Below, piece by piece: positions 1 to 64,000 of a stretch of DNA of 64,000 nucleotides; position 1 is the stretch's first letter; every line of letters starts with the position of its first letter. This stretch comes from Prorocentrum cordatum. Lineage: Eukaryota > Sar > Dinophyceae > Prorocentrales > Prorocentraceae. Position numbers and translations under genes: made by a program. The notes under the pieces were generated by a model that had not been told where the DNA came from, did not search any database, and saw only the letters and a program-made list of their open reading frames with translations. The DNA is taken from NCBI GenBank assembly GCA_963575745.1, contig CAUYUJ010001432.1, positions 10,001 through 74,000 of the forward strand, read 5' to 3'.

Positions 1-1190
1 ACTGGCTGCCCGTCCTCGGCCTTACTGCACCTGCCTCTCTCCTCCTCGCGGGACCCTCGCCGCTGGACGGATTCCCCCCATTATCCTTCGCTGAGGGGCC
101 CTTGGCCACACTTAGGGCGTTCAGAGGTGAGAGGGGGTCCTGGCGGCGTGGGCGGCCCAAGTCGCCAACCTGCTCCGCGTCGTCGTCGCCGTGGTGCATC
201 TCGTTGTCCAGGTCATGCCTCTGGTGCTGCACGCCGGGGTCCTGTTCTGCAGCTGCCTCTCTCCTCCTCGCGCTGCCAGCGCCGCTGGACGGATCCCTCC
301 CACTATCCCTCGCCGAGGGGCCCCTGGCCACTCCTTGGGCCAGAGGTGGAAGGCGGCATGGGCGGCCCAGGTCGCTGTCGTGCACCGCGTCGTCTCCGCC
401 TTGGTCGCCGTGGTGCTCTTCGCCGTTCAGGACGTCCCGTTGGTGCTGCACGCTGCGGTCCTGGACCGCAGCTGCCTCTCTCCTCCTCACCAGGCCCTCG
501 CCGCTGGACGCGTCCCTCCCATTATCCCTCGCTGAGGGGCCCCTGGCCACTCCTGTGGTCAGAGGCGGGAGGGGTTCCTGGCGGCGTGGGCGGCCCAGGT
601 CGCCGACGTGCTCCGCGCCGTCGCCGCCGAGGTGCACCTCGTCTTCCATGTCGACCCTCTGGTGTTGCACGCCGTGGTCCTGGTCAGCAGCTGCCTCTCT
701 CCTCCTCGCGCTGCTCCGGCGCTGGACGGATCCCTCCCACTATCCCTCGCTGAGGGGCCTTTGGCCACACCTTGGGCCAGAGGTGGGAGGGGGTCCTGGC
801 AGCTTGGGCGGCCCAGGTCGCCGACGTGCTCCGCGCCGTCGCCGCCGAGGTGCACCTCGTCTTCCATGTCGACCCTCTGGTGTTGCACGCCGTGGTCCTG
901 GTCAGCAGCTGCCTCTCTCCTCCTCGCGCTGCTCCCGGCGCTGGACGGATCCCTCCCACTATCCCTCGCTGATGGGCCCCCGGCCACTCCCTGGGCCAGA
1001 GGTGGGAGGGGGTCCTGGCGGCATGGGCGGCCCAGGTCGCCGACGTGCTGCGCGCTGCGCGTGGTCGCCGCTGTGCTTCTCGCCGTCTTGGTCTCCCCGC
1101 TGGTGTAGCTCGCCGCTCTTCTCTGCGTCCTGTCTTGCTGGAGTACTCGGTGCCGTCCAGGTCCTCCACTCCTCTGCATCTGCCAATCTT
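1..1190 (-). repeat. 219-bp tandem repeat, about five copies
   Basis: The motif GGACGGATCCCTCCC recurs near 65, 287, 506, 724 and 943, giving a period of 218-222 bp. The unit is 73 codons, so several frames stay open in both directions. The most protein-like reading is on the minus strand, with a repeating acidic block (VDMEDEVHLGGDGAEHVGDL). It continues the open frame from the retroelement fragment at higher coordinates. One unit is 218 bp, so the frame slips there. This is either a repeat-bearing C-terminus or satellite DNA next to the fragment. The array runs off the left edge. Confidence 0.75.
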
Positions 1191-1199
1191 GACCATCCC

Positions 1200-2245
1200 C
1201 TGAGCAGATAGCGCCTCGAGTCGCATGAGGGCTCCTTCCTGCACGGTGCTTGCATTTTGTACGAGACCATTCCCGTCGCCAAGCGTGCGCATAGTGTGGA
1301 AACCACCTCCTCTGCCGTCCCAGCCATTTCAGCGGGTGCGTCGGGTGGGCAACGTTGCCGTGGAACTCGATGCATTTGCCTGCCGAGGGTGGTGGGCCAC
1401 CGCACTTCTGCTCGAACCACTCCGTCAAGCTGCTGAACGCCGTCGTCGCCGTCGCTGACAGGTTGTAGCACCTGTATCGCCATCCGCGTCCGCGTCCGAG
1501 CCTCACCAGGTCGTGTGTTGTGGTCGGCCTCCGTTTGGTGTCATCCCCCAGGTACAGTCGGGGCCCTGAAGAAGGAACCCTTTTCGTTGGGGAGAGGCTC
1601 CTTGTTCCTTGATTGTTTCAAAGTTTGCCTCGGGTTTCCTGGGTTTTCCATACGAAATCGAAGTTGAACTTATGGGAAAAAGGGGCCTCGTTCCTTATTT
1701 AGGGTTCCTTTCAACGCCTCGACTGTAGTCCGCCTTCAGTCTTCTCTGCGCGCGCCTCTGTTGGGTGGCCTGTATCCGTGCTTTCTTGAAGTCGCGGTGC
1801 TCTGTCGGCCTCCTCTCGATGGCGTCCTGCGCGCAGGCTGCTATCCTCGACCTCACAAGGCTTGCCGTCGCACTTACCCATTCGTAGCAGCTCATCTGGT
1901 TCTCAGGGATGGCGTGCTGCTTTGCCCCCGCGCCAGCTAGTCGGTCGGCAGCACGGCTTCCTCCCCAAGCCATCTTGGGGATGTTCTTCGCCGCTGCCTC
2001 TTCCTCCGTCAGGTGGTTGTTCAGGTGGAACATCTGGATACGATCCCGTCCACCTTCGCGGCCTTCGAGTGCGATCCGAACCCTATGCCATCCGTCACAG
2101 TTAGCGCCCACTCTGTCATTACATCCGATGCATGTGATCTCGCTGCCCGTCCAGAAGACGAGGTCCCCGCTCGTGGACTCCAGGCAGTTGATGAACGCCC
2201 ACAGCTCTGCTCGGTCGTTCGCCTGCCTTAGCCCTGGGAGGGGCC
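1200..2245 (-). pseudogene. Retroelement fragment with RNase H-like domain, interrupted by an inserted element
   Basis: Reading the minus strand from about 2245 gives DRAELWAFINCL, which matches the RNase H block carrying the second catalytic acid (AEL-W-A). After about 60 residues come WGGSRAADRLAGAGAK, like the last conserved block where the domain ends in a helix after WxGNxxAD, and then a basic tail. At 1727-1553 the frame is broken by a TA-flanked element. Deleting 173 bp (171 plus one TA) puts the two halves in the same frame. The downstream half (1552-1300) is Cys-rich (RYRCYNLS, EQKCGG, GKCIEFHGN), as in C-termini of dinoflagellate LINE ORFs. The first catalytic block (DGSC-like) is not visible upstream. 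The family assignment is by motif; the decay is inferred. Confidence 0.6.
1555..1725. mobile_element. Short TIR element with TA flanks (Tc1/mariner-like MITE), copy 1
   Basis: Ends are CAGTCGGGGC and the inverse GCCTCGACTG, directly flanked by TA on both sides (1553-1554 and 1726-1727). Inner arms AAGGAACCC and GGGTTCCTT are also inverted. The second copy at 11806-11981 is clearly homologous. It is too short to code. TA duplication plus CAGT ends is the usual Tc1/mariner or Stowaway-type arrangement. It sits inside the retroelement fragment. Confidence 0.8.
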
Positions 2246-2249
2246 CTCA

Positions 2250-3100
2250 CTTTGCTGCAAGGATCGGGAAGTTGATATGGTCTTGGCTTGCTTCCAGCAC
2301 CACCCAACTCGAGACGCAAGGACCGAGCCGAAGCTCCCCCTGGGTTCCCGCCTCCCCCCGAAGACAGGGTAGGCCGAGCCCAGAGGAGGCCCCGGGGAGA
2401 GACCACCCTCCCCGACGCCCGCCGGGCCCCGGAGCTCGGAGTCATTCCCGAGCGGCTCTTCTTCCTCGACGAAAGAGAATATCCCAGGCCTCTTGACGGC
2501 TCACAGAGCAAGGCGAACAGCACGCGTGTGAAGAGCAGCTGGAGCATCCGGCGAAGATCTCCAGCGGCGTCCCGCCGCCACCCACGCGCGACCGAGCCGC
2601 TCGGCGTAGTCCAACTCCGCCGACTCGGCCCCCCCCGCGGAGACGGCCTCCGACGACACACCACAGAGCGCCTCCTATGAGAGCCGACCTGCTCCATCCA
2701 GCTTGAGCAGGGCCGAGGGTCAGAGGGCGCCTTCCTCTGCAGGACCACCAAAAACGGACGTCAAGGTGTTCAAACGCCTCGCCCGTTAAGCCAACGAAGA
2801 TGTGCAACGCCCAACCGTTCGCTTGTGTCCGAAGTGTTGGCTTGACGCCGCCTGCGCCCCTTGACGCCCGTTTGGGGTGTTCTGCAGACCTGACCCCCCA
2901 GTCCCACTCAACACCCAGCTCCATGACGCCCGCCAGGTGCGCAGACGACTACGAACGAGGTATCACTTTGCATCGCTCGGACGTGTGCGCTTCTCTCGAC
3001 GAGGCCGGCGCCAGAAAATCTGGACCACCTTGCAGCAGCTGGGTCCCCCTGGGGGAAGCAAGAAGCGCACGACGCCAGACAGTGGACGGCGAGTGGACGC
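2250..3100. other. No convincing gene
   Basis: GC-rich sequence with overlapping open frames on both strands but no recognisable domain. Some may be decayed upstream sequence of the minus-strand retroelement. The motif CATCGCTCGGACGTGTG near 2970 recurs at about 23972 and 24090. Confidence 0.4.
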
Positions 3101-3612
3101 CCAAGGGCGCCCTCGAGGGCGCGAAGTTATTCGCGCTTCGCGGTCCTCGTTCCTTCTCCCCCTCCTCCTCGTCCTCCTATTCTCCCTTTGGGAGGGCGGC
3201 GCGAGAGCGCGAAGTTATTCGCGCTTCGCGCAGCGCGAAGCGCGAAGTTGGGAGCCCTAGAGACAATGGACGGCGAGTGGACGCCCGAGCGATGGCAAGA
3301 TCGCACGGCGAGCCGCCGCAGGCCCCACGAGAACTTTTGCCACGGCCGCGCCCCGCGCCGGGCTCCGACCGACGCGCTGCGCCCCTTCGAGGTGCGCGCG
3401 CCGACCCCCGGGGCGGCAGGGTTGCGAGGGAGGGGGGAGGCGGGATGGAGCAAGGGCGCCCTCGAGGGCGCGAAGTTATTCGCGCTTCGCGCTTCGCCGT
3501 CCTCCTTCCTCCTCCCCCTCCTCCTCGTCCTCCTCTTCTCCCCCTTGGGGGGCGGCGCGAGAGCGCGAAGTTATTCGCGCTTCGCGCTTCGCGCAGCGCG
3601 AAGCGCGAACTT
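3100..3612. repeat. Palindromic GCGCGAAGTTATTCGCGC repeats
   Basis: The block GGGCGCCCTCGAGGGCGCG followed by AAGTTATTCGCGCTTCGCG occurs at about 3105 and 3452. The second half occurs again at about 3210 and 3565. Each is self-complementary and would form hairpins. CT-rich runs separate the copies. Confidence 0.7.
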
Positions 3613-3840
3613 AGGAGCCCTTGATGGAGCAGGACGCGAGGGGGGGACGAGGAGGAGGGGGGGAGGGGGGAAGGCAGTCGGTGGGAGGGGGGCGACGACG
3701 ACGACGACTCGACGACGAGGACGACAACCTCCTCCGGTGATCCCTGGAGGCTCTCAGGAGTCCTTCGGGGCTTCTGTGGGCTTCAAGCAGTGCCAACATA
3801 GATCAAGCACTGCGATCCTCGAACCTTGAACCTCTCCTCC
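3613..3840. other. G-rich and CGA-rich stretch, no gene
   Basis: Runs of GGGGGAGG followed by CGACGACGA. No credible coding sequence. Confidence 0.4.
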
Positions 3841-3841
3841 T

Positions 3842-3944
3842 CATCCTTGTCCTCCTCCTCCTCCTCCCTCCTCCTCCTCCTCCTCCTCCTCCTCATCATC
3901 ATCTCATCATCATCATCATCATCATATCATCATGCTGATCCGTG

Positions 3945-4037
<93 letters not shown>

Positions 4038-4420
4038 TCCCACTTCTCCTTCTCCTCCTCCTCCTCCTCCTCCTGGTCCTCCTTCTCCTCCCCGTCCTCC
4101 TCCTTCTCCTCCTCCTCTTCTTCATTACGCGTCATCCTCCTCTTTCTCCTCATCATCATCCTCTTCCTCCTCATCTTCTTCCTCCTCCTCCTCGTTGTCC
4201 TCCTCTTCCTTCTTCTGCCTTTTCTGTTGTTCCTCTTCCAGCTGCTCCTCCTGCTGTCCCTACTGTTCCTCCTGCTTCGCCTTTCCTTCTTTCTCTCACA
4301 TTCCCCCTCTTCCCCCTCCTCCCCGCTCGTTCCACCTGCCACTCCTGCTTCTGCTGCAGCTGCTCTTCCTCCTTCTCCTTCTCCTCACGATCGCCCTCAT
4401 CCAATTTCTCCTCCCCCCTA
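3842..4420. repeat. CTC and CAT microsatellites
   Basis: (CTC)n, then uninterrupted (CAT)n at about 3940-4035, then degenerate CTC/CTT. Open frames here read as poly-His, poly-Ser or poly-Leu and are not genes. Confidence 0.9.
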
Positions 4421-4439
4421 CTCCTCCACTCCAGCAGTT

Positions 4440-5150
4440 CAACAACATGCGTACTGCTCTCCCTCCACCGCCGAATGGTCCCGACGATCTCCCGCCCCCT
4501 CCGCTATCCATTGTTTTACACACCGGATTCCAAACGTTGTGTTGCTTAGGGTTTTCAAAGTTCGACTGTTTCCGGCGCTCCACAATGGTGTTGCCGCTGC
4601 ATCGTGGGCGCCATTTTCGGATCGGCGTTTTCCTCCCGTCGTTCTGGGCGGTTCTCTCGCCCCAGCCTGGGCGACGGTGTTTGGATCCGAGTCCTGCTTC
4701 ACTGTGGTCCGCCCTCGTTTCCCCTCCGCTTTCCCATGGTGCTGCGCCTCCCGCTCCGGCCACGCCAGGTCGTGTTGCTGCTGTCCGTCTCGCTCCGCCG
4801 CGGGCCACCTTTCTGAATCCGAGTCTGTCTTCATCGTTGCCGCCCCCTCAAATTCCCTCCTCCGCCTTTCTCTGGTCCTGCTTTTCCTCCCGATCCGTCC
4901 ACTTAAGCGCTTGCTGCTGTTGCTCGTCCTCATCCTGTTCCTCCCGTTCATCCTCTTGAACATCCACCACCTCCTCCTGTGCACATTGCTCCCTTTTTTC
5001 CGACTGCGCACAAGCACGAAGTGGCCTTTTTGGGGGAGTCGCGGGGCGGTCATGACACGCGTCCACGGGTAGAGAAAAGTCAGCGCCATGGGGAGGGTTG
5101 GGAAGGAATTGGATGTCAGATGAGGCGCGAGCACACCTAGTTTGTCTCGA
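4440..5150. repeat. Dispersed repeat of about 650-700 bp, copy 1
   Basis: Diverged copy of 9620-10270. Shared landmarks in order: a CAAC/ACTCTCCCT start, TTTTTACAC-GGATTCC, CATTTTCGGATCGG, CGTTCTCGCCCCAGC, then ACACGCGTCC-CGG-TAGAGAAA and CAGCGCCATGG near the right end. Both copies follow trinucleotide microsatellites. No intact coding frame was found. Confidence 0.65.
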
Positions 5151-5641
5151 TCCTCCCTCTCCGCGCGCCTGAGCGTGCATGAAAGAGGAACAGACGGAGA
5201 GACAGAAGAGGAAGAGCGCAGCTCCATGAGTACAATTGGTCCCGATCTCTGTGCGGCCTGTGGCGTCAGCCAACGCCACCCTCCCTCTTACAGACAGGGA
5301 GACCCGACCTTCACGACCAGGCCCCAGCAGCCCACCGTAGCAGGCCAGCCGGAGAAGGAGGAGGAAGAGAAGGGGAGAGGAGGGAGGGACGAACAGGATC
5401 ATCATGACCGAGCTTCTGGGTCTACGAGCGGGCGGGCCTCCACCAGCCAGTCCTTCGGGGGTGAAGGATCTGTCTGTGGAGACACACCCTCTGCTGGGGG
5501 GAAGCCCCAACTCGCAGCCTGAACGTGTCACGGGTGACGCAGTAGAGAGGGGGGGAGGGACGAGGAGGACCCGCAAACTCGGCGTCTTGATGTGTGAAAT
5601 GAGGTGCAGGCTCCCCGAAGTCCTGACTTGTCCAACAAGCC

Positions 5642-5790
5642 CCTGGCCTCCTCCTCCTCCTCCTCCTTCTCGTCCTTCTCCTCCCCCTCCTCCACCCCCT
5701 GCTCCTCCTCCCCCTCCCCCTCCCCCTCCCCCTCCTCCTCCCCCTCCTCCTCCCCCTCCTCCTCTCCCTCCCCCTCTCCAAGAAGCCGAT
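5642..5790. repeat. CCT microsatellite
   Basis: (CCT)n with CCCCCT interruptions. Confidence 0.9.
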
Positions 5791-5928
5791 GGGCACCTCG
5801 GTCCTCCCCTGCCTCCACGGAGCAGCGCCCCCCCCATGGCCAGGCGGCGCCGCCCTGGCAGCCCCGCGGGCGGCCCAGGGCCGCGGCCGCCCCGAGGACG
5901 GGCGGCCAGGGGCGCGGGTTCAGCCGGG

Positions 5929-6249
5929 CATGTCCCTTTGCAGGAAGGGTGTCAAGAAATAGGCAGAACATAGTCTTAAGTCGGGCCTGTCCCTCCACAG
6001 GGGGGGAGATTCTCAGAAGCTGTCCAAAAATAGTCAGGGGACTCTTTTTTGATGATTTGTTGGCAATTTGGGAGCATTTCTGGAGTATTCTTTATTGTTC
6101 GTCGAAGTCCCCCTGTAGGGGGACACGTCCGACTTAAACATAGTCTGGAAGCTATGGTTTGGCTACTTCTGACAGTTTTGGAGTATTGCTGTTACTGTTT
6201 TTTCATCGCTCGTCCAGAGTCCTCCTGTAGGAGGACATGCCCGACCCAA
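5929..6249. mobile_element. TTAAGTCGG-family MITE, outer copy
   Basis: Left end TTCAGCCGGGCATGTCCC, right end with inverse GGACATGCCCGACCCAA. Flanking 8-mers are GGCGCGGG and GGCTCGGG (7 of 8 equal). A second member of the same family sits inside it at 5976-6137. Confidence 0.75.
5976..6137. mobile_element. TTAAGTCGG-family MITE nested in the outer copy
   Basis: Ends are TTAAGTCGGGCCTGTCCC and the inverse ending CCGACTTAA. The 8-mer ACATAGTC is a perfect duplication at 5968-5975 and 6138-6145. Subterminal CCACAGGGGG and CCCCTGTAGGGGG are inverted. It is 162 bp with no coding. This copy defines the family ends and duplication length best. Confidence 0.85.
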
Positions 6250-6423
6250 GGCTCGGGGTGCTGCAGGAAATGGCCCTGGCCCGGGGTGTCCCGATCTGAG
6301 ACAACACAGTCTCTTGCTTGCTTGCCTGGCTTCGTCTTACCCAGAGGCCAGACCCTGGATCCCTGGATCCCGACCCGAGCCAGACGCCAGCTTCCTCGCC
6401 GAGTACACATGCAGCTTTTCAGA

Positions 6424-6675
6424 GAGGGGAGGAGGAGGAGGAGGAGGAGGAGGAGGAGGAGGAGGAGGAGGAGGAGGAGGAGGAGGGAGGAGGAGGAGCT
6501 GGAGGAGGAGGAGGAGGAGGAGGAGGAGGAGGAGGAGGAGGAGCGCGAGGAGGAGGAGGGGAGAGCAGGAGGAGGAGCAAAGAGGAGGGGGAGAGGAGGG
6601 AGGAGCAGGAGGAGGAGGAGGAGGAGGAGGAGGAGGAGCAGGAGGAGGAGGAGGAGGAGGAGGAGGAGCCGTTTG
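6424..6675. repeat. GGA microsatellite
   Basis: About 250 bp of (GGA)n with few interruptions. Confidence 0.95.
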
Positions 6676-6824
6676 CGTGAAGTTCATTAGCTTCTGGGGT
6701 TGGCCGAGCCGTTGAGCTCGGAGTTGAGATAATCGCATAATTCGGCTTGCTTTTGCACGAAACGCGTCATCACGCATGCAGTGGGGTCACTGTGCACCGT
6801 GTCCCCAATACCCTAGGCAGGTCA

Positions 6825-7610
6825 GTGTGCCAGAAGCAGGGCTGTTAGGGCCAGGGACTACGGACCACTGCATAGCAAGTTCGCGGTAGCCCCTGACCCG
6901 CTGATTCGACTGGATCAGCAAGCCAGCCATACAGAACAGGGTGGCCCTCCACCCGCGGGGCCTTGGCCTCTAACTCCATCCTCCGAAACCCCGCCCTAAG
7001 GAGGCTTAGGGCGGGGTTTTATTTTGAGCGCTCCCAGGTGCCCGATTGGAGCCAAAATCTTGGGTGCCCGATTGCAGCCTAAATCTGGGGTGCCCGATTT
7101 GAACCAAAATCCAGGGCCCTCGTGAGCCAGAGATTGCTGCATGAGAGTCGTACGATCGTTTCGTACGGGAGGTATCCATGACGTTTGTTGTACGCGCAGA
7201 GACATGACGTCTCCTAGAGCTGGGGCTTCGGCCCCACAAGAGTTACCCGCGCAGCAAGGCTGTAAGGGCCAGGGACTACGGACCACCACTGCATAGCAAG
7301 TTCGCGGTAACCCCTGGCCCGCTGATTCAACCAGATCAGCAAGCCAACCATATTGCGTGACTGTAGAAGGCCAGAGATTGCTGCATGAGAGTCGTACGAT
7401 CGCTTCGTACGGGATGTATCCATGATGTTAGTTGTACGTGCAGAGACATGACGTCTCCTAGAGCTGGGGCTTCGCCCCACAAGAGCTACCCGCGCAGCAA
7501 GGCTGTTAGGACCAGGGACTACGGACCACTGCATAGCAAGTTCGCGGTAGCCCCTGGCCCGCTGATTCGACCGGATCAGCAAGCCAACCATACTGTGTGA
7601 CTGTAGAAGA
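6825..7610 (+). repeat. Tandem unit of about 240 bp carrying several hairpins
   Basis: The block GGGACTACGGACCAC to GCAAGTTCGCGGTA recurs near 6850, 7272 and 7515. Each is bounded by complementary GGGCCAGGG and CCCTGGCCC (a few substitutions). Each is followed by a CTGATTCG-CGGATCAG stem and, in two units, by CGTACG-CGTACG and TGGGGCTTCGCCCCA stems. No protein frame is conserved. Candidate structured RNA or hairpin satellite. Confidence 0.65.
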
Positions 7611-7753
7611 AGTGAGTTTCGAGAGATTCCGAGCGAGTGTAATGATGCGTGCACGTGCGATGTAAACAATGTTTGCAAGACGCTAACTATACCATGCGTC
7701 TGCTGCCACTCGTCCTGCTGCCCTGACCAAGCAGAGGAAAAAAGAGCCACACT

Positions 7754-8460
7754 TTGTTGTGGCATCCTGTTTCATGTCGCTTTCGCGGCCTTGCTAAAAA
7801 CTGCGGCCGTCCAGACCGTTACTCTGGCCACTGGCATCAACATGCGACTGGAACGTTCGCGGCGTCCAACCTCGCAAGGGGAAGTCACCCCGATGGGGCG
7901 ACGCCCCGTTTGTGCCGCTATCGCGCGGCACAGGTGCTAGTATGTGCAGAGAGGCAGCCATCTTCACAGGGGGTCCCCCCCGAAGTGGCACTCAGCACGC
8001 AAGCGTCGCAGGCTGCCTGCATGGGCTGGGGCCCCTGCCGCTTTGCCACACCTACGCTGGGGCTGCAGCTCCCAGCGTTCGCCCGACCTGCCAGTGTCCC
8101 TGCACTAAGTGCAAGAGCCCCGGAATTCAGCGGCGGGGAAGCAATCGGGCCCACCTTGGGATCCGCTTCTTCCCCGGAGGGGAACCGCTGGGCAGTGCAC
8201 GCCAGGAGTCACATTGCGGACCACTGCTGCGGCAAGTTCGCTCCCCCAATATGGGATGCCACCCCGTAGGAGCCCCGATTCGACAGGATCACTTTGGGGC
8301 ATGGGGTGAGGAGGGGGTGGCGGCCAGCGAAATCGATAAAGAGGTGGGACATCGACGGGTGTTCCTCACTGAGCACCTCAGTATCGTGGCTATCCGTTAT
8401 CCCCCAGCTTTAGTCTGCGCGGCGGACACCCGCATCGGCCAGACCCCGCCCCCCTAGGGG
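7754..8460. other. Intergenic; diverged hairpin unit at about 8215-8300
   Basis: GCGGACCACTGCTGCGGCAAGTTCGC followed by CCGATTCGACAGGATCAC resembles the 6825-7610 unit. Open frames here show no recognisable domain. Confidence 0.4.
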
Positions 8461-8504
8461 CTGAGGTGCGAGTGCACGACCCGCTGACTAAAGATACATC
8501 CGAG

Positions 8505-8745
8505 ACAATCCTCCTCCTCCTCCTCCTCCTCCTCCTCCTCCTCTCCTCCTCCTCCTCCTCCTCCTCCTCCTCCTCCTTTTCCTCCTCCTCCTCCTCCTCC
8601 TCCTCCTCCTCCTCCTCCTCCTCCTTCTCTTCTCCTCGTCCTCCTTCTCCTCGTCCTCCTCGTTCTCCTCGTCCTCCTCAGGCTCCTCTTCCTCCTCGGC
8701 CTCCTTCTCCTCCTTCTCCTCCTCTTCCTCCTCCTGGCAGCACCG
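8505..8745. repeat. CCT microsatellite
   Basis: Long (CCT)n grading into CTTCTCCTCGTC repeats. Confidence 0.95.
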
Positions 8746-8838
8746 CGGTGGCCCCCAAAGAAGCGGCGCGGTGATCGCATTGTGTGGCCCCGGGGTCGCT
8801 CGGACACGTACGTTTTTTCGAAGGGAAAATGCCGCGAG

Positions 8839-9023
8839 CATATACTTGTTGCGCTCCGCGCGGATTTCTTGGATCCGCGCTGGACCCCCTCCCTGGCGCG
8901 CGGAGCGCGCCAGGGGAGGCGCCGGAGGCGCCGCCTGGGGGGCCTCCCCTGGCGCGCTCCGCGCGCCAGGGAGGGGGTCCAGCGCTGATCCAAGAAATCC
9001 GCACGGAGCACCAACAATTTATG
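8839..9023. mobile_element. GC-rich foldback element, copy 1
   Basis: Two long inverted arms. The left runs ACTTGTTGCGCTCCGCGCGG, TTTCTTGGATC, CTGGACCCCCTCCCTGG. The right is the near-exact reverse complement ending CACGGAGCACCAACAATT. The loop is GC-rich. Relatives lie at 11607, 20281, 44735 and a weak one at 48572. Confidence 0.75.
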
Positions 9024-9089
9024 TTAGTGTCGTTATGTATTTTTCTATTGTAGTGGCCTCTGGCCAGTGCCGCCGATCTGGGGCGCTCC

Positions 9090-9090
9090 A

Positions 9091-9170
<80 letters not shown>

Positions 9171-9448
9171 CGATGACGATGCTGATGCTGATGCTGATGG
9201 TGATGCTGATTATGCTGATGATGATGCTGATGATGATGAGATGTGATGATGATGATGCTGCTGATGATGCTGCTGATTATGTTGATGATGATGATGACGA
9301 TGGTGGTGGTGGTCGTGGTGGTGGTGATGATGATGATGCTGATGCTGATGATGACGATGACGATGCTGATGCTGATGCTGATGCTGATGCTGATGAGGAT
9401 GAGGATGAGGATGAGATGAGGATGAGGATGAGGATGAGGATGAGGATG

Positions 9449-9529
<81 letters not shown>

Positions 9530-9560
9530 GGTGGTGATGGTGATGGTGATGGTGATGGTG
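9090..9560. repeat. GAT microsatellite
   Basis: Nearly 470 bp of (GAT)n with GCT, GGT and GAG variants. Frames read as poly-Met, poly-Asp or poly-His. Confidence 0.95.
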
Positions 9561-9619
9561 ATGATCCCGCCGCCCCCCACCCCCCTCCTCACTCCTGTCC
9601 CCTCTCCCCTCTCTCCTGT

Positions 9620-10270
9620 ACAATTACTCAATATGAATACTACTCTCCCTCTTCCCCCGATGGCGGCCTGAAAGTATTCGACCCCCCCCCCGCGTACTGT
9701 TTTTTTACACAGGATTCCCGGGAGTTGGGTTTTCGCCTGCGTTTTTTTTCAAAATGCTGCTCTCGCTGAGGCGCCGGCCTCATTTCTGCTCCCGAATCGT
9801 TCCGAATCGTGCTCCCGCTGCAGCGTGGGCCTCATTTTCGGATCGGTGTTTGGCCTCCGTCGTTCAGGATGGCGTTCTCGCCCCAGCGCGGGCCTCTTTC
9901 TCGCGCGCCCATCCGCCCGCCACCACCGCGCCGCACCACCACCACCACCACCACCCCACCACCACCACCACCACCACCACCACCACCACCACCAGCAGCA
10001 GCAGCACCACCACCACCACCACCACCACCAGCGCCGCACCACCACCACCACCACCACCACCACCACCACCACCAACCCACGCACCACGCACGCACGCACG
10101 CACACACGCACGCACGCACGCACGCGCACCACCACCCACTACGCACGCGCGCGCGGAGCCACAGGTCCGCTACGACACGCGTCCGCGGATAGAGAAAATC
10201 AGCGCCATGGTAATGGATGGGAGGGAGGGGTAGGACGTCAGATATGACGCGAGCGCACCTAGCTTGCCCC
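9620..10270. repeat. Dispersed repeat of about 650-700 bp, copy 2
   Basis: Counterpart of 4440-5150. It contains an expanded (CAC)n and CGCA tract at 9925-10150 that the other copy lacks. The right end ACACGCGTCCGCGGATAGAGAAA and CAGCGCCATGG is well kept. Confidence 0.65.
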
Positions 10271-10700
10271 CCCCTCTCTCCTTTCCCCCCCCCCTCTCTC
10301 CTGTCCCCACCCCTCTCCTGTCCCCCCCCCCCCTCTCCTGGCCCCACCCCCCCTCTCTCCTGTCCACCCCCCCTCCTCCCCTTGCAGCGCGCCCATCTGC
10401 AAAGCGGACCCTCCCGTCTTTGCCTGCAGCTCCCGCTCCCCCTCTCTCCTGTCCACCCCCCCTTCCTCTCCCCCCCCCCCTCTCTTCTGTCCCCCCCCCC
10501 TCCTGTCCCTCCCCCCCCTCTCCTGTCCACCCCCCCTCCTCCCCTTGCAGAGCGCCCATCTGCAAAGCGGACCCTCCCGCCTTTCCCTGCAGCTCCCGCT
10601 CCTGCCTGAGAGGGCCCCCCCCCCTTTGCAGCCCCCCCCCCCCCCTGGCAGAGCGCCCCCCAACCCCTCCTGCCCTCACCCTTGCAGAGCAAAACTCCAG
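10271..10700. repeat. C-tract and CCCCTCTCTCCTGTCC repeats
   Basis: Degenerate tandem CCCCCCTCTCCTGTCC. The block CCTTGCAGAGCGCCCATCTG with its continuation CAAAGCGGACCCTCCCG is repeated at about 10380 and 10545. No gene. Confidence 0.75.
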
Positions 10701-10926
10701 GGGGGGGGGAGGGGGGCGAAATCGAGGGGGGGGAGGACTGGCAGGGGTGGGGGGAGGTGCCGAGCACCGAATTCGTCAGTCAATGAGGTCCCCCCCTCCT
10801 CCCCCCCTTCCCAAGCAGAACTGCAGCTCATGCTGCAGCAGAGCTTCGGCTGAGACTTCTGAAACTCACACTCCAGATCGGCGGATGTTCTACCCGGGGG
10901 ATTCCACCGCGAGGCATCCTGGATCA

Positions 10927-11098
10927 TCGGGGGTGGACAGAACCCCCAACAGTGACACGTCGATTAGCGAATTGTCCGTTTTCGGTTCTCGAGAGGGCGC
11001 CGTGGCCGTTATTTTCCAGGCCTGCGCCCGCCAGGTTTGGGCCCCAGGTCGTTTTCACTAAACCACGTTTTGCTAAAGGGAGGCCTGTCCATCCCCGA
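10927..11098. mobile_element. TCGGGGGTGGACAG TIR element, copy 1
   Basis: 172 bp, ends TCGGGGGTGGACAG and the inverse CTGTCCATCCCCGA. Nearly identical to 41119-41290 (also 172 bp) over its whole length. Flanking 5-mers here are GATCA and GACGA, weak as a duplication. Confidence 0.8.
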
Positions 11099-11413
11099 GA
11101 CGAACGATCCGCGTCATCGGGAAGCCGCGATCGTCCAAGGTTCAAGTCGGGCGCGTCCCTCTACAGGAGGACTGCTCAGCAATAGTGGCAGAATGGTCTG
11201 GGGAGGGCGACGTTCCTACTACGTTTCACCATGTTTGATCTGTGGTCTGTCCACCGCCGGGAGCATCGCGCGGCAAGCAGAGACGCACGAGGCCGAGGCA
11301 TGGCACGGGCCACGGACGCCCGAGCGGAGCGGTGGCAGGGAAGCGCGAGCCGCTGGGGCTCGGGATGCGGGGAGCTCGGCCGTCCGCGCGGCTTCCTGGG
11401 ATGGGCGCCGGAA

Positions 11414-11596
11414 TGAAGTCGGGTCTGTCCCCCATTCAGGGGGATTCTCGACGAAAAACATAAAATATCGCAAAAATGCACCCAAAAAACCAAGCAATAC
11501 CCCAAAAATAGTCCCCGGACTATTTTTGGGTTATTGTTTGATTATCTTGGGTTTTTTCGTCGAAAATCCCTTTGTAGGGGGACAGGCCCGACTTAT
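11414..11596. mobile_element. TTAAGTCGG-family MITE
   Basis: Ends TGAAGTCGGGTCTGTCCCCC and the inverse ending GGACAGGCCCGACTTAT. Flanks CGCCGGAA and CGCCAGAA (7 of 8). Inner arms TTCTCGACGAAAAA and TTTTTTCGTCGAAAA are inverted. Confidence 0.8.
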
Positions 11597-11606
11597 CGCC
11601 AGAACC

Positions 11607-11725
11607 ACCATTTTCGCCGCCCCCGCTGCGCTCCGCGCGCCAGGAAGGGGAGGGGGAGGGTCCAACGCCGATCCGAGAAACCCGCGCGGACCTCCGCGTT
11701 TTTACGTTCATGTCATTGTTTGTTT
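11607..11725. mobile_element. GC-rich foldback element, partial
   Basis: CTGCGCTCCGCGCGCCAGG to CCGATCCGAGAAACCCGCGCGGACCTCCG matches one arm of the 44735 copy, including the following TTTTTACGTTCATGTCATT. Confidence 0.6.
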
Positions 11726-11805
11726 CCCCAGGGATGGCCGCATGGTTTGGGGACCTGGGTCGTTTTCGGATCGTCGAGCGCGTTCCACTACTCGCCAAGT
11801 GCCTA

Positions 11806-11981
11806 CAGTCGGGGCACTGAGGAAGGAACCCTTTTCGTTGGGGAGGGGCTCCGCGTTCCTTAATTGTTTCACAGCTTGCCTCAGGTTTTCCTTACGTTTC
11901 CGATATGAAATCGAAGTTTAACTTATGGAAGATAGGGGCCTCGTTCCTTATTTAGGGTTCCTTAGGTCAACGCCCTGACTG
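11806..11981. mobile_element. Tc1/mariner-like MITE, copy 2
   Basis: Ends CAGTCGGGGCACTGA and the inverse CGCCCTGACTG with TA at 11804-11805 and 11982-11983. Full-length homologue of 1555-1725. Confidence 0.8.
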
Positions 11982-12176
11982 TACTCGCAAACGTCCGAAA
12001 AAAACAGATCCTTGCTCCGATGATCTCGTCGATCTCCCGCGGCGGATCCGGGCCACTTGCGAGCAGTTGCTCTGCGAGCAGTGGAGCGCGCATGTCCATC
12101 AGAGGATGTACTCGTGCGCTGTGACGCACCGTGCGATGAGGTCTCTCGTTCTCCCCCGCGTGGGCAAGAGTTGAAA

Positions 12177-12521
12177 CGGCGAAGACCAGTCTACTCTTCG
12201 GTCGGGCGTGTCCTCCTACAGGAGGATTTCGGACGAAAGGTGCGAAGTAGCCTAAACTACTCAACACATATTGAAAAATACAAAATCAATCGTCCCCGCA
12301 CTATGCTTTACTATGTTTGAATATTCCTCCTGTAGAGTAGACTTGAGTCGGGTCTGCCCCTCTACAGGAGGAGTGTTCAAACATAGTTAAGAAATAGCGC
12401 GGGGACGATTGATGCTGTATTTTTCAATAGTTGTTGATTCGTTTAGGCTACTTCGTACCTTTCGGCCGAAATCCTCCTGTAGGAGGACACGCCCGACCGA
12501 AGAGTAGACTGGTCTTCGCCG
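12177..12521. mobile_element. 345-bp foldback built from TTAAGTCGG-type ends
   Basis: Left arm from CGGCGAAGACCAGTCTACTC is matched by a right arm ending GAGTAGACTGGTCTTCGCCG. Complementarity continues inward through CGGTCGGGCGTGTCCTCC, the AATCGTCCCCGCACTAT segment, and ACTATGTTTGAA against TTCAAACATAGT. Nearly the whole unit is one palindrome around a loop of about 20 bases near 12345. Confidence 0.75.
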
Positions 12522-13260
12522 TATATGTTCGCTTGACTGCAGACTGCATGGTGGCCTGGCTACCGAAGCCAGCTTTGCGCTGCCGCGAGCTGTTTCATAG
12601 GGCATGTCTCGAACCTCCAATACCATCACTTCCTTCTCTGCCGCCCATATCCTCACTCTTGCTTATCGATCAAACTCCCGACCCTTATCATTCCTCGAAA
12701 ACCTCGTACTCCTCATCCTTATCTTCATCTTCATCACCTTCCCTCCTCCTTCGTCGTTATCCTCATACTTCTCGTCCTTCTCTTCCCCTCCTCCTTCCGC
12801 TCTCGTGCCTCATCCCTCCTTCCCCTCCCGTTCCTCCCCCACTTCCTCCATCCTTCCTCTGCCTCCCCAACCTGGGCTGGTGGAGACAACACGGGTGGGG
12901 GACAGCACCGGAAGGAAACGCACACGTACACGTTTATATTCATACACGGATTGTGTGTATGTATGTATGCATGCATGGATGTTTGTATGTGCATGCACGT
13001 GTATGTGTGTACATGAATATATGTATATAGATACATGTGTGTGTGCCTTTGCAGTGTGTCGTACACCTATCGCCCTCGCCCGAGCACCGACTCATGGTAA
13101 AGCCCTTGCGACCTGTGCCGCCGACTCCGACGGCGGGGCGCCCCCCGGGGCCCGCGGGCGCGCGCCCCCGCGGGATCCCCCGGGGCCGCGGCCGGGGGAC
13201 GGGGCCGGCCCTCCAACAGTGGGAACCCCTCCCTGTCCCAGACATGATCGCTCCGCTAAA
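12522..13260. other. CT-rich then TATG-rich spacer, no gene
   Basis: Degenerate CTTCCTC (12620-12870) and a TGTATGTATGCATG microsatellite (12945-13050), then GC-rich sequence. Frames lack domain character. Confidence 0.5.
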
Positions 13261-13261
13261 A

Positions 13262-13820
13262 AATCTTCGGGGGCGGAAAAGAGGGGGGTGATGACTAGGG
13301 GTGGGTGGGTATCATGGCGTGGGCCATGATATTTCCCCAGATTTCATGGCGCCTCTTCTTATTAATCGCTTCGCTCATGCCGCCGGCCCTGGAGCCCTCT
13401 TTAGGGCCTCTTGGGGGCCTCTTGGGGACCTCTTGGGAGTCTCTTGGGGCTCCTTGGCGGCGTTTTGGAGGCCCCCAGGGCCTCTTGGGGGGCTCTTGGG
13501 GGTAGTCGATTGCGGCTCCCCCCTCGGAGGCCACGATCCTCGTGAGGGGTGTCGAAAAATACCCTCCCCTGGAGTGGTCTGGTGGCTTCTCCCGGGCTTC
13601 TCTCGGGACCTTGCCGGGGTACTTTTCGTCCGGGGGCCCCCAGGGGCCGCTCCGCGCGCGCGAACTAGAAATATTGTTAACAAGTTACCGGAGATCTTAG
13701 CACGCCTCTGGCCCGTTGGGCCGGCGAATTTCATTACGTCCCTGGCCCCCCCGCTGGGCCGCGCACATGCCGCCGGTCATGATTTGCACCCCCCCTCTTG
13801 GACACCCCCCTCTTGGCCGC
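13262..13820. repeat. Low-copy repeat carrying a 365-bp insertion (occupied site)
   Basis: Flanks 13262-13363 and 13729-13820 align in order with 22312-22500, which lacks the middle. Shared text includes GGGGGCGGAAAAGAGGGGGG, CCAGATTTCATGGCGCCTC and TTTCATTACGTCCCTGGCCC. Confidence 0.8.
13364..13728 (+). mobile_element. 365-bp mobile segment, copy 1
   Basis: Begins AATCGCTTCGCTCATGCC and ends GTTGGGCCGGCGAA. Almost identical to 48886-49250. Contains degenerate GGGGCCTCTTG repeats and ATCCTCGTGAGGGGTGTCG. The paralogous site near 22400 reads straight from left to right flank. No TIR or coding capacity was seen. Confidence 0.8.
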
Positions 13821-14192
13821 TAAAAAATATGGACGCCAGGTTTTTGGCCACTGTCGGCCTCGGGGGGCCCTCGCCGGGCCCCGGGGCCGTCGACAAACGA
13901 TCGAGGGCGAAAAACCGCTGCCGGGAAGGGGTCGGGACTTCGTGGGGCCCCGCACTGGAAAGTTCAGGACGTCGTCCGGGGTCCCTCCTGTCCACAGGTG
14001 GGGCTCCCCCCTGGGGCCCGCCGGTCGCCCCCCGGAGGCTGCAAGCTGAACCAGGACCCCTTCCCCTGTTACCCCGCCTCCGTAACCCCCTCTCTATCCC
14101 CCCCACGCGTGCCCCCCACCCACCCCCTTGGAAGGCAAGAAGTGAAGGGAATCGACTGGATGACGACGTTTCTTTTCTTTGGTCGTTCCTCT

Positions 14193-14544
14193 ATTCTTGA
14201 CGCTTCGCGTATCCCCACCAGCCCATCCAGAAACGACGCCCAGGCGAGTAGAGGTGATCATGGAAGCGGGGCAGCATACAGAGGAACAAGGGGCTGGGGA
14301 GGCCGTCGTACCCCAAGGGGGGGGGATGGAGGACGTCTCGGAGGCGGAAGAGGAGGATGATGAGGGTGGGGAGGGAGGAATGAGGAGGAGGAGGAATAGG
14401 CGAATGATGATGTTGATGTTGATGTTGATATTGATGATGCTGATGATGACGATGATGGTGGTGGTCTTGACGATGGTGATGGTGATGGTGATGGTGGTGG
14501 TGATGGTGATGGTGATGGTGGTGATGATGATGGTGGTGATGATT

Positions 14545-14607
<63 letters not shown>

Positions 14608-15208
14608 GTGATGATGAGGGGGAGGAGGAGGAGGAGGATAAGGGCGATCAGAAGAGTCAAAGGCCTCTTGAATGCCTCGCGGAGTCTCTTGGGATGTCTC
14701 TTGGGATACTCTTTGAGGTCTCTTGGGGCGTCTTGGGGGCCTCTTGGCGGTCCCGGGAGCTTTTTGGACCGTCTTGGGTGCCTCGTGGGAGCCTCTTGGG
14801 GCCTCTTGGGGGCCTCTTGGAGGTATTTTGGGGGACTCTTGGAGGCCTCTTGGGGCCTCCTGGTCGCCTCTTGGGGCCTCCTGGGCGCCTCTTGAGGCCC
14901 TCTTGGGGCGCTCTTGGGAGCCTTGGGAGCGCTCTTGGGGCCATCTTGGAGGTGATCGATCAACCAAAAGGGGGGGGTCAATTAGCCTCCCCCCTCGGGA
15001 GCCTCCAAAATCGGCCAAAACCCTAGTAAAACCAATGATTTTGGCTTCCTATCTTGGGGCCCAAAGAGCCGTCCGACACCTCGCGGCCCGTCCCGTCCAG
15101 GTCCAGGGGAGGGGGTAGGGGGAGGGGTAAACCCTTCCCCAAGGGGGAAGAGGGAGGGGTGGAAGAGGATCTGTTCTAGACCACCTACGCCCAAAGGGCT
15201 GGTGGGAT
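14193..15208 (+). repeat. Composite repeat, copy 1
   Basis: Order: TACGCTTCGCGT-like left end and ATCCCCACCAGCCCATC; a (GAT)n core at 14405-14640; degenerate 11-bp GGGGCCTCTTG minisatellite at 14660-14950; GTAAAA-CAATGATTTTGGCTTC; GGGAGGGGTAAACCC; right end CCCAAAGGGCTGGTGGGAT. The ends share inverted ATCCC(C)ACCAGCCC. Same modules, with a different core, occur at 16966-18344. Confidence 0.7.
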
Positions 15209-15214
15209 TTTCTT

Positions 15215-15266
15215 GGGACTGGCAAGCACGACGACGACGGCGACCACGACGACGACGACCACGACG

Positions 15267-15309
<43 letters not shown>

Positions 15310-15370
15310 AGACGACGACGACGAAGACGACGACGAACACGACAACGACGACGACGATGACGCCGACAGC
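15215..15370. repeat. CGA/CCACGA microsatellite
   Basis: (ACG)n and (CACGAC)n. Confidence 0.9.
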
Positions 15371-15540
15371 GTCTCACACACGCCGAAAGGTTCGCGGATT
15401 TGTTCCAACACTCTTGCGTTTGATTGTCGTTTTGAATAGGGCGCTTGGGTCGCGTCTCCTTCCTTCCCGCCTCCCTCCTCCTCTCCCCTCCTTGCCTGCT
15501 AGCCTGCCTCCTACCGCGCCGCCCTACCGGGGGGCGCGCT

Positions 15541-16965
15541 AGGGGGGCTGCGAACTGCGAAAATGTCATCATTTTCGAGGGCTGCTGGGGAGGCCAGCTT
15601 TATAGGTACCGAGCGCGGATTCAGAATAGACCTCGCCATTCCTGGGGGGATACGAACTGCGGAAATGTCGCCATGTACAAGGGCTGCTGGAAGGGACCAG
15701 CAAAGTGACATGCTGCGCGGACTGAGGTGAGACCGCGGCATCCTTGAGGGGCTACGACTTGCGAAAATGTTGCCAGTTTCAAGTGCTGCTGGGGGGCCAG
15801 CCCGTCTTACGCGGACTCAGATTCGACCTCGCCACCCCTGGAGTGCTGCGACCTGTGAAGATGTCGCCATGTTCGAGGGCTGCTGGGAGGGGTCAGCACA
15901 GTGACATTTTACGCGGCCTCAGATTAGACCTCGCCATCCTTGCGGGGCTGAGAACTCTGAACATGTCGCCACGTTCGAGGGCTGCTGTGGGGGCCCGCAC
16001 AGTGATGACTGACGCGGATTCAGAGTAGACGCTAGATTCGATAGTTGTTGGGGTGGGGCCAGCGCAGTGACGTCCTCGCGGACTTACTTGAGACCTCGCC
16101 ATCATTAGAGGGGGCGAACTACGAAGCCGACGCCACTTTCGAGGGCTGCTGAGGAGGGGCAGCACAGTGACGTCCTACGCGGACTCATATGAGACTTCGA
16201 CATCCCTGGGGGGCTGCGACCTGCGAACGCGTCGTCACTTTCGAGGGCTGCTGAGGGGGGGCAGCACAGAGACGTCCCATTCGGACTCAGATCAGAACTC
16301 GGCTTCCCTCGGGAACTGCGAACTGCGAAGCGGTCGCCACTTCCGCGAGTTGCTGGGAGTGCCATCGCAGTGACGTGCTGCGCGGACTCAGAACAGACCT
16401 CGTCGTCCCTGGGCAGCTGCGACTTGCGAAGACGTCTCCGCCTTCGAGGGCTCCTGGAAGGGGCCAGCCCAGCGACGTCCTATGCGGACTCAGATGTGAC
16501 CTCGCCATCCCCTGGGGGGCTGCGAAGCGTGAACACGTCGCCGCTTTCGAGAGTAGCTGCGGGGGGGGGGCAGCGCAGCGACGTCTCACGCGGCCTCCGA
16601 CTAGACCTTTCAGGGAGGGAAAAATCACAGACACTATGAATCGCTGATTCCCCAGAAAATATAGGAAAATATGGGAAGTGGGGGGAAGACGAAAACCCCC
16701 CAAATACGGGAACATATGGGGAATAGTATTATTTGTGCGTATTTATTTGTGTGTCCTGGGGCCCCTTCAGCCTTGCCATCCCTGGGAGGCTGCGAACTGA
16801 GAAAACGTCGCCAATTCCGAGGGCTGCTGGGGAGGCCAGCACAGTGACGACCGTCGCGGAGTCAGATTAGACCTCGCAATCCGGGAGGGGCTGCGAACTG
16901 CGAACGCGTGGCAACCTTCAAGCGCTGCTGGGGGACCAGCACAGCGACGCTCCGCTGGAACCCAA
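15541..16965 (+). repeat. Satellite of about 100 bp, a dozen or more copies
   Basis: Each unit has GGGCTGCGAACTGCGAA, TTTCGAGGGCTGCTG, a CAGCACAGTGACG block and GCGGACTCAGATTAGACC with CTCGCCATCCC. Units differ by 10-20%. The array is interrupted at 16611-16766 by a short element and resumes to about 16965. It resumes once more at 18345 after the second composite repeat. Confidence 0.85.
16611..16766 (+). mobile_element. CAGGAGGG-family MITE inside the satellite
   Basis: Starts CAGGGAGGGAAAAATCAC, ends GTCCTGGGGCCCCTT. Satellite units abut on both sides (left AGACCTTT, right CAGCCTTG, weakly similar 8-mers). Confidence 0.75.
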
Positions 16966-18344
16966 ATTCTTTACGCTTCGCGTATCCCCACCAGCCCATC
17001 TCAAAACAGCAACTCTTGATAATCATGCCGACAGTCGTGTTTTTCAGGCGTGTTTCCGCCTGCCCCCGCATGTCTCCCCTGTTCCTCCTTCCTCCCGCCT
17101 CCTTGTACATCCTCCTTGTGGTGGGAGCGGGAGAAGGACGAGGCGGAGGAGGAGGGAGAGAAAGCGCTCCTCGTAGTTTGAGTCGTTTGGGGTTTCTCGT
17201 CCTGGTGTGAGTCGTTCGGGCCCTTCTTCCTGGTGTGAGTCGTTCGGGCTCTTCGTGGTGTGAGTCGTTCGGGCTCTTCGTCCTGGTGTGAGTCGTTCGG
17301 GCTTCTCGTGGTGTGAGTTGTTCGGGCCCCTCGTCCTGGTGTGAGTCGTTCGGGCCCCTCCTCCTGGTGTGACTCGTTCGGGCTCCTCGTGGTGTGAGTC
17401 GTTCGGGGCCCTCGTCGTGGTGTGAGTCGTTCGGGCTCCTCGTGGTGTGAGTCGTTCGGGCGCCTCGTCCTGGTGTGAGTCGTTCGGGCCCCTCCTTCTG
17501 GTGTGAGTCGTTCGGGCTCTTCGTGGTGTGAGTCGTTCGGGCCCCTCGTCCTGGTGTGAGTCGTTCGGGCTCCTCGTGGCGTGAGGCGTTCGGGCACCTC
17601 GTCCCCTTTTGGGGCGTCTTGGGGGCCTCTTGGCGGCCCCAGGGGCTTCTAGGAGCGTCTTGGGTGCCTTGGGGGAGCCTCTTCGGGCCTCTTGGGAGCC
17701 TCTTGGAGGCCGTTTGGGGCGTCTTGGGGGCCTCTTGGCGGCCCCAGGGGCTTCCAGGAGCGTCTTGGGTGCCTCGGGGGAGCCTCTTGGGGCCTCTTGG
17801 GGGCCTCTTGGGGGCATCTTGGGGGCCTCTTGGAGGCCTCTTGGGGGCCTCCTGGGGGCCTCTTGGGGCCATCTTGGGGCCTCTTGGTGCCTCCTGGGCG
17901 CTTCTTGGGGCCATCTTGGAGGGAATGGATCAAAGAAGAGGGGAGCTTTAATGAGCGCTGCCCCCTCAGAAGGACAAAATGAGCCCAAAACCTTCGTAAA
18001 ATCAATGATTTTGCCTTGAAGGAAGAGGGGAGCTTTCATGAGCGCTGCCCCTTCCGAAGGCCAAAATGGGGCCAAAGCCGTAGTAAAATCAATGATTTTG
18101 GCTTCACAGAAGAGGAGAGGGTTTTTTCTCCCTCCCCCCGTCGGGGCCAGAATCCTCGTGAGGGGTGTCGTTTTTTAGCCCTCCCAGGAGTCGAAAATAA
18201 CTCCCCTGACGACCCGCGGAGGGACCTCTCCAGGCCCAGGGGAGGGGGTAGGGGGAGGGGTAAACCCCTCCCCGAAGGGGAAGAAGGGGGGTTGAGGACA
18301 GACAGAGCTCTCTAAACCACTCACGCCCAAAGGGCTGGTGGGAT
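16966..18344 (+). repeat. Composite repeat, copy 2, inserted in the satellite
   Basis: Left end ATTCTTTACGCTTCGCG and ATCCCCACCAGCCCATC as in copy 1. Core is a GTGTGAGTCGTTCGGGC minisatellite (17170-17600), then the GGGGCCTCTTG minisatellite (17605-17930), CAATGATTTTGGCTTC, GGGGTAAACCCC and AAAGGGCTGGTGGGAT. Satellite text TAGACCTCGCCATCCC resumes immediately after 18344. Confidence 0.75.
17170..17600 (+). repeat. GTGTGAGTCGTTCGGGC minisatellite
   Basis: About 17 copies of GTGTGAGTCGTTCGGGC with spacers CTCCTCGTG or CCCCTCGTCCTG, giving alternating spacings. The antisense open frame (SPNDSHQDEGPERLTP) is a by-product. Confidence 0.85.
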
Positions 18345-18359
18345 TAGACCTCGCCATCC

Positions 18360-19837
18360 CTCGGGGGTTGGGGCGGGAGTCTGAAGCTTTTGCGGGGCCA
18401 TCTTAGGACGGAGTGACCTGGAGTCAACATATTATGCCTGGAAGTCCCTCTGGCCGCTCGTTTGTGGTACGGTTCTTGCCACAAGAGGCACAACTTTAGT
18501 TGCGGTCTGTTCTTGCCGCGTTGACGCGGCGGTGACCCAAGCGCGGGCGTTTGAGACTGGACGCCGCCAGCGGCAAGCATGATGCGGTATTCAACGGTCT
18601 GCGCTATCGGGGAGCCGCGAGTTCTCAAGGTGGAACGGCTCACGCGGTGTCGGCGCCCATCACCGCTGTCATCGCAGCGTGAACCCGCCATGAGCAGGTC
18701 ACGTCCACAAGGATATATATATATATATACACATGTTTATATGTATATAAACATGTATGCGTGTGTGTTATCTTGTGATTAACGTACTGCGAATCGCAAA
18801 CACTCTGTCGCCCAGGAGACTCGCGCCTGGCCTGGGCGCGCTGCGGCATGGCGCTTCCCCCCGTGCTCCGATCCTCTGTCTCCTCAGCGTTACTTCGCGA
18901 GTCCGCCTTGAGAGACCGCCGCAACCGTCCCACAGCATGTCTCGGAGGCACGAGTTGCGAGCACGATGGCGTGCCCACAGCTACATGGCGACGGAGAGGA
19001 GTCTGAGTTCCTCCTGGGCGTGCGCTCGGGCATTTCGAGCGCTCGCGCGATGCGTACCCTCGGATCCTCGTGTACGTGCAAGTCCTTCTTCCGTGCAAGT
19101 CCTTCTTCCGCCCCTGAAGGGATCTCCCCCTCTTCCCCCCTCCCCGCCCACCTTCCTCTTCCCCTCTTCCTCTTCCCCTCTTCCCCTCTTCCTCTTCCCC
19201 TCATCCGCTCCTGAAGGGATCTTCCCCTCTTCCTCTTCCCCCTCCCACCTTCTTTTCCTCCCCGCCTTCCCCGCGCGGCCTCTCGGCCAGACGAGGCCCG
19301 GGGCGAGCGCACGCGCGCACCGTGCACCGTGCACCCGCACGCCCAGCGGCGCACGGGAGCGGGCAGGGGGCGCGAGGGGCGTGGGGCTCTCGTGAGGCCT
19401 CGCCAGGCCTCCCAGGAAGCCCCCCCCCCCCCGGGCCTCCGAGGAGCCGCCTCCTCGGGGCCTCGCCGTGGCGTCGTCGGTGCACAGCGCCAGCGACGCG
19501 GCCGCGGCCGCGGCACGGCCGCGATGGCTCCTCCGCGCGCTCCGGCTCAGATGCGGCGCAGCAGGCAGGGGCACGGCGCGCCACGGAGTTGGTGAGTGAC
19601 CCCCCCCCCCCCCGCGGCCTCCGAGGCCGGCCCCCGCCAACCGCTCCCCTCCACGGGGAAGCCGCCGGCAGGCTTCGGCAACCCCTGCCGTGGGGCCTCG
19701 CCAGAGCTTCCCGGCAGGGCCGCCCTCGAAGGCAGAGGAGGCAAAAAGGGCTCCTCGGAGGCAGAGGGCTTTCCCTGGGAGGGCGCCTCGAAGGCAGAGG
19801 GCCCTTTCGAGGGCCCGTCGAAGGCCAGGGGCCTATA
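18360..19837. other. No convincing gene; small AT and CT repeats
   Basis: (AT)n near 18713-18730, CTTCCCCT repeats at 19125-19250, then GC-rich sequence. Frames on both strands lack recognisable domains. GAAGGCAGAGG recurs near 19730, 19760 and 19790. Confidence 0.4.
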
Positions 19838-20030
19838 TGATGAGCGTATTTTCCACCACCACCACCATAAGTTGGAGTGGGGAAGGAGGAGGAGGAGGAG
19901 GAGGAGGAGGAGGAGGAGGAGGAGGAGGAGGAGGAGGACGAAGAGGAGGAGGATGAGGAGGAGGAGGCGGAGGAGGACCCCCTCCTCCAACTTATGGTGG
20001 TGGTGGTGGTGGTAGAAAACACGCCCATCA
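19838..20030. mobile_element. TIR pair flanking a GGA microsatellite, copy 1
   Basis: Left TGATGAGCGTATTTTCC(ACC)nATAAGTTGGAG and right CTCCAACTTAT(GGT)n-AGAAAACACGCCCATCA are inverted over about 40 bp. The interior is (GGA)n. The relative at 42209-42412 has the complementary CCT core. Confidence 0.75.
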
Positions 20031-20280
20031 CCCAGAGGGCATTGCCGACTTCCTTGGAAGAAGAAAAAACTCGGGCATAGCCAGGACCCCAGGTAAGGGG
20101 ACCCAGTTAGTGGTAGGGCCCTGGAGCCAGAATCACTAAACCAGGTCTGCCGTAGCTGGTGCTTTCTCGAGTGGCGGCAGTTCCGGCTTGTGGAACGGGG
20201 CGGGGGGGCGTCCCCCAGTACACATCACTAAACCAGGTCCCACTAAACCCAGTTCTGCCAACGCCCGAAAAACGGCATCA

Positions 20281-20448
20281 ACATGAACTTGTGGCCTTCC
20301 GCGCGGATTTCTTGGATCCGTGCTGGGTCCACCCTGGCGGCGCCTCCAGCGCCGCCCTTGGCGCGCTCCGCGCGCCAGGGAGGGGTGTCCAGCGTGGTTC
20401 CAAGAGATCTGCGCGGAGCGCCAAAAGTTCGTGTTTATCTTCTTATAT
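20281..20448. mobile_element. GC-rich foldback element, copy 2
   Basis: CTTCCGCGCGGATTTCTTGGATCCG with the inverse GGTTCCAAGAGATCTGCGCGGAG. The middle contains CTTGGCGCGCTCCGCGCGCCAGG. Confidence 0.7.
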
Positions 20449-20644
20449 TCCTGATGGCCGCCCCACTCCCTCCCGTCGGTACGGTCGAGATGGGTACGGA
20501 AAGAATGGGGACTCATATAGTTTTCGCTGGGGACTGCATTCAGCTCGTCGACGTTGCTCTTCTTGGGATTCCTTGCTTCTAGTGGCTTACGCTTGCTTCT
20601 GATGGTGCTGGCAGCTTGCTCTTGCGGACCTGTTGACAATCTTT

Positions 20645-20803
20645 CAGGAGGGGAAAAACACACAGACACAATTAATCGCCGATCCCCAGGAAAATATACG
20701 GAAATATGGGAAGTGGGGGGGAAGACAGAAACCCAGAAAATAGGGGGAAATATGGGGAACCGTTTTATTTGTGTGTATCTATTTGCGTGTTCTGGGGCCC
20801 CTT
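20645..20803 (+). mobile_element. CAGGAGGG-family MITE
   Basis: CAGGAGGGGAAAAACACACA to TCTGGGGCCCCTT with the internal GGGAAATATGGGGAACCG block. Flanks CAATCTTT and TACTCTTG (5 of 8). Confidence 0.75.
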
Positions 20804-21214
20804 TACTCTTGTCGGCGGGCGGGCTGTCGGCCGCGGTCGAAGCTCCGCGCGCTGTGGCACGAAGCCCGACAGCAAGTTCGGTCCAGCTTGAGCAAGGCTC
20901 GCCGTCGACCACTGTCCATTTTCCGCGGCCGCTGTCCCTTGTCGACACGACCCCGCCGTTGGTTCTGGACAACATTCGAGGCGTTCCAAAAGAAAGGGCC
21001 TTGCCTTCGAGGATCGACAGAGTTGTCACCTCTTCCTCGGCGGAAGTGCGGCGGAAGCAAAACGAGGCCGCGTCCGCCCGCGGACGCCAGCGGGAACTCG
21101 GCGGAAGGTGGCGGAAGTGAAAGATGCGCCCCCCGGGAGATGAAAACGTTTTTGGGTTCAGGGTTTCCGAAATCCGCCATTCGTTGTTGTCGGCCACGAC
21201 GCGCAGGGGGGTAA

Positions 21215-21343
21215 GGGGAGGCGGGAAGGCTTCTCCGAAGCAGGCTGCTTCTTAGAAGGCGCGGACCTTGTCTATGGATGGAAGGGCGCGCGCCTTCTGA
21301 GAAGCGGCCTCCGTCCGAGAAGCCTTCCCCCCTCCCCCTACAC
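21215..21343. repeat. GAAGGCTTCTC-type inverted repeat
   Basis: GGGAAGGCTTCTCCGAAGC facing GAGAAGCCTTCCCCC, with AGAAGGCGCGG facing CGCGCGCCTTCT inside. A relative lies at 22770-22920. Confidence 0.6.
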
Positions 21344-21528
21344 TTAAGTCGGGCCTGTCCCCCCTACAGGGATTTTTTTCGACGAAAAATTCGAAGTGTT
21401 CCAAACATAATTGAAAAATGTCCAATCTTAGTATGTTTTGACTACTTTTTGACCCTTTTGGGGCGTTTTGGGGGTATGTTGCATTCTTCGTGGAAAATCC
21501 CCCTTGTGGGGGGACAGGCCCGACATAA
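21344..21528. mobile_element. TTAAGTCGG-family MITE
   Basis: TTAAGTCGGGCCTGTCCCCC to GGGGGACAGGCCCGACATAA. Flanks CCCTACAC and CCCTGCAC (7 of 8). Confidence 0.85.
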
Positions 21529-21529
21529 C

Positions 21530-22310
21530 CCTGCACCCCCCTGCGCGCCGCCGGCGTTGGGCTTCAGCGTCCTCCTGAGAAGCGGCCTCCGTCCGAGAAG
21601 CCTTCCCCCCTCCCCCTGCACCCCCTCTGCGCGCCGCCAGCGTTGGGCCTCAGAGTCCTCCTTTGTCTCAGAGCGTGAGTTACCTGCCCCGCTCTCGCTT
21701 CCAGACGAAACCAAGTCACACCACGCGCCTCCTGGTCAAGCGACCTGACTGGTGCGGGCCGCAGCCTGGTATCGTTTTTGACATCTTTTGGAAGCGAGGG
21801 TAGTCAAAAGCGAAAGGTGGCAAAAACCCATCCCAGAGCTATTCTATGTCTTGGTTTTAGGCTGTTCCGTTTCGTGTTTTAGGTTTTTAGGCCTCCCGTG
21901 ATAAAAAAATAGCTCTCTGGAAGGTCAGGGCCCTGCACCCCCCTGCGCGCCGCCAGCGTTGGGCCTCAGAGTCCTCCCTTTGCCTCCACGGTAGATCTCG
22001 GGCCTCACGGGCCCCCCGCGCCCCGCCCTCCCCCCTGCGGTGCGCGCTGGCCCGGCGCCGGGCTCCGCGCGCCCACGTCGGGGAGGCAAGACGTCGAGCA
22101 GTGGCGAGGCGTCCCGGCTCGCCCATAGCCCTGCCAAGCAGTGTTCTGAGAACCTTTTGACGTTCCCGCGGAATGCTCTTGGAACATTTCTGGCGGGGGC
22201 TGTCTTGTTTTAGCGCATCGGGCTTATGCTCTACTCGTGCCCACGTCGGGGCGCAAGACGTCAAGCAGTGGCGAGGCGTCCCGGCTCGCCCATAGCCCTG
22301 CCAAACAATG
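21530..22310. repeat. Patchwork of dispersed repeats
   Basis: The block CTGCGCGCCGCC-GCGTTGGGC with TCCTCC occurs at about 21540, 21630 and 21940. Sequence 21665-21830 is related to 48044-48200. Sequence 21836-21932 is the reverse of part of 43925-44070 (CCTGACCTTCCAGAGAGCTA). No gene. Confidence 0.55.
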
Positions 22311-22311
22311 G

Positions 22312-22500
22312 GGGGCGGAAAAGAGGGGGGTGCTGACCAGGGGGGGTGGATATCATGGCGGGGGGCGTGATGCCTCCCCAGATTTCATGGCGCCTCGTCT
22401 TGTTTCATTACGTCCCTGGCCCCCCCGCTGGGCCTCGCACATGCCGCTGGTCATGATTTGCACCCCCCCTCTTGGACACCCCCCCTCTTGGCCGCTCCCG
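22312..22500. repeat. Low-copy repeat lacking the 365-bp segment (empty site)
   Basis: GGGGCGGAAAAGAGGGGGG to TGCACCCCCCCTCTTGG aligns with the two flanks at 13262 and 13729. The join reads GCGCCTCGTCTTG directly into TTTCATTACG. Confidence 0.8.
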
Positions 22501-23040
22501 AAACAGTGTTCTGAGAACCTTTTGACGTCCCCACGACATGTTCTTAGAACAGTTCTGGCGGGGGCTGTCTCGTTTTAACGCATCGGGTTTATGCTCTAAG
22601 AACACTGTTCCTGTTCTTGGACCATGGTTGGGTTCTAAGAGCATTTCGTGGTAGGACTATAGGAATGCCGGGACGGTCGGTCCCTGCTCAACACGGGGGT
22701 CCATGCAGACGGGGGTCCGTCAGAGCGCCGCTCTTGCAGGATCCTGCAGGGCCAGGTCGGCCACGCGCAGAGGGGGGCAGGGCGAGGGGGGAACGCTTCT
22801 TAGCAACACCCCTGTTTATCAGAAGGCGCCGGCGTTCTCTATAGATGTAATGACGGCCCGCGCCGTCTAAGAAGCAGCCTCCTTCTAAGAAGCCTTCTCC
22901 CCTCCCCTTGCACCCTTGCGCGCGCGGCAAACTAGGGTTGCACTGACCCGGGCTTGGGTGCAGGATCCTGCAGGATCCTGCAAGGTCTGACTGACCCGGG
23001 TCAGAAGATCCCCGGCCCACACCTGTTGCTCCCTGTCTGA
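22501..23040. other. No convincing gene; diverged repeats
   Basis: GTTCTGAGAACCTTTTGACG recurs at about 22142 and 22507. CAGGATCCTGCAGGATCCTG lies near 22962. Sequence 22770-22920 is a copy of the 21215 inverted repeat. Confidence 0.45.
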
Positions 23041-23044
23041 AGTC

Positions 23045-23253
23045 TGGACGCCCGAAATGGGTACAGAAAGAATGGGTACACTGCCAAACAGCAGATCCTG
23101 TTCATTTTGAACAGGACTCGCTGTCCACGCCGCCGCGGCCTGTGTCCATCTGAAACAGAGGGCCGCCTGCCCAACAGCGGCCGCTGTTGGTTTGGGACAA
23201 CACTTGTTGTTGGGCATTGTACCCATTCTTTCCGTACCCATTTCGGGCGTCCA
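23045..23253. mobile_element. GGACGCCCG TIR element, copy 1
   Basis: Left TGGACGCCCGAAATGGGTAC-GAAAGAATGGGTACA is matched by a right inverted copy over about 36 bp with one mismatch. Flanks CTGAAGTC and, one base out, ATGAAGTG suggest a diverged 8-bp duplication. Interior includes GCCCAACAGCGGCCGCTGTT. Confidence 0.8.
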
Positions 23254-23940
23254 AATGAAGTGCGTCCCCTCCCCGCGATGCTTTCCCTTGCCCTCGCCCG
23301 CGCGAAGTTGCGGGGCGCGGGCCACGTCCCTGCGCGGGCCTCGCGGCGGCTTCCGCGGGGGCCCCCCCCAGGATCCAGCGCTCCTGGGTGGAAGGCGGGC
23401 ATGCCCCTGCACAGGAGGAAGACTCGAAGACGCGCCACGTTCAGGAGCGAGCCCACGAAGGCAGCGATGTTTGGGGAGACCTGCAGCGTCCTCCCGCCAT
23501 GCTGGGCAGCACCTTCGCGGACGCGTTCTCGATGATGCTGCCGAGCGCCACGCTTTTTGCCGTCGCCCGCCGCGGGATCCCCCGCCCTCGTGACGAGGGC
23601 TGGGCGGGGGTCCCCGCCGCCGAGTCGGGCAGCGCCTCGAGCAGAGAAGGCGCGAACAAAAGCGGCTATACGGCTGCGCCTGTTGCTGCTGCTCGTCGTG
23701 GCCCTGTCCTCCCTCCTGCTGCTGTGATGTTCCTCTCCTCCTCGCCCCCCTCCCCCTCTGTCCCCCCCCCTCCTCACTCAGCACATGTGGGCCCCAGGGC
23801 CAGGAACCCGAAGGAGCCCCCCCAGGCCCCCCCCGACGCCTGGGCGAGCGTCGGGGCGGCAGGCTGTGACCGCCAGGCTTCGCCCTCGGGACGAGGCTTT
23901 TCGTTAGGTTTTGTTGGGGCCGTCGAGGAAAAAAAGAAGG
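23254..23940. other. No convincing gene
   Basis: GC-rich, with long open frames on both strands but no domain or codon-level signal that I can recognise. Confidence 0.35.
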
Positions 23941-23949
23941 CACGAGACC

Positions 23950-24182
23950 TTGGCCCCGGGGATCGACTGGGCATCGCTCGGACGTGTGCATGTTTCCTTC
24001 GGCGAGGACCATCGAGGAGCATCTTGGATAATTTGGCGAAAAAGCCACGCACGAAACTGGACGAGAGCTTGGCCCCGGGGATCGACTGAGCATCGCTCGG
24101 ACGTGTGCATGTTTCCTTCGGCGAGGACCATCGAGGAGCATCTTTGATAATTTGGCGAAAAACCACGCACGAAACCGAAAAA
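23950..24182 (+). repeat. Tandem duplication of about 120 bp
   Basis: GGCCCCGGGGATCGACTG to AATTTGGCGAAAA occurs twice (about 23954 and 24075), nearly identical, ahead of an A-tract. Confidence 0.85.
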
Positions 24183-24604
24183 AAAAAAAACACAGGGAAT
24201 GGACGTCCGAGCGATGGCGAGACGCGTCGGAGAGAGCGAAGCGCCAGATGTCCGAGACTGGGGCCGTCGTCCCCGGGTGTCCGAGGGCCTCCCTGGGGCG
24301 TCGGGGCTTCCGGGACACGCTGCAGGCAGGCAGGCAGTCGGGGGCCCCCAGACGGGGCGGTGACCACACCGTGCGGTAAGTCGGTGGGGATTCGGGGTTA
24401 CCGCACGGTTTTGGGACTCGGGTCGTTCTCCGAGGACGTCTCGGGCGACGGGGGCCTCCGGGGTCCCAAGGCCGTGCGCTGACGGACCGTGCGGTGAGTT
24501 CTTGGAGGGTTTCGAGGTCACCGCACGGTCTGTCACCGCACCGTTTCGGGACTCCAAACAGGTCGAGGATGATTGGTTCCAGGGCGTCCCAGTACAGTGC
24601 CGTT

Positions 24605-24640
24605 TTTAATACATGCTCCGCGTGCGGATCATGTATTAAA
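24605..24640. other. Perfect 11-bp inverted repeat in an AT-rich stretch
   Basis: TTTAATACATG (24605-24615) and CATGTATTAAA (24630-24640), loop of 14. This lies in the AT-rich segment 24600-24740 upstream of the gene at 25339. Confidence 0.6.
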
Positions 24641-25281
24641 CATGCAGGGGTTCAGCCTTAAAAACAACGATGAGTTCATGCATAAATTTATACATTGATA
24701 TTGTATCAAGATCCAATATGTATTTTTAAAAAAGATCCTATGCCCGTGATGGGCGGTGTGGGCTAGGCTTAGAGGATCCCTATTAACAGCGAAAAACGTC
24801 TGCAAGATATCATGCGTATCCTCGGGGGGAGACCCTAGCAACATGCTTGCAAAAGGTTGGGCCTGTCGGAGTAAAATGTCCTTAGCACACGGGGCCTCAA
24901 CGAAACAATCAAGGGCACTGCGCGTATCCCCCCGAAGGACGTGTCGAAACCAACTACATTAACACAAACTACAAACACCAGCACCGCTAAACGGCGGCTC
25001 AAAAGGTTGCGCATCGCAGATAAAACATGTGGAAGAGGAGGGTGGGGGGAGAAGGAGGGGGAAGGAAACCGAGGAGGGATGGCAGCAATGTACAATAATA
25101 CAAAGCGAAAGAGGTGTAAGGTTCCCCCCCCCTCTCTTCTTGCTCCTTAGTGTCCTCTCCGTTCCTGTCTGCTGCCTCCTTCCTCACCATTTATCCTCCT
25201 TGTCCCCCTCCTCGTCCGCATTCTCCTCGCGCGTTGCCGTTTTGATTCGAATGTTGCACGGCTTTCTCCATTCCACACATC

Positions 25282-25302
25282 CCCTTGGCATTTTGCCTGA
25301 CG
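25282..25302 (+). promoter_or_regulatory. Possible degenerate spliced-leader relic
   Basis: Ungapped comparison with positions 2-22 of the DinoSL gives 15 of 21 identical bases, centred on GCATTTTG. It ends 36 bases before the ATG at 25339, in the expected place for a relic in a short 5' leader. Weak alone; the intact copy at 49424 is the reference. Confidence 0.35.
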
Positions 25303-25338
25303 GGAAGCAGGGTTCACCGATGTGCACTCTAGCTCGAG

Positions 25339-28300
25339 ATGCCACGCCGTAACATCAGAGAGGTGCAGGCACTGGCCGTGGAGGCAAACACCAGGAGAAA
25401 ACTTGCGCGTCAACAGGAGCAGGAGAAGGCTCTACAGAGATTGACAAGAGATGAACTAGCGTCAGTTACCAGAGCTCGAATCATGCAAGTGCCTCATGCG
25501 ATGGTTAGTCTTGTAGGGAACGCAATGGCGAGAGCAAAACGTTACATTAGCGAGCTGACGGAGCCCCTTGCCGTGATGATACAGGAGGGACGAATATTGC
25601 AATCTAGAATGGCACTGGAAGATCAATCCGAAAAAGTTGGTGAGAATAGGAAAACACTTCAGATTGACAAGCAACGAATTGCTACTTTGTTATGGTGCGC
25701 TGACAGGCTGTTTAAGCTGGCAAACCGATTGGCCACAGCTACCAACGCAGGCGCGCGGGTGCGCATGATACAATGTGTCGATTTTTCTGCATACGACGAG
25801 ACTCCCATGAACATCCGAGGAGGCAGCGCGAGCGACCCTGGCGCTGGAGATAGACAGCGCCAACTGGTGTTACCTTCGTTCAACGGCCAGCTCGCTTTGC
25901 AGGCGGTGAAACGCCCGCGGGCGCAGGGTGATACTAGGACGAAGTTGTTCTGCATCGGGTCAGGCTTCGCTTTTACAATCGAGTATCGCCCCCCAGGGCA
26001 GGACATGAACAAATACATGATATTCATGGGCACGCAAGTGAACACTTGCCACAGAATACAATTTAATTCGATAGAGTGTATGTCCCGAGCGCTGATCGAT
26101 GCAGACCCCACGTCGTTGGCAGAAGACGTGTTCAAGCAGAAAACTCGTGTCTTCAGTGCCGATCGTCATGCCAGCAACCAGGGAGCCCACAACAGACTGA
26201 TGATGCAGCGAGACAGCTTGTGGAAAAGTCTGGGTTTCGATTGCGAAGCTCACATCAACTTCAAGGCGCACGACGAGGCTGGTGGATATGTGAAATGGGC
26301 TCTGCGAGGCATGTGTAATATTGAGCTGGCGTTGGAAAATGCTGGGGATACAAATTCATTCAGGTATTGCATCCAGGAAGTCATCAAACACAAGATCAGG
26401 TTTTGTCGTGGAAAGGCACCAGATGAAACGATCGTCTACAAGCACTGCGCGATAAGAACCTTTTTGGCTGGGCACTCGCAGGGACTTCAGCGACATATAC
26501 TCTTCTCAGTCTTACCAGATGGTGATTGGACCGACCAGCAGTGGATAGACATTTGGGCGCCAACAGATGAGGAGTTCAATGAGCCTGAGCTTAAGGATCA
26601 ACTTGCGGCGTCAATTGCCGTTGCACTCTTACCCGACATGTTGCAGATCATCAAGTGCCACCGTTGGAAAGGCGCCGAGGGCGCTGTGAGTGGTATCGGC
26701 CTGCTGATAGTTTTCCACAACGTTCTCGATCCAGCTTTCAGGATGTTCGTCGACAGATTTCGCACTAGCGGTCAGAGGGCTGCTGGTCATGGCCCTGCGC
26801 AGGACGAGGGCGCACATGTGGCCCATGGGGCGATCACCCCTGCGGAGCCCCACCACAATCATCCCGACCACGACGAACCTGGCCCAGCTGACGGCGACGC
26901 CGAAGTTAGCATGGCAGAAGCTTCGAATGCACAGCGGAAGGGGATGGCCAATCATGCACGCTCTGGGCTTAGCTTTCTCGAACGCGTTTCGCCGACGCCC
27001 CATGCAGCGACCCTTTTGTTGAGGAGCGTACTCAGGCCTTTACAGACGATGTTGGACGCACAAGGTAGGCTGAGTTCGAAGCGTTGGGAACTACAGCAGC
27101 AAGCTTCTGCTGCGAGAGCTGCCCTCGAGCAGCCTGGACAGGCAGGCGATCTGAATGGGGACTTTCGAGTTCTTGTTGCTGCTCGTGGTGACTTGGAGAA
27201 TTCGCTGTTCCAGAAGTTTCGGGCGCTCTTGTTTGATGCGCGCGTGTGGTTACTTCTCTTGCCAAACGAGGTGAACAACAAGACGCGCGCGACAGCCTTC
27301 CCCATGATCCAGAAGGCTGGCGGTGTGATTGAGAGATTGACCGCACGCCCGCACAGGCTCCCACCATTCAACAATTTCCTGGCATTGCAACAGCCAGATC
27401 TGTCACAGTCGATAGTGGACCAACCAGAGTGCACCAATGACGAATGGACCAAGCAACTCCACGAAGCTTACCCAGACTTGAGTTCACAAGAAGCTAAGGC
27501 CGTATTGATTTCCCACGCTCTGGTCTCTTTCACCAACATCATGCCGCGCGAATGTTTCCACGCGCACGTTCGGAGAATTTCGAAGTCCAGGATCCAGACG
27601 CATGCCATCGACACGCCGACGCTGGGATCAGAGTTGGTGCACTCCCATTTCCGCCGTGACCAGCCTGGGCCAGCATCTGCAAACCGAGACGCCAGTGATG
27701 GAGCAGCGCAGCGTGGCCCTCCAGAACCAGAAGCAGCAAGCAGCGGGGTAAGACGTCTCGGCCCGTCTGGAGGTCCTTGGAGGGTGTTTGCGAGAAGAAT
27801 GCGCAACAATAATCTCCGAGAAGTGGGTCATCAATACCGTGCCTTGAAGGCGCACCCTGACAGCGCCGAGTTCCAGGCCCTTCTGCAAGAGGGCGCCGAC
27901 GCAACAGAGCGAGCTCATAATGGGGAACTTGCGTTCGGGTGTCGAATGGCAGACATTGCCGACCGCAACAGAGCCAGGGTTGCGATGTCATATGTCAAGG
28001 ACTTGGCGGGCGACGGGACCGACGAGAACCAGCTGGAGGAGGTGTGCGCAGCCATGGGCACCCCTGAGTCTGCTAATAGAGTTCTTGCCGCAATGCAGCG
28101 TCACAGAAAGAAGGAAGCTCGCCAGGCCCTACTTGATGACAAGGCGGCGCTTGCAAAATATGCTGAGGAGCGCACTGGAGACGCGACCGCTGCGATGGAC
28201 AGGGTGTCGCCTGGTTTGGCCAACACAGACAATGCCTTCGCTGCTAGGGGGCCTGCATGCGGTATCGATATACTCGAACTTCAGCCATCAGCTATTGCGG

Positions 28301-29037
28301 GCGCCGTTGCGCATGCTTTTCAGCACCAGAAGGACGCGGGCACGAAGAACAACTTCGGCGTCGCATTGGACAATTTTTGGAACCATCTGCACAGGCTCGT
28401 CGGCGAAACAGAGCAGGTTGGGCCAGCGAGGTCAGCGGAGAGAAAGGCGCCTTCCCAATGCTGCAAAGCTGGTGTTTGTTTGCACAACAGAGCTGGGCAA
28501 GAATTGCACCGTCTACGTAACGCGCTTCTACGGTGTATGAAGCAAGAGTTCCCAACACGAGATCTGTCCAGACGTGATCTTCTCAAGTTTGGTCATATTG
28601 TGTGCCGTGTGCTGCATGTTCCCGACGTGGATGACGAGGGCGAGCAGATGGAGTTATCCGAATTCTGGGGCCTTGCACCACGATGGTTTCACATCTGCGA
28701 CATGTCATTGAACCCATGCGAGCCCACATTCTCCGAGCTCGTGGAGGCCAACGAGGAGGAGAAGGTCGTCGCACACCCGATGGGGGACGAGGTTGCGCTG
28801 AAGGCCACCGCAGAGAGGGGGGACGACTTACAGCTAGACTTAAACATCCAAGCTGTGTTCGTGATAATGGGGGATTGGTTCATTGGAGTCGGGGCCGGTT
28901 GGGCCGCTCGGGGGTTGGGCATTTCTCGAGTTTTGGTGATGCAGTCTGGTTTGAGTCGTTCGCCTTGCTGCTGGCCCAGGCGACTGGGGCCTGGTCTGAA
29001 CATTGCGACTGTCTTGCAACGTGGGATCGGAAAGTGA
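25339..29037 (+). CDS. Large lineage-specific protein, main exon; hAT-like motif
   Basis: An ATG-initiated frame of 1232 codons. Composition is protein-like to about residue 1175 (28865), then turns irregular, so the real exon probably ends at 28790-28866. GAG|GTTGCG at 28791 is one donor candidate. Residues 10-60 are charged and helical. Around 275-305 the string DRHASN, then CEAH 27 residues after the Asp, matches the D..(A/S)N...C..H block of hAT-type RNase H-fold transposases. Residues 480-530 are low-complexity His/Asp/Pro. A second folded region (870-1160) ends W-HICDMSLNPCEPTFSEL. No transposase C-terminal dimerisation motif was seen. A domesticated transposase or a dinoflagellate expanded family are both possible. 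A possible spliced-leader relic lies just upstream. The start is the first ATG in the frame. Confidence 0.7.
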   Translation: MPRRNIREVQALAVEANTRRKLARQQEQEKALQRLTRDELASVTRARIMQVPHAMVSLVGNAMARAKRYISELTEPLAVMIQEGRILQSRMALEDQSEKVGENRKTLQIDKQRIATLLWCADRLFKLANRLATATNAGARVRMIQCVDFSAYDETPMNIRGGSASDPGAGDRQRQLVLPSFNGQLALQAVKRPRAQGDTRTKLFCIGSGFAFTIEYRPPGQDMNKYMIFMGTQVNTCHRIQFNSIECMSRALIDADPTSLAEDVFKQKTRVFSADRHASNQGAHNRLMMQRDSLWKSLGFDCEAHINFKAHDEAGGYVKWALRGMCNIELALENAGDTNSFRYCIQEVIKHKIRFCRGKAPDETIVYKHCAIRTFLAGHSQGLQRHILFSVLPDGDWTDQQWIDIWAPTDEEFNEPELKDQLAASIAVALLPDMLQIIKCHRWKGAEGAVSGIGLLIVFHNVLDPAFRMFVDRFRTSGQRAAGHGPAQDEGAHVAHGAITPAEPHHNHPDHDEPGPADGDAEVSMAEASNAQRKGMANHARSGLSFLERVSPTPHAATLLLRSVLRPLQTMLDAQGRLSSKRWELQQQASAARAALEQPGQAGDLNGDFRVLVAARGDLENSLFQKFRALLFDARVWLLLLPNEVNNKTRATAFPMIQKAGGVIERLTARPHRLPPFNNFLALQQPDLSQSIVDQPECTNDEWTKQLHEAYPDLSSQEAKAVLISHALVSFTNIMPRECFHAHVRRISKSRIQTHAIDTPTLGSELVHSHFRRDQPGPASANRDASDGAAQRGPPEPEAASSGVRRLGPSGGPWRVFARRMRNNNLREVGHQYRALKAHPDSAEFQALLQEGADATERAHNGELAFGCRMADIADRNRARVAMSYVKDLAGDGTDENQLEEVCAAMGTPESANRVLAAMQRHRKKEARQALLDDKAALAKYAEERTGDATAAMDRVSPGLANTDNAFAARGPACGIDILELQPSAIAGAVAHAFQHQKDAGTKNNFGVALDNFWNHLHRLVGETEQVGPARSAERKAPSQCCKAGVCLHNRAGQELHRLRNALLRCMKQEFPTRDLSRRDLLKFGHIVCRVLHVPDVDDEGEQMELSEFWGLAPRWFHICDMSLNPCEPTFSELVEANEEEKVVAHPMGDEVALKATAERGDDLQLDLNIQAVFVIMGDWFIGVGAGWAARGLGISRVLVMQSGLSRSPCCWPRRLGPGLNIATVLQRGIGK

Positions 29038-29159
29038 GGCTCGAAGTTGATTTCTTCCAAATCCGCATGCACGAACGTAGACTTGCAACACTTGTGCCTG
29101 GTCTCGTGCTGGTGTCCAGGATACGGAACTCCAGCGCATGCAGGGTCTGGCCGCTCCAG

Positions 29160-29490
29160 GTTCGGCGAGCTCGAGGGGGGCGAGGGGGACGTGGAGCACG
29201 CGGTGGTCGCGCTGGTCCAGGACCTGTACCTGGTGGCCGCGGGCGAGGTCGAGGTCGAGGCCGCCATGGCCACGCTGGTCGCGCTGCAGATGGTGATCCA
29301 CCTGCGCATTGGCCAGACGATGCGCCGCTGCCCCTGGAGCACGGTGGAGGCGAGGGCGACGTCGACGTCCATGCCGAACGAGACGAAGGTTGTCCTGAGA
29401 CCGACGCGTCCGAGGTCGAGGACGGCGGGGGTCCCGACCATGATCCAGCTGAGGAGCTACTGGACTCACGGGTGCCAGACGTGTTTTGAA
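29160..29490 (+). other. Possible middle exon(s), acidic
   Basis: Two plus-strand frames look protein-like: ELEGGEGDVEHAVVALVQDL (about 29172-29330) and GGEGDVDVHAERDEG-EVEDGG (about 29345-29488, ending TGA). Splice sites could not be fixed, so which frame is used is unknown. Confidence 0.3.
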
Positions 29491-29807
29491 ACCGCAGTGG
29501 CAAGCAAGAGTTTTTTAGGGCCTGATCGATCGGGCAGGCAGGTCAGGGGGTGCACGCCCCTTAGAGCTTAGAGATTCCTGCGCAGACCATCCCCAAACCT
29601 GGGTCGGGGCTGCCCCTCCTGAGCCAAACCCTGCACTTGGGCTACCCCTCCTGGGCCAAACCCTTCGCCAATCCTGTCCATCCTGTGTCCCTCTCACCCC
29701 TTGCGTCTGAAATCCATTGTGGTGTTCGTTACCTTTGTTTTTTTTTCGTTTGGGGTGCAACACTCCGCCCCCGTCCAACTTCTCTGACGCCCCCCCGCCT
29801 CCGCGAG

Positions 29808-30458
29808 GATGACGTCGTGGACGGGGCCCACGGAGTGGGCGCGGAGCTGGCCGACCCAGACCCGCATGAGGACGAGGGGGTCGACTTCGGCATCGCCGAG
29901 CCCGGCGAGGGCGACGGCTTGCTCGACGTTTTCGGCGAGCCACCTGGCGACGACGCCCCAGGCCCGCTGCCTGGGCCGCAGCCCGTGCCGCCGCCAGAGC
30001 AGCCAGAGGAGGAGGCTGCACCCCCGCCTCCACCTCCACCGCCTGTAGCGCCAGGCGATGGCCTAACCCCCTTTGAGTTGTTGCCAGATGTTGTAGCCTT
30101 GTGGTTCCCAGACTTGCCCAGGGCCAAGCTTTCCTTTTACAAATCGTCAAATACATTCGAGGCCACCTGTGGCAATGCTGAACACAGTTGCAGGTGCAGG
30201 GTTACCCGCACTAGGAACCCACCACTCGGCCCTTCTGAGGTTAGTCGCCCCCAAAGGGGGCGCCCAGCCGCTTGGCTGCATGCGTGGGTGCTCCACGGGC
30301 AGCACAGCGATAAGCATGCAAGCTCCAAGCCGACTCTCGCCCAGCGATCGGCTTCTCGAGAATACTTGAAACGTACTGCAGCAGGCAGGCTCTTGCTCAG
30401 CTGCGAGCGCCCAAAGCGCTCTGTGGATGAGCTATCGGAGCACGAAGCCCCCCCTTAG
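29808..30458 (+). CDS. Probable C-terminal exon of the 25339 gene
   Basis: An acceptor CCGCGAG|G at 29806-29807 opens a phase-0 frame that runs to TAG at 30456-30458. It starts with an acidic block (DDVVDGAHGV, HEDEGVDFGIAEPGEG), then a Pro-rich linker. The end is a compact folded segment: FELLPDVVALWFPDLPRAKL, CGNAEHSCRC and GRPAAWLHAWV, closing with ERPKRSVDELSEHEAPP. The C-x4-H-x-C-x-C cluster suggests metal binding. Linking it to the exon at 25339 rests on order, strand and phase, not on a transcript. It could be a separate gene. Confidence 0.5.
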   Translation, partial: DDVVDGAHGVGAELADPDPHEDEGVDFGIAEPGEGDGLLDVFGEPPGDDAPGPLPGPQPVPPPEQPEEEAAPPPPPPPPVAPGDGLTPFELLPDVVALWFPDLPRAKLSFYKSSNTFEATCGNAEHSCRCRVTRTRNPPLGPSEVSRPQRGRPAAWLHAWVLHGQHSDKHASSKPTLAQRSASREYLKRTAAGRLLLSCERPKRSVDELSEHEAPP

Positions 30459-31310
30459 GCAACAAAAGTGATCACGTGCCGTGTGATTGATGCGTGATGT
30501 GATTTTCGTGGTGACGGGGATTGACCGAGACGTCATGTGAGCGGTTGGGTGAGGGTAGGAATACCAGAGGGGGTGGAGGGAATACAGATCATCGTTGATG
30601 ATGAGAGGCAGGAGGGGTGAGGGATCGAGTAAACGAGCAAGCGAGGCAGGAAGGGGAGCGAGATGAGGGGGGAGCAGGAGAGAGGGATGTGATAGGTAAG
30701 GACGAGGAGGACGTATGTTGTGTCAGAGTATCGGATCTTCGCTGCGCCCCTGCGAGGCAGTTCGGAACTCACCTTTAGCAAGATGCCCACCGCCGTCCGT
30801 TGAGATGCACAGCGTGGCAGAAGCCAGCGATTCGGGGAGGAGGTTTATTGCCCTTCCCGAGTGGGCGATCCCTCACGCGTCAGCTTGATATCGGTAGGGT
30901 GAGTTGGCCGTTGAATATGCTTGACGATGACAGCCCAATCAGCTTCCAGATGGACGCGCAATCGGTACCCAACCCTTCTGACGCAGAGTTCAACACCCTC
31001 GCTGTTTGAGGCACTCAGCCCCTAGAGGCCCCAACGGCCACCGCAAGCTAGGCAACTAGGCCCAAATGCCCCCACTAGAGCCTCAAGATGGCCCAAGAGC
31101 CCAACTCCACCCGCGCACAGAGACGGCTCAAGATGCCCCCAATCGGCCCCGAGGTGTAAGCAAGATAGCTCCTGGATAGGCCAATGCCAGTATTTCCACC
31201 TGGGCACCCAATGGTAGATCCCATGATTCCCTCTCCGCCACCCTCCCCCCCCACCTTTATAACATAAGATCCCAAGCACGCTCTTCTCCCCTCCCGTCCA
31301 CGTCCCAAGT
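30459..31310. other. Intergenic, nothing recognised
   Basis: Mixed composition with no credible frame. GAGG-rich around 30600-30700. Confidence 0.4.
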
Positions 31311-32370
31311 GGCCATGAATGGGCTCCAAGAGGCTGCGAGAGGCGCAATATGTTCCGAGGCGCCCAAAAAGACGTCATGCAACAACAATCGTTGTCCTCC
31401 CCATGCTCGTCGTCATCCCCCCGCCTTCCGTTGCGCCCAATCGTCATCCTGTCCGCGCCCTGTACGCCGCGGGCGTCGTGGCCACGCCACCCGTCTGACA
31501 GTTTGGCGGGCGGCGTGGGGTGGGGGAGGGGGGGAGAGGGCTGGGCTCCTCGAAGCCTTCAACCCATACTTTGCAGGGGGGCGGCGGGAGGGTGGCTTGC
31601 CACATTGTCAACCAGGCATTTTGCTCGGAGGTGGGTGGGCGCCACAGGTTCCTGCAGACATTTTGCCCGCAGGGGGGGTGTCGTTCCAAATGTGTGGGGG
31701 GGGATTTGGTCGCTACCCTCCCGTCTGCGGCGGGTTTTCCCAATGGTTTCCAAATGTTTTCCAAATGTCTTCCAAATGTCTGACCCCCCTGCCAAATGTC
31801 TGCCAAATGTCCCCCCCCCTGCCCCTAGCATTTTCCCCAGGCCAGATGTCGGCCAAATGCCCCCCCCCCCCTTTGGCACATGACACCCTGTCGGGCCAAA
31901 TGTACCCCCCCCCCCCCTGCTTCCTGCGCCCGCCACCCACCCACCTCCCACCCCAGGGTGATGTCGGCAAACTGCCCTCCCCCCAACCCGTCGCGCCCCC
32001 CCTGCCTTCCCCTGCCGCACCCCGAGCCACGCCCTATTCCACCCCACCCCGCCCCACAACCCCCACCCCCGCCCGTGCGCCCCAGGCCAGCATGTTGGCA
32101 ACGTACCCCCCCCCCCCGTATGGCGCGAAGCCCCCTGTCGCGCAACATGGGGGGACTGCGCTTCTCTGGCGCACGCAACGCCCGTGTTGCGCCTGCAACG
32201 ACCCGAGGGCATCGCGCACGCGACTCGGCCCCAGAGAACGCGCGCCCTCCGCAACAAAGCCAGCGCGAAGCCTTGACACCAACCGTGCGACAAGCATGAT
32301 ATCGGACCCTATGGCCAAGCCCCCCCCCCGCGCCACGGGCCACCCCCTCGCCCACCCCACCCCGCCCCAC
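31311..32370. other. Intergenic C-tract region
   Basis: Repeated CCAAATGTCTTCCAAATGTC (31750-31830) and many CCCCCCC runs. Long open frames are Pro/His/Thr-rich and not convincing. Confidence 0.45.
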
Positions 32371-32374
32371 CCCA

Positions 32375-32491
32375 TCCACCACACGCACGCACGCGCACAC
32401 GCGCACGCACGTGCACACGCACGCACGCATTCTTCCACCGCCACAACACACGCACACACACGCACGCACGCACACGCACGCACACGCACGC

Positions 32492-32530
<39 letters not shown>

Positions 32531-32560
32531 CACACACACATATACACACATCCGCAGATG
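32375..32560. repeat. CGCA and CA microsatellite
   Basis: (ACGC)n then (CA)n ending ATATACACA. Confidence 0.95.
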
Positions 32561-33059
32561 CCCCTCATCAAATGCACGAAACGCAGACGGGGGCACAACG
32601 ACTGCCCCACAACCTGCGATTGAAACGGAAGAACCACGTCGCCGATGTCAAAGGCCCCCCCCCCGTGCATGCTGGACAACACGAACAGCTCGTCGACCCA
32701 AGTGCGCGTAGGATGGGACAGGGCGGTGCCAAGTGCCCATGAGACGGACAGGCTTCAGTCGATGGTGGCACCGCGGGGTCTTGCGAATGCCGCCCAGAGG
32801 GCAGCCGAACGCCAAATAGCATTGCGGCTGAATTCCTCTGCCACCAGCAGAACCATCGGCGCGAGCGAGTTTACGAATGGACTGCTTGGTGTTTGATGGG
32901 GGGCAGTGTGCCTCGAGCGTGCCCGTTGGGAGGTTGTCGGCCACCGCGCGGAGGGACCATCATGGGATCGAGTTCCATCGTGACCAAGTCTCCCCTGCTA
33001 TGATGCAGCGTCTCCTTGCTCTAGGGCTCCAGGTTGCCCATGGAAAGACGATGGGTGAG

Positions 33060-33625
33060 CAGTGTGGGTTTGGCGGCGGGGAACGGGCTAATCTGCCCTC
33101 CCCCTCCCCCCCCCCGTTAGCCTGGTTCCCCACCCAAGATTGACTTTCTCGGACAATGGCTCTTGGCCCAATCTGCTGTGCAACGAGTGGGATTTGTCCA
33201 ATGCCCCCCTCCCCCCAAGGTTGCACCTTACAGAGTGGGGTTTGTCAAATACCTCCCCCCAATACTGCATTTGTCTGCCAGCGACTCTGGTTTCATAATG
33301 CTTGCCAAATGCACACAAAAAAACACATTACATGGTGGAGGTTGTCAAATGCCCCATCCCCCTCCAATATTGCGCCTTTATGCCAGCGGCTCGTGGCTCA
33401 AGACGTTGTGGGACGAATGGGGTTTGCCCGATATCTACCCCCCCGAGGTTGCACCGTAAGGGGGGTTGTCAAATACCCCCCCCCCCCAAGCTTGCACATT
33501 TTCGCCAACGGCTCTTGGCTCAGTATGCTGCGAAACGAATGGGGTTTGTCAAACGCTCCCCCCCCCAAGGTTGCACCGTGGAAGAGGGTGGTTTATCAGA
33601 TACCCCCCCCCCCCCAAGTAGTTGT
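33060..33625 (+). repeat. Degenerate repeat of about 115 bp
   Basis: GGCTCTTGGCTCA-ACGAATGGG-TTGTC-AATACCCCCC-AAGGTTGCACC recurs with decay at about 33155, 33375 and 33510, and partly at 33265. Confidence 0.65.
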
Positions 33626-34170
33626 CAGTTGAATTGTTGTGAAGATGTTCGTGCCATATCATACAACGGTACTGCCTGCGCGGATGAACGAACGAAGGGT
33701 GAGGTTGTTTTTTTTTTGTGGTGGTGGTGGTGGTGGTGTGTGTGTGTGTGTTTTGATGGCCGTGGGGTGGGCTGGGTGGGGGGTTCCCTGAATGACAGCA
33801 CAAGACAGGAACATGGTGCGCATAGCTCGCTGTAGGACCCCAACACACTTGTAATCCCACAGGAAGGTTATATCCAAAAGGCTTCGCCACCCACGTTTGG
33901 CTGAGGTGCCTTAGGTGCGGGGATGAAATATTATTGCGTTCGCTGCGCCTCGTCGGCCACGAGGAGACCCTGCAGGGCTCGCAGGGGCTCCAGAACGGGG
34001 GGGCCTTGGATACCCAACAGGGGCCCAGTTCAATGCGCAACATCAAGTAAATGCCAGCCTGTCAACATAACGAACATGTTGTGGATAGCCGTGAGTTCTT
34101 TCTATGGACGCCTCGTGATGTGGATGCCGGCGCCGGCAATTCTTCCGCCCGCTACCGCCCCCGCTGGATT
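33626..34170. other. Intergenic upstream of the 34277 gene
   Basis: A T-run and (GTG)n near 33708-33755; otherwise nothing recognised. Confidence 0.4.
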
Positions 34171-34171
34171 C

Positions 34172-34190
34172 AGCCATTTTTGGCCGAGAG
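34172..34190 (+). promoter_or_regulatory. Possible degenerate spliced-leader relic
   Basis: AGCCATTTTTGGCCGAGAG resembles the last 17 bases of the DinoSL with an extra T and an extra base near the end. It lies 86 bases before the ATG. TTTCCTTCCAG at about 34230-34240 is a plausible trans-splice acceptor between them. Confidence 0.35.
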
Positions 34191-34276
34191 TTGCAAGCGA
34201 GTCTCTTTCACATCATCTCGCATTTTGTGTTTCCTTCCAGTGGGCACGATTTTACTTTACCATTTCTAGTCGCGAG

Positions 34277-34409
34277 ATGGCCAAGATGATGCCGATGAAG
34301 GGCCCTGCCAAATCGGCGCCTGGGACGGGTGACACTGCCGCGGGGAACGCGCAGACTGGCCCTGACAAGAAGAAGGCGAGGTACACCGTGTGCTTGGCCT
34401 GCAGATCAG
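34277..34409 (+). CDS. Lineage-specific gene, exon 1
   Basis: ATG at 34277 gives MAKMMPMKGPAKSAPGTGDT and then a Lys-rich stretch ending ARYTVCLACRS. The donor TCAG|GTGGCA at 34410 ends the exon in phase 1. Joining to GGAAG|GC at 34737 keeps the frame and brings the first CxxC of a putative zinc site next to further Cys/His residues in exon 2. The start is the first ATG after the likely trans-splice acceptor. Alternative: the protein starts inside exon 2. Confidence 0.5.
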
Positions 34410-34736
34410 GTGGCAAGGACTCCACGGGCATCGTTGCAACCCACGTCTCTTATCAATTATTCGTGTTCCCTTGGTGGTCCGTGCGCCTCCTCATCCGATT
34501 GGTTGCGCTGGTCGCTTGCCGCTGGCAAAGCGGCAGCGATCAGTGGTTGGTCAAACACTTGCGAATGCCATTCACCATTCGAGGGTGGGTGACGCGTGCA
34601 AGTTGTTGACCACAAGCGGCAGCGAACGCTATGGCCGCTAGGTGGCGCTTGCCTGTGTGTGAACCCTTTCGAGTGTTAGACTGTTAGGTGTTAGGGCCTA
34701 GGGGGAGGGGGAGGTCGAGGCAACCGACGGGGGAAG

Positions 34737-36547
34737 GCTGCCTGAGAACATCCGATTGCCACCAGGACGCTGGCTTGGAGATCGTCGCGCCGCAGGAGGG
34801 CAGCTACTGCGCCGTCCACTTCTGCGAGAGCTGTCGCGACTGGTTCGCGGCGAGCCTTCCGAACGTCTCTTTCGAGGACGTGGCGAGGGAGATGCAGGGC
34901 GACGAAGCCAAGGCCACGGAGATCTCCGACGCCATCAACGGCGACGCGGACGCGGACGAGGCGAATGGCGGCGAGGATGAGGAGACGTTAAACGTGGCCG
35001 CTTACCAGCACGAGGAGATTGGCACTTGGATTCAAGACGAGTTCGACCTCTTGTCCTACACGGACGTCGCGTCGATCACGGGCAAGACCCCAGCCCAGAA
35101 CAAGCTGAAACCAATCAAACGAAAGGCCCCCACTGGCAACATTGAGACGCGTTACCCTTTTGCTACTCGCAAGTTCCCTCGGCTCTTGGTGTTCACCAAG
35201 CAGAGCTCGGCACTCAACGCTGACATCGCGAAGCCTTGCCCCAGGAAGTTCGCCAGCCAGGGGTCTATGATCTTGGGGGCGATGCGCAAGGCCGATGCAG
35301 CATCGAGTGGCGTGGGTAGCTGGTGCCGACTGCACTGCTTGGACGACGATTCGGTTCAGCCTGGCTTCGCGCCGCCTCCAGACCGCAACAATCCGATGGT
35401 GTCTCCAGCGGCTACCAAGCAGAAGATCGTTGCAACTCCTCCTTCGGCTTCGGGCCAGCCAGCTTCCGGAGTGACTGAGATCGTCCCGTTCACTGGCACG
35501 GACAGCGGCGACTCGGTCGAGTTCATCGGTGGGCAAACGGCTTCCGAGAGCATGGGCACGGACTCCCAAGCTGAGCTTGCGATCGCACTCACGGAGAGCA
35601 AGAACGATAGCTTGGCGGCCATGCACTGGCCCACGCTTACCAAGCCGAGGAAGGTCGAGCACCTGCAGGTCGTGAAGTCTCCAACAGGCACCGTGCAACA
35701 TTGGATTGAGCGCAGCCCGCTGGAGGAAGTCCAGCTCGGAGACGGCAAGCAGAGGGAGAGGAACCAGCTCGATATACTCAAGCGCAAGGTCAGCACATCC
35801 GAGCTCAACCAGATCGAGAACCATTGGAAGCTCATCGATGCGGCGAAGGATACGTGGACCCACCATCTGATGGAAGCCACGCCAACACGCATGGACGAGA
35901 TCGGTAGAGCGATCCGGAAGTCGGGGTACTCGCTGACCCCAGCTTGTCAGCTGAACTTCCTGCACGTCCACTACAGTCGAGCCTGGGATGCCCCCATTGA
36001 ATCTTCTGATACAGCGCGTTACATTGGTGACATCATGAGCCTGCTCCGCCTGTGGCGTACAACCGACGAAAAGTTCGACCATGCCAAGCCCTGCCTGGGG
36101 GCTGTTGATATGAGCGACTCGCAGTGCAACGAGTACTTCTTGAACTACGTGGTGGACAGGATCGCTACCTTGTTCCTCGCTGACGAGACGAAGGCGGCCC
36201 TTGCCGTGGAGTTATGTAGTTCTCTGCTCAAGGCGTGGGAGTTACCAGAAGAGGATGCGATCATTTCCAGGGCTCGCTGTGAAACCCTTGTTGCCATCAA
36301 GAGGGTGGCGAGTGTCGTTGTGTTCCTTGACGACATGGGCAGCGCCCTGCAGGAGGACATGCACGGGGTCTTCGATGACGTTCTCGAGCTGGAGTCGCAG
36401 AGGCACCAGAGCAGACATCCCACGATCTTCTCGGTCACGGGTGCTGCATTGGCCTCGTCTCTCTACTGGGGTTCCAAGCTCGAGAAGGGGGCGAATAATG
36501 CCAAGAAGATGAAGGAACACGTACCAGCCAGCACATCGGCGAGTTGA
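34737..36547 (+). CDS. Lineage-specific gene, exon 2, up to the frameshift
   Basis: The N-terminal part has TSDCHQDAG and then YCAVHFCESCRDWF, which with exon 1 makes a Cys/His cluster (C-x2-C, C, C-x2-H-x-C-x2-C) likely to bind zinc. Next come an acidic linker (DADEANGGEDEE), a basic segment, a Ser/Thr/Pro linker, and from about 35630 a long helical region (WIERSPLEEVQLGDGKQRER, ELNQIENHWKLIDAAKDTW). The frame stops at TGA 36545-36547. The adjacent +2-shifted frame takes over between 36499 and 36544 without a loss of protein character. I recognise no family. A scaffold or nucleic-acid-associated role would be a guess. Confidence 0.65.
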
Positions 36548-37614
36548 ACGCCGTCCGCAAGGAGATCTCAACGGCCGAGATCGCGAAGCTGCTGAAGCTC
36601 GTCGACATGGTGCCGAAGATCGAGGTTGAGATGGATGGCACTGGGGCCGCTCGGAAATATGAGGGTGAAGTTGTCGCCAAAGTCGTGGACGCGTCAAGGC
36701 GGCTGGTCGGCATGGCGAGAGACATCCCCCAGACTGACGCTGAGGAGCGAGATCGGATCATGGTTCTCTTCACGGCGTTTGCGGAGGTCATCTCGTTGTG
36801 CTCAAGGGTTTGCGCGCAGTCGGAGTCGATCAAGGTCGCCCTTATGACATTCAAGACTGCTCGGGGCAACTTCACCGCTGACTTGAAGTTTGCCGCTCTC
36901 CGTGACTCGATGGACAAGTTCTTGGCAAATGCTTGCGAGGGTCTCGGCGTGAACGTCTTCCACGCCCTGTCGGAGCTGCGCGGACAGGAGTTGCCGATCG
37001 ACATTGGCGACAAGCTGTCCAAGTGCGTCGAGCTCCTGTTGAGCTCGGGCCTGCTCTTCGACAAGGAGTGCATGTGCCCGCAGTGGCTGGGCATCATAGA
37101 GGGCATGCGCCACGTCCAATCATCGGGTCTTTCGGAGAAGTGGAAGCCCGTACTGACCGTTCTGGCGGCTTGGAAGGCCACCTGCGATTGCGTGAAAACG
37201 ATTCGCAAGTTGGGCGCTGAGCCCGAGAGTAGGATCCTCCAGAAGAGCTTCGCTGGATGTCTGCAGGACCTCCAGACGGCCGAGCACAAGTTCAGAGTCT
37301 CGCTCGAGAAGCCCGCTGTGAAGGAGTTGTTGCCTGAGGACGCTGACCAGACCTTGCAGACCTACGGCGGTGACTTCACGTCGTGCCTGAAGGGGCATGC
37401 TGAGGCCCACGTCGCCTTCCTTGGCAAGGTCGCCAAGGCCTCCAGCGACGTTCTGACCACCATGGTGCGCGACGTGGGCATGGAACAGCTCATGGATGCC
37501 ATTTCCACCGACACAGTGAACGGCGCCATGACCAAGAACAGCGACTACCTCGACGAGTTCAGCTTCGAGTCCTCGATCGTTGCGATTCGCAAGATGATCA
37601 AGGCATGGCTCGAG
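36499..37614 (+). CDS. Lineage-specific gene, continuation after the frameshift
   Basis: This frame opens after TAA at 36496-36498 and reads QHIGELNAVRKEISTAEIAK, followed by about 350 residues of helical sequence with short Cys-containing stretches (CSRVCAQSE, DKECMCPQWLGI, CDCVKTIRK). It ends ...IRKMIKAWLE at CTCGAG|GTGAAC. Beyond that the frame reads into (GAG)n and is not protein-like. There is no ATG near the start, so it continues exon 2 through a one-base difference or is a decayed gene. Confidence 0.65.
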
Positions 37615-38020
37615 GTGAACACTGGAGGGAGGAGGAGGATGAGGATGAGGATGAGGATGAGGAGGAGGAGGATGAGGAGGAGGAGGAGGAGGGAGGAGGA
37701 AAAGGAGGAGGAGGAGGAGGTGGAGGAGGATGAGGAGGAGGAATGACGAACGGGAGGATGGGCACACTACCCCCTTTGCTGCAACCGATTGCTACTATCC
37801 CCACCTCCCCCCTGTGCTACAGAGACTCTCTTCCTCTGACTCTTCTCTCCACCCTCTCCTCCTCCCTCTTCTCCTCCTCCTCCTCCTCCTCCTCCTCCTC
37901 CTCCTCCTTTTTCAGGTTCGGGACTTCCTCATCCTCCCCCACCTCCTCCTCCCTCGGCCCCCTTTCCTCCCCCTCCTCCACCCTCATGCTTTTGCAGATT
38001 CAAGCGTTCCCCCCTCGAAG
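37615..38020 (+). other. Putative intron with GAG and CTC tracts
   Basis: Donor GAG|GTGAAC and acceptor CCCTCGAAG|G give a phase-0 GT-AG intron of 406 bases with AG|G at both junctions. A GA-AG alternative (37625-37997, acceptor TTTTGCAG) also keeps the frame. It contains (GGA)n at 37625-37740 and (CTC)n at 37855-37910. Confidence 0.55.
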
Positions 38021-38281
38021 GACCATGAGGTCTTCGAGGAGGCCGCGAACGCCAACGGCAGCACGGCTGCCGACGATTCTGATTTCCCGAGTGTGTTGAA
38101 AATGGTGTCCACTAGGCTTCTCGTTGCTTCGGTTCTGAAAGTTTCCAGGGCGTACCCAGATCGTTTCGCGCGCAGGGAGGCGATGCTCAAAGTACAGTCT
38201 GCAATCCGCGAGGTGAAACTCACCCCCAGTTGCCTTGGTGAGCACGTCCTTGCCGCATACAAGAGTGCATTGAACATCTGA
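38021..38281 (+). CDS. Lineage-specific gene, C-terminal exon
   Basis: Reads DHEVFEEAANANGSTAADDS, then a helical end (VLKMVSTRLLVASVLKVS, AMLKVQSAIREVKLTPSC) finishing YKSALNI at TGA 38279-38281. If the GA-AG intron is used, seven or eight more residues (SSVPPSK) precede it. Assigned to this gene by phase, order and shared helical composition. Confidence 0.55.
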   Translation, partial: DHEVFEEAANANGSTAADDSDFPSVLKMVSTRLLVASVLKVSRAYPDRFARREAMLKVQSAIREVKLTPSCLGEHVLAAYKSALNI

Positions 38282-38870
38282 GTGCTTAGGGTTTGTCGAG
38301 AGGTGTTGGCCTCTTGGCCGCGAGGTGCGGCGCCGTTCGGGGCTGTCGCGGTGGCACCTTGCTGCACGGAGCACGCAGAGCAAGACAAGGCTGCAGGGGC
38401 GTCAAATCCTCAAGTCATCCATCCTTGCTTGTGCACGGACGTGGGGAGGGCGTTCGTGTTGTGTTCGTGCGAGCGCGTGCATGCAAGTGTCGTGTGCGCG
38501 CGGCTGACATCACTCATGATGTTGTTTATTTTCTGTGTGTCCTCTCTTGCCACTCACCCCCGCACCAGGGAGAGATACGTCAATGTGCTTTCGCACGTCC
38601 GCCTATGTTGCTCGGGATCTGGTCTCGGATAATTCGGTCAGGGCGGCCCCCCACCCCGAGGTTTAGAAACCGTTTCGAAATGATGTTGAGGGCTCGTATC
38701 TGGGAGGGGTTCAAACACATCTTGACGGCGATTTTCTCCTTATCTCAACACCCCATAAGCGAAGCGTCCATCGCCCATTACGGTCCTATGCATTAAAAAC
38801 TGCCCTGTACGTTCTCAGAGCGTCCCGTGACGCTCCTGAACGGCCATTGGCGCCCGATCCGCCTCATGGC
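38282..38870. other. 3' flank, nothing recognised
   Basis: Mixed sequence with GTGTGCGCGCG. No polyadenylation signal can be called; dinoflagellates lack a clear AATAAA. Confidence 0.35.
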
Positions 38871-39035
38871 CAGGGGGGGAGAACGACGCACAGACAGGAT
38901 CAGAATCTTCGATCCCCGCGGGAAGCGTGGGGAAATATGGGAAGTTGGGGGGAAGACGAAACATCCAGGAAGCATTCGACAAGATGGGGAATCTTTGGAT
39001 CTGTGTGTATTTCTCCGTGTGCCCCAGGGCCCGTG
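38871..39035 (+). mobile_element. CAGGAGGG-family MITE, diverged
   Basis: CAGGGGGGGAGAACGACGCA to GCCCCAGGGCCCGTG, flanked by CTCATGGC and CACATTGC (6 of 8). Confidence 0.65.
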
Positions 39036-39690
39036 CACATTGCTCCTCATCCGAACCTGTCCTCCTCCCGCCTGCGTTCGAGCTGCCCGGTGCCCTCCGC
39101 GGGCCAGCCCCCCCACCCACCCCGCCTGCCCGCAGCGGGGCTGTCCGGCCCGACATCTCCGCGTGGGCTGCCCCGTCCTGCGCTCTCGAACGGGGCAAGA
39201 CGGCAAGGAGGACAGAGCAGCACTGGGAGGCGGAGTGCCCTCTTCCCTGTTCCGCCGCTCCGCCGTCAGCACTGCGATTCTCCGTCTCGTCTCTCTTCTC
39301 GCATCCTCCCTTCTCTTCCCTCCTTCTCGGTGCTCGCCCCGTTCGTCCGGTGCCTCATCCCCCTCCCTCTCTTCCTCTTCGTCCCATTCCCTCTTCCACC
39401 CTCTCCTCGTCCTCGTTCCCCTCCTGCCCCTTCCCTTCCTCCTGTTCCTCCCCCTCTTCTCCCCGTCCCGTTCCGACCTCCCCCCTCTTTCCCCTCATCC
39501 TCCCCTTCCACGCCCCTCCCTTGCACCTGATATCTCCTCCCTGTCGAACCCCCAGACGCCAGGTCGGGCCTTTCGCCTCAGACTTCTTCAACGGTTGTGA
39601 CCCTGAACCTTGAAATCTGCAACAGGTTCAAGGATGAAGGGGGGGAGGGGAAAATGTTGCTCTCGCCTCAGGGCCGCGCGCATTTGTTGC
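39036..39690. other. Spacer, CT-rich; no gene
   Basis: GC-rich, then degenerate CCCTCTTCC from about 39290 to 39540. Confidence 0.4.
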
Positions 39691-39696
39691 TTAAAT

Positions 39697-40526
39697 TTGA
39701 GTCGGGCCTGTCCCTCTAGAGGAGGAATATTCAAAACTAGCCTATAAATAGTCTGGGGACGAATTCCATTAAGTATGACAAGGTTTGATTGTTTTTTTGG
39801 TATATATACCTATACAACCGCCCTGCGGGCGATAAAGAGGTGTGGGGGGGATTGAGATCAAAAATGAACTGATGGATTGGTTTGGGTGGATTGGATTTGA
39901 TGGGATAAGATGAATTGGATGAAATAAGATGGGTGGATTGAAAGAGATGTATTGGATAAGATAAGATGGATTGGATTGGCCCGCCGCAGGCGCAGAAACA
40001 AATGAATTGATGGATTGGGCTGGGTGGATTGGATTGGATCGGATAAGATAAGATGGGACAATTTGGGTTGGATGAGATAAGATGAGTTGGTTTGGACAAG
40101 ATGGATTGGATAAGATAAGATGGATTGGGTAAGAAAGCCCGCCGCAGGCGCCGAAAACAATGAATTATGAAATTAGAGACATGCGTTAGCGCCGGGACGC
40201 CCGGGACACCCGGGACACCGCCAGGCCCAACTGGGACACCTCCCGGCCACCGGCGGACGGTAAACGGACGTTCGCTCCTACTGACACCCAGGACACCCGG
40301 GACACCCCCCGGCCCAACCGGCCACCGGCGGACGGGCGCACGGACTTTCGCTCCTACTTCGGCCTAGCTACAGGAGGATCACGCGCAGCTTCGCCTCGCA
40401 CGCACGACACGAACACGAAACCGAAACCGATTTCCAAGTGGGGGGTCTACCTTTCACTGCGATCTCACCCCCCATCCTCCGATCTTGCGTCCAAAATCCC
40501 CTTGTAGGACGACGCGCCCGACCTAA
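39697..40526. mobile_element. TTAAGTCGG-type ends enclosing 830 bp
   Basis: TTGAGTCGGGCCTGTCCCTC at the left and CGCGCCCGACCTAA at the right, flanks GCTTAAAT and GCTCAAAA (6 of 8). Inside are a GATTGGAT-type tandem (39860-40140) and a duplicated block with GGGACACC and CGGCCACCGGCGGACGG (40190-40360). Either a longer family member or two half elements with later insertions. Confidence 0.5.
39860..40140. repeat. GATTGGAT/GATAAGATG degenerate tandem
   Basis: Many variants of GATGGATTGGAT and AAGATAAGATGG. The motif GCCCGCCGCAGGCGC-GAAA occurs at 39978 and 40138. Confidence 0.8.
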
Positions 40527-40679
40527 GCTCAAAAAAAGATAGCACATTCAAGGATGAAGGCGGTTTCCTTATCAGATTGCAGCTCTCGCTTCAGCGCCGC
40601 GCATGTTCGCCCCAAAAGCGTACCTCATGTTCAAGGGTTCGTCCTCCTGGGAATGGTGTCATGATGCTGTTCAGGATTC

Positions 40680-40888
40680 GAGAGGATCGAAATGGGTACG
40701 GAAAGAATGAGTACAAAGATTGACTGCAGTTCTTGGTCGTTTTGAACAGGACTCGCTGTCGGTCTCGCCGCGCACGGTGTTGATTTGAGACAGAAGGCCA
40801 CCCGCCCAACAGCGGCCGCTGTTGGTTTGGGACAACATCTGTTGTTGGACATTGTGCCCATTTTTTCGTACCTATTCCGGGCGTCCAA
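40680..40888. mobile_element. GGACGCCCG TIR element, copy 2
   Basis: CGAAATGGGTACGGAAAGAA at the left and CGTACCTATTCCGGGCGTCC at the right. The interior matches 23045-23253 (TTTTGAACAGGACTCGCTGT, AACAGCGGCCGCTGTTGG). The outermost left end is eroded. Confidence 0.75.
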
Positions 40889-41118
40889 AAGGATTTGGTT
40901 GTGTCGAAGCCGCAGGAAATGCGTTCCAACAAAATCTTCTGATTGACAGGACGTAACAGTCATGTTGATTCGCGGCGGCGAAGTCCCAGGAATGGTGTTG
41001 TGGAACGACTTGAAATTCAAAGGGTACCCGAACCCGCTCAAATAGATCAAATCAATGTGTTGTTTTGCGTTTTTTTGTGATTTGTCCTGGCGATGCATTT
41101 TACTTTTGGAGAAGTTGC

Positions 41119-41290
41119 TCGGGGGTGGACAGAACCCCCAACAGTGACACGTCGATTAGTGAATTGTCCGTTTTCGGTTCTCGAGAGGGCGCCGTGGCCG
41201 TTATTTTCCAGGCACGCGCCCGCCAGGTTTGGGCCTCAGGTCGTTTTCACTAAACCACGTTTTACTAAAGGGGTGTCTGTCCATCCCCGA
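41119..41290. mobile_element. TCGGGGGTGGACAG TIR element, copy 2
   Basis: 172 bp, flanked by perfect GTTGC 5-mers (41114-41118 and 41291-41295). Nearly identical to 10927-11098. Confidence 0.85.
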
Positions 41291-41649
41291 GTTGCACGGA
41301 ATTCTGAAGAGGAGCCTCGGAGGGAGGGTTTATTGCAACATCGTTGATCCGTCTTGGGTTTGCAAGTGGTCTTCCTCTTTCCCCTCCTCCCTCCTGCCTA
41401 CTCTCGACCCACGACCTGACGGAGGGGCGGGGGGGCCATCGCTAGGCGGCGGCGTGAGGCTGCTCAGTAGGTCCTAGGAGCGCGTTGCGCGAGCCCCCTC
41501 CCTTCCGACTCCGATCGCTGCCTCCGCGTGCGCGGGACGTCGTATACGGTGAACGCGGCCGCGATCACGGGATTGTCTCTCTTCTTCCCATGGAGGGGGA
41601 GGACGAGAGGAGATGTTGTGTAGGAGGAGGGATTTGCGTAGGGCGGCGG

Positions 41650-41990
41650 AGACAGAGGAGGAAGGGGAGGAGGAGGAGGAGGAGGAGGAGGAGGAGGAAG
41701 AAGAGGAGGAGGAGGAGGAGCAGTGTAGGGCGACGGATGAGGAGGGTGAGGATCGAGGCTTTGGAGCGTTGCTTGCCTTGATTGGGCATCTGGAGCCCTC
41801 GCGGCCCCTCCGGAGGCCTCCTGAGGGGAGTAGGAGGTGGAGGGAGAGGAGGAGGAGGAGGAGGAGGAGGAGGAGGAGGAGGCGGAGAAGGCGGAGGCGG
41901 AGGCGGAGAGAGAAGGAGGAAAGGCAGAGGGGGGCGGGAGGAGGCCCTCCGCTCCTCCTTCTCATGGTTCATCCTTCACCGCCCCTTCTC
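41650..41990. repeat. GAG microsatellites
   Basis: Two (GAG)n blocks (41660-41720, 41830-41900) and degenerate flanks. (CT)n at 42003-42050. Confidence 0.9.
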
Positions 41991-42208
41991 CTTTTTTTTG
42001 TTTTCTCTCTCTCTCTCTCTCTATCTCTGTCTCTCTCTCCCTCTCTCTCCCATGGTGTAGTTGGCAGTCTCCGCCGGCGCGTCGTCGAGCCGCGCACGGC
42101 GCAGTGACTGCCGGGGCGCGCCGTTGCGAGGCTGCAGAGGCCAGGCTGGACCGCGCGAGGGGAGCACAGCGCCCCGCGGCGGTGCAAGACGACACGGCGG
42201 CCCTGTTC

Positions 42209-42412
42209 TGATATAGGCGTGTTTTCCACCACCACCACCAAGAGTTGGAGGGGGAGGGGATCCTCTTCCTCCTCCTCCTCGTCCTCCTCCTCCTTCTCCT
42301 CCTCGTCCCCCTCCTCCTCGTCCTCCTCCTCCTCTTCCCCCTCCTCCTCGTCCTCCTACTCCTCCTCCCGCACTCCAACTTATGGCGGTGGTGGTGGAAG
42401 GCAGACCCATCA
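42209..42412. mobile_element. TIR pair flanking a CCT microsatellite, copy 2
   Basis: TGATATAGGCGTGTTTTCC(ACC)n-AGTTGGAG facing CTCCAACTTATGGCGGTGG to GACCCATCA, with TGTTC on both sides. Core is (CCT)n, inverse of the 19838 copy. Confidence 0.75.
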
Positions 42413-42444
42413 TGTTCTCTGTCCTGGCGTTCCTGCCACTGGTA

Positions 42445-42572
42445 TCAGGTCGGGCATGTGCCCCTACAGGGAGGTTTTGGGCGAAAAGTGAAAAGTTACC
42501 AACAGATCGTCCCCAGGCTATTTTCTAACTATTTTTGAGTTTGCCCCCTACAGAGGGGCAGGCCCGACTGAA
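42445..42572. mobile_element. TTAAGTCGG-family MITE, short
   Basis: TCAGGTCGGGCATGTGCCCC to GGGGCAGGCCCGACTGAA, flanks CACTGGTA and CATTGGTA (7 of 8). 128 bp. Confidence 0.8.
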
Positions 42573-43740
42573 CATTGGTAAGTTGAGATGCACTCATGTC
42601 TTGGTTTCTTCCTCTGACTTTTGGCACGACCTGCAGCAACGCATGTGCTGATGCATCTCTCACCTGCGCCCCAGAGCTTACTGTGTTGCGTCGTCGTGTG
42701 TGTGTGTGTGACACTTCAGGTGTCTGGTCGTCATATCGTTGCGTTGTCTCGTCATCGCCGTTCAGCGGATTATATCACACGCATGCATGCTCTTCACCAT
42801 GATATGGACACCACAGTCCAATTGCTTGGAAATGATGCCACTTGACGCGCTCCTGAAGGGCCCCGTGATATCACACGCAGCAGTGTGCAGGTAGCATGTG
42901 GCTTGCACGTCATCTTCACGGTATTGTCCCGACTCTTTTTTTGAGTGGTACCATTGCTTACTATCCCCAGTCGCGGCCCTTTGTCGTGCCGCCTCGCGTC
43001 CAGCATTCGCCCGGCCTGCTACCCTCAAAGTGCGTGACGCCGCGCCCTCGTGAACATGTCAGCCAATTGTCAGATGGTGGCGGTTCCCTGCCATGGCGGT
43101 CCCTCGCATCATGACGACGGCGGGCGTCGGATCGGGCTCATTCCGAGGAGGGTCTCTCAGAGGGACCCAGACCTGCGACGCCGCGCTTCTTTTTGCATGG
43201 CTCGAAGACCCCCACAGCCCTCGACCCCATTTCCAGATTATTTTTCCCAACCCTGTGGTGGTGGGTCCTCGTTATGAAGAGAGATCCCCGCGTCTCCCCC
43301 GCCTCCGCCTCCCCCTCCTCCTCCTCCTCCCGTCACTTCCATCACTTCGGCACACCCCTTACACGCCTTGCCCACCGAAGGCCCAGATGCCAGCGTTCGC
43401 ATGCGTTTTCCTTTTCGCCGCGGTGTGCTTTTTGATTGCCCTGTGGCGCCGAGAAACGGTGTCCAGATGCCCGTCGCGAGCCTTGTTCGCGACGCCTGGG
43501 GGTCAGGTGCCCTGAGAGAGCAGGAGGTGACCGAGCGAGGGGACTGCTCCAGGCGGCCCAAATGAGGCCAGGGTGCGGCAGGGTCGCGTCGTGCCGACGC
43601 GGCAGCGGCCCCCAGCGCGGGCGTTCAAGGTTGAATGCCGTCGGAGGCCTAGAAGCGGTCAGCATGGAACGCTCTGGCGATAAAGAAGCCTCCGGGCGTG
43701 GAAGCTGGAACGATCCGCCGGGGTCGCCACGACACGAACT
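42573..43740. other. No convincing gene
   Basis: (GT)n near 42697-42712, otherwise unrecognised GC-rich sequence. Confidence 0.35.
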
Positions 43741-43741
43741 T

Positions 43742-43880
43742 GCCGCAGACGGGTGCGGAGGACCGCGCCGCATCGCCCACGCGTGGACTCTGCGAAGTCT
43801 GGAGCCCGACTTGTCCCACCCGACGTCGCCGATGCGTCGGCGACGCGTTGCGATGCTCCGACCCCGTCTGCTCCGGCCCC
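43742..43880. repeat. GCATCG-type TIR repeat, copy 1
   Basis: GCAGACGGGTGCGGAGGACCG facing CGATGCTCCGACCCCGTCTGC. The interior includes CGATGCGTCGGCGACGCG. Confidence 0.6.
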
Positions 43881-43924
43881 AGGTGGGTGGCCTCCAAAGG
43901 TGTCCAACGAGGGAGCCGAGGACC

Positions 43925-44070
43925 CTGACCTTCCAGAGAGCTATTTTTTAGCACGGGAGGCCTAAAAACCCAAAAAACGAAACGAGACAGCCTAAAGCCA
44001 AGACGTAGAATAGCTCTGGGATAGGTTTTTTAGTCGCGAGCTATTTTTTAGCCCTCCTGGAAGGTCAGGG
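43925..44070. mobile_element. CCTGACCTTCCAG foldback
   Basis: CCTGACCTTCCAGAGAGCTATTTTTTAGC facing GAGCTATTTTTTAGCCCTCCTGGAAGGTCAGG; the internal AAAAAACGAAACGAGACAGCC segment is shared with 21836-21932 in reverse. Confidence 0.7.
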
Positions 44071-44301
44071 GAGCCTCCCCTGAGGAGGGGGTCCGACCCA
44101 TGGTGCCACCGCGGCGTCGCTCCCTGGAGAGACCGGCGCCCCGTTCGGGGGTCTGCCGTGCAGGTGTGTGTCGGAGCCCCGCCGGAAACGGACTGGGCCT
44201 CCCTCGGCGTCGGGCCTCGAGAGCTGCCAAAGGGAGAGATCGGAAGGGACAAGTTCGATGCTCGTTTCGGGGACCTTCCTGGAGCCCACCTAACGGATCC
44301 G

Positions 44302-44420
44302 TTCGACCCCAGTTCGACTCAAGTTCGACTCAAGTTCGACTCAAGTTCGACTCAGGTTCGACTCAGGTTCGACTCAGGGTCGACCCAACTCGACTGACGT
44401 TCGACGCAGCTTCGACGCAC
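44302..44420 (+). repeat. GTTCGACTCAA minisatellite
   Basis: About ten copies of the 10-11 base unit GTTCGACTCAA/GG. Confidence 0.9.
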
Positions 44421-44474
44421 GAGTGGAGCGAGTGGCTCCAGGAAGGTCCCCAGAACGAGCATCCAAGACAAGGC

Positions 44475-44700
44475 AGTGTCTAGGCCTTCTAGATGGGGTC
44501 CGAGCAGATGGGGTCGGAGGATCGCGTCGCATCGCCGATGCATCGACGATGCGGCTCGATGCGGGGCCCGATGCTCTTCGCGCCGGCGTCGCCGATGAAG
44601 CGCCGGCGTCGACGATGCATCGCCGGTGCATCGCCGATGCATCGCCGATGCATCGCCGATGCATCGCCGATGTATCGGCGATACGGTGTCTACAGTGTCC
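44475..44700. repeat. GCATCG-type repeat, copy 2
   Basis: TCTAGATGGGGTCCGAGCAG then GATGGGGTCGGAGGATCGCG and (CATCGCCGATG)n, a self-complementary 12-base unit; the right terminal arm is missing. Confidence 0.65.
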
Positions 44701-44734
44701 ATGGACCAAACACTGACATGAGCATGAGAAGACT

Positions 44735-44880
44735 CGGAGGTCTGCACAGATTCCTCGGATCCGCGCCGGACTCCTCCCTGGCGCGCGGAGCGCGCCGGGG
44801 TCGGCGTCGGAGGCGTCGCCAGGAGGGCTCCAGCGCCGCTCCGAGGAATCCGCGCGGACCTCCGAGTTTTTATGTTTATG
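44735..44880. mobile_element. GC-rich foldback element, copy 3
   Basis: GGAGGTCTGCACAGATTCCT facing CCGAGGAATCCGCGCGGACC with TCC; middle CTGGCGCGCGGAGCGCGCCG. Confidence 0.7.
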
Positions 44881-45309
44881 TCATTATTTGTTTCCCGAGT
44901 CCAGCGATAGCCGCTTTTGTTAAAGGCAGCCGCCCTCCGCCCGTGTGACGACTTCACAAGTTGATACGTCTGGTCATAATTTCAGATGGGCCAAGCGATT
45001 ACACCATCTTGAGAATGGACGGCCGTCTACAGTGGGAGCGCGCATCAAGAAACCAGATGCTCTTCGTCAGGGTATCCTGGGTTTCTTTGCTCCTCGCGCT
45101 GCGCGGTGGCTTCCCGCAGCCGTTGAAGGAGCTGCTGCGTTCAGGGTGCTCCTGGTTTCCCTTCGGGTGTACCCCGCGCACGGGTCCTCAGGGTTAGTTT
45201 TCTTGCGAGGGTTTCTTGCTGCCGCGCCCGCGCTGTATCCGTGTGGCAGTGGCACGACTTTGAACGTATGTCCACACAACCTGAAGACATCGCAAGAGAG
45301 GGACAGAGG

Positions 45310-45433
45310 GGTGTGTGTGTCTGTTGTGTGTTGTCTGTTGTCTGTTGTCTGTTGTCTGTTGTGTGTTGTGTGTTGTGTGTTGTGTGTTGTGTATGTGTTG
45401 TGTGTGCGTGTGCGTGTGCGTGTGCGTGTGCGT

Positions 45434-45464
<31 letters not shown>

Positions 45465-45490
45465 GGCGTGTGTGCGTGTGTGTTTGCGCG
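45310..45490. repeat. TGTTGTC, TGTTGTG and GTGTGC microsatellites
   Basis: (TGTTGTC)n, (TGTTGTG)n, (GTGTGC)n and (GT)n in succession. Confidence 0.95.
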
Positions 45491-45679
45491 CGTCTATATT
45501 TACCATGTCTCCCACAGCTGCGGATTAGGGTAAGGGGGCGAAGGGGTCGTCGGCAGTCTGCGAGGCTCTGAAGAAGCTCGCCGCAGGCGCCGAATTTTCG
45601 TCAAAGCAATGTGGGTGGGTCGCGGGGTGGGCCGCGGGTGGGTCATGGGTGGGTCGCGAGCGGGTCGCGGGCGAGGACG

Positions 45680-45731
45680 AGGACGACAACAACACAAACA
45701 ACAACACAAACAACAACAAAAACAACAACAC

Positions 45732-45771
<40 letters not shown>

Positions 45772-45775
45772 TACT
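45680..45775. repeat. ACAACA microsatellite
   Basis: (CAA)n with CAAACAACA variants. Confidence 0.95.
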
Positions 45776-46515
45776 AGCACGTGAGGACACACCATTCTCA
45801 CCAGTGCCAGGGTTTTCATAGGAGGCTGGCAATACCCCCACTTTGTGGGGGGGCCGGTTCAAGCTCTACCAAATTTCCAAACGACTCTTCGCCACCACCC
45901 ACACCCAGCTTCCCGCCCTATGACGTTCGGACACTTCACTTCGTGGCATGCGGACGACCGTGGCTACTATTCAGGGCCCCGCGGCCGACGACGACGGCGG
46001 CGCGCGCGAAGAAAAAACGAATGTGTCCCGCATGGTATTATTTGACAGGGATGATGGCCCTGGCAGGTGCGCAACCGTTGCTGCAGAAGTTCGAAAAAGT
46101 TGCTCGCAAAAGCCCGTTTGACAGAAATGATTAAAAAAGTGTTGGGTTTCCTACGAATCCGCAAGAGCGCGCGGGATGAAATTTTTTTTTTTTTTGAACA
46201 ACCATTGGTTTTTTGATGTTTTATGTTAAAATCGCTACGAAAACTAAGGTTTTGGAAGGATTTCGTCTTGCGCGCGCGAATGTCCACTTTACCTTTTTTT
46301 GCAAGGGATTCTTGAAGTTTGGTTATGTTAGAACAAGAAATGTCCACTTTAGCTTATTGCTTGCAAGGGAAAACCGATCGTAACAACACAACCGGATCCG
46401 GACTCCCCCGTTTTGCCTGAGACTTCCTCACGAAAATGATGAAAATGAGGCTGCGGCCTAGGCGCGGCGGGGGGGTCGTGCACCAGGGGCCCCAACAATA
46501 ATTATTCTTAAGAAG
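45776..46515. other. Spacer, nothing recognised
   Basis: Less GC-rich than its surroundings. A 15-base T-run lies near 46181. ATGTCCACTTTA-CTT recurs at 46279 and 46340. Confidence 0.35.
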
Positions 46516-46519
46516 AAAT

Positions 46520-46534
46520 AATGTTCAACAACAA

Positions 46535-46577
<43 letters not shown>

Positions 46578-46715
46578 GACAACAACCACCACAACAATAA
46601 CAACCACAAACACAACCACAGCTATTACACCGACCACAACCACAACAACAACAACAACGACAACGACAACAACGACAGCAACAACAACAACGACAACAAC
46701 AACAAACAAGAAACA
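46520..46715. repeat. CAA/CAG microsatellite
   Basis: (CAA)n with CAGCAG and CGACAA variants. Confidence 0.95.
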
Positions 46716-46916
46716 CCCGCGCCGCGGAGTCCCACTGCGGCCGCGCACCCAGGAAATGTGCAAGACCGATCGGCCCCCTCGTTCTTATGAGAGGCCTCTT
46801 GGCTTCGAACCTCGATCCCCCTTGCATCACAACGACCTCCTCTGTGTTGTCATAACCAGGGCAGGGCGGGTGCTCCGAGGGAAACAGGCACTGGGCCCTG
46901 GGACTTCCCCTTAAGA

Positions 46917-47103
46917 TCGAGTCGGGCCTGTCCCTCTCTACGGGAGGGGCATTCAAATAGTAAAACAATAGTCTGGGGACTATCGTTTGACTATTTTTGA
47001 GCATGTTGGGTGCATGTTCTTTTTTTTTATATATATATATATATATATATAAAAATACAAATCTCGCCCAAGATCCCCTTGTAGGGGGACAGGCCCGACC
47101 TCA
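46917..47103. mobile_element. TTAAGTCGG-family MITE
   Basis: TCGAGTCGGGCCTGTCCCTC to GGGGGACAGGCCCGACCTCA. Core has (AT)n and AATAGTCTGGGGACTAT. Flanking 8-mers are only weakly alike. Confidence 0.7.
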
Positions 47104-47255
47104 GCGGAAGATTGGCTGGCCATGCCGCCCGCTGTCTGACGGCCCCAGCCCCCGAGGAGCGGCCCGGGAGCCCGGCACCTTGAAAAGATCCAGGGCCCGC
47201 TTGCGATCGTTTTTAAGGCGCCGTGTTGCCGATCGGCGCGGGCCCCCAAAAAATT

Positions 47256-47415
47256 CAGGAGGGGAAGAAACACACAGACGCAATTCATCGTCGACTCCCC
47301 AGAAAGTATGGGAAAATATGGGAAGTGGTGGGGAAGACAAAAACCCAGAAAATATGGGAAACTATGGGGAATCGTTTTATCTGTGTGTATTTATTTGTGT
47401 GTCCCAGGGCCCCTT
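47256..47415 (+). mobile_element. CAGGAGGG-family MITE
   Basis: CAGGAGGGGAAGAAACACAC to GTCCCAGGGCCCCTT, 160 bp, the cleanest family member with both ATGGGAA blocks. No clear duplication. Confidence 0.75.
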
Positions 47416-47805
47416 TAACCCCCCCCCCCTCTCCCAAATGGACTAGATCTTGGCTGTGTCTCGGCGCCTGTCTCGAGCGGGTGGGGTCTCCCCCAGAGGC
47501 AGCACTCCTGCAGACAGTTGTACTAAGCAGTGGTCTGGAGCCAGAATCCCCCCTCTCCCCCCCCCTTCGCCCAATGTCGAAACGCCGAATAACAAAAAAA
47601 CGCTCTCCTTCTCGTGGACGGTAAGCAGGTCCTCGGCCGCGACCCCGCGGATACGGGGCGGCTTTTGCCCAGATGCCCCGCGGCCGTGCCTCGGTATCCA
47701 GGCCGCCAGGGCACAGATCTGGATGCACCTGTTGGTCGCGCACGAGCTTGCCCGCTCCTCCTCCCGCCCCTCCGTAGTGCTCCTCGAAGCGCAGCAGTCT
47801 AGGCC

Positions 47806-48045
47806 TCCTAGATGGGGTCCGAGTAGATGGGGTCGGAAGATCGCGCCGCATCGCCGATGCATCGCCGATGCGGCTCGATGTGGATCCCTATTTCCTTCAC
47901 GCCGACGTCGCCGATGCGTCGCCCACGTCGACGACACATCGCCCTCGCATCGCCGATGCATGGCCGATGCATTCCCGATGCATCGCCGATGTATCGGCGA
48001 TGCGGCGCGATCCTTCGACCCCATCTGCTCCGACCCCATTCAGAG
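47806..48045. repeat. GCATCG-type TIR repeat, copy 3
   Basis: GATGGGGTCGGAAGATCGCG facing CGCGATCCTTCGACCCCATC, interior (CATCGCCGATG)n. Confidence 0.7.
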
Positions 48046-48200
48046 CGTGAATTACCTACCCCGCTTGCGCTTCCAGGCAAAACCAAGTCATGCCACGCGC
48101 CTCCTCGTCAAGCGGCCTGGCCAGTGCAGGCCGTGGTTTGGCATCGCTTGGTATCTCTTGGAAGCGAGGGCGGTCAAAAGCGAGGTAGGCTTGTTTTCCC
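48044..48200. repeat. GAGCGTGAATTACC repeat
   Basis: Diverged copy of 21665-21830: GAGCGTGA-TTACCT, AAACCAAGTCA, CCACGCGCCTCCT, TTGGAAGCGAGG. Confidence 0.7.
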
Positions 48201-48373
48201 CCTACCCATCTAGAAGGCCTCTGAACAGGGCCTCCCCGCTCACCCGCCCGAGCCTCTCCCAGCCGCAGCGCCAAGAGTGGCCCGAGGGGCACCCGTGCGG
48301 CGGGCTCTGTGGAAGGGCACGTCTGCCCCGCCGCCGCGCCTCGCTCGAAGACGGAGCGGCTACGCAGCTGCGC

Positions 48374-48564
48374 TTAAGTCGGGCGTGTCCCCCTACAGGG
48401 GGAGCTTCGACGAAACATACAAAATACCCTTAAACATAGTAACAAAATAGTCAAACAATAGCCTGGGGACTATTTTTGTGTATTTTCTGGCCTTTGGGGA
48501 GATTTTTGGGGTATTACTTATTTTTCGTCGAAGATCCCCCTGTAGGGGGACACGCCCGACATAA
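48374..48564. mobile_element. TTAAGTCGG-family MITE
   Basis: TTAAGTCGGGCGTGTCCCCC to GGGGGACACGCCCGACATAA. Flank AGCTGCGC and, one base out, AGCTACGC. Inner GCTTCGACGAAA and TTTTCGTCGAAG are inverted. Confidence 0.8.
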
Positions 48565-48771
48565 AAGCTACGCAAGCATAGATGTTGGGAGGTCCGAGCG
48601 GATCTCTCTTGTGGGCTGGCGCGGGACGCGCCGCCACCTGGCACGCGCCGGGAGGAGCGGCGGCGGGGAGGCGCCGCTCCCGGGGGAGGCAGCGCCGACC
48701 GAGGAGCGTCCACGTGGAGCTCCGAAGCTTCCTGCGGAATCGTGCAGGTTTCTCTTCCTCTGCGCTTCGCT

Positions 48772-49305
48772 CAGGAGGGAAAGAAGCACACAGACACAAT
48801 GAATCGTCGATTCCCCAGAGAAAGTATGGGAGAATATGGGAAGTGGCCCAGAAAATATGGGAAACTATGGGGAATATGGTTATTTAATCGCTTCGCTCAT
48901 GCCGCCGGCCCTGGAGCCCTCTTTAGGGCCTCTTGGGGGCCTCTTGGGGACCTCTTGGGAGTCTCTTGGGGCTCCTTGGCGGCGTTTTGGAGGCCCCCAG
49001 GGCCTCTTGGGGGGCTCTTGGGGGTAGTCGATTGCGGCTCCCCCCTCGGAGGCCACGATCCTCGTGAGGGGTGTCGAAAAATACCCTCCCCTGGAGTGGT
49101 CTGGTGGCTTCTCCCGGGCTTCTCTCGGGACCTTGCCCGGGTACTTTTCGTCCGGGGGCCCCCAGGGGCCGCTCCGCGCGCGCGAACTAGAAATATTGTT
49201 AACAAGTTACCGGAGATCTTAGCACGCCTCTGGCCCGTTGGGCCGGCGAAACTATGGGGAATATGGTTATTTGTGTCTATTTATTTGTGTGTCCCAGTTC
49301 CCCTT
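48772..49305 (+). mobile_element. CAGGAGGG-family MITE, itself interrupted
   Basis: CAGGAGGGAAAGAAGCACAC to GTCCCAGTTCCCCTT. Flanks GCTTCGCT and CATTCGCT. The uninterrupted flank GCGCTTCGCTTCCTCCTCC exists at about 56198. The internal sequence is split at 48886-49250 by the 365-bp segment. Confidence 0.8.
48886..49250 (+). mobile_element. 365-bp mobile segment, copy 2
   Basis: Same sequence as 13364-13728 to within a few bases, placed inside a CAGGAGGG MITE. The host sequence ACTATGGGGAATATGGTTAT plus TT is exactly repeated on both sides (48864-48885 and 49251-49272, 22 bp; 25 bp if GAA is included). Confidence 0.85.
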
Positions 49306-49408
49306 CATTCGCTTCCTCCTCCCCCTCCGCACCTCTAGCAGGGCAGAGGTGTGCGTATGCATTCCGTGGCAGCACGTCCCCCCGTACTGCTCTCGGTGGT
49401 CCTCGGGC

Positions 49409-49423
49409 TCCTCGCGGTCGTCG
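49409..49423. repeat. Left 15-bp target-site duplication of the LINE
   Basis: TCCTCGCGGTCGTCG, identical to 55916-55930. It abuts the first base of the spliced leader. Confidence 0.9.
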
Positions 49424-49445
49424 GCCGTAGCCATTTTGGCCCAAG
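49424..49445 (+). promoter_or_regulatory. Genomic DinoSL copy at the LINE 5' end
   Basis: GCCGTAGCCATTTTGGC followed by CCAAG. Against the 22-base DinoSL there is one difference (C for T at position 18). The leader is normally added to mRNA by trans-splicing. Its presence as DNA directly after a target-site duplication means the inserted copy was made from a trans-spliced RNA, or that the element carries a leader as part of its 5' end. Confidence 0.92.
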
Positions 49446-49589
49446 ACGGAGCTTACCTCCCGTCCCGACTCCAGAGGCTCGAGGCCGAGGTGGAAGGGCA
49501 GCCCCTTCCCAAGGCCTGGCTGCCTCGGCCAAGCTTTCAGCAGTGAGCTCCTGCAGGAGCTATTTCTTTCGTGTGAGTGTGGTCAGCGG

Positions 49590-50804
49590 ATGGCCCCCGC
49601 TCTTGATGACAAGGAGTGGGATGTTCTGCTCGGCCCACGCAAGCCAGAGTGGGCGTGTGGCTCGTGCACGCGCCTGCACAACTGGGCGTCGAGGATCAAG
49701 TGCGAGTGCGGGCGCTCGGCACCAGCCCACATTCGTGCACGTGCAGTCACTGCCCACAAAATTGCGTTACAGCAGCTCGAGAGTGGTGGTGGCAAAGCCC
49801 GTGGCAAAGGGAAAGGTGGCGACAAGCCACAGAAAGGCGGTGCCAAAGGTGACAAGCTTGGTGCGCTGGAAAAGAAGCTTGACTCCCTCGTGGCATCGCT
49901 GGCAAAGAGTACCAGTACGAGTACTACGAGTACCGTACCTCAAGTTCCACCGTGGCAACGTGAGGCACAGCATAAGGCGGCTGAGACGGCGGAGGCAGCT
50001 CCAGACACTGACGAAGGGCGACGAGCTAAAGTTGCGGTCCAGGTCCAAGAGCTGGAGGCCTCCATCAAGTCTATGGCCAAGGATGATGAGTTCAAAGACA
50101 TACGGGAGAGCATGGAGAAGAAGTTGTCCAGCTTGCGCGACCAGCAGAAGCAGATGCGGCCGCCTCAGACAGCTCATAGGCGTGCAGCCCAGGAGCTCAG
50201 CAAGGCGAAGGCGGCGATCGAGCAGATGTCGAAGGATCTGGTCGACAAGCGTGAGCAGTACGAGAAGTTGCGTGTATCCATCGAGGAGCGCGAGCAGTCG
50301 TTGGTGGCAAAGAAGGAGCAGCTGGTGGTCTTGCAGACGGAGTTCGACAGGACTGCCAAGCTGGTCTCACAGAAGGGTGAACGTGGAGAAGGAGGCGAGC
50401 AAGGAAAAGCAGAACCAGGCTCAGTGTTGCTCCATGACGTCGACACCTTCAAGGCTGAGAATCCAGAGGCTGAGGCGTTCCTCAACAGCGATCTCTGGAA
50501 GAAACTGCAGGAGCACATCCGCGTCCTGCCCAAGGAGGCCGAACCTGATGCTGGCATGGGTGTTGCGCCTCCTGGTGATGGTCAACGTGATGGTGGCGGC
50601 GGTGGAGCAGCCCAACCTGGTGCAGGTGACGGCGCAGCTAGCGCCGCGCGAGGCAATGATGCAGCCAGTCAAAAGCGTAACAATGAGCTCAGTGAACTCT
50701 CGGAGGAAGAGCGGAAGAACCTGTGGGCCCACTCCGACAGCTTCGAGGATTTCACTGCCAAGTTGGAGGAGCTCTACTCGGCTAAGCGTGCGCGTTTGGG
50801 GTGA
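49590..50804 (+). CDS. LINE ORF1 protein: zinc finger plus coiled coil
   Basis: 404 residues. Residues 21-40 form a RanBP2-like zinc finger (W21, C23, C26, N31, C38, C40). Residues 65-90 are a Gly/Lys-rich basic stretch (GGGKARGKGKGGDKPQKG), likely nucleic-acid binding. Residues 95-120 are Ser/Thr-rich. About 145-270 is a long coiled coil (VQVQELEASIKSMAKDDEFK to LVVLQTEFDRTAKLV), probably for multimerisation. The C-terminal 130 residues are acidic and Gly-rich, ending SAKRARLG. LINE ORF1 proteins coat the element RNA in a ribonucleoprotein. The ATG at 49590 is the first in frame after the leader, and the finger starts 20 residues later. Another frame (49351-50804) is also open across the whole gene but reads Arg/Ser-rich and looks like a shadow. 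Confidence 0.85.
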   Translation: MAPALDDKEWDVLLGPRKPEWACGSCTRLHNWASRIKCECGRSAPAHIRARAVTAHKIALQQLESGGGKARGKGKGGDKPQKGGAKGDKLGALEKKLDSLVASLAKSTSTSTTSTVPQVPPWQREAQHKAAETAEAAPDTDEGRRAKVAVQVQELEASIKSMAKDDEFKDIRESMEKKLSSLRDQQKQMRPPQTAHRRAAQELSKAKAAIEQMSKDLVDKREQYEKLRVSIEEREQSLVAKKEQLVVLQTEFDRTAKLVSQKGERGEGGEQGKAEPGSVLLHDVDTFKAENPEAEAFLNSDLWKKLQEHIRVLPKEAEPDAGMGVAPPGDGQRDGGGGGAAQPGAGDGAASAARGNDAASQKRNNELSELSEEERKNLWAHSDSFEDFTAKLEELYSAKRARLG

Positions 50805-50991
50805 TGGTGACCTCCTTGCGCATGATGGTTGTACTACGTCGGAGGGGGTAGTGGTCAGCCAACACTCCCTTCGATCATCGAGGACCAATGTTGTTGGCGC
50901 TGCAGATGCTGAGCGTCCTCCTGGCGGCGAGGGGAGCGAGTGCGCCAGCCGCGCCTCCCCTGTCAGACCGACTTCTGAGGGCGCTGCGCCG

Positions 50992-53900
50992 ATGGCTGCG
51001 CGCCCAGCCCAGGGAGCTTGTGCTCCACAGGACAGATATGATGCGAACGGTTTCCTCTTGCCTCTAGTGACAGGTTTCAGGCCAGCTGCGTTTCCTCCCT
51101 CGCAACCTGAAGTAGGGCAGATCGCTGGTGAGCATGTCATTGAAACGTTCAATTGCAGTGGAGGCAAGAGTACGCTCAAGAAGCGGCTCAAAGTCACTCG
51201 AGCGTTAGTCGTGATTGTGCAAGAGTTTGGTCACGTGGCCGATCAGGTTGAGGCCATTCAGAGTTGGGCACAAGTGCGAGGATGGAGTCTTATGGCGTTG
51301 CCTTCCTGTCCCTCAGCAGGCAACGTGCCCAGTGCAGGTGTGGCTGTTTTCGTGCGCAGTGAGTGCGGTGTGCGCGCGCCACAGCTCGGTGTGCATCAGG
51401 TGTGTGAGCATCGCGTGCAGCACGTACAACTTGATCTTCCAGGGTGGCCTACCCTACATCTTATAAATATGTACCTGTATCCAAGCTTAGGCCCTCAGGG
51501 CAAGAACGCCAAGTTGATGGCAGCAGCAGGTGCAGTAGTTGAGAGTATTGACGGTCCCTGTATAGTTGGGGGTGATTGGAACATGTCTCCTGACGAGGTC
51601 GAGGCTTCAGGTTTCTGTAGTTTTGCTCGTCTCACCCTTGTCTCTACTAAGCTTTACACTTGTCGAGGTGGTACGGGTAGCTCGATAATTGATTTTTTCG
51701 GGTTGAATGATCCGTGCATGCGTGCGTATAAACATGTTAAGCTAGACACGCGATGGGCGATCAGGCCCCATAGACCCGTGCAGCTCGCCATAGCCAGTCA
51801 GGGATATCGAGTGCAGCATCTAGTGTATACTGTTGCCCCTGCTCTTCCTATTTCCCCCCCTTTCGGTCCTCAACCCTGGCCGCCAGATTGGGGTCCTGCG
51901 AGGGGTTTGGTGGAGCGCTGTGTCGAGATGGCGGGGGATGAGAAGACCGATCCAGGGGTAGTGCATCACTTGCTTAGCACCAGTTGGGGCAAGTTTGCCC
52001 AGATCGCTGCACGGCATATCAGTACTTGCACTGGGGGCGCGAAAGATACCTTCGGCAGTTTCGGGCGCCAAGTTGCACCGCGCTGGGTCAATGTGGAATA
52101 TCCCGTGCCAGACGACACTGAAAAATGTTTAATAGCTGATGGGTGGCAGTGGCTTCGCAACGCAGTCCAACACCTAGGCCAGTTAGCTGATTTAGATGAC
52201 ATGAATGAGCATACACAGCAAACGATGCTTGCCGAGCTGGCGTTTTTTCGTGATAATGACTATCCAGGGCTCGGTTTGAGCGCTCGGTTAGATTATTCGG
52301 TTCAGCAGGCCCGCAAGATGCTGTGTTCTGAGTTCTTTCGTGAGAATGTGGAAGAATTTCTCGAAGACATTGCTGAGGACGTCTCTGTGGCCGTCAAAGG
52401 TGCATCAAAAGAGATCCAGACCAGCTGGAGTGATTGGTGCAAGACTGCCAGCATGGGGGGAGCGCGGGGCCTTCATAGGGTCACGAAGGTTCGGAGTGTT
52501 GTTTTGCCTACGGTTGTGCACGACCCTAAAGGCCCCAGTGCTGATCCCCACAGTGTCGCGCAGCATGAGCTGCAGATTTATCGCAAGCTCTGGCGAGCGA
52601 CCGCCTCCCCACCGGTTGCCTGGATTCCCGATCGGTCCAGTTTCCCGAGGGCGGCTCCGGGTGAGGTTCGTAAGGTGATCCAGAGTTTTTCGGAATCTAC
52701 AGCTAGGTCCTTGGATCAGTTTCATCCGAGGCATTTCTTGTTGCTCGACGACGACGGATTAGATTTGCTAGCAGGTTTGTGGCAGTGTTGCGAGGCGATT
52801 GGCCTCTTACCTAAGCAGTTGCTGTGGGTGCTCATGCCAATGCTGCCTAAACCGTCGTCTGGGCATAGGCTCATAGTGCTTTACAGCGGTATGTATCGCA
52901 TCTGGCAAAGGCTGCGGCGGCCTATGCTAGGATCGCTTATGGAGGAGGTGGAGCGTGGGTACTGGGGGGCTAGTCGGGGGAGGAGTTCTGTGGACTGTGC
53001 CTGGGCACAGGCAGCGCGAGCTGAGGCTGACGTAGTCTCGCGCCGCTACAGTGTGCTCATTATCGCCGACTATTCGAAATATTACGAAACGATCCCCCTT
53101 GTGGAACTTCGGGACAAGTTTCTTGCGTTTAAAGTACCCACTGCATTTTTGAAACTCGTTTTCAATGTATGGAGGGCTCCTCGAGTGCTACGTCTCAGAC
53201 AGCACCACTCTGAAGGGGTCGCACATGCCGAATTCGGGTTACCTGCAGGCGATTGCTTCAATGATATCAGCATCAAGGTGCATGCTGTGAAGTCTTTCGA
53301 TCAGTTTGTTGCTAGCCAGCCGACACTAGTCAATTTCACATCGTATATTGATGACTCGGGCATTCAGATTTCCTGTGGCCAGAGACAGAGTGCGGTGCAA
53401 TTAGCAGTCGATGCAGGTCGTGCCTTTTATCACGCGAGCAGGCAGATAAATGCAGCAGTTAATGATAAAGTTGCTGTTGTTGCCAGCGATATTTCACTTG
53501 CACGCGACGTCGTGTGTGGCTTAGGGCTTGAGCCCAAGGTTGCGAAGCAATCGGTCACATATCTTGGCGTAGATGACAGTGCTGGTGCCAAGCGCTCTGC
53601 TGCTCGTGCGCGTGTAAAACAGCGGTCCCGCCTCTGGGGAATGAAGCTGCGAGTGAAAAAGATCGGCAGGTTTAAGTCCCGAGCTCCGAATAAAGAGACC
53701 AAGAAAGGTCTCTCACAGGTCATTCGCACGGGTGTTGCTCCTGCTTCGTCGTACGGTTCTGAGGTTTTGGGCTTTTCGGATGCTGAGCTTAACACTGTGC
53801 GAAGGACCCAGGCTCGTCGGTTGCCGCCCTCCCATGGAGGGACCAGTGCCACGGCAAAACTCGTTTTGTACGGAGAGTGGGACACACGAGCTGCCGTTGG

Positions 53901-55845
53901 CCCTGCTCTCCAGTGGTGTCGCATGTTGTGGAATGCCCAGGTCAGTCCCAATCGATCCCTGATCCCTTTCCAGGAGTTGCTTCAGCTTTGGGAGCAGGCC
54001 AGGGCTAGCGAGGCTAGCGATTGGAAGTCCAGCCGTGGCCCCCTTGCGCGTGCCACGTTGTCGGCTCGACGTGCAGGCTGGAAAGTGGTATCAGGCACGC
54101 AGTGGATTGACCATTGGGGCTGCACAGTAGATGTGAGTAAGACTCCCCCTCGCCTCCTCCTCGATCTCCTCCGAGAGGGATTGCAGCGAGAAGCGGAGCT
54201 TCGTTTTGCACGCAGGTTAGGGCACGCGCACGGTATGCGAGCCACTTTCGACCTTGTGCGCAATTGCATGTGTACGCGTAATAAGCAGCACACGCGTCAG
54301 CAGCAGTTCCTTCTCTTGTCGTGCGCCACGGATGCGATATGGACCGAGGCGCGCGCGTGTGATGCTGGTTACCTCACGGATGGCATGTGCGTGTGCGGCC
54401 AACGTGACACGTTGCACCATAGGTTGTACACCTGCACGCGTCCTGAGGTGGTGGAGGCCCGACAGTCTCTAGACATTCCGTCGGAAATTTTGAACGAGGG
54501 GGCACACAGCGATGATCCTGTGTTTACTCGTGGTTTGTTCACGTTCTCGGATGAAGATGTGCCCCCTCCAGCCACCCACGCTCATTGTGACATCCTCGAC
54601 GGCGCAGGTCAGGATTTGAATATGCAGCCTGAGGAGCTCGCCACGCTTGCAGGTGATGTGATCGAGCTTGAGATGGCCTCCGACGGCAGCTGCACGAAGC
54701 AGGCCCTCCGCTGTCTCCATCGTGCCTCGTGGGCGATCGCCCTCATGGAGCCAGGCAGCGAATCGCTTCTTGCCATCTTGAGGGGCATTGTTCCTGGCGG
54801 TCTCCCCCAGACCCCTGCGATGGCCGAGCATGCGGGGGCGGCCCTGGTCGGGCAAGTTTCAGATCGCCCCGCGTCGTTGGCCCTCGATTGTAAAGCTGTG
54901 ATTTGTCAGACGCAGAGGCCCCTCTGGAAACAGCTGAGTGGTTCCAATAAATTTGCTGGTGCGAGGCGGTTTGCCCATGAGCTAGCAGGCACTGAATTTC
55001 TGTCCACCTTCCATGTAAAGGCCCATCGAGAGCTCTCTGCCCTTGAGGACTTGGAAGGTGATGATCGTAGGTTTGGTTTTGCGAATCGTGCTGTGGATGA
55101 GCATGCCAAGAAGGCCCTTGAGGGCCATCCTCGGCCCCTGCCCACCTTTTTGGACCACGTTGAGCTGTACCAAAATCGAGCCAATGCGTTTATAAAGCTT
55201 GCTTCCGAAGTTTTACCCCTCTTCAAAAATGAGGTGCGTTGGAAGCGAGCTGCTTTCACAACCCAGGGTCGTAGTCGTCAGCAGAAGACCTGGCACCTCT
55301 GGAGGAGAACCGAACTGGGCATGCAGTGTCGTTATTGTTGGACGGTGTGTGATCGACCCGATCGGCCCATTTTCGGGTGCAGGGGACCGCCTCCTGCTCT
55401 CCAGAAGCTGCTGCGCGATCCCCTTGGGCACCAACTCGTCGCCGTGTCGGGCTCGGTTCTTGATGCTCCTCTGTCGGACCTGGTTCTGGGCCCCTGCCGA
55501 GAGCAGCAGATTCTGTGTTTGAAATGTGGGGGTTGGTCCCAGGGTAGAGCCCTAAAGCTCGCTGAGGTCTGTGGTAAGCCAACGCGGAAAGGACTGGACG
55601 TCCTGAGCCGTTTTCGTCGTGGGCTTGGCCCCAACATGAAGATCAAGGCCTTGATTGAGAAGGCGTTGCCTGTGTCAAGGCTCGATGTTGCCCTTGAGTC
55701 GGATGATAAGCCCGAGCTGTGTGTTACCTCAGTCCCGCGAGCATTTGCGGACTCTCCCTCGGCCCCCACTTATGAGCAGCGAATGGCGTCCCTGGTCGCC
55801 AGAATTAAAGCTAAAGAAGAGGCAAGAGCCTCCAGGGCGGTTTAA
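50992..55845 (+). CDS. LINE ORF2 polyprotein: endonuclease, reverse transcriptase, RNase H
   Basis: 1617 residues from the first ATG after ORF1; the frame is open further upstream, so the start could be earlier or reached by frameshift. AP-type endonuclease about 65-265: E78 (VQEFG), D195 and N197 (GGDWNMSP), SSIIDFF near 232, RPHRPV near 259. Reverse transcriptase about 540-850: D693 (IIADYSKYYET) and the catalytic YIDD at 785-788, with Ile in place of the usual Ala. RNase H about 1225-1375: D1231 (SDGSC), E1279, D1299 and D1369 (VDEHAK), a complete D-E-D-D set. The last 200 residues hold CRYCWTVC and ILCLKCGGWSQGRALKLAEVC, a zinc-like C-terminal module. ORF2 nicks DNA and copies the RNA. 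Intact throughout. Confidence 0.9.
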   Translation: MAARPAQGACAPQDRYDANGFLLPLVTGFRPAAFPPSQPEVGQIAGEHVIETFNCSGGKSTLKKRLKVTRALVVIVQEFGHVADQVEAIQSWAQVRGWSLMALPSCPSAGNVPSAGVAVFVRSECGVRAPQLGVHQVCEHRVQHVQLDLPGWPTLHLINMYLYPSLGPQGKNAKLMAAAGAVVESIDGPCIVGGDWNMSPDEVEASGFCSFARLTLVSTKLYTCRGGTGSSIIDFFGLNDPCMRAYKHVKLDTRWAIRPHRPVQLAIASQGYRVQHLVYTVAPALPISPPFGPQPWPPDWGPARGLVERCVEMAGDEKTDPGVVHHLLSTSWGKFAQIAARHISTCTGGAKDTFGSFGRQVAPRWVNVEYPVPDDTEKCLIADGWQWLRNAVQHLGQLADLDDMNEHTQQTMLAELAFFRDNDYPGLGLSARLDYSVQQARKMLCSEFFRENVEEFLEDIAEDVSVAVKGASKEIQTSWSDWCKTASMGGARGLHRVTKVRSVVLPTVVHDPKGPSADPHSVAQHELQIYRKLWRATASPPVAWIPDRSSFPRAAPGEVRKVIQSFSESTARSLDQFHPRHFLLLDDDGLDLLAGLWQCCEAIGLLPKQLLWVLMPMLPKPSSGHRLIVLYSGMYRIWQRLRRPMLGSLMEEVERGYWGASRGRSSVDCAWAQAARAEADVVSRRYSVLIIADYSKYYETIPLVELRDKFLAFKVPTAFLKLVFNVWRAPRVLRLRQHHSEGVAHAEFGLPAGDCFNDISIKVHAVKSFDQFVASQPTLVNFTSYIDDSGIQISCGQRQSAVQLAVDAGRAFYHASRQINAAVNDKVAVVASDISLARDVVCGLGLEPKVAKQSVTYLGVDDSAGAKRSAARARVKQRSRLWGMKLRVKKIGRFKSRAPNKETKKGLSQVIRTGVAPASSYGSEVLGFSDAELNTVRRTQARRLPPSHGGTSATAKLVLYGEWDTRAAVGPALQWCRMLWNAQVSPNRSLIPFQELLQLWEQARASEASDWKSSRGPLARATLSARRAGWKVVSGTQWIDHWGCTVDVSKTPPRLLLDLLREGLQREAELRFARRLGHAHGMRATFDLVRNCMCTRNKQHTRQQQFLLLSCATDAIWTEARACDAGYLTDGMCVCGQRDTLHHRLYTCTRPEVVEARQSLDIPSEILNEGAHSDDPVFTRGLFTFSDEDVPPPATHAHCDILDGAGQDLNMQPEELATLAGDVIELEMASDGSCTKQALRCLHRASWAIALMEPGSESLLAILRGIVPGGLPQTPAMAEHAGAALVGQVSDRPASLALDCKAVICQTQRPLWKQLSGSNKFAGARRFAHELAGTEFLSTFHVKAHRELSALEDLEGDDRRFGFANRAVDEHAKKALEGHPRPLPTFLDHVELYQNRANAFIKLASEVLPLFKNEVRWKRAAFTTQGRSRQQKTWHLWRRTELGMQCRYCWTVCDRPDRPIFGCRGPPPALQKLLRDPLGHQLVAVSGSVLDAPLSDLVLGPCREQQILCLKCGGWSQGRALKLAEVCGKPTRKGLDVLSRFRRGLGPNMKIKALIEKALPVSRLDVALESDDKPELCVTSVPRAFADSPSAPTYEQRMASLVARIKAKEEARASRAV

Positions 55846-55915
55846 CTCGGGTCGATCCCCCCAAGCTTTTGGTGCTGTCACCTCCCGACCTTTCAAGGCG
55901 CTGTCCATCCATCCA

Positions 55916-55930
55916 TCCTCGCGGTCGTCG
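55916..55930. repeat. Right 15-bp target-site duplication of the LINE
   Basis: TCCTCGCGGTCGTCG, preceded by the CCATCCATCCA tail. Confidence 0.9.
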
Positions 55931-56176
55931 TGGCGGTCATCGTCATGGCGGTCGTGGAGGTGCACCAAGAGGTAGGGGAGAGAGCCTCGATACGCCCGTT
56001 TTGATACGCAATACGTCCCGTGTTCAAGACGTCCGTGTCAGTACGTTGCGTGCTGGCTTCACGTACTGGGCCACGTTTTGGCAAATGTATCGCGTAGAAC
56101 CTACGTTTTCAGCCTGCGTGTCGAGCTCCGTGTCAATACGCTACGTGTTACGTGTTGCGTATCGGGGCAGCTAAGT

Positions 56177-56228
56177 TGTGCAGGTTTCTCTTCCTCTGCG
56201 CTTCGCTTCCTCCTCCCCCTCCTCACCT
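56177..56228. other. Paralogous empty site for the 48772 MITE
   Basis: GTGCAGGTTTCTCTTCCTCT, GCGCTTCGCT and TCCTCCTCCCCCTC are contiguous here, whereas at 48745-49325 the same text is split by the element. Confidence 0.75.
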
Positions 56229-56385
56229 CGTCCACCCCGCCCTCCTTTCCCCCCGCCCGTCCTTCCCAGGCATCCGATGCCTGAGTTGTTCAATGCGTGC
56301 TCCAGTCGCTTTCGAACGGCCCCAGGGGCCGGCGAGGGCCCCCGGGTGCCGGAAACAGCGACGCGAGCATCTCTGGGTTCTGACC

Positions 56386-56545
56386 TTCAGTCGGGCGTGT
56401 CCCTCTAAAGGGGCAATCTTCCAAACTTAAAAAATAGTCTGGGGACGATTTTTGATTACGTTTTCTTGACCACTTGGGAGTCTTGCTTTGAGTACTTCTT
56501 CTTTTTCGTCCAAAACCTGCCTGTAGGGGGACATGCCCGACCTGA
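56386..56545. mobile_element. TTAAGTCGG-family MITE
   Basis: TTCAGTCGGGCGTGTCCCTC to GGGGGACATGCCCGACCTGA, 160 bp. No clear duplication; a CAGGAGGG element follows two bases later. Confidence 0.7.
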
Positions 56546-56547
56546 TT

Positions 56548-56706
56548 CAGGAGGGACAGAAATCACAGACACAATGATTCGTCGATTCCCCAGAGAGTAT
56601 GGGAAAAGATGGGAAGTGGGGGGGAAGACAAAAACCCAGAAAATATGGAAAATACGGGGAATCCTGTTATTTGTGTCTATGTATGTGTGTGTCCCAGGGC
56701 CCCTTC
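56548..56706 (+). mobile_element. CAGGAGGG-family MITE
   Basis: CAGGAGGGACAGAAATCACA to GTCCCAGGGCCCCTT. Flanks ACCTGATT and CACTAATT (5 of 8). Confidence 0.75.
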
Positions 56707-57235
56707 ACTAATTCTGGCCCTCGCTCACCCACCCCCCCCTCCGAGCCCCCCGGCGAGGGGAGGTGCCCCGCTCGACCTGGGACGCCGGCGCATGTGCCGC
56801 GGACCTGCGCGACACGCACCCTGGGCGCGCAGGGGACCACAGCGACGACGACAATTTTCAGGCGATCGCAAACCCAGAGATCCAACGTCTTGAACAAAAA
56901 TCAAGACTAAGGTTTTTATCAATTTTCGGCCTCTAGGGGCCCTCGCCGGGCCCCGGGACTGTCAAAAAACGACTCAGGATGGAAAACCGGTCCTGGGGAA
57001 TGTGTCGAGATTTCGGGCGACCGCGTATAGAAAAATACACGACATCGGATCTCTGGGAACATCGATTTAAGGAGGCGTGGATTAGCGGCGGGTCCCGTTT
57101 CCATGGGAAATCGTGGATGTCCGCCGCCGAGCGAGGCAGCACCGGCCGCATTTTGGGGAGGGCGCCTCCCCCGATCCATGGATTTGGCGGCCGCACGCCA
57201 AATCCATGGATCGCTAATACATGCTTGCGCGCCCC
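56707..57235. other. No convincing gene
   Basis: Two ATCCATGGATTTGGCG inverted motifs near 57173-57208; otherwise unrecognised. Confidence 0.35.
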
Positions 57236-57239
57236 CGAA

Positions 57240-57435
57240 CAAAGACGGCGAAGGCGGCGACGACCACGACGACGACGACGACGGCAACAACGACCGCGAC
57301 GACGACCACGACGACGACGGAGGTGGTGGCGACGACCACGAAAAGGACTACCGCGGCGGCGGCACCGACGATCCCGACGACGACCAGGACGACCACGGCG
57401 GCGGCGCCGACGATGATGACGAGTTGGGACGACGA
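57240..57435. repeat. CGA microsatellite
   Basis: (CGA)n with GGCGGC variants. Confidence 0.9.
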
Positions 57436-57680
57436 TGCAGAGTTGGAGATCCAGAGTCCCCGCCGGCTTTCCTCTTTCACATACAGGCCAGGCGCGGGGC
57501 TGTGCACTCCTCCTCATCAGTCTCAGGTGCGATGCCTGAGGGGCACTGACCTTGCACGCCAGTCCGCGTCGCAGCTGTGGCGCTGCCCTCCTCGCTTCTC
57601 TGCCTCGTCTTCGGGGTGATCCTCCTCGACTCATTGACTCCCTCTTCGCCCGCAGCCTGCGGTGCAATTTTCACATAGAA

Positions 57681-57840
57681 TTAAGCCGGGCATGTCCCAC
57701 CACAGGAGGAATTACTTCAAGAATAGTTAAGACGTAGTCTGGGAACGACGTGTCCATTATTCTTTGACTTTTTTGTTGCATTTTCTGCTTCATTTCAACT
57801 TCTTCCCAAACCCGCCTGTAGGAGGAAATGCCCGACCTAG
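57681..57840. mobile_element. TTAAGTCGG-family MITE
   Basis: TTAAGCCGGGCATGTCCCAC to GGAGGAAATGCCCGACCTAG. Flanks ACATAGAA and ACGTAGAG (6 of 8). Confidence 0.75.
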
Positions 57841-58290
57841 ACGTAGAGGCTCGGGCAGAGCGCAAGCTGGGCGCCCCCTCGCTCGCCGATTGGCAGAGTG
57901 ACGAGTCGACATGGGGTGCGTTCGCCCAAGAGCAAGTGAGGAGCGGGGGGGAGGAAGAGAGGATCGAAGGAGGAGGAGGAGGAGGAGGAAAGAAAATGTG
58001 CCGATTCCACTGCCCTTCCCTGGTGCTCGGCCCTTTGGGCCTCCTGGGAGACTCTCGTGGCCAGGGCTCGATTCGCCTCGAAGCTCTGGTCAGAACGTAC
58101 CCAGGGAGAGATCCAGGGAGCAGCGGTATCGGTACATCTTGTGGTTTCCCCAGAGCAGGAGTACCCTCGCCGCCGCTGCGGTGGCCGCGTCGTTGCAGCG
58201 CGGCGCCGAGGGAATTCGAAGATCCAGCGCCCACCTGCAGCGACATGCAGCTTTGTCGCTGCCACGGTAAAGTGGCGGGCGCTCGGAGCC
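57841..58290. other. No convincing gene
   Basis: Short (GGA)n near 57968. Frames unrecognised. Confidence 0.35.
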
Positions 58291-58299
58291 CTTGGTAAA

Positions 58300-59150
58300 T
58301 GCATGAATGAGTGGCAGCTGCCGACGCACACAACCTTTTCGTGTTCGTGCATCCCCAGCGATGTCACATGCAGACCTCCCAACGTCTTGAGAACCCCAAT
58401 ACGAAGGCTTTCCAAGGCTGAGGAGCCTTTGGTTTGAAAACAAAGCGCGGCATCGGAAGTTTGGATCCGGCCGTCGGCTCAACCTTGCATGCCTCCCTGT
58501 TCTCTTCGACAGTGACAGGATTAGGTTACGTCGCAGCCACGCGGGTTCATGAGCCGATGGTTTTTGCTGCGGCTGGTAAGAGGGATAGTTCGCTCCAAAG
58601 CGAAACAGGCTCAATGAGTCCACGGCCGTTGCTGCGGGTGCCAAGGCATTGGCGTGTCCCTCTCTGCGCAATGTTGGCCCGAAGGCACAAGCGTGACACT
58701 TTCCTCTTCGTTCTCCGTCTCCTCGCGCCCCCCCATTCCCTTCCCCTCCGCCCGTCCTTTTTTATACATTGACCTTCCGACGGCTATACGGACCGCACCA
58801 ATGTTCAGCGCGCTTGGCACCGCAGCGTCTGGCGGTGGATGAGGATCTGCCCGTGGTGCTCTGTGGCATTGCGTTGCCATGAAGACGTTGCACTTGCAGA
58901 AGCGCCAGCGCCAGGGGTAGCACTCCAGACCTCCAACGTCTTGACATATGCCAGGCGGAGCTGGTTCAAAGCTCTGGGGCCTACGGGTTGCAAGCGTAGG
59001 GCATCGGAGGTCTGGATTTGGAAAGCAGCAGAGGTTTCGGGCATGAGGCTTCAATTACACGGCGTTGCAGACACGAGGTTGCCAGGACAGGACTTGCTTC
59101 ATGAGAACAAGTTGTACCAGGATTTGCGTTGTGAGACCTAGCTTAGCTTC
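58300..59150. repeat. Two diverged copies of a sequence of about 250 bp
   Basis: GCAGACCTCC-AACGTCTTGA followed by AAGGCT-TGGGG/GAGGAGCC and GGGCATCGGA-GT-TGGAT appears at about 58372 and 58923. Possibly decayed coding DNA; no intact frame could be assigned. Confidence 0.4.
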
Positions 59151-59439
59151 TCCAAAGCGGCCGACGGACCCCTAAAGGGACGCCATGATGGCCCCACGAA
59201 AGCCCAAGACAACCAGAGTTGGCTTTTGGGCGGCTCCGAGCAGCCGTGACTCCCGCCTTGTGGGTTCAATGAGCGACACTGAGCTTTTTCTGCCATCGGA
59301 ATAGCAAATTGTAGTCGCTGTGATATTGCGTGACTCATCGGAACGCAATCGTTGTTGATTGTTAGCTGCTGTCCACGAGTGTTGGTAACGCGATGCTGGC
59401 ACTGGCTACCTACCAGGCTGGAGGACACGGGAGGGACCT

Positions 59440-59930
59440 TTTCGGAGGCATCTTGGAGGCGTTGTTGCGGCTTCTTGGGGGTCGGTTTGGGACCTCTCCT
59501 TTTGTTCTTTTCGGTGGCCTCTAGGGACATCATGGGGGCCTCTTGGGAGCATCTTGGGGCCTCCTGGGGGTTTCTTGGGGCGGAAGGCTGGGATGTTCGG
59601 TTCGTGTTCCCTCTCTTGAGCCCCTCTTGGGCCGTCTTGGGCGCTTCTTGGGCCGTATTGGGCTTAGGCCGTCCTTGGGGCTCGTTTGGAGGCCTCTTGG
59701 AGGCCTCTTGGGCCGCCTTGGGGTGGTCTTGGGGGCCTTGTACGAGAACGCCGAAATCAATTACAGGCCTAAGGAGCATCAATGGTTTACTCAATGGTTG
59801 TTGATTCTTCGGGGTCCTCTTGGAGGCTTCTTGTGGCGCCTTGGAGCCCTCTTTGGCCATCTTGGGCGTCTTGGAGCGATCGTGCGGCGGCTCGAGGCCT
59901 TCTTGGACTCACGGGAGGGTTCGGGAAGTC
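59440..59930 (+). repeat. GGGGCCTCTTG minisatellite
   Basis: Degenerate 10-12 base units (GGGCCTCTTGG), as in the composite repeats. Antisense frames read EAPKRPPRGPQ and are by-products. Confidence 0.8.
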
Positions 59931-60059
59931 GCTTTGGGGGGCACAGCGTCCACAGAAGGCGTAGGGAGCACCTCAGAACTCACGGGAACCAGCCCTGAAA
60001 ACCCTGGAAAAGTTAGGGGAACGATTGGTACCGACCGCGAAAGACTTACAGTACCCGTT

Positions 60060-60060
<1 letters not shown>

Positions 60061-60092
<32 letters not shown>
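60061..60092. repeat. CAG microsatellite
   Basis: About ten CAG triplets. Confidence 0.9.
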
Positions 60093-60890
60093 CAGCGTCT
60101 GCCTCTTAGTGCTGCATGAGCCTTGGGGCACTCCACTTCGTGCCAGAAGCACAGTGGCGGATCCGCGCAAGTCTTTGACAGTGAGGATGGTTTCCTCCTT
60201 TTTCTCTTCCTTCCTCCCCACCCTGTATACCTAGTCCTGGCCATTATATTTTGCTCCTGCTCCTCCCCCGGCTCTTCCTCCCCTACATCGATTCTCTTGC
60301 TCGGCCGTCAACCACTGGACATCCTCATCGATCTTCGATGCTCCTCGATCCTACATCCCCGGGGTGCCTGGAACGACGGTTCGAAATCTTGATCCGACGC
60401 GTATGAGACAATTGCCGCGTGATCCAATTAAGTTTGCGCAGGTCCAGGTGTGGTTTTAAGTTCGAAGGCCAAAGCGCCCATCCCTAGGACGAGCGTTTTC
60501 CTTTTGGGCCAGAAACACGGTTTGAAGACTGGAGCCGACGCGTATTAGATAACCGCCGACGGGTCCAACGAAGTTCGCGCGGATCCCAAGTGGTTGTGTT
60601 AGTGTTTCGGTGGATACGATTTCCGCCCGCACGGCCTCGATTTCGGATGTTGTGGAGCCGATGTCCGTCTTGCATTTTCACGCAGATCTGAGTTCTGCCC
60701 CGTATTTAATTGAAAGTCTTGAGCATAAACGGGGAATTTGCAGAAGTCGGACCCACGGGCCCCGCAACCGCAACCCGCCCGCGTGAAGATTCTACGGGGG
60801 AGGTGGGTCATTTTTACAGGATGGGTCCTGCGCTGTGTCGCGCACTCCCATGAGCTCTCGGGGCGCGCGGGCCCCACTCAACATGAAAAC
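60093..60890. other. No convincing gene
   Basis: GACGCGTATGAGACAATTGC and GACGCGTATTAGATAACCGC (60400, 60538) are related direct repeats about 140 bp apart. Confidence 0.4.
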
Positions 60891-61100
60891 ATATCTTCTC
60901 CCCTCGGTTGCTGAAAGCAGCTGGATCCTGCTCCTCCTTCTGGATCCCGACCCTCCTGGATCCCGCTCCTCCTCGACCCTGGATACATGAAGCAGACCCC
61001 GCCCCTCATGGATCCCCGGATACATGACGCAGACCCCGACCTTCCTGGATCCCGCTCCTCCTCGATCCTAGACCTCTCCTCGTTCATCGATCCTCCTCGA
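60890..61100. repeat. CTGGATCC-CGCTCCTCCTCGA repeats
   Basis: Several GGATCCCGCTCCTCCTCGA units and two GGATACATGA-GCAGACCCCG units. Confidence 0.75.
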
Positions 61101-61309
61101 GACTGTTTTTGTGAAAAGTCTGGCGATGACTTCACTGGATAACCTGACGTTGTCGGGTGCGAAGCTCCGAGGGGGGTGCGTCGTGCTGGTGTGCGCGGGC
61201 GCCGCGGAGTTGCCCAAAGCGGGCAGGTTAGGTTATCGGCTGGCACCCCCGTGTCCCTTCCCCCCGGCTAACCTGGCTTATCACTTAAGAATACAGCAGA
61301 TTTTCCTCG

Positions 61310-61592
61310 ACCATTGATCCTCCTCCTCCTCCTCGGCCGTCGACCCTCATCACCCTCGTCAAGAGTGAGGAGGGTCGAAGGCCGAAGTCGAGGGATCGAG
61401 GAGGAGGCTCGAAGTGGTCGAAGATCCCTCGACCTCCCAGAGCCGCCCCGAAGACTCCCCGAGCCTCGACCTCCCCGAGCCTCCTCGACCACCTCGAGCC
61501 TCCTCGACCTCTTCGAGCCTCCACGACCCCTCGAGGAGGACGCCCGACGACTCCTCGACCTCCTGGAGCATCCTCCTCCTCGATCCCCCTTG
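61310..61592. repeat. CCTCGACC/GAGCCTC degenerate repeats
   Basis: Units of CTCGAGCCTCCTCGACC. Open frames are by-products. Confidence 0.75.
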
Positions 61593-61816
61593 GAGCCTGT
61601 TTTTTTAGACTCTGGCAAGTTTACTTGCATGGACGGGGGGGGGGCTGAGCCTGAAGCAAGCCTGGGGGGTGGGGGGCGCGGAAATCACCCAAGTCGACAG
61701 GCACTTGCACGCTAGTATTCGCTTGAAGAGGGGCGAGGGGGGTGGGGTGGGGTGGGGGGGGGGGGGGGGCGAACGCCATGCAAGTAAACTTGCCTAAATC
61801 AAAAAAAAACAGGCTC
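61593..61816. mobile_element. TIR element with GGCAAGTTTACTTGCATGG ends
   Basis: GGCAAGTTTACTTGCATGG (61614-61632) and its exact inverse (61776-61794), extended outward by GAGCCTGTTTTTTT and AAAAAAAACAGGCTC. Total 224 bp, with TTG on both sides. The inner arm is itself partly palindromic. Only one copy here. Confidence 0.65.
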
Positions 61817-61964
61817 TTGGCCGAGCCCCGCCCGACCGCGGGGGCAGGCCGGCAGCGCGGGGCGCCGACGCGGCGTGCGGGCTGCCCATACTCCGGAGGC
61901 CCCTCCGGGCGACGGCGGCCGCCGCCGCCGTTTGGGGCCGGCCTCGCGGGGCGGGCGGGCGGGA

Positions 61965-62125
61965 GCACCTCCTCTTGTTCCTCTTCCTCCTCCTCCTCCT
62001 CCTCCTCCTCCTCCTCCTCCTTCCCTTCTTCTTCTTCCTCATTCCTCCTCCCCCTCCTTCTCCTCCTCCTCTTTCTCCTCCTCCTCCTCCGCCTCCTCCG
62101 CCTCCTCATCCTCCTCCTCCGCCCT
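61965..62125. repeat. CCT microsatellite
   Basis: (CCT)n with CTTCTT interruptions. Confidence 0.9.
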
Positions 62126-62273
62126 TCGGGTGAGGCCTGGCACTTGTTTTCATGGTGTCAGTGCCGAGCACCCTCGGGGCACATTGTACACGGCACTTAT
62201 TTCGCAGGTTGGGCGGGGTGCAACCGGCCGTTTTTTCTGGAACCGCGGGCTCTGGGGCTTGGGGTGGACGTTG

Positions 62274-62457
62274 CAAAACCTGTATTGACGGGTCTCCCGT
62301 CGTTGGGTGTAGCACGGCCCCAGTCTCAGCCTGGCCCTGCTGGTGAAGGCGAGTAGCGGCACCTCCAAAACCTGTATTGACGGGTCTCCCGTCGTTGGGT
62401 GTAGCACGGCCCCAGTCTCAGCCTGGTCTTGCTGGTGAAGGCGAGTAGCGGCACCTC
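62274..62457 (+). repeat. Tandem duplication, 92 bp
   Basis: Two copies starting CAAAACCTGTATTGACGGGT and ending GAGTAGCGGCACCTC, differing at one or two bases. Confidence 0.95.
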
Positions 62458-62789
62458 TGCGGTCATTTCAATGTAATCTGACCCTCAGGGATCGGCATTT
62501 CCTCGGGAGGCGGTGGCTTGTGCCACGTGAGTCCCAAGGGGCCTTGTGCCCACCCAGGGCTGGGGAGCCTGTGCTCCTCAGTATGCCGTGCCAGCTGTTC
62601 CGACTGGGACGCCTTTGGCTCCCAACGCATCACGTCGGAATTGCTGGGCCGCGAGTCTTCACAGGCGACGCGTTCGCCCTTTATGCCATTCCTTCGCCGA
62701 TGTTGCTGCTTTCCGGGCGGTAGTTCGTTGGCTGGGCGTGTGCAACACACAGCCGGCTTTCGGGAGACCGACCCTGGGCGCCGGATTCC

Positions 62790-62818
62790 TCTTCCTCCTC
62801 CTCCTCCTCCTCCTCCTC

Positions 62819-62849
<31 letters not shown>

Positions 62850-63290
62850 TTCCTTCTTCTTCCTCATTCCTCCTCCTCCTCCTCTTCCTTATCCTCCTCC
62901 TCCTCCCCCCTCTCCTCACTTATCCTCCTCATCCCCCTCATTCCTCCACCTCCTCCTTGTCCTCCTCTTCTTCCGCCTCCGCCTCCTCCTCCTCCTCCTC
63001 CTCCTCCTCATCCTCCTTTTCCTCCTCCTCCTCCTCCTCCTCCTCCCTCCTCCTCCTCCTCCTCCTCCTCCATCCCCCTCTCCTCACTTATCCTCCTCCT
63101 GCCCCTCGTTCCTCCTCCTCCTCCCCCTCATTCCCCGCCCTCCTCCTCCTCCTCCTCCTCCTCCTCCTCCTCCTCCTCTTCCTCCTCCTCCTCCTCCTCC
63201 TCCTCCTCCTCCTCCTCCCCCTCCTCTTCCTCCTCCTCCTCCACTTCCTCCTCCTCCTCCTCCTCCTCCGCCTTCTCGGAGGAGGAAACC
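62790..63290. repeat. CCT microsatellite
   Basis: About 500 bp of (CCT)n. CCCTCTCCTCACTTATCCTCC recurs at 62910 and 63070. Confidence 0.95.
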
Positions 63291-64000
63291 AGTGGCAGGG
63301 TCGGGGGCCAACACTTATGTACTCCGTCATGATATTATGTAATCAGCGCTTGTTAGTGTGGATTCTGGACTGATGTTTCCTCTCGGGGATTACGTGGACA
63401 GGGCTTCTCACAAAGGGACCCTCCTTCGTGGGGATTCTTCAATCTTGGTTTAGTATATGCCGAGCTTGCGCGGGGGCGACGTGGCATAGGAACATTCGGC
63501 GCTCGCAGGTGCCTTAGCCTCGTCGATGGGATCTGGCAATCGAATCCATTCCCATCGGAGGCCGACATGGAAACCGGTTCGACGCGATGCGTGTTCCCCC
63601 CCTTCTCCAAAGGGGGCGTCGGGAACCCGGCGTACGTCCTGTGGAGAGCGACGGGGAAGCTCGCCCCATTGGAAGGGGTTGAGGAAGCCGTTGTTCCCTG
63701 GTCGTTGTAGCCTTGTTGTTGTAGTTGCAGATGTAGTCGTCGTTTTCGTCTTCGTCGTCATCGTCTTCGTCGTCCTCATCTTGCCTTGGTCTTGAGAGCA
63801 AGGGGGGGCAGTCATGCTCGGGGGCGCCGAAGAGAGGGGGTGTGAGGATCTGGGTGGGGGGATATCCCGAACTGTGCTTCGACATCTACCCGATGCCAGG
63901 GCCCCCGCTTCTCCTTCCAGTGTGGTCGGAGAGAGGTGTAAGAACAGGCTTGGTTCGAGCAGGGTACTTGGAGGTTCGTCGGGATGTGTCCACGTTGTTG
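63291..64000. other. No convincing gene at the right edge
   Basis: (GTC/TCGT)n near 63735-63780. Nothing else recognised. Confidence 0.35.

Follow-up and report, generated by a model that had tools for sequence, protein, structure and literature searches.

LINEs of a dinoflagellate nuclear genome that begin with the host's spliced leader

Spliced leaders in retrogenes and mobile elements

APE-type LINEs include the L1, I and Jockey groups. Relic copies of the dinoflagellate spliced leader (DinoSL) and DinoSL-tagged retrogenes of dinoflagellates were reportedly described by Slamovits and Keeling in 2008. In passages of more recent work, a leader followed by a 15-nt relic is described as the trace left by a second trans-splicing (PMC3229502), and relic leaders serve to count dinoflagellate retrogenes, which are put at 22–25% of the genes in Symbiodinium genomes (PMC12014239, PMC6050394). 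The enzyme that makes these retrogenes is called unknown in a passage of one of these papers, which leans towards Ty1/copia (PMC6050394).

The LINE analysed here lies in a window of 64 kb, by which we mean the whole stretch of DNA under study. It resembles the DinoSL-tagged retrogenes, as the passages concerned portray them, in the genomic leader at the 5′ end of the inserted cDNA and in the existence of tandems of leader and 15-nt relic (PMC6050394, PMC12014239, PMC3229502). What distinguishes the case from these retrogenes is that the tag sits on a LINE encoding its own endonuclease (EN) and reverse transcriptase (RT) and that it persists across many copies of one family. EN and RT domains, two ORFs, target-site duplications, a simple 3′ tail and 5′ truncated copies are shared with APE-type LINEs, and the RT profile matches the structures of R2 and L1; unlike in L1, I and Jockey elements, however, the 5′ terminus of the window family is the host's spliced leader.

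Two further systems come close. The trypanosomatid L1Tc/ingi LINEs with Pr77 likewise live in a trans-splicing host and carry a short conserved 5′ block, but Pr77, in the passages concerned, is not a spliced leader: it spans 77 nt at the 5′ end, activates transcription and gives rise to unspliced transcripts (PMC8190864, PMC4748587). In Hydra, the host leader is found on about 30% of the Iso-Seq reads of transposable elements, which is, unlike the situation in the window family, an observation at the RNA level; genomic copies starting with a leader are undescribed in the passage concerned (PMC12220107). No LINE with a spliced leader at the start of its genomic copies was found in those parts of the literature covered by our search, subscription papers and preprints lying outside it. 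In the genome studied here, leader-headed LINEs comprise the whole window family as sampled and recur in other LINEs. Such an arrangement provides a way to ask how a parasite lives in a genome in which messages receive their 5′ end from the host.

Anatomy and class of the window element

The window element is a full-length LINE of the AP-endonuclease type and belongs to the nuclear genome of a dinoflagellate. It occupies positions 49424–55915, possesses both ORFs in complete form and is enclosed by perfect 15-bp target-site duplications. Its features are:

49409..49423, + strand, left target-site duplication, 15 bp, identical to 55916–55930
49424..49445, + strand, DinoSL at the 5′ end of the element, G followed by CCGTAGCCATTTTGGC[C]CAAG
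49446..49472, + strand, 27-nt block behind the leader, conserved like the leader (2.0% pairwise divergence), candidate downstream promoter or 5′UTR signal
49473..49589, + strand, remaining 5′UTR, 9.7% pairwise divergence
49590..50804, + strand, ORF1, 404 aa, first in-frame ATG at 49590, stop codon at 50802–50804
50992..55845, + strand, ORF2, 1617 aa, first in-frame ATG at 50992, stop codon at 55843–55845
51145..51684, + strand, AP-type endonuclease domain (Exo_endo_phos, PF03372) in ORF2, E = 6.8e-9
52846..53571, + strand, reverse transcriptase domain (RVT_1, PF00078) in ORF2 with SYIDD motif, E = 2.8e-7 for the piece
54673..55119, + strand, tentative RNase H-like stretch, recognized by eye and without Pfam match
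55905..55915, + strand, 3′ tail of CCAT units, CCATCCATCCA, running on into the TCC of the right repeat
55916..55930, + strand, right target-site duplication, 15 bp

The sequence-only reading of this DNA had already described the repeats, a DinoSL match of 21 out of 22 bases from the first base inside the left one, and ORF1 and ORF2 followed by a CCAT tail that abuts the right one, all of which was borne out. The 15-mer TCCTCGCGGTCGTCG has just two occurrences on the + strand of the window, at 49409–49423 and 55916–55930. The segment CCGTAGCCATTTTGGCCCAAG at 49425–49445 corresponds to DinoSL with one base changed, and 21 of 22 bases match if G 49424 is counted as the ambiguous first leader base D. 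On both strands of the window it is the sole site with up to three mismatches to DinoSL, and none of 100 shuffles contained such a site. The deviating base, a C in place of T, is absent from all other family copies examined and recurs in one leader elsewhere in the genome, on contig C29. The branch leading to the window copy measures 0.0027 changes per site, which marks the copy as young.

The start codons of both ORFs are the first in-frame ATG triplets. ORF1 contains, as read by eye, a cysteine cluster near the N-terminus and a coiled-coil-like middle part, and has no Pfam match. EN and RT reside in a single ORF, ORF2, as expected for APE-type LINEs (PF03372 and PF00078); the RVT_1 score is 27.0 bits for the whole ORF2 against a Pfam cut-off of 29.6 bits, and 30.9 bits for the RT piece alone. 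The assignment to this class agrees with target-site duplications of variable sequence (15 bp in the window copy, 14 bp in the sister copy L024), the simple 3′ tail and the occurrence of 5′ truncated copies, truncation being judged by eye for the three leaderless among 41 matches (see below). The relationship of the RT to LINE RTs became visible with a profile built from seven leader-bearing LINEs (the window LINE and six sampled ones), which matches the structures of R2 (1.2e-30) and of L1 ORF2p (8.1e-22); D189 and D283–D284 are invariant across the seven. The window ORF2 alone gave no match against the PDB at 0.01. In the window copy and L024 the duplications enclose the leader, which forms the exact 5′ end, as in DinoSL-tagged retrocopies, but these are host genes without transposition enzymes of their own, whereas ORF2 carries EN and RT.

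Leaders in sister copies and in other LINEs of the genome

In the genome searched (4,128,499,153 bases on 21,875 contigs) the first 400 bp of the element have at least 41 matches, a lower bound obtained with 40 of 470 candidates scored. A leader start is present in 38 of them, of which 35 continue with the family's own 5′UTR (leader at 0–3 mismatches, one copy being tandem) and three (L067–L069) with a 5′UTR unlike that of the window family. These three nevertheless possess the ORF1 region of the window family. The remaining three (L062, L065, L066) are without leader-like sequence and look truncated. The 41 matches do not all represent separate insertions, as the upstream flank is common to L011/L012, L016/L028 and L022/L023; L067/L068, only 8.7 kb apart and with identical numbers, are probably duplicates. 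Otherwise, long similarity among 29 upstream flanks compared was confined to dispersed repeats (71–83%, few pairs). When compared with the sequences upstream of 29 copies, the window segment 49273–49423, which directly precedes the leader, yielded no match at E up to 1e-3 and is thus not conserved with the element.

A search blind to the leader, with the 27-mer that stands right behind it, yielded 193 places in the genome at up to three mismatches and none with the reversed control. The first 20 exact matches in contig order that were previously unseen copies all carry leader-derived sequence directly upstream, in 17 cases a single leader with at most one mismatch; in L083 the leader is decayed and followed by a relic, in L091 it has an internal deletion and in L089 it is decayed, with an insert. 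A leader or its remnant is consequently kept by all 55 untruncated copies with the family's own 5′UTR (35 among the 41 matches and 20 from the leader-blind sample). The earlier expectation that the progeny keep the leader thus holds for every untruncated copy examined, and no full-length copy was found that starts elsewhere without one.

At the opposite end, eight of nine 3′ ends fetched from other copies were readable and all terminate in a CCAT-type tail, the ninth consisting of N. L024 has its own 14-bp target-site duplication, TCCCTGGACAGAGG, while the other seven readable ends run into TCC-rich tracts, in which a duplication cannot be told. Both readable duplications (window copy and L024) begin with TCC, which would fit a pairing between tail and target. 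The base before CCGTAG is a T in four of the 48 family copies that could be scored (five of 53 were unscorable) and in 19 of 20 sampled genomic leaders. The family may either fail to copy the first leader base or start its RNA at the second. The missing T was dropped as proof of inheritance, the tandem copies L034 and L083 also being without it.

Leaders with up to two mismatches number 34,739 in the genome (reversed pattern: 11), and those followed by a 15-nt relic 2,747. A sample of 20 comprised the first ones listed, 18 on contig C1 and two on C2, all exact and hence biased towards intact leaders; it is small, restricted to two contigs and contains the overlapping loci L045 and L046. Fourteen of the 20 leaders head LINEs of two very different groups. 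L039, L041, L044, L048, L051, L056 and L057 encode ORF2 relatives of the window LINE with 20–35% identity, and L043, L045, L047, L049, L052, L053 and L055 form a second group, with EN and RT detected in all three members tested. The six other loci (L040, L042, L046, L050, L054, L058) are without LINE assignment. Because of the 14 LINEs, retrogene counts based on the leader tag need a LINE filter in this genome. The overlap of L045 and L046 (L045:5856–7801 equals L046:1–1946) reflects an arrangement in which the 3′ end of one leader-tagged LINE is immediately followed, within a single TCC tract, by another leader-tagged insert.

Of the 20 leaders, 15 are preceded within 60 nt by a tract of pure TCC or GGA, compared with 2.3–2.8% of background positions; L042, L044, L049, L050 and L056 lack such a tract. 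In ten of the 14 LINEs (L039, L041, L043, L045, L047, L048, L051, L052, L053, L055) the kind of tract found before the leader also follows downstream of the coding sequence, the exact 3′ ends being unfixed. Four of the six unassigned inserts adjoin the same TCC/GGA tracts as the leader-tagged LINEs, which points to LINE enzymes, rather than Ty1/copia, behind leader-tagged inserts; the six may themselves be LINE derivatives.

An exact leader plus 15-nt relic is present in four of the 20 sampled loci (L042, L047, L052, L054), two of which are LINEs. In L056 a fresh leader precedes a second one that is complete but decayed, and in L044, whose 5′UTR resembles that of L056, a fresh leader is joined inside a decayed one. 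From the tandem relics and these two double leaders it follows that LINE RNAs have been trans-spliced repeatedly over time. L056 and L044 illustrate two acceptor choices in LINEs with similar 5′UTRs. The 5′UTR motif GGATACCGCTAGTCCGCGGC of L067–L069 (contigs C17344 and C10964) is also found, with at most one mismatch, behind the leader of L039, L045 and L047, where the leader starts 47–62 nt upstream; these loci belong to two different LINE groups. The spread of the motif across groups suggests an exchange of 5′ ends or a common 5′ signal.

Origin and maintenance of the leader

The position of the leader inside the duplications and the leader-plus-relic tandems in other LINE families lend good support to the proposal, already contained in the sequence-only reading, that the leader originated by trans-splicing of a LINE RNA, which would then have been copied to its very 5′ end and inserted. 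Two other origins conflict with the genomic data. A single trans-spliced LINE mRNA could have been retrocopied here in the manner of a processed gene, the normal family starting elsewhere; the T to C change of the window leader, seen in no other family copy examined, would suit such an event. It is refuted by the copies, given the 193 family 5′ places with a leader in 20 of 20 sampled and the leader in 38 of 41 matches, and we regard it as highly improbable. Likewise, the frequency of leaders in the genome (34,739) might suggest a LINE that inserts right behind pre-existing genomic leaders. In the window copy and in L024, however, the left duplication lies outside the leader, so that the leader must have arrived with the insert, and a target preference of this kind can practically be dismissed. 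A ribozyme-made 5′ end was rejected as well on the grounds that positions 49300–49800 have no Rfam match at E up to 1 and that the 5′ 167 nt fold barely better than shuffled sequences (z = −1.69, 13 of 200 shuffles at least as good).

The more difficult question is whether the leader is inherited or remade. Pairwise divergence among 29 copies amounts to 2.3% in the leader, 2.0% in the next 27 nt and 9.7% in the rest of the 5′UTR; L028, a partial duplicate, was left out, and copies conserved in leader and block are favoured, since the probe that retrieved the set contained both. For ORF1 the corresponding values are 11.8, 10.5 and 23.9% at codon positions 1, 2 and 3, and third positions diverging about twice as much as first and second ones are a likely sign of past selection on the protein. 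Conservation of the leader was rejected as proof of its renewal, the following 27 nt being equally conserved. Tandems of leader and relic, which the sequence-only reading had suggested looking for, do exist in the family but are rare, with four places against 193 5′ ends, although a 42-base pattern with up to three mismatches, compared with 27 bases for the 5′ ends, undercounts decayed tandems. They were seen in four of 20 sampled leaders versus two of 55 own-5′UTR family copies; as these two samples were drawn differently, a Fisher test on the counts was set aside. Moreover, L067, L068 and L069 have the leader variant CCGTAACC (pattern CCGTAACCATTTTGGCTCAAG) in common, with L067 and L069 being 87% identical; the variant could stem from a variant SL RNA gene.

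The rarity of tandems, the equal conservation of the next 27 bases and the shared variant argue for a captured leader that is mainly inherited, and the earlier idea of a fresh leader in every cycle fits these data less well than inheritance as DNA. The opposing scenario, a more precise form of that earlier idea, assumes that read-through transcription from outside is trans-spliced at the last AG of the leader (CAAG|ACGG), whereby each cycle would produce a fresh, identical leader, the TCC target would act as pyrimidine tract and no promoter of its own would be required. It would account for the leader or remnant in all 55 untruncated own-5′UTR copies, and it draws on the tandem relics, by which re-splicing of LINE RNA is evident in several families, and on L056 and L044, with a new leader before a complete decayed one and inside a decayed one, respectively. 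On the other hand, published relict leaders are cut, in the passage concerned, at the AG after leader base 7 (PMC3229502), which leads one to expect tandems, rare as they are here; the 27 nt behind the leader are beyond the reach of splicing and equally conserved; the variant CCGTAACC is common to L067–L069; and several leader LINEs (e.g. L041, L048, L051, L053) stand behind (GGA)n, which is not a pyrimidine tract. We consider continual renewal unlikely, but retain it because an exact replacement at the last AG would yield DNA indistinguishable from the inherited form. A promoter-free cycle is to be counted among the possible ones.

We favour, with some confidence, a leader captured once, inherited mostly as DNA and only occasionally spliced anew. 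Long ago, the RNA of an ancestral element would have received the leader by trans-splicing, as host mRNAs do, and would then have been copied to its end and inserted by the enzyme that the element itself encodes, an origin supported by the anatomy described above. The captured leader would now form the first 21 bases of a conserved 5′ block of about 48 bases, which is mostly passed on as DNA and probably serves transcription start or a 5′UTR function. Occasional re-trans-splicing at an AG inside the leader would generate the tandems of leader and relic, which are seen but rare. Insertion appears to favour TCC sites; to judge from tail, duplications and targets, the reason is probably base pairing between the CCATCC tail of the RNA and the GGA at the end of the nicked strand of the target. 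Further LINE groups in this genome would have obtained or renewed their leaders independently, leaving tandems more often.

A more far-reaching proposal would make trans-splicing by the host a necessity for all LINEs of this genome: the host would rebuild their 5′ end every cycle, the leader would act as its own splice acceptor, the (TCC)n target would serve as pyrimidine tract and no promoter would be needed. We judge this generalization to be rather unlikely. If true, a whole LINE fauna, comprising two deep groups or more, would have one life cycle in common, with a 5′ end that belongs to the host.

The element is flanked by repeats on both sides. Its upstream flank 48884–49250 is 99.7% identical to positions 13362–13728 of the window, and a stop-to-stop ORF of 1234 aa extends over 25333–29034 on the + strand.
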